NCBI GenBank assembly: GCA_003142815.1
Contig: PLNP01000011.1
Location: 102,951-166,950 of the forward strand
Length of the DNA stretch: 64,000 bases
Reading direction: 5' to 3'
Origin: Rhodanobacteraceae bacterium
GTDB lineage: Bacteria > Pseudomonadota > Gammaproteobacteria > Xanthomonadales > Rhodanobacteraceae
Positions 1-64,000 of the stretch are shown piece by piece. Both the position numbers and the translations under genes were made by a program. Each line of letters starts with the position of its first letter. The stretch's first letter is position 1. The notes under the pieces were generated by a model. It saw only the letters and a list, made by a program, of their open reading frames with translations. It was not told the origin of the DNA and made no database searches.

Positions 1-2
1 AG

Positions 3-380
3 GCTGTCAATCGCGCGTATGCGTCCGCGACTCACAAATTCACCTCGTCCGAACTCACCCGTGCGATCGAGGCCGCGTACCAGGCGTATCAACCGCCGGT
101 GGTTCGCGGTCACACGCCGAAAATGAAGTACGCCCATCCAGGTGGTGCCAATCCGCCGACCATCGTGATTCACGGTTCGCGCACGAAAGAGATCGCCGAA
201 AGTTATCGGCGCTATCTCGAGAATTTCTTCCGCAAGCGCTACCGCCTCGAAGGCACGCCGATCCGCATCGAGTTCCGCGACGGAGAGAATCCGTTCGCGG
301 GCAAGCGCAACGAACTGACCGAAGGCCAACAGCGCAAGCGCAAGCGTTTGATCAAGCATGCCAAACGCAGCAAGCGTTGA
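3..380 (+). CDS. der: GTPase Der (EngA), C-terminal KH-like part, 5' truncated by window edge
   Basis: Open frame from base 3: AVNRAYASATHKFTSSELTRAIEAAYQAYQPPVVRGHTPKMKYAHPGGANPPTIVIHGSR...; typical Der C-terminus with basic tail. Confidence 0.9.
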   Translation, partial: AVNRAYASATHKFTSSELTRAIEAAYQAYQPPVVRGHTPKMKYAHPGGANPPTIVIHGSRTKEIAESYRRYLENFFRKRYRLEGTPIRIEFRDGENPFAGKRNELTEGQQRKRKRLIKHAKRSKR

Positions 381-407
381 CCTCGGAACCGTTGCTACGG
401 AAACCGC

Positions 408-1205
408 ATGGACATGACTTCGTCGCCGATCACGGCGGCGATCCTCGCCGGTGGCGCGGCGACGCGGCTCGGTGGCCGCGACAAGGGGCTCGAACCGCTC
501 GGTGGGCGACCCCTGGTCGCGTGGGTTATCGCTGCCCTGGCAGAAATGGATGCTTTCAAGCCCTCCCCTTCAAGGGGTGAAGAGGCGCGCTTGCGAGCCA
601 CAGGCTCGCGCGTCGATGAACGCCCGCAGCAGGAGCGGAGGGCCGGGTTGCTTGGCGAGGACGGGAAGTCCGAGCTTAGCAACGTGGGTGGGGATGGTGT
701 CCGCTCCGGCGAGAAACCCATCGCGGCTGAAGCCGCTCCTAGAATTGGTCGTGCGGATGTGCTGATCGTCGCGAACCGGCACCTCGACGACTACTCGCAC
801 TACGCACGCACGATCTGCGACGACATCACCGGTTTTCACGGCCCGCTCGCGGGTGTCGCCGCGGCGCTTTCAACGTCTGAAACAGACTGGCTGCTGACGG
901 TGCCGGTCGATTGTCCCGAGCCACCTCGCGATCTCGTCGTCCGTTTGCGCGGTGGCGCACTCGAATGCAGCGCGAACTGCGTCATCGTGCATGATGGCGA
1001 ACGTCGCCAACCATTGTTCGCGTTGTATCGACGCGAACTCGCCGTCTCCGCGGCAGATGGTGTCGCCGCGGGGTGGGGCGTATGGCAATGGCAGGAATCG
1101 ATCGGCGCGCGTGAGCTTGATTTTTCCGACCGGCGCCGGCAGTTTGAGAACCTCAACACGCCTGAAGATTTCACCGCTTATGCCAAGCTCCGGCTCGCTC
1201 GCTGA
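408..1205 (+). CDS. mobA: Molybdenum cofactor guanylyltransferase MobA, with an atypical insert
   Basis: N-terminal AAILAGGAATRLGGRDKGLEPLGGRPLVAWVI nucleotidyltransferase signature; followed by moeA and moeB. Confidence 0.88.
   Translation: MDMTSSPITAAILAGGAATRLGGRDKGLEPLGGRPLVAWVIAALAEMDAFKPSPSRGEEARLRATGSRVDERPQQERRAGLLGEDGKSELSNVGGDGVRSGEKPIAAEAAPRIGRADVLIVANRHLDDYSHYARTICDDITGFHGPLAGVAAALSTSETDWLLTVPVDCPEPPRDLVVRLRGGALECSANCVIVHDGERRQPLFALYRRELAVSAADGVAAGWGVWQWQESIGARELDFSDRRRQFENLNTPEDFTAYAKLRLAR
546..745 (+). repeat. Repeat-derived in-frame insertion inside mobA
   Basis: Contains hairpins CCCCTTCAAGGGG and GCGAGCCACAGGCTCGC and the arm TCGCGGCTGAAGCCGCTCCTA (721-741); encodes a low-similarity stretch between WVIAAL and VLIVANRHLDDY; boundaries approximate. 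Confidence 0.65.
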
Positions 1206-2430
1206 CTTCGCGACCCATCTCTCGGTCGACGCGGCACGGGCGCGTGTCCGTGATCTGTGTGTTCCGCGAGCATTGCCGGCGGAATCGATCGACCTTGAAC
1301 GCGCGCTTGGCCGCGTCCTCGCCAGCGATGTGATCGTGCCGCATGACCTGCCGCCATTTTCGAATTCGGCGATGGACGGTTATGCGTTGCAGGGTGCCGA
1401 TCTGGCGTCGGAAAGAGAACGCAGGTTCCGCGTCGCCGGTTGCGTGCTTGCTGGTGCGGTGCAGGTGCCGCGCTTCGAGACCGGCGAATGCATTCGCATC
1501 ACGACTGGAGCGCCGTTGCCACCCGGCGCGGACACCGTCGTCATCAAGGAACACGTCCGCATCGATGGCGATGAAATCATCGTCGAGGCGGGCCAACGGT
1601 CTGGTGCGAATGTGCGCCCGGCCGGCGAGGACTACCGCGCCGGTGAACTCGCGATGCGAGTGGGCGATCGCCTCACGCCAGCGCGGCTCGGCGTGCTCGC
1701 GTCATGCGGCCATGCGACCGCGAGGGTCGCACGCCTGCCGCGTGTCGCGTTGTTCGTCACCGGCGATGAGCTGGTGCCGCCGGATCGCCCACTCCGATTC
1801 GGCCAGATCCACGACAGCAATCGCTACAGCCTCGGCGGCTTGCTGCGCGATCTGGGCATCGAACCCGAACCGATCGCGCAGCTGCGCGACGATCGCGACG
1901 CACTGCGGGTCGCCTTGCGCGAAGCCGGCGAGTGCTGCGATGTCGTGATCAGCAGTGGCGGTGTCTCGGCCGGCGAGGCGGACTTCCTGCCCGCTGTGGT
2001 CGCCGAACTCGGCCGCGTGCATTTCTGGAAAGTGCGCATGAAGCCGGGCATGCCGGTGCTCTGTGGCGAGGTCGGCGGCGCGCTCGTGTTCGCGCTGCCG
2101 GGCAATCCGGTAGCGACGATTGCGACGTTCCTTGCGCTGGTTCGGCCGGCGTTGCTGGCGTTACAGGGCGCGAATGCTTTCGATGCACGCGTGTCCAAGG
2201 CGCGCCTCGCGGCCGCGGTTTCGAAGAAGCACGACCGCACGGAATTCCTGCGCGCACGTATCCAATCGCGCGACGATGGCGCACTCTGGGCAACGCCGCT
2301 GCCCGGCCAGGGATCGGGCATGCTGCGCGGCGTCGCCGAAGCGGACGCGTTGATTGTCGTGCCGGAACATGCCCGCGAGTTGGCGGCCGGCGAGGTCGTC
2401 GACGTGGTGCCGCTGGCCGGGATCGATTGA
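1180..2430 (+). CDS. moeA: Molybdopterin molybdenumtransferase MoeA
   Basis: MPSSGSLADFATHLSVDAARARVRD...DLPPFSNSAMDGYAL...GGVSAGEADF...ALPGNPVATI motifs; start chosen at 1180, overlapping mobA. Confidence 0.92.
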   Translation: MPSSGSLADFATHLSVDAARARVRDLCVPRALPAESIDLERALGRVLASDVIVPHDLPPFSNSAMDGYALQGADLASERERRFRVAGCVLAGAVQVPRFETGECIRITTGAPLPPGADTVVIKEHVRIDGDEIIVEAGQRSGANVRPAGEDYRAGELAMRVGDRLTPARLGVLASCGHATARVARLPRVALFVTGDELVPPDRPLRFGQIHDSNRYSLGGLLRDLGIEPEPIAQLRDDRDALRVALREAGECCDVVISSGGVSAGEADFLPAVVAELGRVHFWKVRMKPGMPVLCGEVGGALVFALPGNPVATIATFLALVRPALLALQGANAFDARVSKARLAAAVSKKHDRTEFLRARIQSRDDGALWATPLPGQGSGMLRGVAEADALIVVPEHARELAAGEVVDVVPLAGID

Positions 2431-2433
2431 GCC

Positions 2434-3594
2434 ATGAACGCGGCATCCGAAAGCAGCAGTGGCATTGCCGAGATCGATCCGGCCGAAGCGTTGTCGCGCC
2501 AGCGCGCAGGTGCGCTGTTGCTCGACGTACGCGAGGACGGCGAGCGTGCAGCTGGCATGGCCGTAGGTTCGATCGGGCTCGCGCGCGACCTGATCGCGCA
2601 GCGCATTCATGAAATCGCGCTCGATTCGCGGCGCGAGATTCTCGCGATCTGCAACAGCGGCCGACGCTCACTGCTCGCGGTGGAAACCCTGCGCGGACTC
2701 GGCTATGCACGCAGCGTGTCCGTACGCGGCGGACTCGCGCGCTGGAAGAACGAAGGCTTGCCGGTCGCGCAGGGCGCGCTCGATGCGGACGCGGCCGAGC
2801 GCTATTCGCGCCACCTCGTCCTGCCGGAAATTGGTGTTGCCGGGCAGCAGCGGCTCGCCAATGCGCGCGTCGCGCTGATCGGTGCCGGTGGCCTCGGCGC
2901 ACCGGCTGCGCTGTATCTTGCCGCAGCCGGCGTCGGGCACCTGACCCTCATCGACGACGATTACGTCGAGCGTTCAAACCTGCAGCGCCAGATCATCCAC
3001 GCCGATGCGCGTATTGGCATGCCGAAAACCGAATCTGCGCGGATCGCCCTGAATGCGCTGAACCCCGCGGTCCATGTCGACGCGATCGCCAAGCGCGTCG
3101 GTGCGGCGAATGTCGAGTCCTTGATCCGTGGGCATGATGTCGTCATCGACGGCGCCGACAATTTTCCAACGCGTTATCTGCTCAATGCAGCCTGTTTGCG
3201 ATTGCGTTTGCCGCTCGTTTACGGAGCGGTGCATCGCTTCAGCGGCCAGGTCAGCGTGTTCGATCCGCGGCGCGACGATTCACCGTGTTATCGCTGCCTG
3301 TTCGCCGAACCGCCGTCCGCGGCAGAAGCACCGAACTGCAGCGAAGCCGGCGTGCTCGGCGTGTTGCCCGGTATCGTCGGCATGCTGCAGGCAACCGAGG
3401 CGCTCAAGCTCCTGCTCGGCATCGGCACATCGCTAGTCGGACGCTTGCTGTGCTACGACGCACTCGCCGGCACGTTCCGCGAACTACGTCTGCCACGCGA
3501 TGCGGCGTGTCCTGGCTGTGGCGCCGGTGCGCGATTCACGGGCTATGAGGACATCGCACGGATTTGCGCAGTCGGCTGCCCCGATCGCGGCTGA
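2434..3594 (+). CDS. moeB: Rhodanese-like domain plus ThiF/MoeB E1-like adenylyltransferase
   Basis: N-terminal rhodanese CNSGRRS loop; RYSRHLVLPEIGVAGQQRLANARVALIGAGGLGAPAALYLAAAGVG. Confidence 0.9.
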   Translation: MNAASESSSGIAEIDPAEALSRQRAGALLLDVREDGERAAGMAVGSIGLARDLIAQRIHEIALDSRREILAICNSGRRSLLAVETLRGLGYARSVSVRGGLARWKNEGLPVAQGALDADAAERYSRHLVLPEIGVAGQQRLANARVALIGAGGLGAPAALYLAAAGVGHLTLIDDDYVERSNLQRQIIHADARIGMPKTESARIALNALNPAVHVDAIAKRVGAANVESLIRGHDVVIDGADNFPTRYLLNAACLRLRLPLVYGAVHRFSGQVSVFDPRRDDSPCYRCLFAEPPSAAEAPNCSEAGVLGVLPGIVGMLQATEALKLLLGIGTSLVGRLLCYDALAGTFRELRLPRDAACPGCGAGARFTGYEDIARICAVGCPDRG

Positions 3595-3655
3595 AGCTCC
3601 TGCGGCCCCTCGCGGTTCAACAGGATCGCTGCAAGTGCAGCCCGTCAGGCGTTGC

Positions 3656-3754
3656 GGTCGCGGCTGCGCCGCTTGCACCTTTTTCCGGTGCCCCTACAAA
3701 AAAGCGTCGTTTGTAGGAGCACCTAAAGAGGGTGCAAGCGCTGCAAGCGCGACC
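3656..3754. repeat. Intergenic palindromic repeat (GTCGCGGCTGCGCCGCTTGCACC / GGTGCAAGCGCTGCAAGCGCGAC)
   Basis: Long inverted repeat; second copy at 39955-40030 sharing CGCCGCTTGCACCTTTTTCCGGTGC. Confidence 0.85.
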
Positions 3755-3796
3755 GTGCATTGGGGAGTCGAACACATCGCCCGCCGCGGCTGTACC

Positions 3797-4093
3797 TCAG
3801 CTGTGCTTCTTCTGCGCGGCTGCGAATGCGGCCAGCTGTTCCGGGGTCGCTTCCGGCTGGTGCTTCGCCTTCCATGCGGCGAACGGTTCGCCGTAGACAT
3901 GTTCGCGGGCCGCGTCCTTGCCAAGTTGCACGCCTCGTGCTGCCGCCGCTTCGCGGTACCAATCGGCCAGACAGTTGCGGCAGAAACCGGCGCTGATCAT
4001 CAGGTCGATGTTCTGTACGTCGGTGCGCGTACGCAGATGCACGAGCAAGCGCCGAAACGCGGCAGCTTCGAGTTCGGTGTCGAGATTGGTCAT
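3797..4093 (-). CDS. DUF1244-family protein
   Basis: MTNLDTELEAAAFRRLLVHLRTRTDVQNIDLMISAGFCRNCLADWY; family recalled. Confidence 0.8.
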   Translation of the reverse strand: MTNLDTELEAAAFRRLLVHLRTRTDVQNIDLMISAGFCRNCLADWYREAAAARGVQLGKDAAREHVYGEPFAAWKAKHQPEATPEQLAAFAAAQKKHS

Positions 4094-4209
4094 GGCGTAC
4101 TCTTGGCGCGTCGTGGTGCGGCTGCGGCTCGGGACTTTCACCCGACACGTCAAGGTTTGAGCACGACAGCGCGGGCGTGGGATAATGCGCGTTTACCGCT
4201 GGAATCCCA

Positions 4210-5064
4210 ATGACTGCGCGACTTCTTGACGGCCGCCGTATCGCGGATGAAGTGCTCGATGGCGTCGCTGCCCGCGTCAAGGCGCGTGTCGCCGCGGGCA
4301 AGCGTGCGCCGGGATTGGCTGTCGTGCTGGTCGGCGCCGACCCGGCGTCGACCGTCTATGTGCGCAACAAGCGACGTGCCTGCAAACAGGTCGGATTCCG
4401 CTCCTTCGATTTCGATCTGCCGGCGACGACCGCTGAGGTCGAACTGGTCGCGTTGATCGATCGCCTGAACGCCGATGCGGACGTGCACGGCATTCTCCTG
4501 CAATTGCCGTTGCCGGCCGGCATCAGTGCGACCGCACTGATCGACCACATTGATGCGCGCAAGGATGTCGATGGATTCCAGGCCGAGAACGTCGGCCGGC
4601 TCGCCTTGCGCCAGCGCGGTTTGCGGCCATGCACGCCGAAGGGCGTGATGACCCTGCTCGCGCACACGGATCGACCGGTGCGAGGTCGTCACGCCGTGGT
4701 CGTTGGTGTGTCCAATCATGTCGGCCGGCCCCTGATTCTCGAATTGCTGCTGGCCGGTTGCACTACCACGGGTTGCCACAGGTTCACCGCGGATCTCGAG
4801 CGCGAAGTACGCCAGGGCGACATCGTCGTGGTTGCCGTGGGCCACCCCGGCCTGGTCAAGGGCGAATGGATCAAGCCGGGTGCGGTAGTGATCGATGTCG
4901 GGATCAATCGGCTCGATGACGGCCGTCTGGTCGGCGACGTCGAATTCGCACCGGCCGCCGAGCGCGCGTCGTGGATCACACCGGTGCCCGGTGGTGTCGG
5001 GCCGATGACGGTGGCGACGCTGATCGAAAACACCCTGGAAGCGGCCGAGACCTTCTTCGATTGA
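4210..5064 (+). CDS. folD: Bifunctional methylenetetrahydrofolate dehydrogenase/cyclohydrolase
   Basis: [68 protein letters not shown] motifs. Confidence 0.95.
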
Positions 5065-5120
5065 AGTGGCTCGGCGAACTTGACCACAATGCGCGAAAAA
5101 CACGCGCAGGAACCCGTGAT

Positions 5121-5990
5121 ATGCGACGACATCCATTGCCAAGAATCTTGAGCTTCGTCGCCTGCGCCATTGCGCTGGGCCTTGGCGGCTGTGTGACGGT
5201 GGTCAACCGCGCCAGTCAGCACCTTGCCGACGATCTCACTGCGGGCATCCTCAATCAGGACGATGTCGCGCTCGCGCGCGATGGCATTCCATCCTGGCTA
5301 TTGCTCATCGATGGTCTGATCCAGGGCGAACCGCAAAACACAGGCTTGCTGCTCGCCGGCGCGAAACTCTATGGTGCCTACGCGGGCGGATTCGTCGACG
5401 ACAATGCGCGTGCGCAGCGCCTCTCCGCACGCAGCTTCGACTACGCCAAGCGTGCGACCTGCGTCGACATCGCGGCGCTGTGCAAACAGCTCGATGCGCC
5501 GTTCGATGCGTTCCAGGGCGAAGTCGTGAAAACGCGGCTCAAGGACGTTCCCGAGCTGTATTCGCTCGCTTCTTCATGGGCTGGGCGGATCCAGGCCAAC
5601 AGCGCCGACTGGAATGCGATAGCGGCCATTCCGAAAGTGCAGGCGCTGCTCGAACGCGTGGTTGCACTCGACCCCGATCACGCGCACGGCGAGCCGTACA
5701 TGGTTCTCGGCGTGCTCGCAACCTTGCGTCCGGCGTCGCTGGGCGGCAAGCCGGAGGAGGGCAAGGCGGATTTCGAGAAGGCCCTTGCACTGTCCGATGG
5801 CAAGAACCAGATGGTGCGCGTGCTCTATGCCCAACATTACGCGCGACTGGTGTTCGACAAGGATTTGCACGACAAGCTGTTGCACGAGGTACTGGCGGCC
5901 GACCCACACGCGCCGGGGCTTACCTTGATCAACACACTCGCACAACAACGCGCGCGCAAACTGCTCGAATCGGGCAAGGATTATTTCTGA
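5121..5990 (+). CDS. TRAP transporter TatT-family lipoprotein
   Basis: Lipoprotein signal with lipobox LGGC; directly upstream of dctPQM; TatT-like sequence. Confidence 0.8.
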   Translation: MRRHPLPRILSFVACAIALGLGGCVTVVNRASQHLADDLTAGILNQDDVALARDGIPSWLLLIDGLIQGEPQNTGLLLAGAKLYGAYAGGFVDDNARAQRLSARSFDYAKRATCVDIAALCKQLDAPFDAFQGEVVKTRLKDVPELYSLASSWAGRIQANSADWNAIAAIPKVQALLERVVALDPDHAHGEPYMVLGVLATLRPASLGGKPEEGKADFEKALALSDGKNQMVRVLYAQHYARLVFDKDLHDKLLHEVLAADPHAPGLTLINTLAQQRARKLLESGKDYF

Positions 5991-6029
5991 CGTGTCGGCG
6001 ACGGCGCACGAGTGAATTCTCCATAGGCT

Positions 6030-6055
6030 GTCATCCCGGCGAAAGCCGGAATGAC
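6030..6055. repeat. Palindromic repeat GTCATCCCGGCGAAAGCCGGAATGAC
   Basis: Near-perfect palindrome; second copy at 38357-38382. Confidence 0.85.
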
Positions 6056-6072
6056 GAAAACGGAAAAACGCA

Positions 6073-7086
6073 ATGAACACGATGAAGATTCTGGGAAGAG
6101 GTTTGTTGGTTCTGGCGATCGGCGTGAGCGCTGTGTCAGTGGATGCGGCAACGATCAAGATCGCGACCGTGGTGCCCGATGGCACCGCATGGATGCGCGA
6201 GATGCGTGCGGCCGGCGATGCGATCAAGACCAAAACCGACGGTCGCGTCGAGATCAAGTACTACCCTGGTGGCGTCATGGGCGACAGCGCGACGGTGCTG
6301 CGCAAGATCAAGATCGGCCAGTTGCAGGGCGGCGCGTTCACCGGTGGTGAAGCATCGATCATCACCAGGGACGCGCAGATCTACAGCCTGCCGTTCATGT
6401 TCCGCAACGAGGCTGAGATCGACAAGGTGCGCGCGAAACTCGATCCGCTGCTCAAACAGGAATTCGCCGCGCAAGGGTTCTCGCTGCTCGGCATCACTGG
6501 CGGCGGGTTTGCGTACCTGATGAGCACGCGCGACCTGAAGACGCGCGACGATCTCAAGGCCGCCAAGGTCTGGGTGCCACAGGGTGACAAGATTGATGAA
6601 CTGGCGTTCAAGGCCGGCGGCGTGACGCCGATTCCGTTGCCGCTGGCGGACGTCTATACTGGCTTGCAGACCGGCCTGGTCGACACCGCCGCGAACACGC
6701 CGTCGGGCGCGATCGCGTTCCAGTGGCATACCAAGCTCAAGCACATGGTCGACCTGCCGCTCACCTATGTGGTCGGCGAATTCGTGGTCGACAAGAAGGC
6801 CATCGATGCGCTAAGCGCTGCCGACCAGAAGACGGCGGATGATGAATTCCGTGCCGGTTTCGCGCGCCTCGAAAAGATCAATCGCAGCGACAACGCCGCT
6901 GCGCGTGACGCGCTGAAGCAGCAGGGCATCAGCATCAACCCGGTGGATGCCGCCGACCGCAAGAGCTGGGAAGCGATCGGCAGCGAAGTCTTCAAGCAGC
7001 TTTCCGATTCGGCCGCGCTTTCTCCGGGAATGGTCAAGGCGCTGACGGCGGCGCTGGCCGAAGTACGCGGCGGAGCGGCGCAATGA
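6073..7086 (+). CDS. TRAP transporter solute-binding protein DctP family
   Basis: Signal peptide, IKIATVVPDGTAWMREMRAAGDAIKTKTDGRVEIKYYPGGVMGD. Confidence 0.9.
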   Translation: MNTMKILGRGLLVLAIGVSAVSVDAATIKIATVVPDGTAWMREMRAAGDAIKTKTDGRVEIKYYPGGVMGDSATVLRKIKIGQLQGGAFTGGEASIITRDAQIYSLPFMFRNEAEIDKVRAKLDPLLKQEFAAQGFSLLGITGGGFAYLMSTRDLKTRDDLKAAKVWVPQGDKIDELAFKAGGVTPIPLPLADVYTGLQTGLVDTAANTPSGAIAFQWHTKLKHMVDLPLTYVVGEFVVDKKAIDALSAADQKTADDEFRAGFARLEKINRSDNAAARDALKQQGISINPVDAADRKSWEAIGSEVFKQLSDSAALSPGMVKALTAALAEVRGGAAQ

Positions 7087-7583
7087 GCGATGCCGGCGCC
7101 GCTGCACTGCGCTGGCTGGAGCGGATCGAAACCGGCCTGATCGCGGTCCTGGTGCTGGCGATGGTGCTGCTCGCTGGCGCGCAGATTCTGCTGCGCAATT
7201 TCCTCGACACCGGTCTCGCCTGGGCCGATCCGCTGCTGCGCGCGATGGTGCTCTGGGCCGCAATGCTTGGGGCACTCGCGGCGGCGCGTGACGACAAGCA
7301 CATCGGCCTCGACCTGGTCGCGCATTTCATGCGTGGCCGTGCGCGCCGCCTATTGCGTGCGGTCACGTTGCTGTTCGCTGCTGGAATCTCGGCCGCGATG
7401 GCGTGGTATGGGGTCGGTCTGGTCCGGCTCGATTATGGCTCCGGCGCGGTCGCCGGTATCCCGAACTGGTGCTTGGAAGCGATCATCCCGATCGGCTTCG
7501 GGCTGCTCGCATTGCGTCTTGCGCTACGTGCGTTTCAGCCGCCACGCAGCGATGCGCCGGCGCTCGCGCCAGAACTTCCATGA
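7083..7583 (+). CDS. TRAP transporter small permease DctQ family
   Basis: Four-helix hydrophobic protein between DctP and DctM, ATGA overlap with dctP. Confidence 0.88.
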   Translation: MSDAGAAALRWLERIETGLIAVLVLAMVLLAGAQILLRNFLDTGLAWADPLLRAMVLWAAMLGALAAARDDKHIGLDLVAHFMRGRARRLLRAVTLLFAAGISAAMAWYGVGLVRLDYGSGAVAGIPNWCLEAIIPIGFGLLALRLALRAFQPPRSDAPALAPELP

Positions 7584-8860
7584 TGCTGCTTGCGGCGTTT
7601 GTGCTGGTGCTGCTCGCCGCGCTGGGGGCGCCGCTGTTTGCGCTGATAGCGGCGGTCGCGCTGCTCGGCTTCCACGCGGCGGGGCAGGACGGCGTCGCGG
7701 TCGCAGTCGAGTTCTATCGGCTTGCCGACATGCCGGCGCTGATCGCGATTCCGCTATTCACATTGGCCGGCTATCTGCTCGCGGAGAGCAAGGCTCCGCA
7801 GCGGTTGGTACGCATCACCAACGCGTTGCTCGGCTGGCTGCCGGGCGGCCTCGCGATTGTTGCGGTGCTCGCCTGTGCGATGTTCACCGCGTTTACCGGC
7901 GCGACCGGCGTCACTATCGTCGCGCTCGGAGCGGTGCTGTATCCGGCGTTGCTGCAAGCAAACTACGGTGAGCGTTTTTCGCTGGGTTTGCTGACTTCGT
8001 CGGGCAGTCTCGGCCTGATCCTGGTGCCGTCGATGCCGCTGATCCTGTACGGCGTTGTCGCGCAGCAGTTCCACACCACGCCGCCGGTCAGCATCAACGA
8101 CCTGTTCAAGGCCGGCATCCTGCCGTGCGCGCTGATGGTGTTGCTGCTCGGCATCTACAGCGTCTGGCACGCGCGCCGCGTCGGCGTCACCCGCGAACGT
8201 GTCAGCGGCCAGGAGCTTCGCGCCGCGTTGCTCGGCGCGGCATGGGAAATTCCGCTGCCGTTCGTGATCCTCGGCGGCATCTATTCGGGCAGGCTCGCCG
8301 CGTCGGAAGCCGCGGCGGCGACCGCGTTGTACGTGCTGATCGTGACCGTGCTGATCCGTCGCGAAATTCCGCTCGTGAAGCTGCCGAAAGTCGCGCGCGA
8401 AGCGATGCTGCTGGTCGGGGTGATCCTGGTCATTCTCGGCTTCTCGCTCGCGCTGACGAACTGGCTGATCGACGCCGAAGTGCCGGAGAAACTGTTCACC
8501 GCGATCCAGGCCAGCATCACCAGCCGCACTACGTTCCTGCTCGTGCTGAATGCGTTTCTGCTCGTGTTTGGCATGCTGCTCGAAGGTTTTCCAGCGATCA
8601 TCATCCTGGTGCCCCTGGTGCTGCCGGTCGCGCTGCATTACGGCGTCGACCCGGTTCACCTCGGCATCTTGTTCCTCGCCAACCTGCAGCTCGGCATCTT
8701 CCTGCCGCCGCTCGGCATGAACCTGTTCATTGCGAGCATGCGCTTCAACAAACCGGTGCTGACCCTGGTCCGTGCGACCCTGCCGTTTTTCCTGATCATG
8801 CTGGCCGCGGTACTGGCGATCACGTATTGGCCGGAGCTGTCGCTGGCGCTGGTGCGTTGA
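7580..8860 (+). CDS. TRAP transporter large permease DctM family
   Basis: MMLLAAFVLVLLAALGAPLFALIAAVALLGF...FTAFTGATGVTIVALG; multi-TM, overlaps dctQ. Confidence 0.92.
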   Translation: MMLLAAFVLVLLAALGAPLFALIAAVALLGFHAAGQDGVAVAVEFYRLADMPALIAIPLFTLAGYLLAESKAPQRLVRITNALLGWLPGGLAIVAVLACAMFTAFTGATGVTIVALGAVLYPALLQANYGERFSLGLLTSSGSLGLILVPSMPLILYGVVAQQFHTTPPVSINDLFKAGILPCALMVLLLGIYSVWHARRVGVTRERVSGQELRAALLGAAWEIPLPFVILGGIYSGRLAASEAAAATALYVLIVTVLIRREIPLVKLPKVAREAMLLVGVILVILGFSLALTNWLIDAEVPEKLFTAIQASITSRTTFLLVLNAFLLVFGMLLEGFPAIIILVPLVLPVALHYGVDPVHLGILFLANLQLGIFLPPLGMNLFIASMRFNKPVLTLVRATLPFFLIMLAAVLAITYWPELSLALVR

Positions 8861-8873
8861 ATCCAGGCCGCGC

Positions 8874-10679
8874 TCAGCGTTGCGCTGCGGCGGGCGACGC
8901 GCCGGAGGCCAACCCTCGATCGCGCGCCTTTTCGCGCTGCCAGTCGATCCATGCGGCGACGAAATCCGGTCGCGGCGGTGGTTTGCCGGTCCAGGAGCTG
9001 CTGTCACCGTCGAGCAGAAAACCGCCGAGATCGGCGCCATGGTAGACGTCGACGCGATTGCGATCGTCACCGCGCACATGCAGCACGTAGTCGGCAGGTT
9101 GCGGATCCGGGCGCAGGAAGAGTCCTGTGAAGGGTCCACGGCACTCGCCCAAGCCCAGCCAATACGCGATCGACGGCGCGATGTCGGTCTGCTGGAAGCC
9201 TGTATTGATGATTGGCGGCATATCGACCGCGCCGACGACGACCATCGGTATACGAGCGAACGCGCGTTCGCCGTAGGCGCGGAATTCGTCCTCGTGGAGC
9301 GGAGTCATCGTGCGGTGGTCGCCGAGCACGAGCAGGATCCCGTTCTTGAAGAAGCCGCGCCGTGCCAGTTCGTCATGGAAATGCGCGATCTGCTCATCGA
9401 CATAACGGAAGGTCGCCTCCGGATCGATTTTCGCGGTGCGCTGATCGACGAAGGGCGGATGGCTGCTGACGGTCAACAAGGCGGAAACGAAAGCTTGGCT
9501 CGTGTCGCGTTCGTCCAGCCACTTCAGGAAGCGCTCGTAAAGTGACGGGTCGTCGGCGGCACCGAATTGCCAGCGTTTGCGACCCGCATAGAACGCATCC
9601 TCGCTGCCATCGACCACGTCGAAACCGATCCGACGCAGCCAGCCCGCGAGGCCGAGAAAGGAGGTATCACCGGTAGTGAAGAACGCGGCTTCGCGACCGC
9701 TGCGGTGCGCGATATCGGGCAAACTGCCTTGGCCACTGGCGTAATCGCCGAAATCGAACCATGGCTTGCCCGGCGGAATGAGGGGCATGTTTCCGGAAAG
9801 GATCGCGATCTCGGCTGTGCTCGTCGTAAAGCCGTTCGCATAGAAATTTTTGAAGAAATGGCTTGAACGTGCGATCGCGTCGAGCTTCGGCGTCCAGTCC
9901 TGCGCACTGCCGAGCAGATGGCTGTGCCATGCCGACAACGATTCCACCATCAGCACGATCACGCTGCCTTGCGCAGCCTGGGCTTTCCCGCATTGTTCCG
10001 GAGCGGCTTGCGCCAATGCGCGTTGATGCGCGACGAAATCCGGCGAGAATGTCGCGACGCGACCTTGTGGCAGGTTCGCCTCGATCACGTTGTCCACGAA
10101 CAAATGATGCACATAGCGTACTGGCCGGGTCGCCGCGAACAGCGAGAAGCCAACGCAAAGAAACGCGGCGGCCAGCGCAGCCACGCCGGCGCGCGGCCGG
10201 CGCGGTGAAACCACCATGCCCACCGAGGCAAGTACCACGACCAGACCGGCGGCAGCACCGATCAGGCCAGCGCGCGACGCCAGGGCGGCGCGTACGACAC
10301 TGAGGTCGTCGCCGGCATATTTTCCGAAGCGGAGGAGATCGGCGAAATAGAGCCGTTGCGAAAGCAACGTATTGGTCGCGATGTCGCCGGCGAAAAGCAG
10401 CAAGACCAGGCAGGCCGCGAGCCGCGAGCACAATCGCAACCAGCGCCAGCGCGCCAGCCAACCGGCCGCGACCAGGCCGAGGATGAGCGCCAGCAGCCAG
10501 CCATCGTGGCCGAGGGAGGATAGCCAGTAACAACCCCGGCAGCCGCTATAGACGCCGATGCTGTTTTCAAGCCGCCAAGCGCGGAAGAGCGCGAGGCATA
10601 TAAAGAGGACGGCTGCGATCACTGGCCCCAGCCATGACATGTTTTGCCATCGGGAGGTACGGTTCTGGTCGATTGGCAT
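8874..10679 (-). CDS. Membrane-anchored LTA synthase/sulfatase-like protein
   Basis: N-terminal TM helices then VIVLMVESLSAWHSHLLG..., GDHRTMTPLHEDEF alkaline-phosphatase-superfamily motifs. Confidence 0.82.
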   Translation of the reverse strand: MPIDQNRTSRWQNMSWLGPVIAAVLFICLALFRAWRLENSIGVYSGCRGCYWLSSLGHDGWLLALILGLVAAGWLARWRWLRLCSRLAACLVLLLFAGDIATNTLLSQRLYFADLLRFGKYAGDDLSVVRAALASRAGLIGAAAGLVVVLASVGMVVSPRRPRAGVAALAAAFLCVGFSLFAATRPVRYVHHLFVDNVIEANLPQGRVATFSPDFVAHQRALAQAAPEQCGKAQAAQGSVIVLMVESLSAWHSHLLGSAQDWTPKLDAIARSSHFFKNFYANGFTTSTAEIAILSGNMPLIPPGKPWFDFGDYASGQGSLPDIAHRSGREAAFFTTGDTSFLGLAGWLRRIGFDVVDGSEDAFYAGRKRWQFGAADDPSLYERFLKWLDERDTSQAFVSALLTVSSHPPFVDQRTAKIDPEATFRYVDEQIAHFHDELARRGFFKNGILLVLGDHRTMTPLHEDEFRAYGERAFARIPMVVVGAVDMPPIINTGFQQTDIAPSIAYWLGLGECRGPFTGLFLRPDPQPADYVLHVRGDDRNRVDVYHGADLGGFLLDGDSSSWTGKPPPRPDFVAAWIDWQREKARDRGLASGASPAAAQR

Positions 10680-10731
10680 CGGAATCAAGCAGGGATATGG
10701 CGGGACAAAAGACGTGCCTGTAGAATAGGGC

Positions 10732-12192
10732 ATGCGCATCCTCTCCGAAGCTCTCACCTTCGACGACGTTTCGCTCGTGCCGGCCCATTCTTCGGTGCTG
10801 CCGCGCGACGTCGATCTCGGCACCCGCCTGACCCGCACTATCCGCCTGAACCTGCCGATCGTGTCCGCCGCGATGGATACGGTGACCGAGGCGCGCCTCG
10901 CGATCACGATGGCCCAATGCGGCGGCATCGGCATCATTCACAAGAACATGACGATCGAACGCCAGGCCGCCGAAGTGCGCCTGGTCAAGAAGTTTGAGGC
11001 GGGCGTGATCCGCGACCCGATCACGGTCGGTCCGCACACCTCGATCCGCGAGGTCATGCAGATCACGCGCGGCCACAATATCTCCGGCGTGCCGATCGTC
11101 GACGGCGAACAGCTCGTCGGCATCGTGACGCACCGGGATCTGCGCTTCGAGAAGAAGCCGGACGATCCGGTGCGCAACATCATGACGCGCAAGGAACGCC
11201 TGGTCACGGTCAAGGAAGGTGCGACCGAGGACGAAGTGCTCGCGCTGCTGCACAAGCATCGCATCGAGAAGGTGCTGGTCGTCGACGACGCGTTCCGCCT
11301 GCGTGGCCTGATCACGGTCAAGGATATCCAGAAGGCGCGTGACAATCCGCGCGCATGCAAGGACGATCGCGAACGCCTGAGAGTCGGCGCGGCGGTCGGC
11401 GTTGGCGGCGATACCGAACAACGTGTCGCGGCCTTGATCGAGGCCGGCGTCGATGCGCTCATCGTCGACACCGCGCACGGCCATTCCGATGGCGTGATCG
11501 AGCGCGTGCGCTGGGTACGCAAGAACTTTCCGAAGATTTCGCTGATCGCCGGCAACATCGTGACCGGCGATGCGGCCAGGGCGCTCGCCGATGTGGGCGC
11601 GGATGCGGTCAAGGTCGGGGTCGGTCCGGGCTCGATCTGCACGACGCGCGTGATCGCCGGCGTCGGCGTGCCGCAGATTACCGCCGTCAGCATGGTCGCC
11701 GACGCATTGAAGGGCAGCGATATCTGCCTGATCGCCGACGGTGGCATCCGTTATTCCGGCGATATCGCCAAAGCACTCGCAGCGGGCGCGGACTGCGTGA
11801 TGATCGGCGGCATGTTCGCCGGCACCGAGGAGGCACCCGGTGAAGTCGAGCTGTACCAGGGCCGCTCGTACAAGAGTTATCGCGGCATGGGTTCGCTCGC
11901 AGCGATGCAGAAGGGCTCGAAAGACCGCTATTTCCAGGACGACGAGAGCGACGCCGACAAGCTCGTGCCCGAAGGTATCGAAGGCCGCGTGCCGTATCGC
12001 GGATCGCTGCGCAATATCGTGCATCAGCTCGGCGGCGGCTTGCGCGCGGCGATGGGCTACGTCGGCTGCGCGACGGTCGCGGACATGCGCACCAAGCCGC
12101 ATTTCGTGCGCGTCACCACAGCCGGCGTGCGCGAGTCGCATGTGCACGACGTGACAATCACGAAGGAAGCGCCGAATTACCGGTTGGACTGA
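10732..12192 (+). CDS. guaB: Inosine-5'-monophosphate dehydrogenase
   Basis: [25 protein letters not shown] pair, [20 protein letters not shown] active site. Confidence 0.97.
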
Positions 12193-12199
12193 TCAAGCT

Positions 12200-12230
12200 G
12201 GGATTCGAAATTCGGGATTCGGGATTCATA
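12200..12230. repeat. Short tandem heptamer (GGGATTC-type) in guaB-guaA spacer
   Basis: gggattcgaaattcgggattcgggattc. Confidence 0.7.
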
Positions 12231-12262
12231 TGACGCCGCCTTCTCCAAATCCCGTGTCCCCG

Positions 12263-14325
<2,063 letters not shown>

Positions 14326-14363
14326 ACGCGATGGATGGCGGCGCGTCATGCACCGCCCTCGTG

Positions 14364-15158
14364 CTACAGCGTCAGTGTGTGGATGACCTGGGTCGGATCC
14401 GCGGGATCGATCCGGCGACGGAAGCCGAGGAACTTGGCCAGATCGCGCATCTCCAGATTGTTGGCGGCGTCAATTGAGACCATTGTGCGCAAGCCGCGCG
14501 AGCGCGCGATCTCGATCAGATGGCGCATCAGCAGGGTGCCGAGTCCTTTCTTGTGCCACTCGTCGTCGACCGCGACCGCGCACTCGCAGGAACGTCCGTC
14601 GGCGCTCGTGCTGTAGCGGCTGACGCCGATCTCGCGCTTCTCGCCTGCGCGGTGCACGAGTGCGACGAAGGCAGCGTCGTGCTGGTAGTCAATGTCGGTC
14701 AGGCGCTTGATCAGGTCGTCGCTCGGTTCGCTCACCTGGCCGAGGAAGCGCAGCCGACGCGATTCAGGCGACAGCCGCTTGATGAAGGCGCGCTCCAGCT
14801 CGGCGTCCTCCTTGTGGATCGGACGGACGATCACGCGCGTGCCATCCGCCAGGGTTTCCGTCCAGTGTGGCGCATCGGCGGAGGGTGGGGTCGGCACCAG
14901 TTCGTGATGCGGTTTCTTTGCCGCGCGCGATTTCGGCGGCGTGGCAGGTATGTCCGCGCGCTTGGCCACCGTCGTATTGCGGCGGCTTGCCGGTGCAGCA
15001 GCGGCGACGCGCTTCTTTACCGCGGGTCGTGAATCCGCTTCCGCCGTGCGCTTGCCGTTGCCGGCGGCGCGTGCCGGTGGCTTGCCGGTGCTGCCACGCG
15101 CGGTGCGGGTGGCACGCGAGTCGGCGTGATGTGACGTCGGCGCTGGGGTTCTGGGCAT
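14364..15158 (-). CDS. GNAT N-acetyltransferase with basic Ala/Lys-rich N-terminal extension
   Basis: C-terminal GNAT fold: ECAVAVDDEWHKKGLGTLLMRHLIEIARSRGL. Confidence 0.82.
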   Translation of the reverse strand: MPRTPAPTSHHADSRATRTARGSTGKPPARAAGNGKRTAEADSRPAVKKRVAAAAPASRRNTTVAKRADIPATPPKSRAAKKPHHELVPTPPSADAPHWTETLADGTRVIVRPIHKEDAELERAFIKRLSPESRRLRFLGQVSEPSDDLIKRLTDIDYQHDAAFVALVHRAGEKREIGVSRYSTSADGRSCECAVAVDDEWHKKGLGTLLMRHLIEIARSRGLRTMVSIDAANNLEMRDLAKFLGFRRRIDPADPTQVIHTLTL

Positions 15159-15436
15159 GTCAATGTCCTCCGAATTGGTCCGCGACCATTATCGGCGTGC
15201 GCGGCGGCAACCGAATTGACCTGGGTCATGCGCGCAGCAAATTTTCCGTGCGCAGATCAGGCAGTCGCTCGCGAGCCACCGCCCATGGCCTGGCCATTAC
15301 GGCGCACGTCGCTTGACGCAGATCAATTGCCGGCCACGCCGAATCGTTAGTCTTCGCTCCACTCAGGGCGGTGAACCGGTCAGGTTCGCGCCGCCTGCGC
15401 GTTTTCCGCGGTACCTCAGATCAGAGGAGACGATCG

Positions 15437-16261
15437 ATGCGCGACATCCTGGTACATGCAGGCAATTTCAAGACTTGGGGCAGTGGCATCGATTACGCGG
15501 CACACCTGGCTACGAAGCTCGACGCATCGCTGACCGGGGCCTACGTCTATCCTTCTCCGCTCCACATGATGCCTCCATACGGATCGCCCGCATTGCTCAG
15601 CGCGATCATCGAGAACGCACGCGAAATCGAGGAGACCGCGCACGCGTCGGAGCAATCGTTCGTGGCGTGGACGCAGGGCTTGGGTGTGCGCCATGCAGCT
15701 TGGCAGGTCGCGGAAGGGTATGTGCCCGACGTGTTCGCGCACATCGGCAATTGGACCGATCTGCTTGTGCTCCAGCGCGATCCCGACACCGCGTGGGGAT
15801 CGCCTTACGATCTCGGTGCGCTGGTGCTGCGCGTCGATATACCGTGCATCGTCCTGCCGCGGGATGTTCGCGAAGCCCGCCTGGAGTGCATCGCCTTGGC
15901 ATGGAACGGGGCCCCTGAGGCGGTGCGTGCAATCCATGCCGCCCTGCCTTTGCTCCAGCGCGCGCAGCGGGTCGTGCTGCTCAGCGGCGAACGTCGCGAT
16001 TCCTTCATCGAGATCGGCTGGAAGCCACCGTTCGAGATCGAGGTGTATCTCGGACGTCACGGGATAGTGCCGGAACGGAAGGCCATCGTCGTGGATGAGG
16101 ATCATGCCGGCACCGCGCTGCTGGAAACCGCTGCGCAAGTGGACGCAGACCTGCTCGTGATGGGCGCCTACGGCAGGAGCCGCTTCAGCGAATGGGCGTT
16201 CGGCGGCGCCACCCGGCAGGTACTGCGCGATGCGGCGCTGCCCGTGTTTCTCCGCCATTGA
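15437..16261 (+). CDS. Universal stress protein, tandem-domain type
   Basis: MRDILVHAGNFKTWGSGIDYAAHLA...DADLLVMGAYGRSRFSEWAFGGATRQVLRDAALPVFL. Confidence 0.88.
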   Translation: MRDILVHAGNFKTWGSGIDYAAHLATKLDASLTGAYVYPSPLHMMPPYGSPALLSAIIENAREIEETAHASEQSFVAWTQGLGVRHAAWQVAEGYVPDVFAHIGNWTDLLVLQRDPDTAWGSPYDLGALVLRVDIPCIVLPRDVREARLECIALAWNGAPEAVRAIHAALPLLQRAQRVVLLSGERRDSFIEIGWKPPFEIEVYLGRHGIVPERKAIVVDEDHAGTALLETAAQVDADLLVMGAYGRSRFSEWAFGGATRQVLRDAALPVFLRH

Positions 16262-16328
16262 CGAACGGCGATGCGCATCGACTGCCTCTGTGTACTACGA
16301 CTTCGAATCAACCTTGAGGGAACGCTGC

Positions 16329-16751
16329 ATGAAAATCCTGCTGGCCACCGATGGAAGCCGATTCAGCACGCGGGCGGCGAGTTATCTCGCGAAGCATCGC
16401 GGCGTATTTGGCACGGAGAAGGAGGTTGTCCTGCTGTATGTCGACCCGCTACTGCCGCGCAGCATCAGGGCGGAGTGGGATCCCAAAGAGGTCGCCCGCT
16501 ATCACGCCGAAGCGGCGCAGGCGGCAATGCGGTCGGCGAAGGCTGCATTGAAGCGTGCACAGCTGCCATTCGGGGAAAAGGCCTTGATCGGCGATCCGGC
16601 GTCGATGATCGTTGACGTCGCGAAAAGCGGAAAGTTCGATCTCATCGTGATGGGCTCGCATGGCCGCGGCGCGCTAGGCAGCTTGATCCTCGGCTCCGTG
16701 ACCGCCAAGGTGATCGCGCAATGCACGATCCCGGTGCTGGTCGTGCGTTGA
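16329..16751 (+). CDS. Universal stress protein, single domain
   Basis: MKILLATDGSRFSTRAASYL...DLIVMGSHGRGALGSLILGSVTAKVIAQCTIPVLVVR. Confidence 0.92.
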   Translation: MKILLATDGSRFSTRAASYLAKHRGVFGTEKEVVLLYVDPLLPRSIRAEWDPKEVARYHAEAAQAAMRSAKAALKRAQLPFGEKALIGDPASMIVDVAKSGKFDLIVMGSHGRGALGSLILGSVTAKVIAQCTIPVLVVR

Positions 16752-16920
16752 GATTGCGGAGCCAAGCGGCCATCGGCGCCGCGGACCAGCATGCGGCTAT
16801 GCCGAGAACCGTTGTTCTGTTACACGCTGTTACGCACTGTTACCGGCGCGTCGTCGTCGCGCGCAGCGGCACGCTTGCCTTGGAGGCCAGACACACGGCG
16901 ATCCCGTGAGGAACCAGCGA

Positions 16921-17291
16921 TGAACATGGCAACGGCTTCCGCAATCCTGACTGGCCCGATGCAATTGATGCGTCCGGAAACGTTCGAAAGCAGCGGCGAT
17001 ATCGGCATCGAAGAATTGCGCGAGTTCGTCCCCGTGATGCGCCGCAAACTTGTTGCCGGACAGTATCTGTTTCGCGCGGGCCCAGCCCTTCCGCGCATTG
17101 TTTCTTGTCCACGTCGGTTGCCTGAAAACATGCGAACTCGCGGACGACGGGCGCGAGCAGGTCACTGGCTTCCGCATGCGCGGTGGCCTGCTCGGCGTCG
17201 AATCGATCGGTCTCGTGGCGTACGCCTGCGATGCGGTCGCGCTCGAGAGCGGCGAGGTGCGGGAACGCCCGCCCGACGCACCTCGTGTTTG
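16921..17291 (+). pseudogene. Crp/Fnr-type regulator remnant, frameshifted and missing the HTH domain
   Basis: Frame 1 ...LREFVPVMRRKLVAGQYLFRAG continues in another frame as QPFRALFLVHVGCLKTCELADDGREQVTGFRMRGGLLGVESIGLVAYACDAVALESGEV; shift near 17081 in a C run. Confidence 0.72.
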
Positions 17292-17371
17292 ACCTGGATC
17301 AACGACGGCCGACAAGGTGGCGCTAGGGTGTTGTCCTGGCGGATGCCGCGCACACAAGAGAGAATGCAATC

Positions 17372-17809
17372 ATGTTCAAGCACATTCTGATTCCGACCGA
17401 TGGCTCCGTACTCTCGGAGGAAGCCGTCAGGCAGGGCATCCGTCTGGCCGCCTCGATCCAGGCCCGGGTCACCGGGTTTCACGTGATTCCGAAATTCCAT
17501 GCCTCCGCCGTGATCATGGGATTGCTGGAAGCGAACCGCGGCGACTACGCCAAGGCCGCACAGGCGTATGCCGATACGCAGCTCGACCTTGTTTCGAGGA
17601 CCGCGACGGCGGCGGGCGTCGCTTGCGACGTCGCCTACACGACCAGCGACGATGTCGCAGCGGAGATCATCGCGGCCGCCGCGCAGCATGGCTGCGATCT
17701 GATCCTGATGGCCTCGCATGGCAGACGCGGCATGCAGGGAGTGTTGCTCGGCAGCGAAACACAGAAGGTGCTCACCCACAGCCGCATTCCAGTGCTGGTC
17801 TATCGCTGA
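17372..17809 (+). CDS. Universal stress protein
   Basis: MFKHILIPTDGSVLSEEAVRQGI...CDLILMASHGRRGMQGVLLGSETQKVLTHSRIPVLVYR. Confidence 0.93.
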   Translation: MFKHILIPTDGSVLSEEAVRQGIRLAASIQARVTGFHVIPKFHASAVIMGLLEANRGDYAKAAQAYADTQLDLVSRTATAAGVACDVAYTTSDDVAAEIIAAAAQHGCDLILMASHGRRGMQGVLLGSETQKVLTHSRIPVLVYR

Positions 17810-17854
17810 GCGGCGCTCAACGCCGCCGGAACCGAACTACGAGGACGTCACACG

Positions 17855-18295
17855 ATGAATACCTGGGTTCTTGTTGCTGATCGGGCGCGTGCCCGACTGT
17901 TTTCCGTCACCGCGGACGGAGCCGCGTTGCTGGAGATCGCCGACTTCGTCAATCCGGAGGGCCGCGCGCTCGCGCATGAGCTCGAAAGCGATCGTTTACC
18001 GCGGACGTTCGAGAGCGTCGGCGGGGCACGCCATGCGATCGAGCCGCACACGACGACCAAACAGAAGACGGCCGACCGCTTCGCGCATTGCTTGCACGAG
18101 GCGCTCGAACGCGGTCGCGTCGAGCGGTCCTACGACCAGATCGTGCTGGTCGCATCGCCGCATTTCCTGGGCACGCTGAACGCCGCGATCGGCAAACAGG
18201 TGCGCCGCTACGTTGTCACCGAGGTGCACAAGGACCTGACTACTCTGACGCCAGCCGAGATTCGCCAGCACCTGCCGAAACATCTCGTAACCTAG
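17855..18295 (+). CDS. Host-attachment-protein family (eRF1-like)
   Basis: MNTWVLVADRARARLFSV...DQIVLVASPHFLGTLNAAIGKQVRRYVVTEVHKDLTTLTPAEIRQHL. Confidence 0.82.
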   Translation: MNTWVLVADRARARLFSVTADGAALLEIADFVNPEGRALAHELESDRLPRTFESVGGARHAIEPHTTTKQKTADRFAHCLHEALERGRVERSYDQIVLVASPHFLGTLNAAIGKQVRRYVVTEVHKDLTTLTPAEIRQHLPKHLVT

Positions 18296-18479
18296 GTTTC
18301 GACAACGGCCAAAACCCGACGAGAGGGCCGATCGCGGCCTGACTGCTGTCGCTCTGAGCGCGCAATCGATATGCGCGGGGGCGCGCGCTTGATTTTTATC
18401 AATATGCCGGCGCGCTACAGCGCGCATCGTGCCTTTGTCGCGATCAGTGATCGTGCTGCGCTATTACCGGAGATCCGCC

Positions 18480-18670
18480 CTGCACCCTAACCTGGGTTCT
18501 GCCGACCGCATCGTCCGCATCCTCGTCGGCCTGCTCTGCTCAGCCTGTTGTGGGTTGGCAGCGGCAACCAGCGCTGGTTTGGCCTGATCGGTCTGGTTCC
18601 GCTACTGACCGCGGTGGCCGGCACCTGTCCGCTGTACACGCTGCTCCGCATCAACACCTGCCGCACGCAG
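18480..18670 (+). pseudogene. DUF2892-like small membrane protein, apparent frameshift
   Basis: LHPNLGSADRIVRILVGLL then, in a shifted frame, LLVVGSGNQRWFGLIGLVPLLTAVAGTCPLYTLLRINTC; no intact ORF in the track. Confidence 0.55.
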
Positions 18671-18780
18671 GCCGCGCTGACAATGGGTGCACCGGATTGG
18701 TCGCGTCGAGCAAGTCGGCAATGAATTGTGCGTGGCCGGGCAGCACGAACGCGATTGCCCGCACCGGGAGAATGATCCCC

Positions 18781-20187
18781 ATGAGTAACCGCTACTTCAT
18801 CGACCGAGAGGACGCAGCGTGTCGGCTTGCCGCGGCGCTGGTGCGGTTCAAGGGTAGGCATCCGCTCGTGCTCGCGATCCCGCGCGGCGGCGTGCCGATC
18901 GGCCGGATCGTTGCCGATGCGCTCGACGGCGAGCTTGATGTTGTGCTGGTGCGCAAGCTCGGCGCGCCGGGCAATCCGGAGCTCGCTATCGGCGCGATCG
19001 ACGAGGATGGCAACGTGCATCTGGGCGCCCATGCGGAACAGGCCGGCGCCGACGCGGCCTATGTGCGCGATGAGGCCGCACGTCAACTCGCGCTGATCCG
19101 CGACAGGCGCGCATCCTACGGGGCGGGGCGGACATCGCCCGATCCAGCCGGACGCGACGTGATCATGGTCGACGACGGCCTCGCCACAGGCGCGACGATG
19201 GGTGCGGCGCTGCAGGCCGTGCGGGCACGCCATCCTGCGCGGCTGGTCTGCGCTGTGCCGGTCGCGGCACCGGACAGTCTGCGCCGGGTCGCGCCATTCG
19301 CCGACGAGGTCGTCTGCCTCGCGGCGCCGGCAGATTTCAATGCGGTCGGCCAGTTCTATGAGCGCTTCGCGCCGGTCGGTGACGAGGAAGTCGTTTCGTT
19401 GCTGGCCGAGGCCGGGACGGCAGCTGCATCCGATTCGCCCGTCTCGCGCATGGTCGCGGTGCCGGGAGATGGCGTCGTGCTGGAGGGTGAACTGTGCGTG
19501 CCCGCGAACGCACGTGGCCTGGTGCTGTTCGCACACGGTAGCGGCAGCAGTCGGCACAGTCCGCGCAACCGCTTCGTCGCCGGTGAACTCAACCGGGTAC
19601 GGCTGGCGACACTGCTGATCGACCTGCTGACGCCGGTCGAGGACCGCGAGCGCTCGTCGCGTTTCGATATCGTGCTGCTCGCGAGGCGTCTCGGCGTGGT
19701 CATCGATTGGCTCGGTCGCGATCCGGTCGTGTCGCGGTTGCCAGTCGGGTTGTTCGGAGCCAGCACGGGTGCCGCAGCCGCGCTGATCGCCGCGGTGGCA
19801 CGTGCGCAACGGATCGCCGCTGTGGTCGCCCGGGGCGGGCGTCCGGATCTGGTTGATCGTGCGACCCTGGCCAGGTTGCAGGCACCGGTGCTGCTGATCG
19901 TCGGCGGCGCCGACCACGAAGTACTCGAGCTCAACCGGGGCGCATGGGCCAACATGCCGGAGTCGGCCGAACTCATCGTGGTCCCCGGCGCGACGCATCT
20001 GTTTGAGGAGCCGAACGCACTCGAGTTGGTGGCGCAGCTCGCCGCGGACTGGTTCGTAAGCTGGCTGCCGCCTGGGCGTGGTGCTGCCGGGGTGACGCCA
20101 CCTTCCCTGACTAGCCCAGCGCATGTGTCGGCACGCGCCGACAGGGCAATGCTGAAGCGACCGCCGCGCGCCAAGCGCGGGTATTAG
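18781..20187 (+). CDS. Phosphoribosyltransferase fused to a dienelactone/alpha-beta hydrolase domain
   Basis: N-term PRTase: LAIPRGGVPIGRIVADALDGELDVVLVRKLGAPGNPELAIGAI, IMVDDGLATGATMGAAL; C-term hydrolase: LVLFAHGSGSSRHSPRNRFV, GLFGASTGAAAAL. Confidence 0.85.
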   Translation: MSNRYFIDREDAACRLAAALVRFKGRHPLVLAIPRGGVPIGRIVADALDGELDVVLVRKLGAPGNPELAIGAIDEDGNVHLGAHAEQAGADAAYVRDEAARQLALIRDRRASYGAGRTSPDPAGRDVIMVDDGLATGATMGAALQAVRARHPARLVCAVPVAAPDSLRRVAPFADEVVCLAAPADFNAVGQFYERFAPVGDEEVVSLLAEAGTAAASDSPVSRMVAVPGDGVVLEGELCVPANARGLVLFAHGSGSSRHSPRNRFVAGELNRVRLATLLIDLLTPVEDRERSSRFDIVLLARRLGVVIDWLGRDPVVSRLPVGLFGASTGAAAALIAAVARAQRIAAVVARGGRPDLVDRATLARLQAPVLLIVGGADHEVLELNRGAWANMPESAELIVVPGATHLFEEPNALELVAQLAADWFVSWLPPGRGAAGVTPPSLTSPAHVSARADRAMLKRPPRAKRGY

Positions 20188-20500
20188 CAGGATGCTGAAA
20201 ACATCCGGCTTGGGCTTTTCACTGGACGCCTCGGCCGCAGTTTCGGCTGTCCCGCGGTGCGGCTGGCGGTCGCTCGCCGCCTGATAGACACAATCCGGGA
20301 CGGCTCCATCGTGTTCGCGTATTACCCGGATCCGGAATGGCTGAATCGCTCGCATCTTCTGCACGGCTGGCGGCACCGATGCGGGTATCCTGTCAGCGGT
20401 GCCCGTGGGCCGCGAGGCCATTGCTGCAGCGAACCGCACGGCGGTCGCCGCACCGCACTGAACACCCACGGCGGACGCACTGCAATCGGAGTCGAGGCCC

Positions 20501-21493
20501 ATGCACGCGATGGTGGCAAGGTCAATCGGCATGCCACTGGTATTCGAACAGCGCGCCGATCCGCTGCCCGGTCGTGGCGAGGTACGGATCCGCGTCGAGG
20601 CCTGCGGCGTCTGCCGCACGGACCTGCATCTGATCGACGGTGAGCTGCCACAGGCACGCCTGCCGGTCGTTCCGGGCCACGAGATCGTTGGCATCGTGGA
20701 CATGGCAGGCGAAGGCGCCGTCACCCCGGCGGTTGGCGAGCGCGTCGGGGTTTCTTGGCTCGGCCGCAGCTGCGGCCATTGTGACTATTGCCACAATGGG
20801 TTCGAGAACCTCTGCGATGCGCCGCAGTTCACCGGCTGTACGCGCGACGGCGGCTATGCGAGCCATGTGATCGCCGATGCGGCTTTCTGCCTGCCACTGC
20901 CTGCCACCGTATGGCCGGATGCGGCAGCCGCGGCGCCGCTGCTCTGTGCGGGCATCATCGGCTGGCGCGCGCTGGTCGCGGCGGGTGATGGCGTGCGAAT
21001 CGGCCTCTACGGTTTCGGCGCGGCAGCGCACATCCTTATCCAGGTCGCGTGCTGGCAAGGACGGCAGGTCTACGCCTTCACCCGTCCCGGCGACTTGGCC
21101 ACGCAGGCCTTCGCGCGCACGCTCGGCGCTGTATGGGCCGGCGATTCCACTTCGCAACCGCCGCAGGCGCTCGATGCGGCAATCATCTTCGCAGCGGTCG
21201 GCGCGCTGGTGCCGCTTGCGCTCGCAGCCGTGCGCAAGGGCGGGCGCGTGGTCTGTGGCGGTATCCACATGTCCGACATCCCGTCGTTCCCGTACCGCCT
21301 GCTGTGGGAGGAACGCCAGCTCGTCTCGGTCGCCAACCTGACCCGCGCCGATGGACACGCGTTCCTCCACACTGCCGCACGAGCCGGCGTTGCCACCCGG
21401 GTGCAGCGCTATCCGCTTACCGAAGCGAATGCCGCGCTCGCCGATCTGCGCCACGGTCGCTTGCAGGGCGCGGCTGTGCTGCGGGTGCCGTAG
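20501..21493 (+). CDS. Zinc-dependent alcohol dehydrogenase family
   Basis: VRIRVEACGVCRTDLHLIDGELP, VPGHEIVGIVD, CGHCDYCHNGFENLCD. Confidence 0.9.
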   Translation: MHAMVARSIGMPLVFEQRADPLPGRGEVRIRVEACGVCRTDLHLIDGELPQARLPVVPGHEIVGIVDMAGEGAVTPAVGERVGVSWLGRSCGHCDYCHNGFENLCDAPQFTGCTRDGGYASHVIADAAFCLPLPATVWPDAAAAAPLLCAGIIGWRALVAAGDGVRIGLYGFGAAAHILIQVACWQGRQVYAFTRPGDLATQAFARTLGAVWAGDSTSQPPQALDAAIIFAAVGALVPLALAAVRKGGRVVCGGIHMSDIPSFPYRLLWEERQLVSVANLTRADGHAFLHTAARAGVATRVQRYPLTEANAALADLRHGRLQGAAVLRVP

Positions 21494-21848
21494 CGCAACG
21501 GCAGCTACTGGCGCGCGAGTATCAGGCTGGGCGGCTGCGCGCTCCGCCAAGCGCGCGTCGTACTGCCGGCAGCGGCTTCAACAGGTCGAACGCCAGCACT
21601 GCCGGCGCGGCGCGCCGTCTTGGCGGGTACGGACCGTACCTGCCAGCGAGTGAGTTTCGCGCCGAGGCGAGAAGCCGGGATCATCCGTTGGCGAACGTGA
21701 GTCCGAAAGCGCCCCGTTTCATGGGGTAACGCGCGTCCAATCCCGCACCGACATCAGTGCAGCGTTGAACAAGTTTCATGGCACTCGCTGCGCCAAGCAA
21801 ACGCGTGGCCGTTGCCGGATCGACATAGCTGCGATCCAACAGGCTTGT

Positions 21849-22895
21849 TCAGGCTTTCCCTGAAGCGGCGAGCAGATTGGCCGGCAGCTGCATGGTCAGG
21901 CAATGCACGCTGCCGTTCTGCCAGATCAGCGGACGTGCGTCGACCGCAACGACTTCGCGCTCCGGATGTGCTGCGGCAACGACCTCGGCGGCGTGCGCAT
22001 CTGCTGCATCGCCGTAGGCAGGCATCACCACCGCATCGTTGACGATCAGGTAGTTCGCGTAGGATGACGCGAGCCGGCGGCCATCATCAATGATCGCGCG
22101 CGGCCACGGCAGTGAATGCAGACGATATGCGCGGCCATCAGCAGTGCGCAGGTTTGCGATTTCCTCGTGCATGCGCGCGAGTTCTTCGTAGTGCGGATCG
22201 GTCGGGTCATCGCAGGTCTGCAACACGATCGCATCGTCGGGTGCGAAGCGCGCGAGGGTGTCGATATGCGCGTCGGTATCGTCGCCCTGGAGATACCCGT
22301 AGTCGAGCCAGAGCACGCGTTCGGCGCCGAACGACTCCTTGAGCATCGTGCTCATTTCATCGCGCGACATCTGCGGATGGCGCTGATGCAGGCAACGCCA
22401 GGTGGTCAGGATCGTGCCGTTGCCATCGGATTCGATCGCGCCGCCTTCGAGCGCCCAGTCGATGCGCCGGTGTTCTGCCGCGCGGAACACGCCGCGCGCG
22501 ATCAGCGCTTCGATCAGGCGATCGTCGCAGCCACCTTCGAACTTGCCGCCCCAACCGGTGAAGCGGAAATCGACAAGGCGGAAAGCCGCGCCGTCGGTCA
22601 GCGTCAGCGGGCCGGAGTCGCGCAGCCAGGTGTCGTCGTAGGCGACTTCGACGAAACGCAGGTGGCCCATGTCGACGCCGGCTTCAGCAAGCAATCTTGC
22701 CGCGCGCTCGCGCACGGACGCGTCGGCGACGCAGACCAGCACCGGCTCGAAGCGCGCGATCGCCGCGGCCAGCGCGACATACGCGATCTCGATGCGGGGT
22801 AGGCGAGGGGCCCAGTCGGTGCCGGCGCACGGCCACGCAATAACCACCGCGGCCTGCGGTTCCCACTCCGCAGGCAGGCGAAAACGCGCCGTCAT
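21849..22895 (-). CDS. Agmatine deiminase family protein
   Basis: MTARFRLPAEWEPQAAVVIAWPCAGTDW..., LRDSGPLTL, LEGGAIESDGNGTILTT, DDTDAHIDTLARF. Confidence 0.92.
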   Translation of the reverse strand: MTARFRLPAEWEPQAAVVIAWPCAGTDWAPRLPRIEIAYVALAAAIARFEPVLVCVADASVRERAARLLAEAGVDMGHLRFVEVAYDDTWLRDSGPLTLTDGAAFRLVDFRFTGWGGKFEGGCDDRLIEALIARGVFRAAEHRRIDWALEGGAIESDGNGTILTTWRCLHQRHPQMSRDEMSTMLKESFGAERVLWLDYGYLQGDDTDAHIDTLARFAPDDAIVLQTCDDPTDPHYEELARMHEEIANLRTADGRAYRLHSLPWPRAIIDDGRRLASSYANYLIVNDAVVMPAYGDAADAHAAEVVAAAHPEREVVAVDARPLIWQNGSVHCLTMQLPANLLAASGKA

Positions 22896-22899
22896 CGGA

Positions 22900-23238
22900 T
22901 CAGGATTTTGGTGCGGCCGTCGAATCGAACACGCTGTGGATCACGCGGGTGCGCTCGAAATAGACGGTGTAGCCGCTGTAGTGCCAACGGTTGATGACCG
23001 GATGACGCGCCGAATCGCCGCCGGCGGGCGGCAATTTGTCGAGCGGAGCGCCGTAGCGCTTCTCGACTTGGGCCATGCTCATGCCGCGACTCGGCACGTT
23101 GCCGTGCTCGGTCGAGTAGTGGTGGTGTTGATGGTGCTTCTTGGCAGGCGTGGCCAGCGTGTCGGCATGCGCGCCAGGGACCAGCATCGCGGCGGCGGCG
23201 AGGGCGGACGCGGTAACGAGAACGTACTTCGCAAACAT
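22900..23238 (-). CDS. Small secreted hypothetical protein
   Basis: Signal peptide MFAKYVLVTASALAAAAMLVPGAHA; MSMAQVEKRYGAPLDKLPPAGGDSARHPVINRWHYSGYTVYFE. Confidence 0.7.
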   Translation of the reverse strand: MFAKYVLVTASALAAAAMLVPGAHADTLATPAKKHHQHHHYSTEHGNVPSRGMSMAQVEKRYGAPLDKLPPAGGDSARHPVINRWHYSGYTVYFERTRVIHSVFDSTAAPKS

Positions 23239-23382
23239 GGCTCAATTCCTTGTTCTGAAAAGAAGAACAGTCGACATTCCTGCACCAGCAAGCGCCTTTG
23301 TAGCAGAAGCCCGCGCACGGTTCCATGACCGCCGCGACCGATGCATGCTCGCCGTCTCGAACGCGCAGAAGTCCTAAAAACG

Positions 23383-23408
23383 AAAAAAGGCCACAGAGCG
23401 GCCCTTTT
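23383..23408 (-). terminator. Putative rho-independent terminator downstream of rpmJ
   Basis: On minus strand GGCCGCTCTGTGGCC followed by TTTTTT. Confidence 0.7.
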
Positions 23409-23435
23409 CATCGAAATCCGATAGCGGTGTTCCGC

Positions 23436-23561
23436 TCAGCGCTGGCGCGCCTTGAAACGCGGATTGCTCTTGCAGATCACGAATACCTTGCCGCGACGAC
23501 GCACGACCTTGCAGTCGCGATGGCGCTTCTTTGCGGACTTGAGGGACGACAGCACTTTCAT
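23436..23561 (-). CDS. rpmJ: 50S ribosomal protein L36
   Basis: [41 protein letters not shown]; 41 aa. Confidence 0.93.
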
Positions 23562-23680
23562 GGAACGCCTCGCAACAGTTTCTGGACATGGAAAGCGCGG
23601 AATTGTAAGGGATTTCTGCGGGCATGGAAAGTGGTGGGTGGAAAATTGCGAGTGGTGGTCATCCACATATGTGGAACGGC

Positions 23681-23930
23681 GGATTCAACTGCGAAGTGCA
23701 ACACGTTTGAAGGAGGCGTCGAACACCCGCTGGGGTGTGCGGAAGCCTAGCCACCATGAAGTGGCAATGCCGTTTTTGGGTTGGTTGAGCTTGTCTTCGA
23801 TCTGTTGAAGGTTCGCCTCCGTGTAGGCACTGAGGTCGCAACCCTTGGGCAGGTGCTGACGCAGCAAACCGTTGGGGGAAAAGTGGTCAGGCTCATTTCT
23901 CCCTGAGCGCCCTTTCTGGAAAATCGCCAT
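23681..23930 (-). mobile_element. IS30-family transposase C-terminal remnant
   Basis: NGLLRQHLPKGCDLSAYTEANLQQIEDKLNQ...FRTPQRVFDASFKRVALRS resembles IS30 C-termini; N-terminal part absent. Confidence 0.75.
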
Positions 23931-24007
23931 CGGCGCGACTGGCTTTGAAGAGCCTTTCGTACCACGTACTTAGCGACTGTATCTTGCGTCGCAGGAGGAA
24001 AGTGTAG

Positions 24008-24333
24008 GAAATGAACCTGACCCCTATTTGTCGCTGGCACATTTTCTCGACGGGCTGGTGTTTTTCAAGCGCGGCAAGGACGACAGCCTGCTCGCGCGGC
24101 CGGTAGAGACGCGGGTGACGAACAACGTGGTGTTGAAAAAGTTGCGAGTGGCGTTCGAGCGGAAGGATGTCGACATGCACCAGATCCTCGAAGCCGCCGG
24201 CTTCCCGATCTCCAAGCCCGAACTCAACGCGTTGTTTCGCCAGGCCGGGCACAAGAACTTCCGCCTGTGCGGCGATCAGTTGTTGCGGAATTTTCTCAAA
24301 GGGTTGACGCTGCGGGTGCGGGGGATCGGCTGA
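24008..24333 (+). pseudogene. N-terminally truncated DUF1456 (YehS-like) gene
   Basis: SLAHFLDGLVFFKRGKDD...TNNVVLKKLRVAFERKDVDMHQILEAAGFPISKPELNALFRQAGHKNFRLCGDQLLRNFLKGLTLRVRG; first half missing, replaced by GAAATGAACCTGACCCC junction. Confidence 0.72.
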
Positions 24334-24429
24334 GCGTAAGTGGCTCTGACCCGCTTATCGCGTAAGACCTCCGCGATTCTTGTTTGATTTCTGGCGCCTA
24401 TTTCTCAACATTGATTGGTCCGCATTGCC

Positions 24430-25563
24430 ATGCATATCGATACCGAAGATTCGAAGCAATTGCTCGCCGAGGTCGGTCGCTTTGCCCGGGGACGCATTGC
24501 CGATGCCACGGCACACCCAGACGCGCCAATTGAATCTGTACTGCTGGAAGAACTCACGCGGGAAGCCAACAACCTTGGCATCCTTTCCCTGGCGACTGCC
24601 GAGAGTGGATTCAGTATATGGGAGGACTGCCACCAAGCCGAGGCAATGGCATTCAATATCGGAGCCCTCCGACATATCGGTTATGCAAACCCTGGGGTCG
24701 CCTTCGCATGGCACCGAATCGCCCTTGCCCGGTCCTTGGCCGAGCAGGTGGGTTTTGAACTGGATGAGGTCAACATTCTTGGCACAACGCTGGTATCGAC
24801 CGGGCACTACGGACTAGCGCGCACCAGTGTTTCAAGATGGCTCAAAGCAATCGATTTGCAAGACGATGAAGTCCGCCTGCTCACAGACTGGCTTGATCGA
24901 AGAGCGCATGCGACGACTGTGTATGCGCCGCAGGCGTGGCAGACCATGCTATGGCCGATATGGCGCAGCGGACGGATCGCATGGCAGCTTGTCGGACGCG
25001 ACAGTCTGGAAGTAAAGCCGTGCCGGGCTCAGCACGGGCTCGATGAGCTGTCCAGCTTCCAGGTTCGCGGAACGTCTGCATCGGGAGAGATCAGAGCGCC
25101 TGATGACGAGGAGTCCCGTTTCATTTACGGACGTCTGCTGAAAATGGACATGATCGGCCTACTTGCCATCGCGGCGGGCGCCCTAGTTCGCGGCCAGGAG
25201 CTTGCGCGCAATTACTCTACCATCCGCAAGCAGGGCGGAAAAATCATCGCCAGCCATTCGGCGGTCCAACAAATGCTCAGCGAAATCGAGGTCGCCCGAC
25301 ATCAGGCCGATGTTGCTCTTGACGCATTCGCACGACCTATCGATGAGATCGATCCAGGTGCGGTCGCAGCGACTCGGGCCAGCACCCACACATTGCTCTG
25401 CCATGCGGCGAACCAAGTCATGCAGGTGCATGGCGGTATCGGGTACATGCGTGAGGTTGGGCCGGAGAAACTAGTGCGTGATCAGAACATGCTGAAGCTA
25501 CTAGCCGGGGGAACGAGAGAAGTGTATTCCTTCCTGGCAGGATGGATTGGAGAGTTTGCATGA
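24430..25563 (+). CDS. Acyl-CoA dehydrogenase-like protein (ACAD1), noncanonical C-terminal motif
   Basis: ACAD C-terminal domain: YSTIRKQGGKIIASHSAVQQMLSEIEVARHQADVAL...QVMQVHGGIGYMREVGPEKLVRDQNMLKLLAGGTREVYSFL. Confidence 0.82.
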   Translation: MHIDTEDSKQLLAEVGRFARGRIADATAHPDAPIESVLLEELTREANNLGILSLATAESGFSIWEDCHQAEAMAFNIGALRHIGYANPGVAFAWHRIALARSLAEQVGFELDEVNILGTTLVSTGHYGLARTSVSRWLKAIDLQDDEVRLLTDWLDRRAHATTVYAPQAWQTMLWPIWRSGRIAWQLVGRDSLEVKPCRAQHGLDELSSFQVRGTSASGEIRAPDDEESRFIYGRLLKMDMIGLLAIAAGALVRGQELARNYSTIRKQGGKIIASHSAVQQMLSEIEVARHQADVALDAFARPIDEIDPGAVAATRASTHTLLCHAANQVMQVHGGIGYMREVGPEKLVRDQNMLKLLAGGTREVYSFLAGWIGEFA

Positions 25564-26933
25564 GTACGCTAAGCCACCTTCACGGACATCTGCCGACCAA
25601 TCATCCGTTGTCGCCACATTGGCAATTCCGGAATTTCCCGATGATAGGGCGCGTGCTTACGGATTACCCGGTCAGAGATCTTTGGGAAACCGATTTCGCG
25701 CGTCTACCTGGGCCTTTGGCAAAGCAACGTCGCAGGGCAAGAGCGTTCGCTGAGCAATACCTGCTGCCTGTCGCCGCTGAACTCGACCTTGCTCCTCACT
25801 TGCCGGCAGGCGAATGCCATCCTGCCGCCCACAGGATTCTTTGTGAAGCTGGTAGGCAAGGCTGGCTCAGCTACTTTCTGCCACGACCACTCGGGAGCAT
25901 GAAATGGCGCTCGGTGCGTTATGCCCCAATTTGGCAGTGCAGCATAATTGTCGAAGAATTCAGCAGGGCGTGCGGAGGGTTGATGTTGTTGCTGTCTGCC
26001 CATCACCTTGGCGTCATGCCTCTCGCGTTGTCGGGTAGCGTAAATACCATCCTGCGGTTTCTCGTTCCAGTATATCGAAGCTGTCAGCGTGGTGAGCCGC
26101 ACTTGGTCGCCTTTGCGATTACCGAACCGGGTGCAGGTTCGGATGCCGAGGAAGGGCACGGCGCGGCGGCCTATCGTCCTGGCGTCGTCGCGACGCCGAC
26201 CATCGGTGGATATCTGCTGAACGGGCGGAAATGCTATATCAGCGGAGGCGATCTTGCCAAGACAGCGACAGTGTTTGCAGCCCTTCACAGTGAGGGGATG
26301 GAGTCATGGACCTGTTTCTATGTCGATTGTGACGCTCCCGGCTTCAAAGTGGTCCGTACTGAACTCAAGATGGGGATGCGTGCCTCGGGTGCCGCGGAAA
26401 TCGAATTCACTGATGTGTTCGTACCCAATGACCGGATCATTGGTGGCCTTCGCAAAGGGTGGGCGCTCAACCGTGCCACGCTAAACGCGTCTCGCATTCC
26501 TGTCGCTTCTATGGGAGTAGGCTTCGCCAGAGCGGCCACCGAGACTGCGCTGGAGTTCGCCCGGCGGTACACCCTCGGCGGCAAGGCCCTGATCCACTAC
26601 CAAGATGTCCAGTTGCATCTTGCTACCATGGTTGCTGAAACCCGGGCAATCCGCAGCCTGGTTTGGGAGGAGGCGCGAGATGCCTGGCAACCCCGCCAGC
26701 TTAACGCATCGTTGTGCAAGTTTCACGCTACCGATCGAGCCCAGCACGTCTGCGAAATGGCAATGGATCTGCTGGCCGATCACGGCGGATTGCATGAGCA
26801 GAAATTAGAGAAAATTTTCCGCGACGTTCGACTCACCCGAATTTTTGAGGGTACGAATCAGATCAATCGATTGTCCTTGATCGAGGATTGGCAGGATCAA
26901 TTGATGAACTTCGATCAGGGCATAGGAGTGTGA
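25560..26933 (+). CDS. Acyl-CoA dehydrogenase (ACAD2)
   Basis: FAITEPGAGSDAEEGHG, GYLLNGRKCYISGG, LTRIFEGTNQINRLSLIEDW; ATGA overlap with ACAD1. Confidence 0.92.
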   Translation: MSTLSHLHGHLPTNHPLSPHWQFRNFPMIGRVLTDYPVRDLWETDFARLPGPLAKQRRRARAFAEQYLLPVAAELDLAPHLPAGECHPAAHRILCEAGRQGWLSYFLPRPLGSMKWRSVRYAPIWQCSIIVEEFSRACGGLMLLLSAHHLGVMPLALSGSVNTILRFLVPVYRSCQRGEPHLVAFAITEPGAGSDAEEGHGAAAYRPGVVATPTIGGYLLNGRKCYISGGDLAKTATVFAALHSEGMESWTCFYVDCDAPGFKVVRTELKMGMRASGAAEIEFTDVFVPNDRIIGGLRKGWALNRATLNASRIPVASMGVGFARAATETALEFARRYTLGGKALIHYQDVQLHLATMVAETRAIRSLVWEEARDAWQPRQLNASLCKFHATDRAQHVCEMAMDLLADHGGLHEQKLEKIFRDVRLTRIFEGTNQINRLSLIEDWQDQLMNFDQGIGV

Positions 26934-26935
26934 AG

Positions 26936-27721
26936 ATGACTGCATGGCAAAGTGACCCGTTTTTCCAGTATCCAAGAACTGCTTTCCCCACTACTGAGGG
27001 GAACGTCGACATGCCTATTTTGTATTACGACAACTCCCAGCTGATGGCGTTGTTCAGGGTTGACTACGACAAGGCGCAAGCCATGGTCTCCCCTCAAGGC
27101 CTGCAGGCAGTTCGCTTGGCTGGCGGAAAGGCTCTGGTGGGCGTTGCATTTTACGAATACCGTCAGACATCTATTGCTGACTACAACGAGGTAGGCGTAG
27201 CAATTGCGGTTGTTCCCAATGGAACGAAGATGCCAACGTTTCCGCTGTTGTCGATGTTCAATAGCCTCGACAAGATGTCTGTCGGCCTCTGTATCATTGA
27301 TCTCCCGGTCACCACGGCGGCGGCGTGTGCGGCGGGTCGGGAAATCTGGAGCTACCCCAAGTTCGTTACTCCGATTGGGTTTTCGCTGAAGGGGAATAGC
27401 TTCAACGGCACTGTGACTGATCCGGGCACCTCGGGTGAGTTGATCAGCCTGTCAGGGCAAGCCGGCATGGGTATTCGAGGACCGCTGCTGGATCTGATCC
27501 TGTATTCAAGCCACCAGGGCAAAATGTTGCGGACTTTGGTAAACACGCGTGGGGGTGCAAAAATCTGTCTGCCCGGATCGATTCGGCTCAAGGTTTCGGG
27601 CAGTTCCCATCCGATGGCGCAGCGACTTGCCGCTCTCGGTCTGAAAAACGCCAAACCGGCAATCGTGTTCCATACCCATGCGCTGCAGTTGCGCCTGAAT
27701 GCCGGAGCAGTGCTTCCATGA
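26936..27721 (+). CDS. Acetoacetate decarboxylase-family protein
   Basis: LFRVDYDKAQAMVSPQGLQAVRLAGGKALVGVAFYEYRQTSIADYNEVGVAIAV...AAGREIWSYPKFVTPIGF. Confidence 0.82.
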   Translation: MTAWQSDPFFQYPRTAFPTTEGNVDMPILYYDNSQLMALFRVDYDKAQAMVSPQGLQAVRLAGGKALVGVAFYEYRQTSIADYNEVGVAIAVVPNGTKMPTFPLLSMFNSLDKMSVGLCIIDLPVTTAAACAAGREIWSYPKFVTPIGFSLKGNSFNGTVTDPGTSGELISLSGQAGMGIRGPLLDLILYSSHQGKMLRTLVNTRGGAKICLPGSIRLKVSGSSHPMAQRLAALGLKNAKPAIVFHTHALQLRLNAGAVLP

Positions 27722-28524
27722 AGCCAGCAACTCGTCATGCGCTGGTCACTGGGGCCGCGTCCGGCATAGGGTGCGCCGTCGCCCGCCTGCTGGCAGAGCA
27801 AGGATGGACCGTGGGAATGGTCGACCTTGACGAAGGGGCAGTCGGCAGATTGGCTTCCCAATTGGGGAGTAACACCATGCCCTTGGCTGCGGACGTTACC
27901 GATCCGGTTTCCGTTGCCAATGCGTTTGCGAGATTCGGGCAATACGTTGACGGAAATCTCGACCTGCTGGTGAATTGTGCAGGACTTTTATACACCGGGC
28001 ATTTCGAGGAGCAACCGGCGAGCCAAATCGCTCGCTTGCTGGCGGTCAATAACCTGGGGCTTGCGCATTGTTGCCAAAGTGCATTGCCTCTGCTCAAGAG
28101 CAGTGCTGCGCTTGGCAGGCAACCAGCCGTCGTCAACCTTTCATCGGCTGCGTCGATCATCGGGATTCCAAGTATGGCAACCTATTCCGCCAGCAAGTTC
28201 TGGGTGCGTGGCTTCACGGAAGCGTTGGCAAGCGAATGGGCAAGATACGGAGTGGCGGTTCGCGACGTGCTCCCTCCGTTCGTCAATACCCCTATGCTCG
28301 AAACCAGTAGGGAAAATCTGTTTGTCAAAAGGTTAGGCGTCAACCTCAGTCCGCAAGACGTTGCGCAGCATGTGCTGGCCGCATCCGCCAGTGGGCCCCT
28401 GCATCATGCCGTTTCCTGGCGCTTCAAGTTGCTGCTCGCACTTGTTCGAGTTGTCCCACCCGCTCTCGTACGGGCTGCTCTGGCTTGGGTGGGAGGCTAT
28501 CGCCCTCGCCCCGGCAAGCTGTGA
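27718..28524 (+). CDS. Short-chain dehydrogenase/reductase
   Basis: ALVTGAASGIGCAVARLLAEQGW, NCAGLLY, NLSSAASIIGIPSMATYSASKFWVRGF. Confidence 0.93.
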   Translation: MKPATRHALVTGAASGIGCAVARLLAEQGWTVGMVDLDEGAVGRLASQLGSNTMPLAADVTDPVSVANAFARFGQYVDGNLDLLVNCAGLLYTGHFEEQPASQIARLLAVNNLGLAHCCQSALPLLKSSAALGRQPAVVNLSSAASIIGIPSMATYSASKFWVRGFTEALASEWARYGVAVRDVLPPFVNTPMLETSRENLFVKRLGVNLSPQDVAQHVLAASASGPLHHAVSWRFKLLLALVRVVPPALVRAALAWVGGYRPRPGKL

Positions 28525-28536
28525 ACAGCGTTTCAC

Positions 28537-28720
28537 CTACTTGGCGGATTCAACTACGAAGCGCGATGCTCGAAGGAAGCGAAGAAGACTTCGCTCGGCG
28601 TCTTGAATCCTAACGTTTTTCGAGGACGGTGGTTGAGCTTGTCTTCGATGATCCGAAGCTGTTCGTCGGTGAGTGCGTTCATGCTGGCACCCTTGGGACA
28701 ACGCAGTCGTTGCGCGCGAG
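28537..28720 (-). mobile_element. IS30-family transposase C-terminal remnant
   Basis: PKGASMNALTDEQLRIIEDKLNHRPRKTLGFKTPSEVFFASFEHRAS; shares GGCGGATTCAACTRCGAAGYGC with the 23.7 kb remnant. Confidence 0.78.
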
Positions 28721-28940
28721 ATCGTCGCCAAACCGCGCAGCCACCGCAACGATGTCGAGTGCATCGACAGCGGCCGCGAGGATCGGGCGCACGCGGTCGA
28801 TGGCAGCTTACGACGCGACCTCGCTCGATCGCGCACTGCATAGCTTTAACCCTTCAGGGAGAGAGCCGTTTCCTCACGCCGCCAGAATCGGCGTCGACTC
28901 GAATCCTGGACTGCCCAGGCAAAGCCGTACAATTGCCACC

Positions 28941-30194
28941 ATGACGACACAAACATCGGATGTGCTGGTTCTCGGCGGCGGCGTGATCGGGCTTTGCTGT
29001 GCGTACTATCTGCTCGAAGCCGGTCGCAGCGTGACGGTACTCGAACAAGGCACGATCGCCTGCGGCAGTTCGCATGGCAATTGCGGCACGCTGACGTCGA
29101 GCCACGCGATGCCGCTGGCGGCACCCGGCACGATCGGCACGTCGCTGCGCTGGCTGTTCAAGGCCGATGCACCGCTGCGCATCAGACCGCGCCTCGATCC
29201 GGCATTGCTGCGCTGGCTGTTCGGTTTCGCGGGACATTGCAACTGGAAGGATTTCGAGCGCGCGACCCGACTCAAGGCGCCGCTGTTGATTCGCTCGCGC
29301 GAACTGATCGAAGAGCTCGTGCACAAGGAACGCCTCGACTGCGAGTTCGAGGCGCTCGGTACGTTGAATGTGTTTCGCGATGCGGCCAATTTCGAGCATT
29401 CGCACGCGCTGCCTGCTGCGCTGGCCGCAGTCGGCATCCGCGTCGACGTGTTGGACGCGGCGAGTGTGCTTGCGCGCGAGCCCGCCCTGAAGCCCGGCGT
29501 TGTCGGCGCATTCTTCAATCCCGGTGACGCGCAACTGCGGCCCGATCGGTATGCGGCCGAACTCGCGCGCGTGGTGCGCGCGAAAGGTGGCCGCATCGAG
29601 GAACACACCTGCGTCGCCGGCATCGCACGCGATGGCGCGAGGGTGACGAAGGTGTCGACAGCGAACGGCGATTTCTTTGGTCGCGACGTTGTGCTCGCGC
29701 TCGGCGCGTGGTCGCCGCGGGTCGCACGTCAACTCGGGCTGCGCATTCCCATCCAGCCGGGCAAGGGTTATTCGATCACCTACACGCGACCGGCGCTGTG
29801 TCCGCGCATTCCGCTGACCTTGAAAGAGCCCAGCGTCTGCGTGACCGCGTGGGACTCGGGCTACCGTCTTGGCAGCACGATGGAATTCGCCGGTTACGAC
29901 ACATCACTCAACCGCGCACGGCTCAATGCGCTGAAGCGAGGCGCCGCCGAGTTCCTGCACGAGCCGGAAGGCCCTGCTGTCGTCGAGGAGTGGTACGGCT
30001 GGCGACCGATGACCCCTGACGATCTACCCATGCTCGGCAGGGCGCCGGGCGTCGATAATCTGGTTCTCGCGACCGGACACGGCATGCTCGGCGTGACGCT
30101 TTCCGCAGTCACTGGGTTGCTGACCTGCGAGGTTGTCACAGGCAGAAAACCGTCGTTCGATCTCGCGCCGTTCAACGCGGCGCGTTTTATCTAG
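28941..30194 (+). CDS. FAD-dependent oxidoreductase, D-amino-acid dehydrogenase type
   Basis: VLVLGGGVIGLCCAYYLLEAGRSVTVLEQGTIACGSSHGNCG...TGHGMLGVTLSAVTG. Confidence 0.88.
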   Translation: MTTQTSDVLVLGGGVIGLCCAYYLLEAGRSVTVLEQGTIACGSSHGNCGTLTSSHAMPLAAPGTIGTSLRWLFKADAPLRIRPRLDPALLRWLFGFAGHCNWKDFERATRLKAPLLIRSRELIEELVHKERLDCEFEALGTLNVFRDAANFEHSHALPAALAAVGIRVDVLDAASVLAREPALKPGVVGAFFNPGDAQLRPDRYAAELARVVRAKGGRIEEHTCVAGIARDGARVTKVSTANGDFFGRDVVLALGAWSPRVARQLGLRIPIQPGKGYSITYTRPALCPRIPLTLKEPSVCVTAWDSGYRLGSTMEFAGYDTSLNRARLNALKRGAAEFLHEPEGPAVVEEWYGWRPMTPDDLPMLGRAPGVDNLVLATGHGMLGVTLSAVTGLLTCEVVTGRKPSFDLAPFNAARFI

Positions 30195-30218
30195 ATCCAC
30201 CGGAACCAGAGGAAGTCC

Positions 30219-32015
30219 ATGTTTCATCGCCATCACGCTCTTGCCGTCCTGTTCGCGCTCGGAGCGTGCTTCGTCTCGATGACGTATGCGGCGGACACGG
30301 CGCACGATCCGGTCGAGTTCCAATGGGGCGTGCATATTCCGCTGCGCGATGGCGTGAAGCTCAACGCGACGTTGTACAAGCCGCGCGACCAGAAACAGCC
30401 ACTGCCGTGCGTGTTCACGCTGACTCCGTACATCGCGCAGAGCTACCATGATCGCGGCATGTATTTCGCCGCGCACGGCTATGTGTTCCTGACCGTCGAC
30501 GTGCGCGGTCGCGGCAATTCCGAGGGCGAGTTCACGCCGTTGCTGCAAGAGGCGAAGGACGGCCACGACGTCGTCGAATGGCTGGCCACCCAGCCGTACT
30601 GCGACGGCAAGGTCACGATGTGGGGCGGTTCCTACGCCGGCTACGACCAATGGGCGACTGCAAAGGAGTTTCCGCCACATCTCGCGACCATCGTGCCGGT
30701 CGCCTCACCGAAGCCCGGCGTCGACTATCCGATGCAGCACAACATGTTTTATGCCTACGATATGCAATGGCTGGCGCTGGTCGGCGGGCACACGTCACAG
30801 GAAAACATCTTCGGTGACAGCGCGTTCTGGAGCGCGCAGTTCCGGCGCTGGTACGAGGCGCATGCGCCGTTCAAGGAACTCGACCGCTACGTCGGCAATC
30901 CCTCGCCGATCTTCCAGACCTGGATTTCGCATCCGATGCAGGACGCGTATTGGGATAGCTTCAGCCCGACGCCGGAGCAGTACGCGAAGCTCGCGTTACC
31001 GATCCTCAGTATCTGCGGCCAGTACGACGGCGACCAACCCGGCGCACTCGCGTACTACCGCGACGATCAGCAATACGGTTCGGCCACGGCGAAGGCGAAG
31101 CACTATCTGATCATCGGTCCGTGGGACCACGCCGGCACGCGCACGCCGAAGGCCGACGTTGGCGGCCTCAAGTTCGGCCAGGCCGCGCTGCTCGACATGA
31201 ATGCGTTGCACAAGTCGTGGTACGACTGGACCTTGAAAGGCAGCGCGAAACCCGATTTCCTGAAGGACAAGGTCGCGTACTACGTCACCGGAGAGGAAAC
31301 CTGGCGCTATGCACCGACTCTGGATGCGGTGACCGCGCAAACGCAGCCGTGGTATCTCGACTCGGTGGCCGCGCGCGCGAACGATGTGTTCGCCGCGGGC
31401 GACCTGAAGCTCGACGAGGCCGCCAGCGGCAAGCCAGACCATTACGTCTACGATCCGCTCGATACCGGTTCCGCCGCGTGGGAACAGGAGGAATCGCCGA
31501 ATGGCCTGACCGATCAGCGCGGCGTGATGATGGCGTCCGGCAAGGCGCTGTTCTACCACTCGCCGATGTTCATGACGGACACCGACATCGCCGGCTTTTT
31601 CAAGCTCTCGGCCTGGATCGCGCTGGACCAGCCTGACACCGATCTCGCAGTCTACGTATTCGAGGTCAAACCTGACGGCAGCAGCGTATTCCTGGCCAGC
31701 GACGCGTTGCGCGCACGCCATCGCCAGAGCCTGCGTGCGGCGCAACGGGTCAAGCCCGGGGCCATCGAACGCTATGATTTCGACCATTTCACGTTCGTCG
31801 CGCGACGCATCGGCAAGGGCAGCCGCCTGCGTCTTGCGATTGGGCCGGTGAACTCGATGTATGCCGAGAAGAACTACAACACGGGCGGCGTCGTCGCCGA
31901 GGAATCGGGCAAGGACGCGCGCAAGGTCACGATCACGCTCTACCACGACGCGGCGCATCCGAGCGCGCTGTCGATGCCGATCGCAGCCGCCTCTTCAGTC
32001 GTCGCACGGAAGTAA
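30219..32015 (+). CDS. CocE/NonD-family hydrolase (X-Pro dipeptidyl-peptidase S15 type)
   Basis: [51 protein letters not shown]. Confidence 0.9.
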
Positions 32016-32019
32016 CCGC

Positions 32020-33366
32020 ATGAGCGAACGCGACTTCGATCTGGTGGTCCTCGGCGCCGGTTCCGGTGGCATCGCGATGGCGATCCGCGCGGCGTGCCAT
32101 GGCGCGCGCGTTGTCGTGCTCGAACCCGGCGTACTCGGCGGCACCTGCGTCAACGTCGGTTGCGTGCCGAAGAAAGCGATGTGGCTCGCCGCCGAACTCG
32201 CCGAGGCGCAGCAAGTCGCGCGCGAAGTCGGCTTCGACCTGACCCCGGGCGCGCTGGATTGGGAAGCATTCGTCACCCGGCGAAGCAGCTATATCGCGAA
32301 CATCCATGTGAGTTACCGACGGCGCCTTGCGGAGCTGGGCATCACCCTGTTCCACGAACGCGGACACTTTCTCGCAGCGAATCGTATCGCTGCCGGCAAG
32401 CACGAATTGAACGCTGCGCATGTGATGATCGCGACCGGTGCGCGGCCGCAGCGACTGGCGATTCCCGGTGCGGATCTCGGCATCGATTCCGACGGCTTCT
32501 TCGCGTTGCGCGAATGTCCGCGCCGTGTCGCCGTGGTCGGCAGCGGTTACATCGCGGTCGAACTCGCAGGCGTGTTGCGCGCACTCGGTGCCGAGGTGAC
32601 ACTGTTTGCGCGCGGCGAGCGCCTGCTGCGTTCGTTTGACCGCGAGTTGGGCGGTGCGCTAGCTGACGCGATGCGCGCGCGCGCGATCGAACTCGTGTTT
32701 GCTTGCAATCCGCTCGCCGCTTCAAAGGAAGCCGACGGGTATGCATTGCACTTCGCAAGCGGTGACGCCGCGAAGGGTTTCGATGCGCTGGTCTGGGCGA
32801 TCGGCCGCATCCCGAACACAGAGGATCTCGGCCTTGGGAGCGCCGGTGTCGCGCTCGATGCGCAGGGCTTCATCGTGACCGACGAATGGCAGAACACGAC
32901 CGCACCGAATGTCTACTCGGTCGGCGATGTGACCGGCCGTCTCGCGCTGACCCCGGTCGCGATCGCCGCGTCGCGCCGGCTCGCCGACCGCGTATTCGGC
33001 GCTGTGGCTGACGCGAAGCTCGACTACGCGAATATCGCGACTGTCGTGTTCTCGCATCCGCCGATCGGAACGGTAGGCCTCAGCGAAGAAGCCGCGCGCG
33101 AACTGCACGGCGATGCGGTGAAGGTGTATCGGTCGAGTTTCCGTCCGATGCTCGCCGCGCTGGCCCAACGCGAGGAGAAGACATTGATGAAACTCGTCTG
33201 TGTCGGCTCGGACGAGCGCATCGTCGGTATTCATATCCTCGGCGCCGCAGCGGACGAGATTCTGCAGGGCTTTACGGTCGCCTTGAAGATGGGCGCACGC
33301 AAGGCCGACCTCGACGCGACCGTCGCGATCCATCCGACTTCGGCCGAGGAGCTGGTGTTGATGTAG
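32020..33366 (+). CDS. gorA: Glutathione-disulfide reductase family
   Basis: [51 protein letters not shown]-terminal [12 protein letters not shown]. Confidence 0.85.
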
Positions 33367-33493
33367 CCGCCGCGCGGACGCTTGCCCGCGCCGAGGCTGA
33401 ATGATCCACCCATCGACCCGGTTGTTGCGGGACGACTTATCGAGTGCCTGATGTGTCGTCCGCGCCGTTGCCGACCGGAGCGGCCTGGCAAGA

Positions 33494-35101
<1,608 letters not shown>

Positions 35102-35180
35102 GCAGGGTTCCGCTTCGGCTTTTCGCGCATGAAAACACGGCGAGGGGATTTGTGAAAGCCGCGCGCCCGGCGCGACGGCC

Positions 35181-35212
35181 AAAAAAGCAACCGGCCGCGC
35201 GTGGCGGCCGGT
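35181..35212 (-). terminator. Putative rho-independent terminator
   Basis: Minus strand ACCGGCCGCCACGCGCGGCCGGTTGCTTTTTT hairpin plus T tract. Confidence 0.75.
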
Positions 35213-35245
35213 GCGTCGTTCAACGATGGATGAGCCGGACGCGGA

Positions 35246-35746
35246 TTATTCTTTCTTTTCATCTTTCGCGGCGTCTTTCGCAGCTTCCTTCGCATTGCTC
35301 GCCGTGTTGGCGACGTCATGCCCGACCGTCTTGGCGCCTTCCTTGATCTCGTGTCCGGCCGCCTTGGTCGCTTCCCAAGCGGCGCCCGCACCTTCCTTTA
35401 CCGCGGTGCCAGCGTTGCTGGCTGCTGCCTTGGTCGCGTCAGCAGCGTTGCCGGCCGCTTCCCTGGCCTTGTCAGCGGAGCTTTGACTCGCAGCGGCGGC
35501 CTGGTCGACGTCAGCGGCTGCGGACTGCTTCGCGGCGTCGGCGGCTTTTTGGGCAGCTTCAGCGGTCGCGTCGGCAGCTTTCTGCGCGGCGACCTCGGCG
35601 TCGGCGGCGGCCTGCTGGCTTGCGGCGGCGGCGTTGTTTGCGGCCTCGGTGGCTTCTTGTTGTGCATTGTCGCTGCAGGCAGCCAATGCGGCCACCAAGG
35701 CGACGCCGAGTGCCAGACGCGGCAGGTTCGTCGTGCTCACTTTCAT
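35246..35746 (-). CDS. Ala-rich low-complexity lipoprotein
   Basis: Lipobox ALAAC; long heptad-like AAQKAADAAKQSAAADVDQAAAASQSSADKAREAAG. Confidence 0.72.
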   Translation of the reverse strand: MKVSTTNLPRLALGVALVAALAACSDNAQQEATEAANNAAAASQQAAADAEVAAQKAADATAEAAQKAADAAKQSAAADVDQAAAASQSSADKAREAAGNAADATKAAASNAGTAVKEGAGAAWEATKAAGHEIKEGAKTVGHDVANTASNAKEAAKDAAKDEKKE

Positions 35747-35853
35747 GTTGTCCCTCCCTCTGTTGTGGATGGCGGATACCGGGCGTTCGCAAGACCTCCG
35801 CCGATGATGCGCGGACAGTGCTGTCCGCGTTGTGTCAAGTAAATTCGATCAAC

Positions 35854-37032
35854 TCAAACCAGTTCGATCGCCAGCGCAGTCGCCTCGCCGCCGCCGATAC
35901 ACAGTGCCGCCACGCCGCGCTTGCCACCACGCCGCTTGAGCGCGTTGATCAGGGTCACGACGAGGCGCGCGCCGCTGGCGCCGATCGGATGACCGAGTGC
36001 GGTCGCGCCGCCGTTGACGTTGAGCTTTTCATGCGCGATGCCGAGTTCCTTGATTGGCGCCATCGCGACGACCGCGAAGGCCTCGTTGATTTCGAACAGG
36101 TCGACGTCGGCAACCGTCCAGCCAACTTTCTTGAGCAGCTTTTCAATCGCGCCGATCGGCGCGGTCGTGAACCACTCGGGTTCCTGCGAGTGCGTCGCAT
36201 GGCCGACGATGCGCGCAAGCGGTTTCGTACCGGCCTTCCTCGCGGCTTCCGCACTCATCACGACGGTCGCGGCGGCGCCGTCGGAAATGCTCGACGAGCT
36301 CGCCGCAGTAACCGTGCCGTTTTCTTTGCGAAACGCGGGTTTCAGGGTCGGGATCTTCGCGATATCGGACTTGCCGGGCTGCTCGTCCGTCGCAAATTCG
36401 ACCTCGCCCTTGCGCGTGGTCACCTTGACCGGGACGATCTCGTCGGCGAACGCACCCGAGGCGATCGCGGCTCGCGCGCGCTTGACCGATTCGATCGCGA
36501 ATGCATCCTGCTGCTCGCGCGTGAAGCCGTACTTGTCGGCGCAGGCTTCCGCGAACACGCCCATCGACTTGCCGTCGTAGGGGTTGGTCAGGCCATCCCA
36601 CGCCATGTGGTCGACCGCTTCGAAATTGCCGTAACGGTTGCCGGTGCGCGAGTTCGGAATCATGTGCGGCGCATTCGTCATCGACTCCATGCCGCCGGCG
36701 ACGACGACGTCGGCTGAACCGGCCTTGATCAAGTCGTGCGCGAGCATGATCGCCTTCATGCCGGAACCGCAAACCTTGTTGATCGTGGTGCAGCCGGTCG
36801 AGGCGGGAATGCCGGCAGCGAGTGCAGCCTGGCGTGCCGGTGCCTGGCCGAGATTGGCTGGCAGCACGCAGCCCATGATGACTTCGGAAACGTCGCGCGG
36901 GGCAACGCCGCCTTGTTCGAGCGCAGCCTTGATCACGGTAGCGCCGAGAGTCGGTGTCGGCACACCGGTGAACTGGCCGAGGAAGGAACCGATCGCGGTG
37001 CGCTTGGCGCCGACGATGACGATATCGGACAT
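35854..37032 (-). CDS. Acetyl-CoA acetyltransferase (thiolase)
   Basis: MSDIVIVGAKRTAIGSFLGQF, NKVCGSGMKAIMLA, NVNGGATALGHPIGASGARL, CIGGGEATALAIE. Confidence 0.95.
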   Translation of the reverse strand: MSDIVIVGAKRTAIGSFLGQFTGVPTPTLGATVIKAALEQGGVAPRDVSEVIMGCVLPANLGQAPARQAALAAGIPASTGCTTINKVCGSGMKAIMLAHDLIKAGSADVVVAGGMESMTNAPHMIPNSRTGNRYGNFEAVDHMAWDGLTNPYDGKSMGVFAEACADKYGFTREQQDAFAIESVKRARAAIASGAFADEIVPVKVTTRKGEVEFATDEQPGKSDIAKIPTLKPAFRKENGTVTAASSSSISDGAAATVVMSAEAARKAGTKPLARIVGHATHSQEPEWFTTAPIGAIEKLLKKVGWTVADVDLFEINEAFAVVAMAPIKELGIAHEKLNVNGGATALGHPIGASGARLVVTLINALKRRGGKRGVAALCIGGGEATALAIELV

Positions 37033-37160
37033 GGAGATCTCCGGAGATGATTCGGGCGACGCGGTAATCCGCATCGGCGCTGCGGATCAATTATGCGCGA
37101 GCTGTTGCATCGCGGCAATTGATCGCAAGCTTGTGCGGTTATTCGAGGGCTGCGCGTGGC

Positions 37161-38318
37161 TCAGGATTTGCCGTGGAACAGCTCGCGGCCGATCAACATG
37201 CGGCGAATTTCATTGGTACCGGCGCCGATTTCGTAAAGTTTTGCGTCGCGCAGGATGCGCCCGGTCGGATACTCGTTGATGTACCCGTTGCCGCCGAGGC
37301 ACTGGATCGCTTCGAGCGCAACCTGCACCGCGCTCTGCGACGCATGCAGCAGACACGACGCCGGATCGATGCGCGACTTCACGCCCTGATCATAGTTTTG
37401 CGCGACCATGTAGGCGTAGGCCCGCGAGGATTGCAGCATCGTATACATATCCGCAATTTTCGCCTGCATGATGCCAAACGTGCCGATCGGCGCGTTGAAT
37501 TGCTTGCGTTCGCGCACGTAGGGCAGGGCAGCATCGAGGGCAGCCTGCATGAGACCCAGCGGGCCGCCGGAGAGCACCAGACGTTCGGTATCGAGACCGC
37601 TCATCAGCACACGCACGCCCTCGTTGACCTCGCCGACGCGGTTCGCGTCCGGGATCTCGCAGTTGTCGAACACGAGTTCGCAGGTATTCGAGCCGCGCAT
37701 GCCGAGCTTGTCGAGTTTCTGCGCGGTCGAGTAACCCTTCATTCCCTTCTCGATGATGAACGCGGTCATGCAGCGCGAGCCGGCCGGGCGGTGCGCGGTG
37801 CGCAGGTAGACCAGCAGCACGTCCGCGTCCGGGCCGTTGGTGATCCACATCTTGGAGCCATTCGCGATCCAGACGTTGCCCTTCTGTTCGGCGCGACACG
37901 TCATCGAACCAACCACGTCGGACCCGGCGCCGGGCTCGCTCATCGCGAGCGCACCGACCCATTCGCCGCTGCACAGCTTGGGAAGGTATTTCTTCCGCTG
38001 CGCGTCGCTCGCGTTTTTCGCGATGTTCTGCAGGCACAGGTTCGAGTGCGCACCGTAGGACAGGCCGACCGAGCCTGACGCACGCGAGATTTCCTCCATC
38101 GCAACAACGTGCGCGAGATAGCCGAGTTCGGAGCCGCCGTACTCGCTGGACACGGTGATGCCGAGCAGGCCCATCTCGCCCAATTTTTTCCACAAGTCCG
38201 ACGGAAACGCGTTTTCCCGATCGATCAGGTCTGCGCGCGGCGCGATTTCCTTCTCCGCGAACGCATGCACGCTCTCGCGCAGGAGGTCGAGGTCTTCACC
38301 TAGTCGGAATGGCTGCAT
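37161..38318 (-). CDS. Isovaleryl-CoA dehydrogenase
   Basis: [58 protein letters not shown]; next to carboxylase. Confidence 0.9.
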
Positions 38319-38356
38319 TCTGGGCTTCTCGCGACGCGGATCGGGTTCCTCGGGCC

Positions 38357-38382
38357 GTCATTCCGGCTTTCGCCGGGATGAC
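38357..38382. repeat. Palindromic repeat GTCATTCCGGCTTTCGCCGGGATGAC
   Basis: Same family as 6030-6055, opposite orientation. Confidence 0.85.
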
Positions 38383-38415
38383 CGCAAGGAGAATAGCAGT
38401 CGAGACGGCTCGCGA

Positions 38416-39519
38416 TCACTGCCCGCGCATGCGCCCCAGGAAGCGCGGCCCGTTGTTGCCCATCGTCGGCAGCTTGATCTTGCCGATCGAGGCGATGCGC
38501 TCCTCGGCCATGCGGTCGGCAGCCTTGTAGGTCGGGATGCCATCGCGGTCGGCGATCTGGAAGATGCGCGACAGGTTGTAATAGATCGTGCGCATCATGC
38601 GCATCGCGCGTTCGCGGTTGTAGCCGTCGATCTCGAGCGAGACGTTCATGACGCCACCCGCGTTGACCGCATAGTCCGGCGCGTACAGCACGCCGCGTTT
38701 CGTCAATTCATCCCCGATAGAGTCGGTCGCGAGCTGATTGTTGGCGGCGCCGCAGATGACCTTGGCCTTGATGCGGTCGATGGTCTTCTCGTTCAGTGTG
38801 CCGCCGAGCGCGCACGGGCTGTACACGTCCGCGTCGACGTCGTAGATGTCGTCGAGGCCGACCGCGGTGCAACCGTATTCGTCGACCGCCTTCTGCACGA
38901 GTTCCTTGTTGATGTCGGTGACGAAAACCTTGGCGCCCTGTTCGCGCAGCAGCTTGATGAACTCCATGCCAACGTGACCGCAGCCCTGCACCGCGTAGCT
39001 GTACTTGCCGACTTCCTCATTGCCGAACTTGTGGTTCAGCGCGGCCATCAGGCCCTGCAGCGTGCCGAACGCGGTGAACGGCGAAGGATCTCCCGAACCG
39101 CCATGGACCTGGTGCACGCCGGTCACGAATTCGGTCTCGCGGAACACCCATTCCATGTCGTTGACGTCGGTACCGACGTCCTCGGCCGTGATGTAGCGAC
39201 CATTGAGCGAGTTCACGAAGCGGCCGAATGCGCGGAACAGCACCTCGGACTTGTCCTTCGCCGGATCGCCGATGATGACGGCCTTGCCACCGCCGAGGTT
39301 GAGCCCGGCGACCGCGTTCTTGTAGGTCATGCCGCGCGACAGGCGCAGCACATCGTTCAGCGCCTCGGCTTCGCTCTTGTAAGGCCACATGCGCAGGCCG
39401 CCGAGCGCGGGACCGAGGACCGTGTTGTGGATCGCGATGATGGCTTTGAGACCTGCGTCCTTGCTGTGGCAGAACACGATCTGCTCGTGACCGGTCTGGG
39501 CAATAGTTTCAAAAATCAT
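38416..39519 (-). CDS. Glu/Leu/Phe/Val dehydrogenase, leucine dehydrogenase type
   Basis: AIIAIHNTVLGPALGGLRMWPYKSEAEALNDVLRLSRGMTYKNAVAGLNLGGGKAVI; YAVQGCGHVGMEFIKLL. Confidence 0.93.
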   Translation of the reverse strand: MIFETIAQTGHEQIVFCHSKDAGLKAIIAIHNTVLGPALGGLRMWPYKSEAEALNDVLRLSRGMTYKNAVAGLNLGGGKAVIIGDPAKDKSEVLFRAFGRFVNSLNGRYITAEDVGTDVNDMEWVFRETEFVTGVHQVHGGSGDPSPFTAFGTLQGLMAALNHKFGNEEVGKYSYAVQGCGHVGMEFIKLLREQGAKVFVTDINKELVQKAVDEYGCTAVGLDDIYDVDADVYSPCALGGTLNEKTIDRIKAKVICGAANNQLATDSIGDELTKRGVLYAPDYAVNAGGVMNVSLEIDGYNRERAMRMMRTIYYNLSRIFQIADRDGIPTYKAADRMAEERIASIGKIKLPTMGNNGPRFLGRMRGQ

Positions 39520-39954
39520 GACTGCTCCCGCGAGACAGAAAAAGCACGTCCGAGCCAGTTTCGCCAGTGCGAAATTGTATGAAGACTTTGACGCAACTGA
39601 CTGATTAGGCTAACTTAATTACTGCTTGCGCAATTCGCCTACTAAGCGCGGCGCGTAGTGTAGTCCCGCACGTCGGATGATGACAGTGCGCTGTCACGCG
39701 AGGGCATCAACGTGCCACGCGCTTGCGCAGGCAGTCGGTCCAGACCGCCGGACTCGGTCATCACCGCATCATCGACGATCGCAATGTGATCGGTGCGGCA
39801 CTGCGCTTCCTGCGCGGTGAAACGGTCGGCGAGCGCGTCGTGTCGTCGCCGAATCTGCCGTATGGGATTGCTTGAACACGCAAGGTCGATGCACGCAGTT
39901 TCCATTCGCCTCGAGTCCTGCGACGAGGATCCGCACAAGTTCGCATTGGCGTGT

Positions 39955-40030
39955 TCGCGGCTACGCCGCTTGCACCTTTTTCCGGTGCTCCCGCAGAAGC
40001 GGCTGTTGTAGGAGCGCTGCAAGCGCGATT
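39955..40030. repeat. Intergenic repeat, second copy of the 3656-3754 family
   Basis: TTCGCGGCTACGCCGCTTGCACCTTTTTCCGGTGC...GTAGGAGCGCTGCAAGCGCGA. Confidence 0.82.
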
Positions 40031-40126
40031 CCTCGAGGGTTCCCAACGCAGCCGCCGATCTGCACTGCACCGCGGTCGCGATGCCCTACGCGTAGAATAG
40101 GCAGACCACCGAGTTCCGGATCCGCC

Positions 40127-43100
40127 ATGAGCACGACCGCCCAGCACATCGTCGCCACCGAGCCGTCCAGCGATCAGGCGCCGCTGCGTTTCGTCACCGC
40201 GGCCAGCCTGTTCGACGGCCACGATGCGGCGATCAACATCATGCGCCGGCTGATCCAGGCGCAGGGCGCCGAGGTCATCCATCTCGGCCATAACCGATCG
40301 GTCGAGGACGTCGTGCGCGCGGCGTTGCAGGAGGATGCCGACGCGATCGCGCTCTCCAGCTACCAGGGCGGCCACATCGAGTACTTCAAGTACATGGTCG
40401 ACATGCTGAAGGAGCGCGGCGCGGCGCATATCCGCGTGTTCGGCGGCGGCGGCGGCACGATCACGCCGGAGGAAATCCGCGAACTGCAGGCCTACGGCGT
40501 CGAGCGTATCTATCACCCGAACGACGGCATGCATCTCGGTCTTGTCGCGATGATCGAGGACGTGGTCAAGCGCGCGAAACGGGGTCAGAGTCATTTTTCG
40601 CGTGACATGGATGGCAAGGACAGTAGCGCCCGAAAAAATGACTCTGACCCCATTTCGATCGACGATGAGATTGCAGTCGGCCACGCCCTGACCGCGATCG
40701 AGGAAGGCCGCCACGACGAGGCCGAACTCGCGCGCCTGCGCAAGCAGTGGCAGCTCGCCGGCGGCAAGACGCCGGTGGTCGGCATCACCGGTACTGGTGG
40801 CGCCGGCAAGTCCAGTGTCGTCGACGAATTGCTGCTGCGCTTCCTGCACGCGTTCCCGCAGATGCGAATCGCTGTGCTTGCGGTTGACCCGACCCGGCGC
40901 CGCTCCGGCGGCGCGCTGCTCGGCGACCGCATCCGCATGAACTCGCTGCGCTCCAAGCGCGTGTTCATGCGCTCGATGGCGACGCGCCGCCAGCACGCGG
41001 CGACCAGCGTCGTGCTGAAGGATTGCATCGCGTTCCTGAAAGGGCAGGGCTACGACCTCGTCATCGTCGAGACCGCCGGCATCGGCCAGTCCGATTCGGA
41101 GATCGTCGACCTCGTCGATTTCCCGATGTACGTGATGACCAGCGACTACGGCGCGGCGAGCCAGCTCGAAAAGATCGACATGATCGATTTCGCCGAGTTG
41201 ATCGTGCTCAACAAGTTCGACAAGCGCGGCGCCGAGGACGCGCTGCGCGACGTGCGCAAACAATGGAAGCGCAACCGCGTCGCGTTCCAGCTCAAGGACG
41301 ACGAGGTGCCGGTCTATCAGACCATCGCCAGCCAGTTCAACGATCCTGGCGTGACCTGGATGTTCACGAATCTGTGCCGGCTGTTGCGCGAGAAGCTGCA
41401 TCTCGGCGCCGCCAGTGCCCCTGTAGGAGCGGCGCCAGCCGCGACGGGCAAAGATCGGAACACAACGGTCGCGGCTGGCGCCGCTCCTACAATCGCAACA
41501 GCGCGAATCGACTGGAAACCACACTTCGACACCACCATCAAGGAACCGCGCGCGACCGTGCTGATTCCCGGCGCGCGCGTGCGCTACCTCGCCGAGATCG
41601 CCGAGCAGGGCCGCGGCATCAATGCCGGCATCGACCAGCAGGCCGAGGCCGCCGATCGCGCGCAGTCGTACTGGCAGTCGCTGCGCGACATCGGCGATGC
41701 GAGACTGCCGAAGGGGCTGGATCTCTACGAGAGTACGGATGTAGCACCCGCTCACACGGCGACCTCCCATCCCGTTCGTCCTGAGGTATCGAAGGATGAA
41801 CGGGCGCGCGGGGTCGAGCATTCGCCCTTCGATACCTCAGGACGAACGGAAAATGTCACGTCAGGACGAACGGAGCAAGTCGATCGCAGCCTGCTGACGC
41901 TGCGCCAGCGCTACAACGACACGATCCACGCGCTCTCGTCCGATTCGCTGAAGCTCCTACGTGAATGGCCGGCGCGGCTGAAGTCGATCACCGACGAGAT
42001 CACCGAATACGAAGTGCGCGGCAAGGCGATCAAGGTCGAGAACTACCGGGTATCGCTCTCGCACCAGAAGATCCCGAAGATCGCCGCGCCGACCTACAAG
42101 TCGTGGGGTGAACTGCTCGTGTTCCTGCAGAAGGAAAACCTGCCCGGCTACTATCCGTACACCGGCGGCGTGTATCCGTACCGCCGCACCGGTGAGGACC
42201 CGATCCGCATGTTCGCGGGCGAGGGCACGCCCGAGCGCACCAACCGGCGCTTCCATTATCTCAGCCTCGGCCAGCCGGCCACGCGCCTGTCGACCGCGTT
42301 CGACAGCGTCACCCTGTACGGCGAGGACCCGGCGCCGCGTCCGGACATCTACGGCAAGATCGGCAACTCCGGCGTCAACGTGCCGACCCTCGACGACATG
42401 AAGAAGCTGTACTCGGGGTTTGACTTGTGTTCGCCGACGACATCGGTGTCGATGACGATCAACGGCCCCGCGCCGATCATCCTCGCGATGTTCATGAACA
42501 CCGCGATCGACCAGCAGATCGAGAAATACCTGCGCGAGGATTCCGCGCGCTGGAGTGCCGCGCAGAAGACGATCGACCAGTTGTTCGAAGGCCGCCCGCG
42601 TCCCGAGTACAGCGGCGCGCTGCCGAAGGGCAACGACGGCCTCGGCTTGGGCCTGCTCGGTGTGGGTGGCGACCAAGTCGTCGATGCGGAAACCTACGCG
42701 AAGATCAAAGCACGCACCTTGTCTACCGTACGCGGCACCGTGCAGGCCGACATCCTGAAGGAAGACCAGGCGCAGAACACCTGCATCTTCTCGACCGAAT
42801 TCGCGCTGCGCATGATGGGCGACATCCAGCAGTATTTCGTCGACCACAAGGTGCGCAACTTCTACTCGGTGTCGATCTCCGGCTATCACATCGCCGAGGC
42901 CGGCGCGAACCCGATCTCGCAGCTCGCCTTCACGCTCTCCAACGGCTTCACGATCGTCGAGTACTACCTCGCGCGCGGCATGAAGATCGACGACTTCGCG
43001 CCGAACCTGTCGTTCTTCTTCTCCAACGGCATGGACCCGGAATACACCGTCATCGGCCGCGTCGCCCGCCGTATCTGGGCGCGCGCCATGCGCGAGCGCT

Positions 43101-43873
43101 ATGGCGCCAGCGCACGCAGCCAGATGATGAAGTACCACATCCAGACGTCCGGCCGCTCCCTGCACGCGCAGGAGATCCAGTTCAACGACATCCGCACCAC
43201 GCTGCAGGCCATGTACGCGCTGTTCGACAACTGCAACAGCCTGCACACGAACGCCTACGACGAGGCGATTACCACGCCGACCGAGGAAAGCGTGCGCCGC
43301 GCGGTCGCGATCCAGATGATCATCAACAAGGAACTCGGCCTCAACTTCTGCGAGAACCCGTGGCAGGGCAGCTTCATCGTCGACAACCTCACCGACCTCG
43401 TCGAGGAAGCCGTCTACAAGGAGTTCGAGGCGATCAGCGAACGCGGCGGCGTACTCGGCGCGATGGACACCATGTACCAGCGCGGCAAGATCCAGGACGA
43501 GTCGATGGTCTACGAACACAAGAAGCACGACGGCAGCCTGCCCCTGGTCGGCGTCAACACCTTCCTGCCCAAGGACCACGCCGGCGAAATCGTCACCGAG
43601 ATCGAACTGATCCGCTCGACCGAGGAAGAGAAAAGCCAGCAGATCGCGAACGTGCTTGCGTACCAGCAGAACCGCAACCACGCACGCGTTGTCCCTGTAG
43701 GAGCGGCGCCAGCCGCGACAGGATCTGGCACCAGTCTGACCTATCTCCAAAACACTGCGCGCGACCGCAAGAACGTGTTCGCGGCGCTGATGGAGGCGGT
43801 GAAGACGCACTCGCTCGGGCAGATCAGCCATGCGCTGTATGACGTGGGTGGGGAGTATCGGCGGAATATGTAG
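40127..43873 (+). CDS. icmF: Fused isobutyryl-CoA mutase (B12-binding + MeaB-like GTPase + mutase domain)
   Basis: [36 protein letters not shown]12 domain; [22 protein letters not shown]-loop; mutase domain with [33 protein letters not shown]. Confidence 0.95.
40577..40655 (+). repeat. Palindromic repeat inside icmF: GGGGTCAGAGTCATTTTTCG ... CGAAAAAATGACTCTGACCCC
   Basis: Arms 40581-40600 and 40631-40651; in-frame, encodes [25 protein letters not shown]. Confidence 0.92.
41422..41491 (+). repeat. Palindromic repeat inside icmF: TGTAGGAGCGGCGCCAGCCGCGAC ... GTCGCGGCTGGCGCCGCTCCTACA
   Basis: Perfect 24-bp arms 41422-41445 and 41468-41491; encodes [24 protein letters not shown]. Confidence 0.95.
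41772..41873 (+). repeat. Palindromic repeat inside icmF: CCGTTCGTCCTGAGGTATCGAAGG ... CCTTCGATACCTCAGGACGAACGG plus partial third arm
   Basis: Perfect 24-bp arms 41772-41795 and 41826-41849; partial arm 41859-41873; encodes [14 protein letters not shown]...[16 protein letters not shown]. Confidence 0.95.
43696..43720 (+). repeat. Single arm of the TGTAGGAGCGGCGCCAGCCGCGAC repeat inside icmF
   Basis: Identical to arm at 41422-41445; encodes PVGAAPAAT. Confidence 0.93.
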
Positions 43874-43879
43874 GCAGGT

Positions 43880-44461
43880 ATGGATCTCTTCGGCCAAGCC
43901 ATCAAGAAGATCGATACAGAGGCACTGCAGATTCCGATCGCGCTGTTCTTCGCGTTGCGTCCGGGCGCCCGCGTGTCGACTGTCTTGCAACGTTGCCAAC
44001 AAAGTCTTTGCAAGCGATTCAACATCACTGGCCCGCGCGTGAGCCCTGAGCGTTTCCACGTGTCAGTTTCCATTCCGGGCCGCCCACGCAGGGTCGTGGA
44101 AGTTGCCGAATCGGCATTGAAAAAGGCGCTAGGAAACGTCTGATTTTCCCTCTCCCCGAACGGCTTCATCGTTTGGGGAGAGGGTAGGGTGAGGGGGCTT
44201 TGCTCGAAAACCACGGCCGAAAATCGAGGGCAAAAGCACTCGCCCCAGCGTCTGGCAGACGCGCAACGACGCCATGGGATCTTTGCAGCCAGGGGCCTCG
44301 TGAGATCGCATCTCACACTTGCATACGACGCCACGCTCCGCGACATCCGGCTGCCGGTCGACCCGATCAGGTTCCGTGCCGATGAAGTGACGCTGATCGC
44401 CAGTCCGCAGGGTGCAGGTCGGCACGTGCCGTTGCAGTCATGGACGCTGACGCACCGGTGA
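43880..44461 (+). pseudogene. 2'-5' RNA ligase/LigT-like gene, apparently split by a repeat
   Basis: N-part ALFFALRPGARVSTVLQRCQQSLCKRFNITGPRVSPERFHVSVSIPG stops at 44143; C-part RSHLTLAYDATLRDIRLPVDPIRFRADEVTLIASPQGAGRHVPLQSW in a different frame. Confidence 0.62.
44149..44190. repeat. Inverted repeat CCCTCTCCCC ... GGGGAGAGGG
   Basis: ttccctctccccgaacggcttcatcgtttggggagaggg, at the disruption point of the LigT-like gene. Confidence 0.8.
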
Positions 44462-44478
44462 TCCCCGTTGCTTGTGCG

Positions 44479-44499
44479 CTATAACGTGATCCGTTATAG
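44479..44499. promoter_or_regulatory. Candidate operator CTATAACG-TGATC-CGTTATAG upstream of higBA
   Basis: Perfect 8-bp inverted repeat just upstream of the GTG at 44507. Confidence 0.65.
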
Positions 44500-44506
44500 T
44501 TGCACC

Positions 44507-44788
44507 GTGATCCGGAGCTTTGCCGACAAGGAAGCAAACAAGATCTGGGATGGCGTGTCGTCGCGGCGGCTGCCCTCGGATATTCAGTCCGTTGCCCGAC
44601 GCAAGCTGCGTATGCTCAATAATGCCGCCACGCTCGATGACCTTCGCGTTCCGCCTGCCAATCGGCTGGAAGCCTTGAAAGGCAGCCGCAGGGGCCAGCA
44701 CAGCATCCGGATCAACGATCAATGGCGCATCTGTTTCCGCTGGAATGGTGGCGATGCGCACGATGTGGAAATCGTGGACTATCACTGA
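44507..44788 (+). CDS. higB: HigB/RelE-like toxin
   Basis: VIRSFADKEANKIWDGVSSRRLPSDIQSVARRKLRMLNNAATLDDLRVPPANRLEALKGSRRGQHSIRINDQWRICFRW; GTG start inferred. Confidence 0.9.
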   Translation: MIRSFADKEANKIWDGVSSRRLPSDIQSVARRKLRMLNNAATLDDLRVPPANRLEALKGSRRGQHSIRINDQWRICFRWNGGDAHDVEIVDYH

Positions 44789-44792
44789 TCTC

Positions 44793-45083
44793 ATGAAGAA
44801 CCTTCCGAACATTCACCCCGGCGAAGTGCTCCTTGAAGAGTTCCTCGGACCGCTGGGCATCAGCCAGAACGCGCTCGCGCGAGCAGCGGGCGTGCCGCCA
44901 CGCCGCATCAACGAGATCGTCCTTGGCAAGCGCGGCGTCACCGCCGATACCGCAATAAGGCTTGCTGGCGCGCTGGGTACCAGCGAACGTTTCTGGCTGG
45001 GCTTGCAGGCGGACTACGATCTCGAAGAGGCGCATCGCTCACTGGGCAACGCCGTCAGACACATCGAGCGGATTGCTGCCTGA
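44793..45083 (+). CDS. higA: HigA antitoxin, XRE family
   Basis: IHPGEVLLEEFLGPLGISQNALARAAGVPPRRINEIVLGKRGVTADTAIRLAGALGTSERFWLGLQADYDLE. Confidence 0.93.
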   Translation: MKNLPNIHPGEVLLEEFLGPLGISQNALARAAGVPPRRINEIVLGKRGVTADTAIRLAGALGTSERFWLGLQADYDLEEAHRSLGNAVRHIERIAA

Positions 45084-45283
45084 GCTATAGACGCGGGTGA
45101 AGCCGGGGCTTGGGCAGGCTGCAACTCTTACCTGGTCTACGGCCATGACATGGTTACAGCATCGGGATCAAGCACCGGTATTCGTTCAAGCCGGATGAGT
45201 GGGTGGCGAGTATCGGCGCAACATGTAGGACGTTTGGTTGAAGTACGCGTTGGGCGTAACATCGACCGGATATGGAGAACCCG

Positions 45284-45490
45284 ATGAGTGAAATTGTGTT
45301 TCTTGTCGAAGATGCGCCGGAGGGTGGCGTCTTGGCGCGTGCGCTCGGACATTCGATCTTCACCGAGGCGGACACCTACGACGAATTGCGCGATAGTGTC
45401 CGCGATGCGGTGCTTTGTCACTTCGGTGAGCACGACCGCCCGAGCGTGATACGCCTGCACTACGTCAAGGATGAAGTGCTCGCCGCGTGA
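45284..45490 (+). CDS. HicB-like small antitoxin-type protein
   Basis: MSEIVFLVEDAPEGGVLARALGHSIFTEADTYDELRDSVRDAVLCHFGEHDRPSVIRLHYVKDEVLAA. Confidence 0.68.
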   Translation: MSEIVFLVEDAPEGGVLARALGHSIFTEADTYDELRDSVRDAVLCHFGEHDRPSVIRLHYVKDEVLAA

Positions 45491-45605
45491 AACTGCCGCG
45501 CTACATGGATGCCGCGGATTTGATCACGGCACTCGAGCACATCGGATCGCGTTGTGCGTCAGCCTGCCAGGCTGCGGCAGATTCGCGACGAAGGGGAAGC
45601 GAATG
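45487..45605 (+). pseudogene. Truncated HicA-like toxin remnant
   Basis: GTG-AAACTGCCGCGC: VKLPRYMDAADLITALEHIGSRC then unrelated sequence; catalytic His region missing. Confidence 0.52.
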
Positions 45606-45800
45606 ACCGAGGCTGAGGGCAACGACCGCACCGCCGACGCGTTCCGCGAAGTGGAGATAGCCAACTTGCGTGCCTGGATGAAGCTGAGCGGCGGACAGAA
45701 GGTCGACTTCTTCGAGGAAATGATCGAGCTGGCTTATCACAGCGGGGCGTTGCGGCCGGAGCGGTTGGCGCTTAGGGACATGGGTACAGTGAGTAAGTGA
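45603..45800 (+). CDS. Small hypothetical protein
   Basis: MTEAEGNDRTADAFREVEIANLRAWMKLSGGQKVDFFEEMIELAYHSGALRPERLALRDMGTVSK. Confidence 0.55.
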   Translation: MTEAEGNDRTADAFREVEIANLRAWMKLSGGQKVDFFEEMIELAYHSGALRPERLALRDMGTVSK

Positions 45801-45820
45801 CGCTGACGCCGTTTCACACG

Positions 45821-45838
45821 AAAGTGCACTCTGACCCC
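45821..45838 (-). repeat. GGGGTCAGAGTGCACTTT repeat
   Basis: AAAGTGCACTCTGACCCC; inverted relative to 46845-46861. Confidence 0.88.
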
Positions 45839-45966
45839 GGTTTTCCGGTTTTCGGTTTTCACTGACCTTGGAAAAAGTACTTCGCCACCAAGACACAGGG
45901 CCACGGAGTCTGTTTTCTCCGTGGGCAGATACCCTATGCGTCTTGGCGTTTAACGAACTGCGGTTC

Positions 45967-46809
45967 TCAGTTTGATGAAACCCTCGCTCGCCTGCGCACC
46001 GCCACGAAGCCGACCAGGGCCAGAAGCCCGGCAAGGATGATCATCCCCCACTCGGAGAGCGTGGGGATGTTACTGGTGCTGCCGGCGGGCGGGGCGCAGC
46101 CCGCGAAGGTCATGGGCGTTGGGTTAGTCAACGTCGCGTCGGTCGTCGCCATGAGTCGACCAGTCCAGCTTCCTCGGGTCTGAGTGGCGGCGGCACCCGA
46201 AAGGACGGTACCTACGAAGATTGAATCCGTTGCCGTCGCGGCCGCGGAGGTCTTCCAATACACGTTGCACGGCAGCGCGGTGCCGCCCATGACCACCTGC
46301 GCGTTGGTCAACGTGAGGGCGCTCGGGCCGCCGGTCCCAACCCTGAAAACCCAGACATCGTTCGCGGTCCCGTTGAGCGTAAGAATGACGCCGGCGCCTA
46401 TCGTGGTCCCCGCAGCGGAGCAGTAGACACCGGGCGCGAGCGTGGTGGTGACGATCGGGATGATGCCGTTGCATACCGGGTTCAGGGTATCCACCGCGGC
46501 GAACGCAGCGTGGAAGTCAGTTACGACCGCAGCGGGGACCGGCGAAACGATCGGCCCCGTAATCGCACACGCGGGGACATTAGTGATCCCCCCGGCGAAG
46601 GTGGTGCCCACTTGTCCGTTGATGGTGCCCGGCCCGGTGCAGGTCACCGTCCCTGGAATCGCGACGGCGTTTGTGCCAAGGACCGCGTAGCCGAACGCGC
46701 TACCCAGCGACGGTGCAACCGCGGCCAATGCTGGGGCGGAAACCAAAAGCAACGCAGCGAATCCCGCGCTTGCCAACAGACTCGAGAATTTACGCTTCAT
46801 TTTGAACAC
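45967..46809 (-). CDS. Secreted DUF3494 (ice-binding-like) protein with IPTL-CTERM sorting tail
   Basis: Signal peptide; LGSAFGYAVLGTNAVAIPGTVTCTGPGTINGQVGT...TTLAPGVYCSAAGTTIGAGVILTLNGTANDVWVFRVG; tail NIPTLSEWGMIILAGLLALVGFVAVRRRAR. Confidence 0.9.
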   Translation of the reverse strand: MFKMKRKFSSLLASAGFAALLLVSAPALAAVAPSLGSAFGYAVLGTNAVAIPGTVTCTGPGTINGQVGTTFAGGITNVPACAITGPIVSPVPAAVVTDFHAAFAAVDTLNPVCNGIIPIVTTTLAPGVYCSAAGTTIGAGVILTLNGTANDVWVFRVGTGGPSALTLTNAQVVMGGTALPCNVYWKTSAAATATDSIFVGTVLSGAAATQTRGSWTGRLMATTDATLTNPTPMTFAGCAPPAGSTSNIPTLSEWGMIILAGLLALVGFVAVRRRARVSSN

Positions 46810-46844
46810 TCCCCTTGCAGCGTTACGTTATTGACGCGAAACCC

Positions 46845-46861
46845 GGGTCAGAGTGCACTTT
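46845..46861 (+). repeat. GGGTCAGAGTGCACTTT repeat
   Basis: Inverse of copies at 45821 and 47789. Confidence 0.88.
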
Positions 46862-46949
46862 CTCCGGCTTGGGGTTTTTCGCGGCCGACGGGAAACTGGG
46901 GGAAGTCAGGGGTGATCCATTTCGGCCTCGTTGCCGCCCTTGCCAAGAT

Positions 46950-47282
46950 TCAGCCGTGAGCGGCCTCGCGCAGCACTTCTCCTGCCCACTGATTCAAGCT
47001 TTTGCCGGCCAGTTCGGCGGCGCGGAGGGCGGCCGCGTGAGACTCGGGCGGAATGCGCAGCATCAGCTTGCCGCTGGCGGGGCGTTGCGGGTCTTTGCCG
47101 ACTTTCTTGCACGTCTCGATGTAGTCGTCGACCGCTTCCTTGAACGCGGACCTCAACCTGGACACGCTGTCGCCGTGAAAACCGACGATATCGCGGATAC
47201 CGGCCAGGTGCCCCACGAAAATATTGTCGCGGGAATCGAATTCGATGCGGGCAGCGTAGCCCTTGTGTGTCATGGTGTTCAT
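46950..47282 (-). CDS. HicB-family antitoxin
   Basis: YAARIEFDSRDNIFVGHLAGIRDIVGFHGDSVSRLRSAFKEAVDDYIETCKKVGKDPQRPASGKLMLRIPPESHAAALRAAELAGKSLNQWAGEVL. Confidence 0.9.
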   Translation of the reverse strand: MNTMTHKGYAARIEFDSRDNIFVGHLAGIRDIVGFHGDSVSRLRSAFKEAVDDYIETCKKVGKDPQRPASGKLMLRIPPESHAAALRAAELAGKSLNQWAGEVLREAAHG

Positions 47283-47533
47283 GGCATGATTCCTGATGCA
47301 GTGAGAAACGTTCGCGCATCGTCTACTTGGTACGATTTGGCTTCTTTCGCTGGATGCGGGCGATGGAAGTTGGCGATTTCGCCATTCAACTCGAATCGAA
47401 CTCGCGAACCGCTACCTTCGATGACGCGCGCGCCGACGGCCCCCAGTAACGCTTCGATGCGCGACCACTCAAGCGTTCGAGCGGTCGGCTTGGAAAAGAT
47501 TACAGCGAGAGTTTTTCGATGGGTCGAGTTCAT
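47279..47533 (-). CDS. HicA-family toxin
   Basis: IFSKPTARTLEWSRIEALLGAVGARVIEGSGSRVRFELNGEIANFHRPHPAKEAKSYQVDDARTFLTASG; overlaps hicB start. Confidence 0.88.
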   Translation of the reverse strand: MNSTHRKTLAVIFSKPTARTLEWSRIEALLGAVGARVIEGSGSRVRFELNGEIANFHRPHPAKEAKSYQVDDARTFLTASGIMP

Positions 47534-47559
47534 CGGCGTAAACGCTATCAATAAATGAT

Positions 47560-47705
47560 AGCTTAAGCAAGCATTTTGTGCAATCAACCGGGCAAGCTTT
47601 GTAGCGTCCTTCCCACAGCGTCCCGGTGCGGTGGTAACGGTCGTTGCCACGCTGGACGACATGCTGCGTTACATGGGCGAGGTCGAGACGTGGCTGTCGG
47701 GGCAT
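47560..47705 (-). pseudogene. REP-associated tyrosine transposase (RAYT/Y1_Tnp) remnant with internal deletion
   Basis: MPRQPRLDLAHVTQHVVQRGNDRY joined directly to HRTGTLWEGRYKACPVDCTKCLL; central catalytic part missing. Confidence 0.75.
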
Positions 47706-47788
47706 GACGGTGCGGCGTAGTGGGTTTGCGCGAGCGTGCCGCAGCGGCCGCGCCGCGTCTGTCGGAGAATGCCGCGTTCGTCCGCAGG

Positions 47789-47806
47789 AAAGTGCACTCT
47801 GACCCC
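47789..47806 (-). repeat. GGGGTCAGAGTGCACTTT repeat
   Basis: AAAGTGCACTCTGACCCC. Confidence 0.88.
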
Positions 47807-47827
47807 AGTTCCCCAGATTGCCGCATG

Positions 47828-47904
47828 AAGTTCGGCACGCTCAGCGAGCGCGGCGGCGTGCTCGGCGCGATGGACACCAGGTGCCAACGCGGCAAGATCC
47901 AGCG
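47828..47904 (+). pseudogene. Short fragment resembling the 3' part of icmF
   Basis: [25 protein letters not shown] matches icm[26 protein letters not shown] (43421-43497) at protein and DNA level. Confidence 0.82.
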
Positions 47905-47935
47905 AAAACGGCGAAAACGGTGTCAGAGACATTTC

Positions 47936-47972
47936 GAAACAAAGGGGTCAGGTTCATTTTCTCGGGTCATGT
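47936..47972 (+). repeat. GAAACAAAGGGGTCAGGTTCATTTTCTCGGGTCATGT repeat
   Basis: Identical 37-bp copy at 53917-53953. Confidence 0.92.
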
Positions 47973-48776
47973 AGTGCGCGTGCCACGGCAAGCCGGGTAG
48001 TTCGCACAACCCCAGAACCGATCCTTCGTTCGACGATTTTCACGTTGAATCATGATCGCACCGCATTTCGGGCAGTCGGGTGTCGCCGTTGGCGTCGGGC
48101 TGACCTCGCGCGTTGCTGGTGCTTTCACAGGTCCTGCGGTCTGGCTTTCGCGCACCATGGCGAGCAACGCCTCGCCGTGGATCAGCTTGATGGGTTTGCC
48201 TTGCGCGAAGCGCTGTGCGTCTGCGGTATAGCCACCCACGGCGACGATCTTTACTGAGGTGGCGCCGTGATGGGTCAGCAGGCCGTACATCTCGCGCGCG
48301 ACATTGACGGGGACCTGCCGTGTGCGCCATTGCTTGCACTGGACGAGGGTGATGGCGCCGTCCTTGCGCAGGATCAGGTCGATGCCGCCATCCGCACCAC
48401 CTAAGCCGGTTTCCTGGATGGCATAGCCCTGACGACGGAACGCTTCGCCTACCAGCATTTCGAACTCGCGCCAGCTCATGGCGCGCAGGCTATCCAGACC
48501 AGTTTGCGTTTCCAACAGGTGCCTGCGTCGGCGGGTGCCGATATAGGAACCGAGCGCGCCCATCCAGCACGCGGCGAGGACCAGCCATGCGAAGGGTGTG
48601 TACATCCCGGCGGAAAGTTGTTTCCCCATAGCTTGGCCAATCGGACCGCCGAACGACGACAGGTACCAGCCGATGCCGTAGCGGATCGTCACGAAGGCCA
48701 CGATGCCGAGAACAATACAGACTGGCCATGGCATGAAGGCCATCAGCTCCATGCCGCTCTGTTTGCGCTTTGCCAT
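47967..48776 (-). CDS. Membrane-anchored Mrr-like restriction endonuclease with topoisomerase-type zinc ribbon
   Basis: Two TM helices; MSWREFEMLVGEAFRRQGYAIQETGLGGADGGIDLILRKDGAITLVQCKQW; C-term CPKCGAIMIQRENRRTKDRFWGCANYPACRGTR. Confidence 0.88.
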   Translation of the reverse strand: MAKRKQSGMELMAFMPWPVCIVLGIVAFVTIRYGIGWYLSSFGGPIGQAMGKQLSAGMYTPFAWLVLAACWMGALGSYIGTRRRRHLLETQTGLDSLRAMSWREFEMLVGEAFRRQGYAIQETGLGGADGGIDLILRKDGAITLVQCKQWRTRQVPVNVAREMYGLLTHHGATSVKIVAVGGYTADAQRFAQGKPIKLIHGEALLAMVRESQTAGPVKAPATREVSPTPTATPDCPKCGAIMIQRENRRTKDRFWGCANYPACRGTRTT

Positions 48777-48804
48777 CGTCCTGCCTGAGTCATGCGCTAA
48801 AAAA

Positions 48805-48835
48805 AGGGGTCAGGTTGGGTCACCTTGACCCCTTC
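48805..48835. repeat. Hairpin AAGGGGTCAGGTTGGGTCACCTTGACCCCTT
   Basis: Imperfect palindrome of the GGGGTCAGGT family between two minus-strand genes. Confidence 0.75.
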
Positions 48836-48873
48836 TCGTGGGTGTGAGATTCATGGCCTCCATCTGTTCTGGA

Positions 48874-49899
48874 CTAGGGAATCACGCCGTATCCGGCCGC
48901 CTGCAATTCGACCAGCTTGGTGATCGCCGACAATGTCACGCGGACCTCGTTGCGCACGTCCGTGATGGCATAGCCTTGATGGGTCAAAGCCTGGCCGCAG
49001 ACGAAGAACTCGACGCCGGCGCCATGCAGCTTGGCGATCAGGGCCGCATCGGGATTCGATCGGCTGAAGTGACCGCGATAACTGGAGTCCGACAAGCTGA
49101 GCGGTGTGGCCTTTCCGTGCAGGAGCACGACGATCTTGACGTTGGCCGGCGGTACCTTGGCCAGCGCATACAGGTTCACCGCGCGGGCCGCAGTTTCGAG
49201 ACTGCGATTAGTGCCCGTCTCGGTCGTGTCGCTTTCGTGCGCGTCGATGAGCAGACGATGGACCTGATCGGTGGCGGGCATGTCGACGCCGCGGGGCATC
49301 GCATACACGCCGCCGGCCGATTGGATGCGCGGAAACTGCAGGCTGGAAGCCGCGGGCACGGTGCCCATTTTGGTGTTGTGCGTGACGGTGGCAAGACGCT
49401 CTCGCACCGCAGGTTCCAGGCTCTTGAGTCCCCAGTCGCGTCCTTCTTGCAGCGCCGCATCGACCGGCTTGCCTTGCAGCGTGGCGGCGCGCAATGCGAT
49501 CAGCGCGCCGACCCGATTGCCCGATGCGCAATGGACCAGGGTCGGCGATGCGCCTGCCTCGGCGATCAGGCGATCGAAACGGCGGATATTGTCGGCGGTC
49601 AGATCCTTGGCGCCGTGGATCGGCAGGTTGTGATAACGCATGCCGGCTGCTTTCACCGCGCTGGCTTCGTCGAAACCCGGCGTCTCGCTGTCCTCGGTCA
49701 GATCGATCACATCGCGGATGCCGGCCGCGGCGATCGTCGCGATGTCCTCGGCCTTCGGCTGGCCGCTCGCCACGAAATTCGGCGCGTGGATGGTGGCATG
49801 GGGCAGGGTGGCCAACGCCTTGGTATCGATGGAATCGTCCGACCACGCCGGCATGGCCGCGATCAGCAAGAAGATCAGCACGGTGCGAATCATGGACAA
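48874..49899 (-). CDS. Secreted fusion: BLH/DUF442-type phosphatase domain plus DsrE-like domain
   Basis: FVASGQPKAEDIATIAAAGIRDVIDLTEDSE, LVHCASGNRVGALIAL; C-term NVKIVVLLHGKATPLSL...KLHGAGVEFFVCGQALTHQGY. Confidence 0.78.
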   Translation of the reverse strand: MSMIRTVLIFLLIAAMPAWSDDSIDTKALATLPHATIHAPNFVASGQPKAEDIATIAAAGIRDVIDLTEDSETPGFDEASAVKAAGMRYHNLPIHGAKDLTADNIRRFDRLIAEAGASPTLVHCASGNRVGALIALRAATLQGKPVDAALQEGRDWGLKSLEPAVRERLATVTHNTKMGTVPAASSLQFPRIQSAGGVYAMPRGVDMPATDQVHRLLIDAHESDTTETGTNRSLETAARAVNLYALAKVPPANVKIVVLLHGKATPLSLSDSSYRGHFSRSNPDAALIAKLHGAGVEFFVCGQALTHQGYAITDVRNEVRVTLSAITKLVELQAAGYGVIP

Positions 49900-50093
49900 C
49901 CTCTTCGATGGATCGGAAAACAGCGGTCAGGGTACGTTTTCCGATCAGGGAAGTGGTGATTTTTGACAAACGGACGCGGCGAGTTGAGGTCGCGGTTAGT
50001 CGCACGCGGCGCCAGCATGCCTCCGGCCTTGCGCCGACACGATGTGACCCCAAAGAAGGCTATTCGAGGGTCTGATTCGACTCGGAGGAGAGC

Positions 50094-50360
50094 ATGGCAA
50101 CCGGTTGGGCAGGCGACGGCGCGGTCCAGGATCAGATCGACGCGACAGTGAGCGACGCGGTCAAGCGCGCGCGCAGTCAGTTGCGGCACGGCCCTGGCTT
50201 GTCGCACTGCGAGGAATGCGACGCGCTGATCCCGAAGGCACGGCGCAAGGCGGTGCCGGGCGTGCGTCTCTGCGTGGCCTGCCAAGAGGCGCACGACCGG
50301 GAGCAGGGCGCCGTCAGTGGATACAACCGGCGTGGCAGCAAGGACAGCCAGCTCCGCTGA
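50094..50360 (+). CDS. DksA/TraR-type C4 zinc-finger protein
   Basis: HCEECDALIPKARRKAVPGVRLCVACQEAHDRE. Confidence 0.9.
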   Translation: MATGWAGDGAVQDQIDATVSDAVKRARSQLRHGPGLSHCEECDALIPKARRKAVPGVRLCVACQEAHDREQGAVSGYNRRGSKDSQLR

Positions 50361-50865
50361 ATGAAGAAGCGAATGGACCGGTGAAAAGGTGTCAGAGAAC
50401 ATTAGCGCTTGGAGCGCATGGGTTCTCTGGCTCCTTGCGATTGAGCGGGTTGTTGTGACCGTTGCACCTTGTCCGGACCCAGTCTTGATTCTGCGTGCCC
50501 GGGAAGCTGCAGATTTCGCAAGTCCGCTCAGATAGTGACTCGGCAAAGTCGATCATTGCCATTTGCCGTTGCGAACCGCGTAAAGCTCCGACGCTTCGAT
50601 GAGTTCGTATAGCCAGCTTCGATACGCGGCGGCGCGTAATGCGCTGTCGGGCGCCAGCGCGATGACGACCGGGTGGGGCGTCGCCAGGACATTGACGACA
50701 TCGACGCGCTGCACGAGATTGCCAGGGAAACCGGCCAGCCGGAGACATGACATGTCCGATCCGCTGCAATGCACCTATACGGACGCCGCGCGCAACCATC
50801 TGCGCGATGGCATCCGCCTGAGCACCGCGGAGCACCCGGGACCTCGCGCGAGTCGTCGAACTCGG

Positions 50866-51135
50866 TTAACAACAGCGCGCGCCGCCTTTGTCGTACTTGC
50901 GCTCGATCGCCTGCACATAGAAATCACTCCGCGTCAGAACCGGCGCGCCGGGATGGCGCGCCGCAGCGTGTGCGAGGTAGCGCTCGTAATCCGGAATTCC
51001 GAAGACCTGCCGGCATGCTGAGCAAAGGCTGCGGGCGCGCTCGCGAAGCCCACCCTGGGCTGTCGCCCCTACTACGCGTGTGGCGGGCATTTCGAGCACG
51101 GCCGCCCCGTGGCCGTCTTCGCGCTCTGCGGTCAT
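50866..51135 (-). CDS. YbdD/YjiX-family small protein
   Basis: VFGIPDYERYLAHAAARHPGAPVLTRSDFYVQAIERKYDKGGARCC; ATGA overlap with cstA. Confidence 0.82.
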   Translation of the reverse strand: MTAEREDGHGAAVLEMPATRVVGATAQGGLRERARSLCSACRQVFGIPDYERYLAHAAARHPGAPVLTRSDFYVQAIERKYDKGGARCC

Positions 51136-53198
51136 GCCAGCGATCCTCGTGCACCCGCCAGCGGCGGAATCTCGTGTGCAGTCGGATTCGCCTGCTTCAG
51201 CGCCTGCATGCAGATCTTCACCGCGAAGATGCACATCGCGATCACCAGCAGGACGAACAAGGCGCAAACGACCGCGTCGAGGTAATTGTTGAATGCGACG
51301 CGCTGCATTTCCTCGATCGATTTGGCCGGCGCGAGCACGGTCCCATGCGCGGCGGCGTCACTGAACTTGCGCGCCAGCGATAAGAAGCCGATTTTAGGAT
51401 CGGGATGGAAGATCTTCTCCACGCCCGCGGTCAGCGTGGTGATCAGAAGCCATGCCGTGGGTACAAGTGTGACCCACACGTAGCGCTGGCGCTTCATCTT
51501 CACGAGCACGCTGGTGCAAAGCAGCAGGGCAATGCCGGCCAGCATCTGGTTGCCGACGCCGAAGAGCTGCCAGAGCGTGTTGATGCCGCCGAGCGGATCA
51601 ACGACCCCTTGATACAGGAAGTAGCCCCAGAGCCCCACGCACAGCGCGGTGCTGAGGATGTTGGCGGGCAGGTGTTGCGTGTTGCCGAGCGGCTTGTACA
51701 CGTGACCGAGTATGTCCTGAATCATGAACCGCCCGACCCTTGTACCGGCGTCGACCGCCGTCAGGATGAACAGCGCTTCGAACAGGATCGCGAAGTGGTA
51801 CCAGAACGCTACCAGGGACTTGCCGCCCAATGCCTGTCCGAGGATCTGCGCCATTCCCACCGCGAGCGTCGGCGCGCCGCCAGCGCGCGACAGGATGCTG
51901 GTCTCGCCGATGTCGTGGGCCGTCTGGGTAATCATGTCCGGCGTGATCGTGAATCCCCAGCCTGAAATGACCTGGGCCGCGCTGGCGGCCGTCGTGCCAA
52001 TTGCCGCCGCGGGCGCGTTCATCGCGAAGTAGACGCCCGGATCTAGTACGCACGCAGCCGTGAGCGCCATCACCGCGACGAACGACTCGGCCAGCATGCC
52101 GCCGAAGCCGATGAGGCGCATGTGGGATTCGTTCTCGATCATCTTCGGCGTTGTTCCCGACGAGATCAGCGCATGGAAGCCCGAGACCGCGCCGCACGCG
52201 ATGGTGATGAAGAGGAACGGGAAGAGCTTGCCGGAAAATACCGGCCCGGTGCCGTCGATGAACCGCGTGGTGGCCGGCATAAGGAGCGTCGGCGCGACGT
52301 AGTAGATGCCGATCGCCAGCGCAACGACGGTCCCGATCTTGAGGAAGGTGCTCAGATAATCGCGCGGCGCCAGCATCAGCCACACGGGCAGGCTCGCGGC
52401 GACGCCACCGTAGATGATCAATGCCCAGGCGAGCTGTGTGCCGGTGAGTGTGAACATCGGCGCCCACGTTGGATCGGCGGCTACGACTTGCCCGAAAACA
52501 ATCGACAGCAGCAGCAGCACTACGCCGAAAGCCGACGCTTCCGCCACACGTCCAGGCCGGATGATCCGCATGTAGAGGCCCATGAGCAGCGCGATAGGGA
52601 TCGTCGCGGCAATGGTGAAGAGGCCCCAGGGGCTCGCGGTCAGTGCCTTGACCACGACCAGCGCGAGCACGGCGAGGATGATGATCATGATCGCCAGCAC
52701 GCCGACCAGAGCGAGCGCGCCGGGGATGGGGCCGAGTTCCATCTTGATCATCTCGCCCAGCGACTTGCCGTCGCGGCGAACGGACAAGAAGAGAACGATG
52801 AAGTCTTGCACGGCGCCGGCGGCTACAACCCCGGCGAGGATCCATATCGTGCCGGGGAGATAGCCCATCTGCGCGGCGAGGACCGGTCCGACCAGCGGGC
52901 CGGCGCCGGCGATCGCTGCGAAGTGGTGACCGTAGAGCACCCACTTGTTGGTCGGCACGTAGTCCATGCCGTCGTTGTGCCGCATAGCGGGGGTTGGGCG
53001 CGAAGGGTCTAGCTGGAGCACCTTTTCGGCGATGAACTTGCTGTAGAAGCGGTACGCAATGAAATAGACGCTGAGCGCCGCCGTAACGAGCCATACGGCG
53101 TTGACGCTTTCGCCGCGGCCCAGCGCGAGTGCAGCGAAGGAGAACGCCCCAATGATGGCTATCGCCGGCCAAAGTATGAGAGATACCAACTTGTGCAT
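51132..53198 (-). CDS. cstA: Carbon starvation protein CstA (pyruvate/peptide transporter)
   Basis: RHNDGMDYVPTNKWVLYGHHFAAIAGAGPLVGPVLAAQMGYLPGTIWILAGVV; multi-TM. Confidence 0.96.
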   Translation of the reverse strand: MHKLVSLILWPAIAIIGAFSFAALALGRGESVNAVWLVTAALSVYFIAYRFYSKFIAEKVLQLDPSRPTPAMRHNDGMDYVPTNKWVLYGHHFAAIAGAGPLVGPVLAAQMGYLPGTIWILAGVVAAGAVQDFIVLFLSVRRDGKSLGEMIKMELGPIPGALALVGVLAIMIIILAVLALVVVKALTASPWGLFTIAATIPIALLMGLYMRIIRPGRVAEASAFGVVLLLLSIVFGQVVAADPTWAPMFTLTGTQLAWALIIYGGVAASLPVWLMLAPRDYLSTFLKIGTVVALAIGIYYVAPTLLMPATTRFIDGTGPVFSGKLFPFLFITIACGAVSGFHALISSGTTPKMIENESHMRLIGFGGMLAESFVAVMALTAACVLDPGVYFAMNAPAAAIGTTAASAAQVISGWGFTITPDMITQTAHDIGETSILSRAGGAPTLAVGMAQILGQALGGKSLVAFWYHFAILFEALFILTAVDAGTRVGRFMIQDILGHVYKPLGNTQHLPANILSTALCVGLWGYFLYQGVVDPLGGINTLWQLFGVGNQMLAGIALLLCTSVLVKMKRQRYVWVTLVPTAWLLITTLTAGVEKIFHPDPKIGFLSLARKFSDAAAHGTVLAPAKSIEEMQRVAFNNYLDAVVCALFVLLVIAMCIFAVKICMQALKQANPTAHEIPPLAGARGSLA

Positions 53199-53268
53199 GA
53201 CACCGCTCCTAGCAGAGGACCCGTTAGTGGGTGGCGGTCGCTGCGTTGCAGTCGACCGCGCTCAGATG

Positions 53269-53460
53269 ACCTTCACGTTGATGTCGTGGAGGCCGTCGAT
53301 GTGGGCGGTCATCACGTCGCCCGGCGCCACCGGTCCGACGTTTTCCGGCGTGGCCCGAATAAATGATGTCTTCGGCAAACAGTTGGTTGTACGTCGACAG
53401 CTTCGCGATCTGCTCGGCGACGTTCCAAATCATCTTGGACAGATCACTCACGCTGCAACG
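53269..53460 (-). pseudogene. Fumarylacetoacetate hydrolase-family C-terminal remnant, frameshifted
   Basis: SDLSKMIWNVAEQIAKLSTYNQLFAEDIIYSG then in another frame TPENVGPVAPGDVMTAHIDGLHDINVKVI. Confidence 0.78.
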
Positions 53461-53916
53461 GCAGTTATGATGTGGCTGGGAAGGCCACCGGCTAGCGCCG
53501 GTGAACTGCAGTAATTCCCTGCGATTTGTCGTGCTCATAACGACCCCTTCGACATCCACCATGATCCTCGTACAGCGCCCTTCGCGCAAGCCTGCCCCGT
53601 CAGGCCCGCTCGACGATCAGCGCGATGCCCTGGCCGACGAGTCGAATCAGTTGCGCACCGGCAAGTTCAAGATCGAAACATGGGATGCGGGCTAGGTGGC
53701 AGGTGCGTAGCGCGTTGAAAGATCGCGATCTCTGCACGATCGATCTCGCAGCGGTCAAGATGGCGCACGAGGCATTACGCGACAAGCTGCGTCCGCAACC
53801 GGGGGAGTTCGGCTTCCTCGATGAAGGACTGGAAAGCGCGACGGTCGAGCCTGCACGATCCGTCGGAACAAGTGAATGAACGAAAACGGGGACAGAGTGT
53901 CTCGGCCCGGGAAAGA

Positions 53917-53953
53917 GAAACAAAGGGGTCAGGTTCATTTTCTCGGGTCATGT
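53917..53953 (+). repeat. 37-bp repeat, identical to 47936-47972
   Basis: GAAACAAAGGGGTCAGGTTCATTTTCTCGGGTCATGT. Confidence 0.92.
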
Positions 53954-54009
53954 TGCGCAAGAAGGCACTCCGGCCTCGTTCTTCAAAACCAGCAATCGCC
54001 CTCACGAAG

Positions 54010-54213
54010 TTACTTGGCCGAACACCCGCATGCAGTTGCCGAACTCTTTTGTGCCGTATTGCAACAATCCATTGCACTCTTGGAGCTGCTCTTGGCATCA
54101 CTCAGCTTGTTCTGATCGTGACATTCCGCCGCTTTGCGATGGTGTTTGGCTGCTGCTTCATGATCGCTTGCAGCTTGTTTATGGAGACCGCTAGCTTCCT
54201 TGATATTTGGCAT
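54010..54213 (-). CDS. Small His/Lys/Ala/Cys-rich protein
   Basis: MPNIKEASGLHKQAASDHEAAAKHHRKAAECHDQNKLSDAKSSSKSAMDCCNTAQKSSATACGCSAK. Confidence 0.6.
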   Translation of the reverse strand: MPNIKEASGLHKQAASDHEAAAKHHRKAAECHDQNKLSDAKSSSKSAMDCCNTAQKSSATACGCSAK

Positions 54214-54464
54214 GATGTATGTTCCTTAATTGGAGAATACTGATGAATTGAAATCCAACGCATGAGGCAGAATTGGTTTGAGCATCATGCCGCATTATTA
54301 TAAGCTTTCAAGTGTGATTAAAACAGTACACCAACGCACAGAGTGCGAAACGATCACCGTCTCCTTCTGGCCGAATGCACGAAGTATCGAAAGTCAGCAA
54401 CCGAGCAAACCAACTGGATGTCCACGTTGAGGTCCACCGATCGAACGCGTCGAAAGGTGCGGGG

Positions 54465-54580
54465 AAGATCCCTCGGAGCTCGATCAGCGCGTAGGCCGCA
54501 ACGATGGCCAGCACGGTCAGCCAGTGCGCGATGCGAATCGAGGCACTGTATCGGCTCGTGATGTTGTCCGCGCTGATTAC
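54465..54580 (-). pseudogene. Cytochrome b561 N-terminal remnant
   Basis: NITSRYSASIRIAHWLTVLAIVAAYALIELRGIFP, then unrelated sequence. Confidence 0.65.
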
Positions 54581-54597
54581 CCTATGTGGCTTAGGGC

Positions 54598-55638
54598 TTA
54601 GGGCTTGGGTCGAGGGGTGGCCGCTACGCTGGCTGGCAGGATGGGAAGCGTGACCTTGGGCTGCTCGCCCGTCAGCGACTCCAGAAAGCGCGTGATCTTG
54701 TCGACCTCATCGTCTGTCAGCTTCGCCCCCAGCTGGCTGTTGCCCATGATCGCAACGGCCTGGCGAAGATCCCACGCCTTGCCCGAGTGGAAATAGGGTG
54801 GCGTAAGGGCGACATTCCGCAGCGAGGGAACCCTGAACACATACTCGTCGCTCGCCGTCTTGGTCACCTCGAAGCGGCCCTTGTCGTTTGGCGGAAGTAT
54901 ATCGGCACCGGGGCGCTCCACCACCCCGAACGGGGCGTACATGCCGCCACCCACGTTCATGCCGCGATGACAGGTCGCGCAGCCCTTGTTGATGAAAAGC
55001 GCCAGGCCTTCCTTTTGGCTCGCATCGAGCGCTTTTTCGTCGCCCTTCAGGTAATGGTCAAAGGGGGCATTGGGCGTGATCAGCGTGGCTTCGAACACCG
55101 CAATCGCCTTGCAAATGTTGTCGACCGTGATGGAGTCGGTCGCGCCAGGGAATGCCTTTGCGAATGCCGGGGCATAGCCTGGAATCGCTTTGAGCTGCTC
55201 GACGACATGAGCCTCGGTGGTGCCCATCTCGATCGGATTGACCAGCGGTCCGCCCGCCTGCTGCTCGAGGTCTTTCGCGCGTCCATCCCAGAATTGGGCG
55301 ATGTCGAATACCGAATTGTACACAGTCGGCGCATTGCGACTGCCGTGCTGCCAGCGATGACCGATCGACGTCTCTTGCAGGTCCACGCCGCCCATGCCGA
55401 TCATGTGGCAGGAATTGCAGCTGATGACGTGGCTTTCGGAAAGCCTCGGCTCGAAGTAAAGCATCTTGCCGAGAACCACCTTGGCAGGAGTCGCGGGAAT
55501 GTCTTGCAGCGGCGGTGCGCTGGCAGGTATCGGCTTGAAGAGTCCCTGCGACTGTTTCATCAGCCCGGACTGCGACCACGCCTGACCCATCATCAGGCAT
55601 CCAAGAGCAACTAATGAACCTACCGCGAGCGGGCGCAT
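54598..55638 (-). CDS. Di-haem cytochrome c peroxidase family
   Basis: CNSCHMIGMGG and CATCHRG haem sites; GHRWQHGSRNAPTVYNSVFDIAQFWDGRAKDLEQQAGGPLVNPIEMG. Confidence 0.93.
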   Translation of the reverse strand: MRPLAVGSLVALGCLMMGQAWSQSGLMKQSQGLFKPIPASAPPLQDIPATPAKVVLGKMLYFEPRLSESHVISCNSCHMIGMGGVDLQETSIGHRWQHGSRNAPTVYNSVFDIAQFWDGRAKDLEQQAGGPLVNPIEMGTTEAHVVEQLKAIPGYAPAFAKAFPGATDSITVDNICKAIAVFEATLITPNAPFDHYLKGDEKALDASQKEGLALFINKGCATCHRGMNVGGGMYAPFGVVERPGADILPPNDKGRFEVTKTASDEYVFRVPSLRNVALTPPYFHSGKAWDLRQAVAIMGNSQLGAKLTDDEVDKITRFLESLTGEQPKVTLPILPASVAATPRPKP

Positions 55639-55912
55639 GGAACGATCTCCTTCTATAGCGTGACGATTAGAATGCCGATGCGGACTGCACCGGCGGGCGC
55701 CGAGAGCCTTTGGGTCTCAGCGTTCAAGCTCCGCAGCCTCATGCATGCGCCTTTTCGACTCATTGATAGCCGCTGTTCCTTCCCCCCTGCGCAGCGGGGC
55801 AAAACGGCAGGACTGCCACAGTGCCACCTGCCCGAAGGGCCAGCGCCATGGATGGCGCGAGTTCACGTGCCGAAGGCGGAAGAGGGCGCTTCAAGTGTTG
55901 CGTGGCGCGCCT

Positions 55913-56746
55913 TTAGCGATGCCCGCCATCCGTGGCATCGCCATCCTTCGACTTGTTATCCTTTTTCGGAACCGGCTTCGCTCGCGGCGCCGGTCGCTGC
56001 GCCGCGCCCTTGGCGGGTGGTGCCGGATGGCCGGCGTTGCTGGTTGGCGGACGACTCGCCGGCGCCGAACGTTGGCTGGAAGGCGGCCGCGAAACCTGGG
56101 TCTGTGGGCGCGGTGCGGCCTTGGCGGGTGATTGCGGACGATTGTTCTGCGGTCTTGCGACAGCGGCGCCGGATGGCTGCGGCCGGTTGACGGGCGGGCG
56201 AGGTGCAGCCGACTGCGTCCGGTTGACGGGCGGGCGAGGTGCGACCGATTGCGACCGGTTGACGGGTGGGCGAGGTGCGACCGATTGCGACCGATAATCC
56301 GGGCGCGATGGTTGCATGGTCGGGCGCGGCGGCGGCCGGTGCGCAAATGTTCGATGGCTCCAGCTATCACGGTCGCGGTACCAGGAGCGACTGCGATAGT
56401 GCTGGTCCCAGTAGGCACCGAGGACAAACGCGACAATCGGGATGCCGACGCGCGCGCCGTAATCGGGCAGCAGCACGCGCTGGTTCTGATAGTCATATTG
56501 CAGAAACTGCCCGCTGACCCAACCGCGGTTGTCCTCCGCCTGCACGTCGCACCATTCCCATCCATCGGTGCACCCGTAGACCGACACCGGTATGCCGGCC
56601 GGCAAGGTCATGATTGACGGATATCCGATATCCGGTCCTGCGCGCAGGCTGACCGCGCCGATCACATAGGCATCCGCCGCATCCGAACGGGTCGGGGCAA
56701 GTGCGCTCAAGCCCAACAGAAACAACAAGACGGCGAAATGCTTCAT
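55913..56746 (-). CDS. Secreted SH3-like domain protein with Pro-rich repetitive tail
   Basis: Signal peptide; AVSLRAGPDIGYPSIMTLPAGIPVSVYGCTDGWEWCDVQAEDNRGWVSGQFL; repeated SVAPRPPVNRSQ. Confidence 0.85.
   Translation of the reverse strand: MKHFAVLLFLLGLSALAPTRSDAADAYVIGAVSLRAGPDIGYPSIMTLPAGIPVSVYGCTDGWEWCDVQAEDNRGWVSGQFLQYDYQNQRVLLPDYGARVGIPIVAFVLGAYWDQHYRSRSWYRDRDSWSHRTFAHRPPPRPTMQPSRPDYRSQSVAPRPPVNRSQSVAPRPPVNRTQSAAPRPPVNRPQPSGAAVARPQNNRPQSPAKAAPRPQTQVSRPPSSQRSAPASRPPTSNAGHPAPPAKGAAQRPAPRAKPVPKKDNKSKDGDATDGGHR
56181..56297. repeat. About three tandem 36-bp units inside the SH3-like gene
   Basis: CGGTTGACGGGYGGGCGAGGTGCRRCCGAYTGCG units. Confidence 0.85.
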
Positions 56747-56837
56747 GGCTCGGTTCTCCTTGGTTCCAAACGTTATACACGCAGTGTTCGCACGAATCCA
56801 ACAGCGCTTGTGGCCGCTGCGACCGGGGGGCTGAAAC

Positions 56838-56853
56838 GGGGTCAGAGTGACTT
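56838..56853 (+). repeat. GGGGTCAGAGTGACTT repeat
   Basis: Same family as copies in icmF and 45.8-47.8 kb. Confidence 0.8.
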
Positions 56854-56881
56854 CTGAACCGCCAGCGCTCGTTTTGACCTA

Positions 56882-57469
56882 CTAGCGTGGAACGGTTTCC
56901 CGTTCGCCATCGAGGTCCTTCAGATGTTTCTCGATAGCGAAGACGTGGGCGTCGTGTTCGCCGAGTTTGCGCAACGCGTCGGCCAGATGCATGAGGTAGT
57001 CGCGATTGCGGCCGCTGGGGCCCTTGGCAGTCGCGATATGACGGGCGATCTCGGCTTCCGGTGCCGGTCCAAGGAACGCGGCGTTGGTCCGGGGCGCGAT
57101 GTAGACGAGTCCTTCCACGCTGCCGCCATCGCTGAACTCGATGGTCGTGGTGTGGCGCAGGTAGCCGTTCTTCTCGCGCCTGTCCAGATGATCGAAGACC
57201 GTCGGCGTGATCAGGTAGGCCATGCCGGAGCATACCGCTCCAGGGTCGGGGATCAGGGTCACTACGCGGCCTGGAGCGTCCGGCGTGCCGCGGTGGTCGT
57301 GCGAGCCTTGCCAGAAGCGCCGCGACCAATCGCGGATTCGCGCAGCACGCCGTTCAATGAAAGGGAAGTCTGCCTTGTAGATCAGCGATCCATAACCGAA
57401 CAGCCACACCTGCGCGTGACCATCGAAACGGTCCATCCTTTGGTTGATCGCGATCGTGTTCGTCGACAT
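56882..57469 (-). CDS. chaC: ChaC-type gamma-glutamylcyclotransferase
   Basis: VWLFGYGSLIYKADFPFIERRAARIRDWSRRFWQGSHDHRGTPDAPGRVVTL. Confidence 0.9.
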   Translation of the reverse strand: MSTNTIAINQRMDRFDGHAQVWLFGYGSLIYKADFPFIERRAARIRDWSRRFWQGSHDHRGTPDAPGRVVTLIPDPGAVCSGMAYLITPTVFDHLDRREKNGYLRHTTTIEFSDGGSVEGLVYIAPRTNAAFLGPAPEAEIARHIATAKGPSGRNRDYLMHLADALRKLGEHDAHVFAIEKHLKDLDGERETVPR

Positions 57470-57699
57470 GCAGGCGGGCGAGGCGGAATACGCGACGCAC
57501 ATTCTACGTAGCGGGAAAGAGGGTTGGGCTCGCGCGAACGTCATGGGGTGTCGTCGAGCGCCCGCTTGTCAACAGGCGGTAGCCGCCCGGTGTATGAATG
57601 ATTCCCCCGGTGTCCAGTTTCCAGCCGTCGAAGGGCGGCAGATGTTGCGCCGGAGAGGCTGGAGGAAGGCGGGCAAGCGCTGGCGGTCGGACCCAGCAT

Positions 57700-57865
57700 G
57701 CGTAGGATGGGCCGCAGCGTGCAGGTAGGGTGGGCCGCAGCGCCGCCGGTAGGGTGCGCAGCGCCGTACGTAGGGTGGGCCGCAGCGCCGTAGCGCGAGT
57801 CCCACACCACGATTCGCCCTCAAAGGTGGGACTCGCCGCTACGCGGCTGCGGCCCACCCTACGAG
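57700..57865. repeat. Compound repeat: tandem GTAGGGTGGGCCGCAGCGC units plus inverted copy
   Basis: Four direct partial copies, then GCGAGTCCCAC ... GTGGGACTCGCCGCTACGCGGCTGCGGCCCACCCTACG. Confidence 0.88.
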
Positions 57866-58039
57866 CGTCGCGCCTTCAACACTCGGGAGCGAGACGCACT
57901 ACGCAAAGGTGTTCGAAGTCAGCAAATCCTGTGCCGTGGGTACAAGCGTCTGTACCCGCCGAAGTAGCGGGGCCAGCTGCATCAGTTATTTTACATAATA
58001 GACATTGCGCACGTTTTAACCAAGGCATCCAGCCAGGAC

Positions 58040-61000
58040 TCACCCAAGCACAACGCGCATCCGGTGAATCGCACCATCGTCGACCAAGGCGATGCCGCCG
58101 GCGCCACGATCCGTCAACTCGGCGCCGTCGAGTTCAGCGAGAACGATGCCGCGACAGACACCATGCGGATTCTCGACCGCGATTTCGTACTTTGTGACTT
58201 GTCCGTGCGCGCCGCGATGGCGGAAAACGAGTTCGTAGCCAGGCCACGCTTTCGGGATGCACGGCTCGAGATGCAGCGTGTCGCCGTGTTTGCGAAAACC
58301 AAGCACGGCCTCGATACCGGCCCGATACAGCCAGCTCGCCGAACCGGTGTACCAGGTCCAACCGCCGCGGCCGACGTGTGGCGCCACCGAATAGACATCG
58401 GCGCAGGCGACGTAGGGTTCGACCTTGTAGCGCGTGAGCGCGTCCGGCGTCGCGCTGTGGTGGATCGGATTCAGGATCGAGAACAGTTCGCCCGCGTTGT
58501 CGCCCTGACCGAGCCTGGCGAACGCGAAGATCGACCAGACCGCACCGTGCGTGTACTGGCCACCGTTCTCGCGGATGCCGGGTGGATAGCCCTTGATGTA
58601 GCCGGGATCAAGCGGCGTGCGATCGAACGGCGGTGTGAACAGCAAGGCGATCTTGTCGTCGCGGCGGATCAAGCGCTCGTCGACCGCAGCCATCGCTTGC
58701 GACGCATGCGTCGGATCTGCGCCGCCGCACATCACACTCCACGATTGCGCGATCGCGTCGATCTTGCATTCGAGACTCTCGCTGGAACCGAGCGGCGTGC
58801 CGTCGTCGTAGTAGCCGCGTCGGTACCATTGGCCGTCCCAGCCTGCGCTTTCGAGTGCGACGCGCACGTTCGCCGCACAGTGCTGCCAGCGCGCGACGCG
58901 TTCGTGGTCGCCATGCGCTTGGGCAGTCGCCGTGAACGCTTCAATGGTCGCGAGCAGGAACCACGCCAGCCATACGCTTTCGCCGCGCCCTTTCTCGCCG
59001 ACCCGGTTCATGCCGTCGTTCCAGTCGCCGGTGCCCATCAATGGCAAGCCGTGCGTGCCCAGCGACAGGCTTACATCGAGTGCGCGCGCGCAGTGTTCGT
59101 ACAAACTGGCCGGTTCTTGCGCGACGTTCGGCTGGAAGAACGATTCATCTTGGCCCTCCTTCAGAACCGCGCCTTCGAGAAAGTGCACACTTTCGTCGAG
59201 CACCGCGTTGTCGCCGGTCACTTCGATGTAGTGAGCGACGACGTAAGCCAGCCAGACTCGATCGTCGGTTATGCGGGTGCGGATGCCCTGCCCCGACGGC
59301 GGCAACCACCAATGCTGCACGTCACCTTCGACGAATTGCCGTACGGCCGCGCGCAACAGATGCTTGCGCGCGATATCGGGCCGGCTCACGCACAGGGCCA
59401 TCACGTCCTGCAGCTGATCGCGAAAACCGTAGGCGCCGCTGGCCTGGTAGTACGCGGTGCGTGCCCACACACGACAGCCCAGCGTTTGATACGGAAGCCA
59501 GTCGTTGAGCAGGATGTCCATCGCGCGATCGGGCGTGTGCACCTGTAGGGTGTCGAGCAGGCCGTCCCAGAGCGCGCGCGCCTCATCCAATACGGCGTCG
59601 AGATCGGCGACGCGGTATCTTTCGATCAGGGCCTGTGCCGCGGCGCTCGATGCGGCGTCGCCGAGCATGAACACGACTTCGATCTGTCCATCCGGCGCGA
59701 GTTCGACCTGCGTCTGCAACGCACCGCAAGGATCGAAACCGGCGCCGACGCGCCCCGACAACGGTGTGCCGCCAGCCAACGCGACAGGATGGTCGCCCGC
59801 GCCATGACGACCGAGGAATTCGCTGCGATCGCCGGTCCACGAGGTCTGCATGCCGGCAACATCCATGAACGCGATTCGCTCGCCGAACTCGGCGCGCCAC
59901 GCATTGCGTGCGAACAATGCGCCGGTTGCGTTGTCGATCGAGGTAACGACGAAGGGTGCGGGCAGCGTGCCATTCGCGCCGAGCGCCCATTCGACATAGG
60001 CGACAATCGACAGCCGCCGCGTGCGCCCTGATGTGTTGTGCAGACGCAGGCGCGATAACTTGATCGAATCGGCCACCGGCACAAATTGCAGCAGGTCGAC
60101 CCCGATGCCGTGCGCATCGTTCGTGAAGCGGCTGTAGCCCTTGCCGTGGCGCGCGTTGTAGATCGCCGATGGCACGCGAATCGGCAACGCGGTCGCGCTC
60201 CAGAGTTCGCCGCTGTTCGCGTCGCGCAGGTACAACACCTCGTGCGGCGCATCGCTGACCGGATCGTTCGGCCACGCTGTGATCGCATTCTGCTGGCTGT
60301 TGAGCGACCACACGTAGCCACCGCCTTCGGCCGATACGATGAAGCCGAACGACGGGTTGGCGACGATGTTGATCCACGGCGCCGGCGTGCAGTTGCCATC
60401 GGCGAGGTTGATTGCGTACTCGCGACCGTGTTGCGCAAAACCACCGCGGCCGTTGTCGAATTCCAGTGGCGCCGCGGCTGCGCCCGGTTCCTCGCGAACA
60501 ACGGCTTTGGGCGCACGCGATGTTGCTGCAGATCGCGAAGCGGGTGCCTGGATCGGAGCGACATCCGCGCCAGACGCGCGCGCAGACAGCCGCTCCAATC
60601 CGCCTTTGGCAGCATCCAGGACGACGCGCGCGACCGTCGCCAGGCCATCGCGCAAGCTGGCGGAAATGGCGTCATCGCGCAGCGCGAATACGCTGGCCGG
60701 CGCCCCCGTCGCGTCCATCTGCAACGCTTTCTGCTGCGCATCCGCCAACGCGGTAATCGTCGTGTGCAGATCATCGGCGGCATCTGCAGGGGCGGTGTTG
60801 AGCAGCACCACATCCATGCCCAGCCGCTTCGACCGCCAGACCATTTGCGCGCGCAAAATCTGATGGACGCAGTCGATGGCGGCTGCATCGGCGATGCGCA
60901 ACAACACGATCGGGTAGTCGCCGGAGATGCCGTTGGCCCAGAGAACCGGCGCGCCGCCGCTGCCGCGGGCGAGCACGTCGCGCGGCGCACGCCAGCGCGC

Positions 61001-61966
61001 ATCGCTGATCAGCAGTGGAGCGACAAGGCGCGCATGACACTTGACCTGTGCGGCATCGATGCCCAGTCGGATTCGCTCCGCCGCGACGTGTTCTGCCGCC
61101 GCGGCGAATGTCCGATCGCAGGCGTCGGTGCCGCGCAAAGCCGAGCTCTGTGCGATCACGCCATCGCGTGAATCGGCAAGCACGGTCCAGAATGCGATGC
61201 GCACGCTCGAACCGGGTGCAACGCGCACGCGTCGACGCAGGCTGAAGATCGGGTCGAGGACGCAGCCGACCGTGTTCGACAGCTTCGCGCCCTCCTCCAT
61301 CGCCAGCGCATGGCGCAAGGTGCGACCGCGCCCGAGGAAGCGCGCGCGATCTGTTTCGTAGGTTGCCGCACCCACGGTCGCTGCATCGACGACAGCGAAA
61401 TGCGCGGCCCAGATCGCGGCATCGTCGGGCGAGCGCCGACGACGCGTCGCCAACAGCATGCCGCCGCCCTCCTCCACCCATTCGGTCTGCACGAACATCT
61501 TGGAAAAGGCCGGATGTGCGGCGTCGCCAGCCGCCGAGCCGAGCACCAATTCGGCGTACGAGGTCAATTCAATCTCGCGCTCCACGTCGCCCTGATTGCT
61601 GATCGTCACCCAGCGCAGCTCGGCATCGCAGTCGCTTGCGACGGCCACCGACAGCGTGGTCGTCAGTGTGCCCTCGCGGCGAACGAAGTCGGCGCGCGCG
61701 TCGGACAGCGTCGCGGAGTCATCGTCCTGCTCGCCGCCACAGGGTTGCTGCCCCGCCGACCAGATTGCTCCGCTCGCGGTATCGCGCAACAACGTGTAAC
61801 TACCCCAGGCGTCGCACGTCGGATCTTCGCGCCAGCGCGTTACCGCCAAGTCGCGCCAGCGACTGAAACCCGAACCGGCAACCGTCAACATGACCGTGTA
61901 GCGGCCGTTGGACAGCACGCAGCACACGGACGATGGGGTATCTGGAGCCAGCGACAGTTGCGACAT
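58040..61966 (-). CDS. Large GH94-type (NdvB C-terminal/cellobiose phosphorylase-like) protein
   Basis: NGRYTVMLTVAGSGFSRWRDLAVTRWREDPTCDAWGSYTLLRD; LPLMGTGDWNDGMNRVGEKGRGESVWLAWFL; GYIKGYPPGIRENGGQYTHGAVW. Confidence 0.9.
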   Translation of the reverse strand: MSQLSLAPDTPSSVCCVLSNGRYTVMLTVAGSGFSRWRDLAVTRWREDPTCDAWGSYTLLRDTASGAIWSAGQQPCGGEQDDDSATLSDARADFVRREGTLTTTLSVAVASDCDAELRWVTISNQGDVEREIELTSYAELVLGSAAGDAAHPAFSKMFVQTEWVEEGGGMLLATRRRRSPDDAAIWAAHFAVVDAATVGAATYETDRARFLGRGRTLRHALAMEEGAKLSNTVGCVLDPIFSLRRRVRVAPGSSVRIAFWTVLADSRDGVIAQSSALRGTDACDRTFAAAAEHVAAERIRLGIDAAQVKCHARLVAPLLISDARWRAPRDVLARGSGGAPVLWANGISGDYPIVLLRIADAAAIDCVHQILRAQMVWRSKRLGMDVVLLNTAPADAADDLHTTITALADAQQKALQMDATGAPASVFALRDDAISASLRDGLATVARVVLDAAKGGLERLSARASGADVAPIQAPASRSAATSRAPKAVVREEPGAAAAPLEFDNGRGGFAQHGREYAINLADGNCTPAPWINIVANPSFGFIVSAEGGGYVWSLNSQQNAITAWPNDPVSDAPHEVLYLRDANSGELWSATALPIRVPSAIYNARHGKGYSRFTNDAHGIGVDLLQFVPVADSIKLSRLRLHNTSGRTRRLSIVAYVEWALGANGTLPAPFVVTSIDNATGALFARNAWRAEFGERIAFMDVAGMQTSWTGDRSEFLGRHGAGDHPVALAGGTPLSGRVGAGFDPCGALQTQVELAPDGQIEVVFMLGDAASSAAAQALIERYRVADLDAVLDEARALWDGLLDTLQVHTPDRAMDILLNDWLPYQTLGCRVWARTAYYQASGAYGFRDQLQDVMALCVSRPDIARKHLLRAAVRQFVEGDVQHWWLPPSGQGIRTRITDDRVWLAYVVAHYIEVTGDNAVLDESVHFLEGAVLKEGQDESFFQPNVAQEPASLYEHCARALDVSLSLGTHGLPLMGTGDWNDGMNRVGEKGRGESVWLAWFLLATIEAFTATAQAHGDHERVARWQHCAANVRVALESAGWDGQWYRRGYYDDGTPLGSSESLECKIDAIAQSWSVMCGGADPTHASQAMAAVDERLIRRDDKIALLFTPPFDRTPLDPGYIKGYPPGIRENGGQYTHGAVWSIFAFARLGQGDNAGELFSILNPIHHSATPDALTRYKVEPYVACADVYSVAPHVGRGGWTWYTGSASWLYRAGIEAVLGFRKHGDTLHLEPCIPKAWPGYELVFRHRGAHGQVTKYEIAVENPHGVCRGIVLAELDGAELTDRGAGGIALVDDGAIHRMRVVLG

Positions 61967-62103
61967 CGATGTGACCTTTTCCTTCGCAGATGGTGTTCGC
62001 ACGCTATTGTGCAGCAGCACCGCCTGGTCGTCGCTGCACGCAAGCGCACCGTCGATTCGTCGGCTTTGCTAAGCTACGCGTTCATCAATTAGAAGCCTCA
62101 TCG

Positions 62104-63822
62104 ATGAGTCACCCAAGTTCGCCACCTGACGTGGAGTCCGCCGCTGCACCCGTTGCCGACGAACGCTCGCATTCAAGCGTGACCGACAATGCCGCACGCG
62201 CTCGACCGCGGGCTGCTTTGGCGACTCGAACCGAGGGCTTGCCGGCGCGGGCGCGGCGCACCTTGCAAAAGGTCGGTCAGTTCATCGAGCAGCGTCAACT
62301 CGATCAAGCCGATCAAGCGCTCGCCAGCATTCACGCGATCGCAGGGGACCATCCCGAGTTCCTGCGCATGGGCGGGGTGACACGGCATTTGCAGAAGCGC
62401 CATCGGGAAGCGATCGACCTGCTGCGACGCGCTCTCAAGCTTGCACCAGGCGATGCGCTGATCTACACCAATCTGGGCAGCGTGCTGCGGGCCAGCGGCG
62501 ACTACGACGGCGCAATCGCCGCCTTTGCGCGAGCGAGCGAGCTGGATCCCGATCTGGCCGCGCCCTGGTACAACCTCGGCAAGACCCTGGCCAAGCAGCT
62601 ACGTGTCGATGAAGCGCTGGACGCGCTGGACCACGCCCTGCGGCGCGAGCCGGACCATGTCGGCGCACAGATTGCGCGCGCCGACCTGATGATCGCGATC
62701 GGGCGAATCCAGGAAGGAGCCTCGGGCTATCGGCGCATTCTCGCCAAGACACCACAGTTGGTCCGCGCCTGGGGCGGACTCACCAACATCAAGACCGAGC
62801 AACTGACCGATGAGGAGACGGCGACCCTCGAGCGGCTTTACGCAGCACCGGGAATTTCCGATACGGACCGCGCGAGGCTCGGCTTCTCCCTCGGCAAAAC
62901 ACTCGAAGACAAGGGACGCTACGCGGAAGCGTTCAGCGTATTTTGCGCAGCGAACGCCGCACGGCGTCGCGAACTCAGCTGGAACGCCACGCAATTCAGC
63001 CGCGGCATCGACTCCATCATCGCCGCATTCGACAAGCCGCCTGCGCACACCGCCGATCCGGCGCTCGGCAGAGAAATCATTTTCATCGTCAGCATGCCGC
63101 GCGCCGGCTCCACCCTGACCGAACACATTCTCGCTACGCATCCGGACGTCGAAGGCGCCGACGAAATCCCGGACCTCGGCGCGATCATCGAGGAGGAATC
63201 GAAGCAACGCGGCCGCGCGTTCCCCGATTGGGTCGCGCAGGCCGGCGCTGCCGACTGGGAGCGACTCGGGCGCCGCTACCTTGAACGTACGGCGCGCTGG
63301 CGCAAGGATTCCCCGCGCTCCACGGACAAGGGGCTCATCAACTGGGTATTCATCGGAGCCGCGCATGCGATGTTGCCCGGCGCGCGTTTCGTCAACTGCC
63401 GTCGCGACCCGGTCGAAACCTGCTGGTCGTGCTTCAAACAGTACTTTGACCGCGGCCAGGTCTACACCTACGACATCGGCGAGCTCACCACGCAATGGCG
63501 CGACTACGACCGCCTGATGCGCTTCTGGCACGCGTGTTATCCCCATCGCGTGTACGAGTCGGTATACGAAAACCTGCTGGCCGATCCCGACGCGGAGATC
63601 CGCCGCCTGCTGGATTTCTGCGAACTGCCGTTTGCTCCCGCTTGCCTGCGTTTCGACGAAACCCGGCGTGTCGTGCGCACGGTCAGTGCCGGCCAGGTGC
63701 GTCAGCCGTTGCGCCGCGACACGGCGCGTACTCCGGCTTATGGTGAACTGCTCGCACCGCTGCGGCGCGCGCTGGGCGTGGACCAGGGGCCGGCGACGTC
63801 GTTGAGTGACGCCTCGGCATGA
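62104..63822 (+). CDS. TPR-repeat sulfotransferase family protein
   Basis: TPR region then IIFIVSMPRAGSTLTEHILATHPDVEGADEIPDL (PAPS-binding-like) and FVNCRRDPVETCWSCFKQYF. Confidence 0.88.
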   Translation: MSHPSSPPDVESAAAPVADERSHSSVTDNAARARPRAALATRTEGLPARARRTLQKVGQFIEQRQLDQADQALASIHAIAGDHPEFLRMGGVTRHLQKRHREAIDLLRRALKLAPGDALIYTNLGSVLRASGDYDGAIAAFARASELDPDLAAPWYNLGKTLAKQLRVDEALDALDHALRREPDHVGAQIARADLMIAIGRIQEGASGYRRILAKTPQLVRAWGGLTNIKTEQLTDEETATLERLYAAPGISDTDRARLGFSLGKTLEDKGRYAEAFSVFCAANAARRRELSWNATQFSRGIDSIIAAFDKPPAHTADPALGREIIFIVSMPRAGSTLTEHILATHPDVEGADEIPDLGAIIEEESKQRGRAFPDWVAQAGAADWERLGRRYLERTARWRKDSPRSTDKGLINWVFIGAAHAMLPGARFVNCRRDPVETCWSCFKQYFDRGQVYTYDIGELTTQWRDYDRLMRFWHACYPHRVYESVYENLLADPDAEIRRLLDFCELPFAPACLRFDETRRVVRTVSAGQVRQPLRRDTARTPAYGELLAPLRRALGVDQGPATSLSDASA

Positions 63823-64000
63823 CCACTCCGACGTCCGCCTCCCGCAGCCGGCGCGACACGCGCCGCCTCCACGGCGGCGTTGCGATCGGCGAACGCTTTG
63901 CCGGCCTGACGCCGGCAGCGCTGCGCCTGCTGCGCGAGGCCGGACAGTGTTTGACCCAGAATCGGCTCGACGAGGCGGAACAGGCTCTCATCGGAGTGTT
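63819..64000 (+). CDS. Second TPR-type protein, truncated by window edge
   Basis: ATGA overlap with preceding gene; GLTPAALRLLREAGQCLTQNRLDEAEQALIGV resembles TPR start of the upstream paralogue. Confidence 0.6.
   Translation, partial: MTTPTSASRSRRDTRRLHGGVAIGERFAGLTPAALRLLREAGQCLTQNRLDEAEQALIGV

Follow-up and report, generated by a model that had tools for sequence, protein, structure and literature searches.

Composite palindromic repeats inserted in frame in a surface loop of MobA in a bacterium in or next to Dokdonella

The molybdenum cofactor guanylyltransferase MobA of a Rhodanobacteraceae bacterium, whose genus lies in or next to Dokdonella, carries an insert that is composed of dispersed palindromic repeats, keeps the reading frame and is absent from homologues. 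In all likelihood, this insert arose from composite elements that came to lie in frame in a surface loop, is translated as part of the protein and leaves an enzyme that most likely works. We propose that short dispersed palindromic elements (a core, an inner element within the core and a REP of the GTAG type) landed in the surface-loop codons of mobA; as their lengths sum to a multiple of three and they are open in the mobA frame, they would be translated into an unstructured loop of about 67 residues. Gene-breaking insertions would be removed by selection, so that the survivors would be the in-frame ones in loops and linkers. The gene lies in the window, i.e., the whole stretch of 64,000 nucleotides that was analyzed.

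Identification of MobA and extent of the insert

The window begins with the last part of der/engA (KH-like domain), which is followed by mobA, moeA, and a ThiF/rhodanese gene. The two features that define the insertion are as follows.

408 to 1205, plus strand: mobA, molybdenum cofactor guanylyltransferase, 265 aa with the insert (matches to TIGR02665, NTP_transf_3 and 1e5k; Foldseek)
549 to 749, plus strand: extra coding sequence, 67 codons over the usual loop length, with edges uncertain by a few codons (segment-length comparison)

TIGR02665, Pfam NTP_transf_3, and E. coli MobA (1e5k) each align to the open reading frame (ORF) in two stretches, about aa 5 to 45 and aa 117 to 260, and nothing aligns between them. 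The TIGR02665 score of 150.6 bits, from a match split in two by the insert, is just under the cut-off of 151.85. Membership in the MobA family follows from the model match together with the fold and the presence of the invariant residues L13, G15, G16, R20, G23, K26, D138, G145, G149, and D168; all residues that are invariant in an alignment of 54 sequences are retained in the insert-bearing protein. The protein sequence between the two MobA-matching stretches reads MDAFKPSPSRGEEARLRATGSRVDERPQQERRAGLLGEDGKSELSNVGGDGVRSGEKPIAAEAAPRIGRAD, and a candidate insert-derived peptide of the predicted protein is SELSNVGGDGVR.

For comparison, 80 MobA loci were collected by a scan of one genome per species, and segment lengths from GRPL to LIVA were compared, leaving out one further locus in which this segment was not covered. 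It has 90 aa in the window MobA versus a mode of 23 (range, 21 to 28) in 78 alignable homologues, all of which lack conserved sequence of the same length. The original prediction of a repeat-derived, in-frame insert of about 65 to 70 aa is thus borne out: by homologue segment lengths, it comprises 67 aa, or 25% of the protein, and recognizable repeat DNA extends from about 554 to 742. The only other long segment (51 aa, corresponding to an insert of about 28 aa) was found in Rhodanobacteraceae bacterium SCNH_5 (JAACZU01), another species of the genus.

Composition of the insert

The insert is a composite in which a core palindrome of about 46 bp is split by an inner element and followed, after a spacer of 20 bp, by a REP of the GTAG type.

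556 to 577, plus strand: 5' portion of the palindromic core, TCAAGCCCTCCCCTTCAAGGGG, identical to the consensus of the SCNH_5 copies
578 to 684, plus strand: inner element (about 107 bp) within the core, containing GCGAGCC/GGCTCGC, GGGCCGGGTTGCTTGGCGAGG and GAGCTTAGCAAC (further copies in the genome)
685 to 700, plus strand: 3' part of the core, TGGGTGGGGATGGTGT (core consensus from SCNH_5 copies)
721 to 742, minus strand: REP unit CTAGGAGCGGCTTCAGCCGCGA of the GTAG-REP type, reading CTAG in the MobA copy (genome pattern matches)

The sequence pieces quoted when the insert was first described are all located here, namely, CCCCTTCAAGGGG at 565 to 577, GCGAGCC at 593 to 599 with GGCTCGC at 603 to 609, and TCGCGGCTGAAGCCGCTCCTA at 721 to 741. 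The best match to the repeat DNA of mobA elsewhere in the genome (C19:22146) shows 86% identity over 147 bp including the core ends (E value, 8e-41), followed by matches with E values of 1e-21 and 5e-16 and then weaker ones. Besides C19:22146, copies of the inner element are present at C13:41623, C26:193410, C57:11034, C32:22602, C21:113038, and C8:52429. The core, too, has further copies in this genome. The repeat matches are beyond chance, since these other copies exist in the genome and a genome search with the reversed core pattern as a control gave no matches.

Exact pattern matches of the REP family in the genome number 29; allowing up to 3 mismatches raises the count to 84, versus 61 for the reversed control at that threshold. 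The GTAG tag is present in 36 of 58 REP copies, inverted REP pairs are common, and the CTAG of the MobA copy is one base off. At the level of the family, this is a GTAG-tagged short palindrome repeated in the genome, and in MobA as well as in other hosts, the REP lies wholly inside a real gene, in frame, and is absent from homologues. Y1_Tnp (RAYT-like) genes (L288 to L291) occur at three places in the genome; a simple scan found no REP matching this family beside them. No target-site duplication or parent insertion sequence (IS) was identified for the palindromic core or the other elements.

The region had originally been described as hairpin-rich, which holds for the individual repeats. It does not hold for the insert as a whole, whose predicted RNA fold is only mildly stronger than that of shuffled sequences (z = -1.8). 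Local hairpins in the RNA might permit removal of the insert after transcription by self-splicing or its skipping by ribosome bypassing, so that a MobA of normal length would be made. We regard this as scarcely credible given the z score and the fact that every accepted intragenic copy preserves an open frame, for which there would be no need if copies were skipped. A search with Rfam of the whole window and of positions 380 to 900 likewise returned no family at gathering score. A Twister-sister match on the minus strand, i.e., the other strand, reached 18 of the 34 bits needed and was taken as chance.

Predicted structure and function of MobA

An AlphaFold2 model built with 53 homologues has a mean pLDDT of 85, with ten-residue blocks mostly at 89 to 98 outside the insert and at 48 to 56 across aa 71 to 110. 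The best PDB matches in a Foldseek search are E. coli MobA structures (TMt, 0.89). The insert bridges helix 36-45 and strand 117-121 and is, according to this model, probably a disordered loop, while the remaining MobA fold is predicted with confidence. In such an alpha/beta fold, helix-to-strand connections are found at the sheet end opposite the nucleotide site.

NarG and the alpha subunit of formate dehydrogenase are encoded in the genome, and both NarG and formate dehydrogenase need MGD. Because mobA is the only MobA match in this genome, the insert-bearing enzyme probably still works. The suggestion in the original prediction that MobA function may be affected is therefore unsupported: the insert occupies a flexible loop between a helix and a strand, the invariant residues are kept, the protein is the sole MobA beside NarG and formate dehydrogenase, and the structure prediction combines a confident fold with a low-confidence loop.

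An insertion that damaged MobA, leaving a young or decaying pseudogene whose frame is still open by chance, could be argued from the size of the insert, a quarter of the protein, and from the core copy, whose identity to the consensus might mean that the insertion is too young for visible decay. MobA also seems to be absent in some congeners, as 6 of 16 genomes of the genus have no MobA match, 4 of them being at least 99% complete. We nevertheless consider a damaged gene improbable, since mobA has neither a stop codon nor a frameshift, its invariant residues are all intact, both flanks of the insert are folded confidently in the model, it is the single MobA gene beside two MGD-dependent enzymes, and the mobA of a related species is likewise still open and bears an insert in this loop.

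The related insert in SCNH_5

The MobA of SCNH_5 is the most similar in the genus to that of the window, and its insert is a plain core repeat, TCAAGCCCCTCCCTTCAAGGGGAGGGTTGGGTGGGGATGGTGTT. Both inserts occupy the same loop and have the same core family and orientation; only the core ends are common to the two. Across the two mobA genes, 52% of the four-fold sites differ, for a random expectation of 67% at third positions, whereas 2 of the 38 shared core bases differ, and each copy is near the consensus. This disparity favors two separate, fairly recent insertions into the same loop, as judged from the sequence comparison. One ancestral insertion common to both species that was later lengthened or shortened would account for the shared loop, core family and orientation as well as for the closeness of the two proteins. 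Homogenization of one old insertion is possible because core sequences throughout the genus are almost the same, which could mimic low divergence. In view of the nearly unchanged core next to strongly diverged four-fold sites, we find a single ancestral event rather unlikely; it would alter one step of the proposed scenario, the independence of the two insertions.

Long inserts at the same loop in two species could also mean that the loop has acquired a role, e.g., in the docking of MobB, MoeA, or a chaperone for molybdoenzymes. This appears very improbable, given that the inserts have nothing but the core ends in common, that the loop is predicted to be unstructured, and that the same kinds of repeats occur in unrelated proteins. 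Repeat-derived sequence that is tolerated in a surface loop remains our preferred reading.

Members of the core family keep the reading frame in the mobA genes of both species as well as in the SCNH_5 genes for DsbD and formate dehydrogenase. Unrelated genes of the genus thus hold the same element in frame, which resembles the behavior of Rickettsia palindromic elements. In the alpha subunit of the SCNH_5 formate dehydrogenase (L164), the core-type repeat insert reads PTPSPPTPRAS...AHPLEGEGLN. The expansion of the core in SCNH_5 is striking, with at least 116 copies of the 37-bp core when up to 3 mismatches are allowed, the majority of which are identical, versus 0 to 5 copies in the other genomes of the genus.

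In-frame insertions in other genes

A genome-wide process had been suspected from a second gene with an in-frame repeat insertion, and further such insertions are indeed present in unrelated genes of this genome. Pattern searches for the REP and two other repeat families, together with the core and inner-element matches, yielded about 100 sites, and a codon-usage model trained on the window served to classify them; the genome census consists of pattern matches only and is a lower bound. About ten in-frame intragenic sites were accepted, in MobA, an IcmF-like mutase (4 sites), DsbD, PolA, MetG, SucB, and HrpA, the last five of these hosts being assigned with NCBIfam. By position, the insertions in MetG, SucB, and PolA lie between domains.

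This second gene most likely corresponds to the IcmF-like ORF, which carries four in-frame insertions from three unrelated repeat families.

39872 to 43873, plus strand: IcmF-like fused acyl-CoA mutase (B12-binding, MeaB and mutase parts), true start probably at about 40124
40581 to 40651, no strand assigned: in-frame pair of GGGGTCAGAGTCATTTT repeats (GQSHFS...KNDSDP)
41416 to 41491, no strand assigned: in-frame REP pair (10 protein letters not shown, ...VAAGAAPT)
41772 to 41849, no strand assigned: in-frame pair of GTTCGTCCTGAGGTATCGAAGG repeats (VRPEVSKDE...SPFDTSGRT)
43690 to 43722, plus strand: in-frame single REP (PVGAAPAAT)

Four variable linkers recur in the IcmF-like mutase across the genus and carry different repeats according to the species (L255 to L268). 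The GGGGTCAGAGTCATTTT pair is located in linker 1 in the window genome and in linker 2 in several other species, linker 3 has a CATTCC-type pair in genome G008 and REPs in genome G012, and the linkers of some species are short and plain. Similarly, the DsbD linker contains a REP pair in the window genome (L031) and core repeats at the same place in SCNH_5 (L158).

Among the sites examined, no gene was clearly split by a repeat, as judged by ORF ends rather than by homology at every site. Four sites with the same phase and a stop looked like borders of neighboring genes, and sites whose two flanks code in different phases looked like gene boundaries, with the exception of L137 (C16:8427-8472). 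Here, a REP pair next to or within an ABC-ATPase gene coincides with an assembly gap (N) and is possibly another intragenic REP. Two candidate in-frame sites, L149 ("GGSGGSRD") and L117 ("PPALQGEG"), were dropped as chance pattern matches at 2 to 3 mismatches, and L172 in SCNH_5 was dropped as a 5' extension upstream of the likely start codon.

Although coding sequence presumably makes up most of the genome, most repeat copies are located outside genes, a distribution to be expected if harmful insertions were lost. The core and the REP are open in 4 of 6 frames each, the TTCG repeats in 5 of 6, and the composite in 3 of 6, so no special mechanism is needed to explain in-frame survival.

Other repeats were seen in the window as well. 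Three tandem 36-bp units (TGCGGCCGGTTGACGGGCGGGCGAGG...) are located at 56178 to 56293, and an inverted repeat with 35-bp arms flanking GTAGGGTGGGCCGCAGCGCC, another repeat-like element, is located at 57761 to 57871.

Comparison with known systems and implications

A survey of GTAG/CGTC REPs, which introduced "REP-decorated" proteins, reported REPs inside ORFs in many species, with intragenic clusters coding for 43 to 82 aa, and reasoned that insertions which inactivate a gene do not persist (BMC Genomics 2013, PMC3733652). The present genome resembles that survey, in which GTAG-type units reside in the ORFs of many unrelated housekeeping proteins, often as dimers, with DNA polymerase I and tRNA synthetases among the hosts. 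In contrast, the REP is the smaller part of the MobA insert, which consists mostly of a longer palindromic family and its inner element, and one other gene, encoding the IcmF-like mutase, contains three unrelated repeat families. Rickettsia palindromic elements, which are the classic example of this behavior, are described in PMC10969869 as about 150 bp long; they lie in frame in unrelated genes and are translated as extra peptides. Palindromic elements in frame in unrelated genes are common to both systems, whereas the host here is a gammaproteobacterium and the repeats are GC rich; the likeness is one of behavior, and no sequence relation is claimed. With MITEs (ERIC etc., PMC10969869), the elements share their short, non-autonomous and dispersed nature and occasional in-frame fusions, while neither a parent IS with common terminal inverted repeats nor a target-site duplication was identified for those of the MobA insert. 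The enzyme itself has the same fold and conserved residues as E. coli MobA (1e5k), which lacks the 67-aa loop.

A literature search found nothing on Dokdonella repeats. The MobA insert adds to the examples of a known but rarely studied process by which repeats are turned into protein sequence, and it is set apart by its composite make-up and by the involvement of several unrelated repeat families. As a tentative and rather doubtful generalization, linkers and loops of enzymes that Dokdonella needs might be permanently available for insertion to at least five unrelated families of palindromic repeats that replace one another in frame over evolutionary time. If so, repeat DNA would be a main source of new linker sequence in Dokdonella, as in the IcmF-like mutase, DsbD, and MobA. 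The case of MobA is a clear gammaproteobacterial one in which mobile-looking repeats have become coding sequence in an enzyme that is probably needed by the cell. The genus provides a natural experiment, as the same linker of the IcmF-like mutase or DsbD carries different repeats or none depending on the species, and the tolerance, turnover, and possible use of repeat-derived linkers are directly testable within it.
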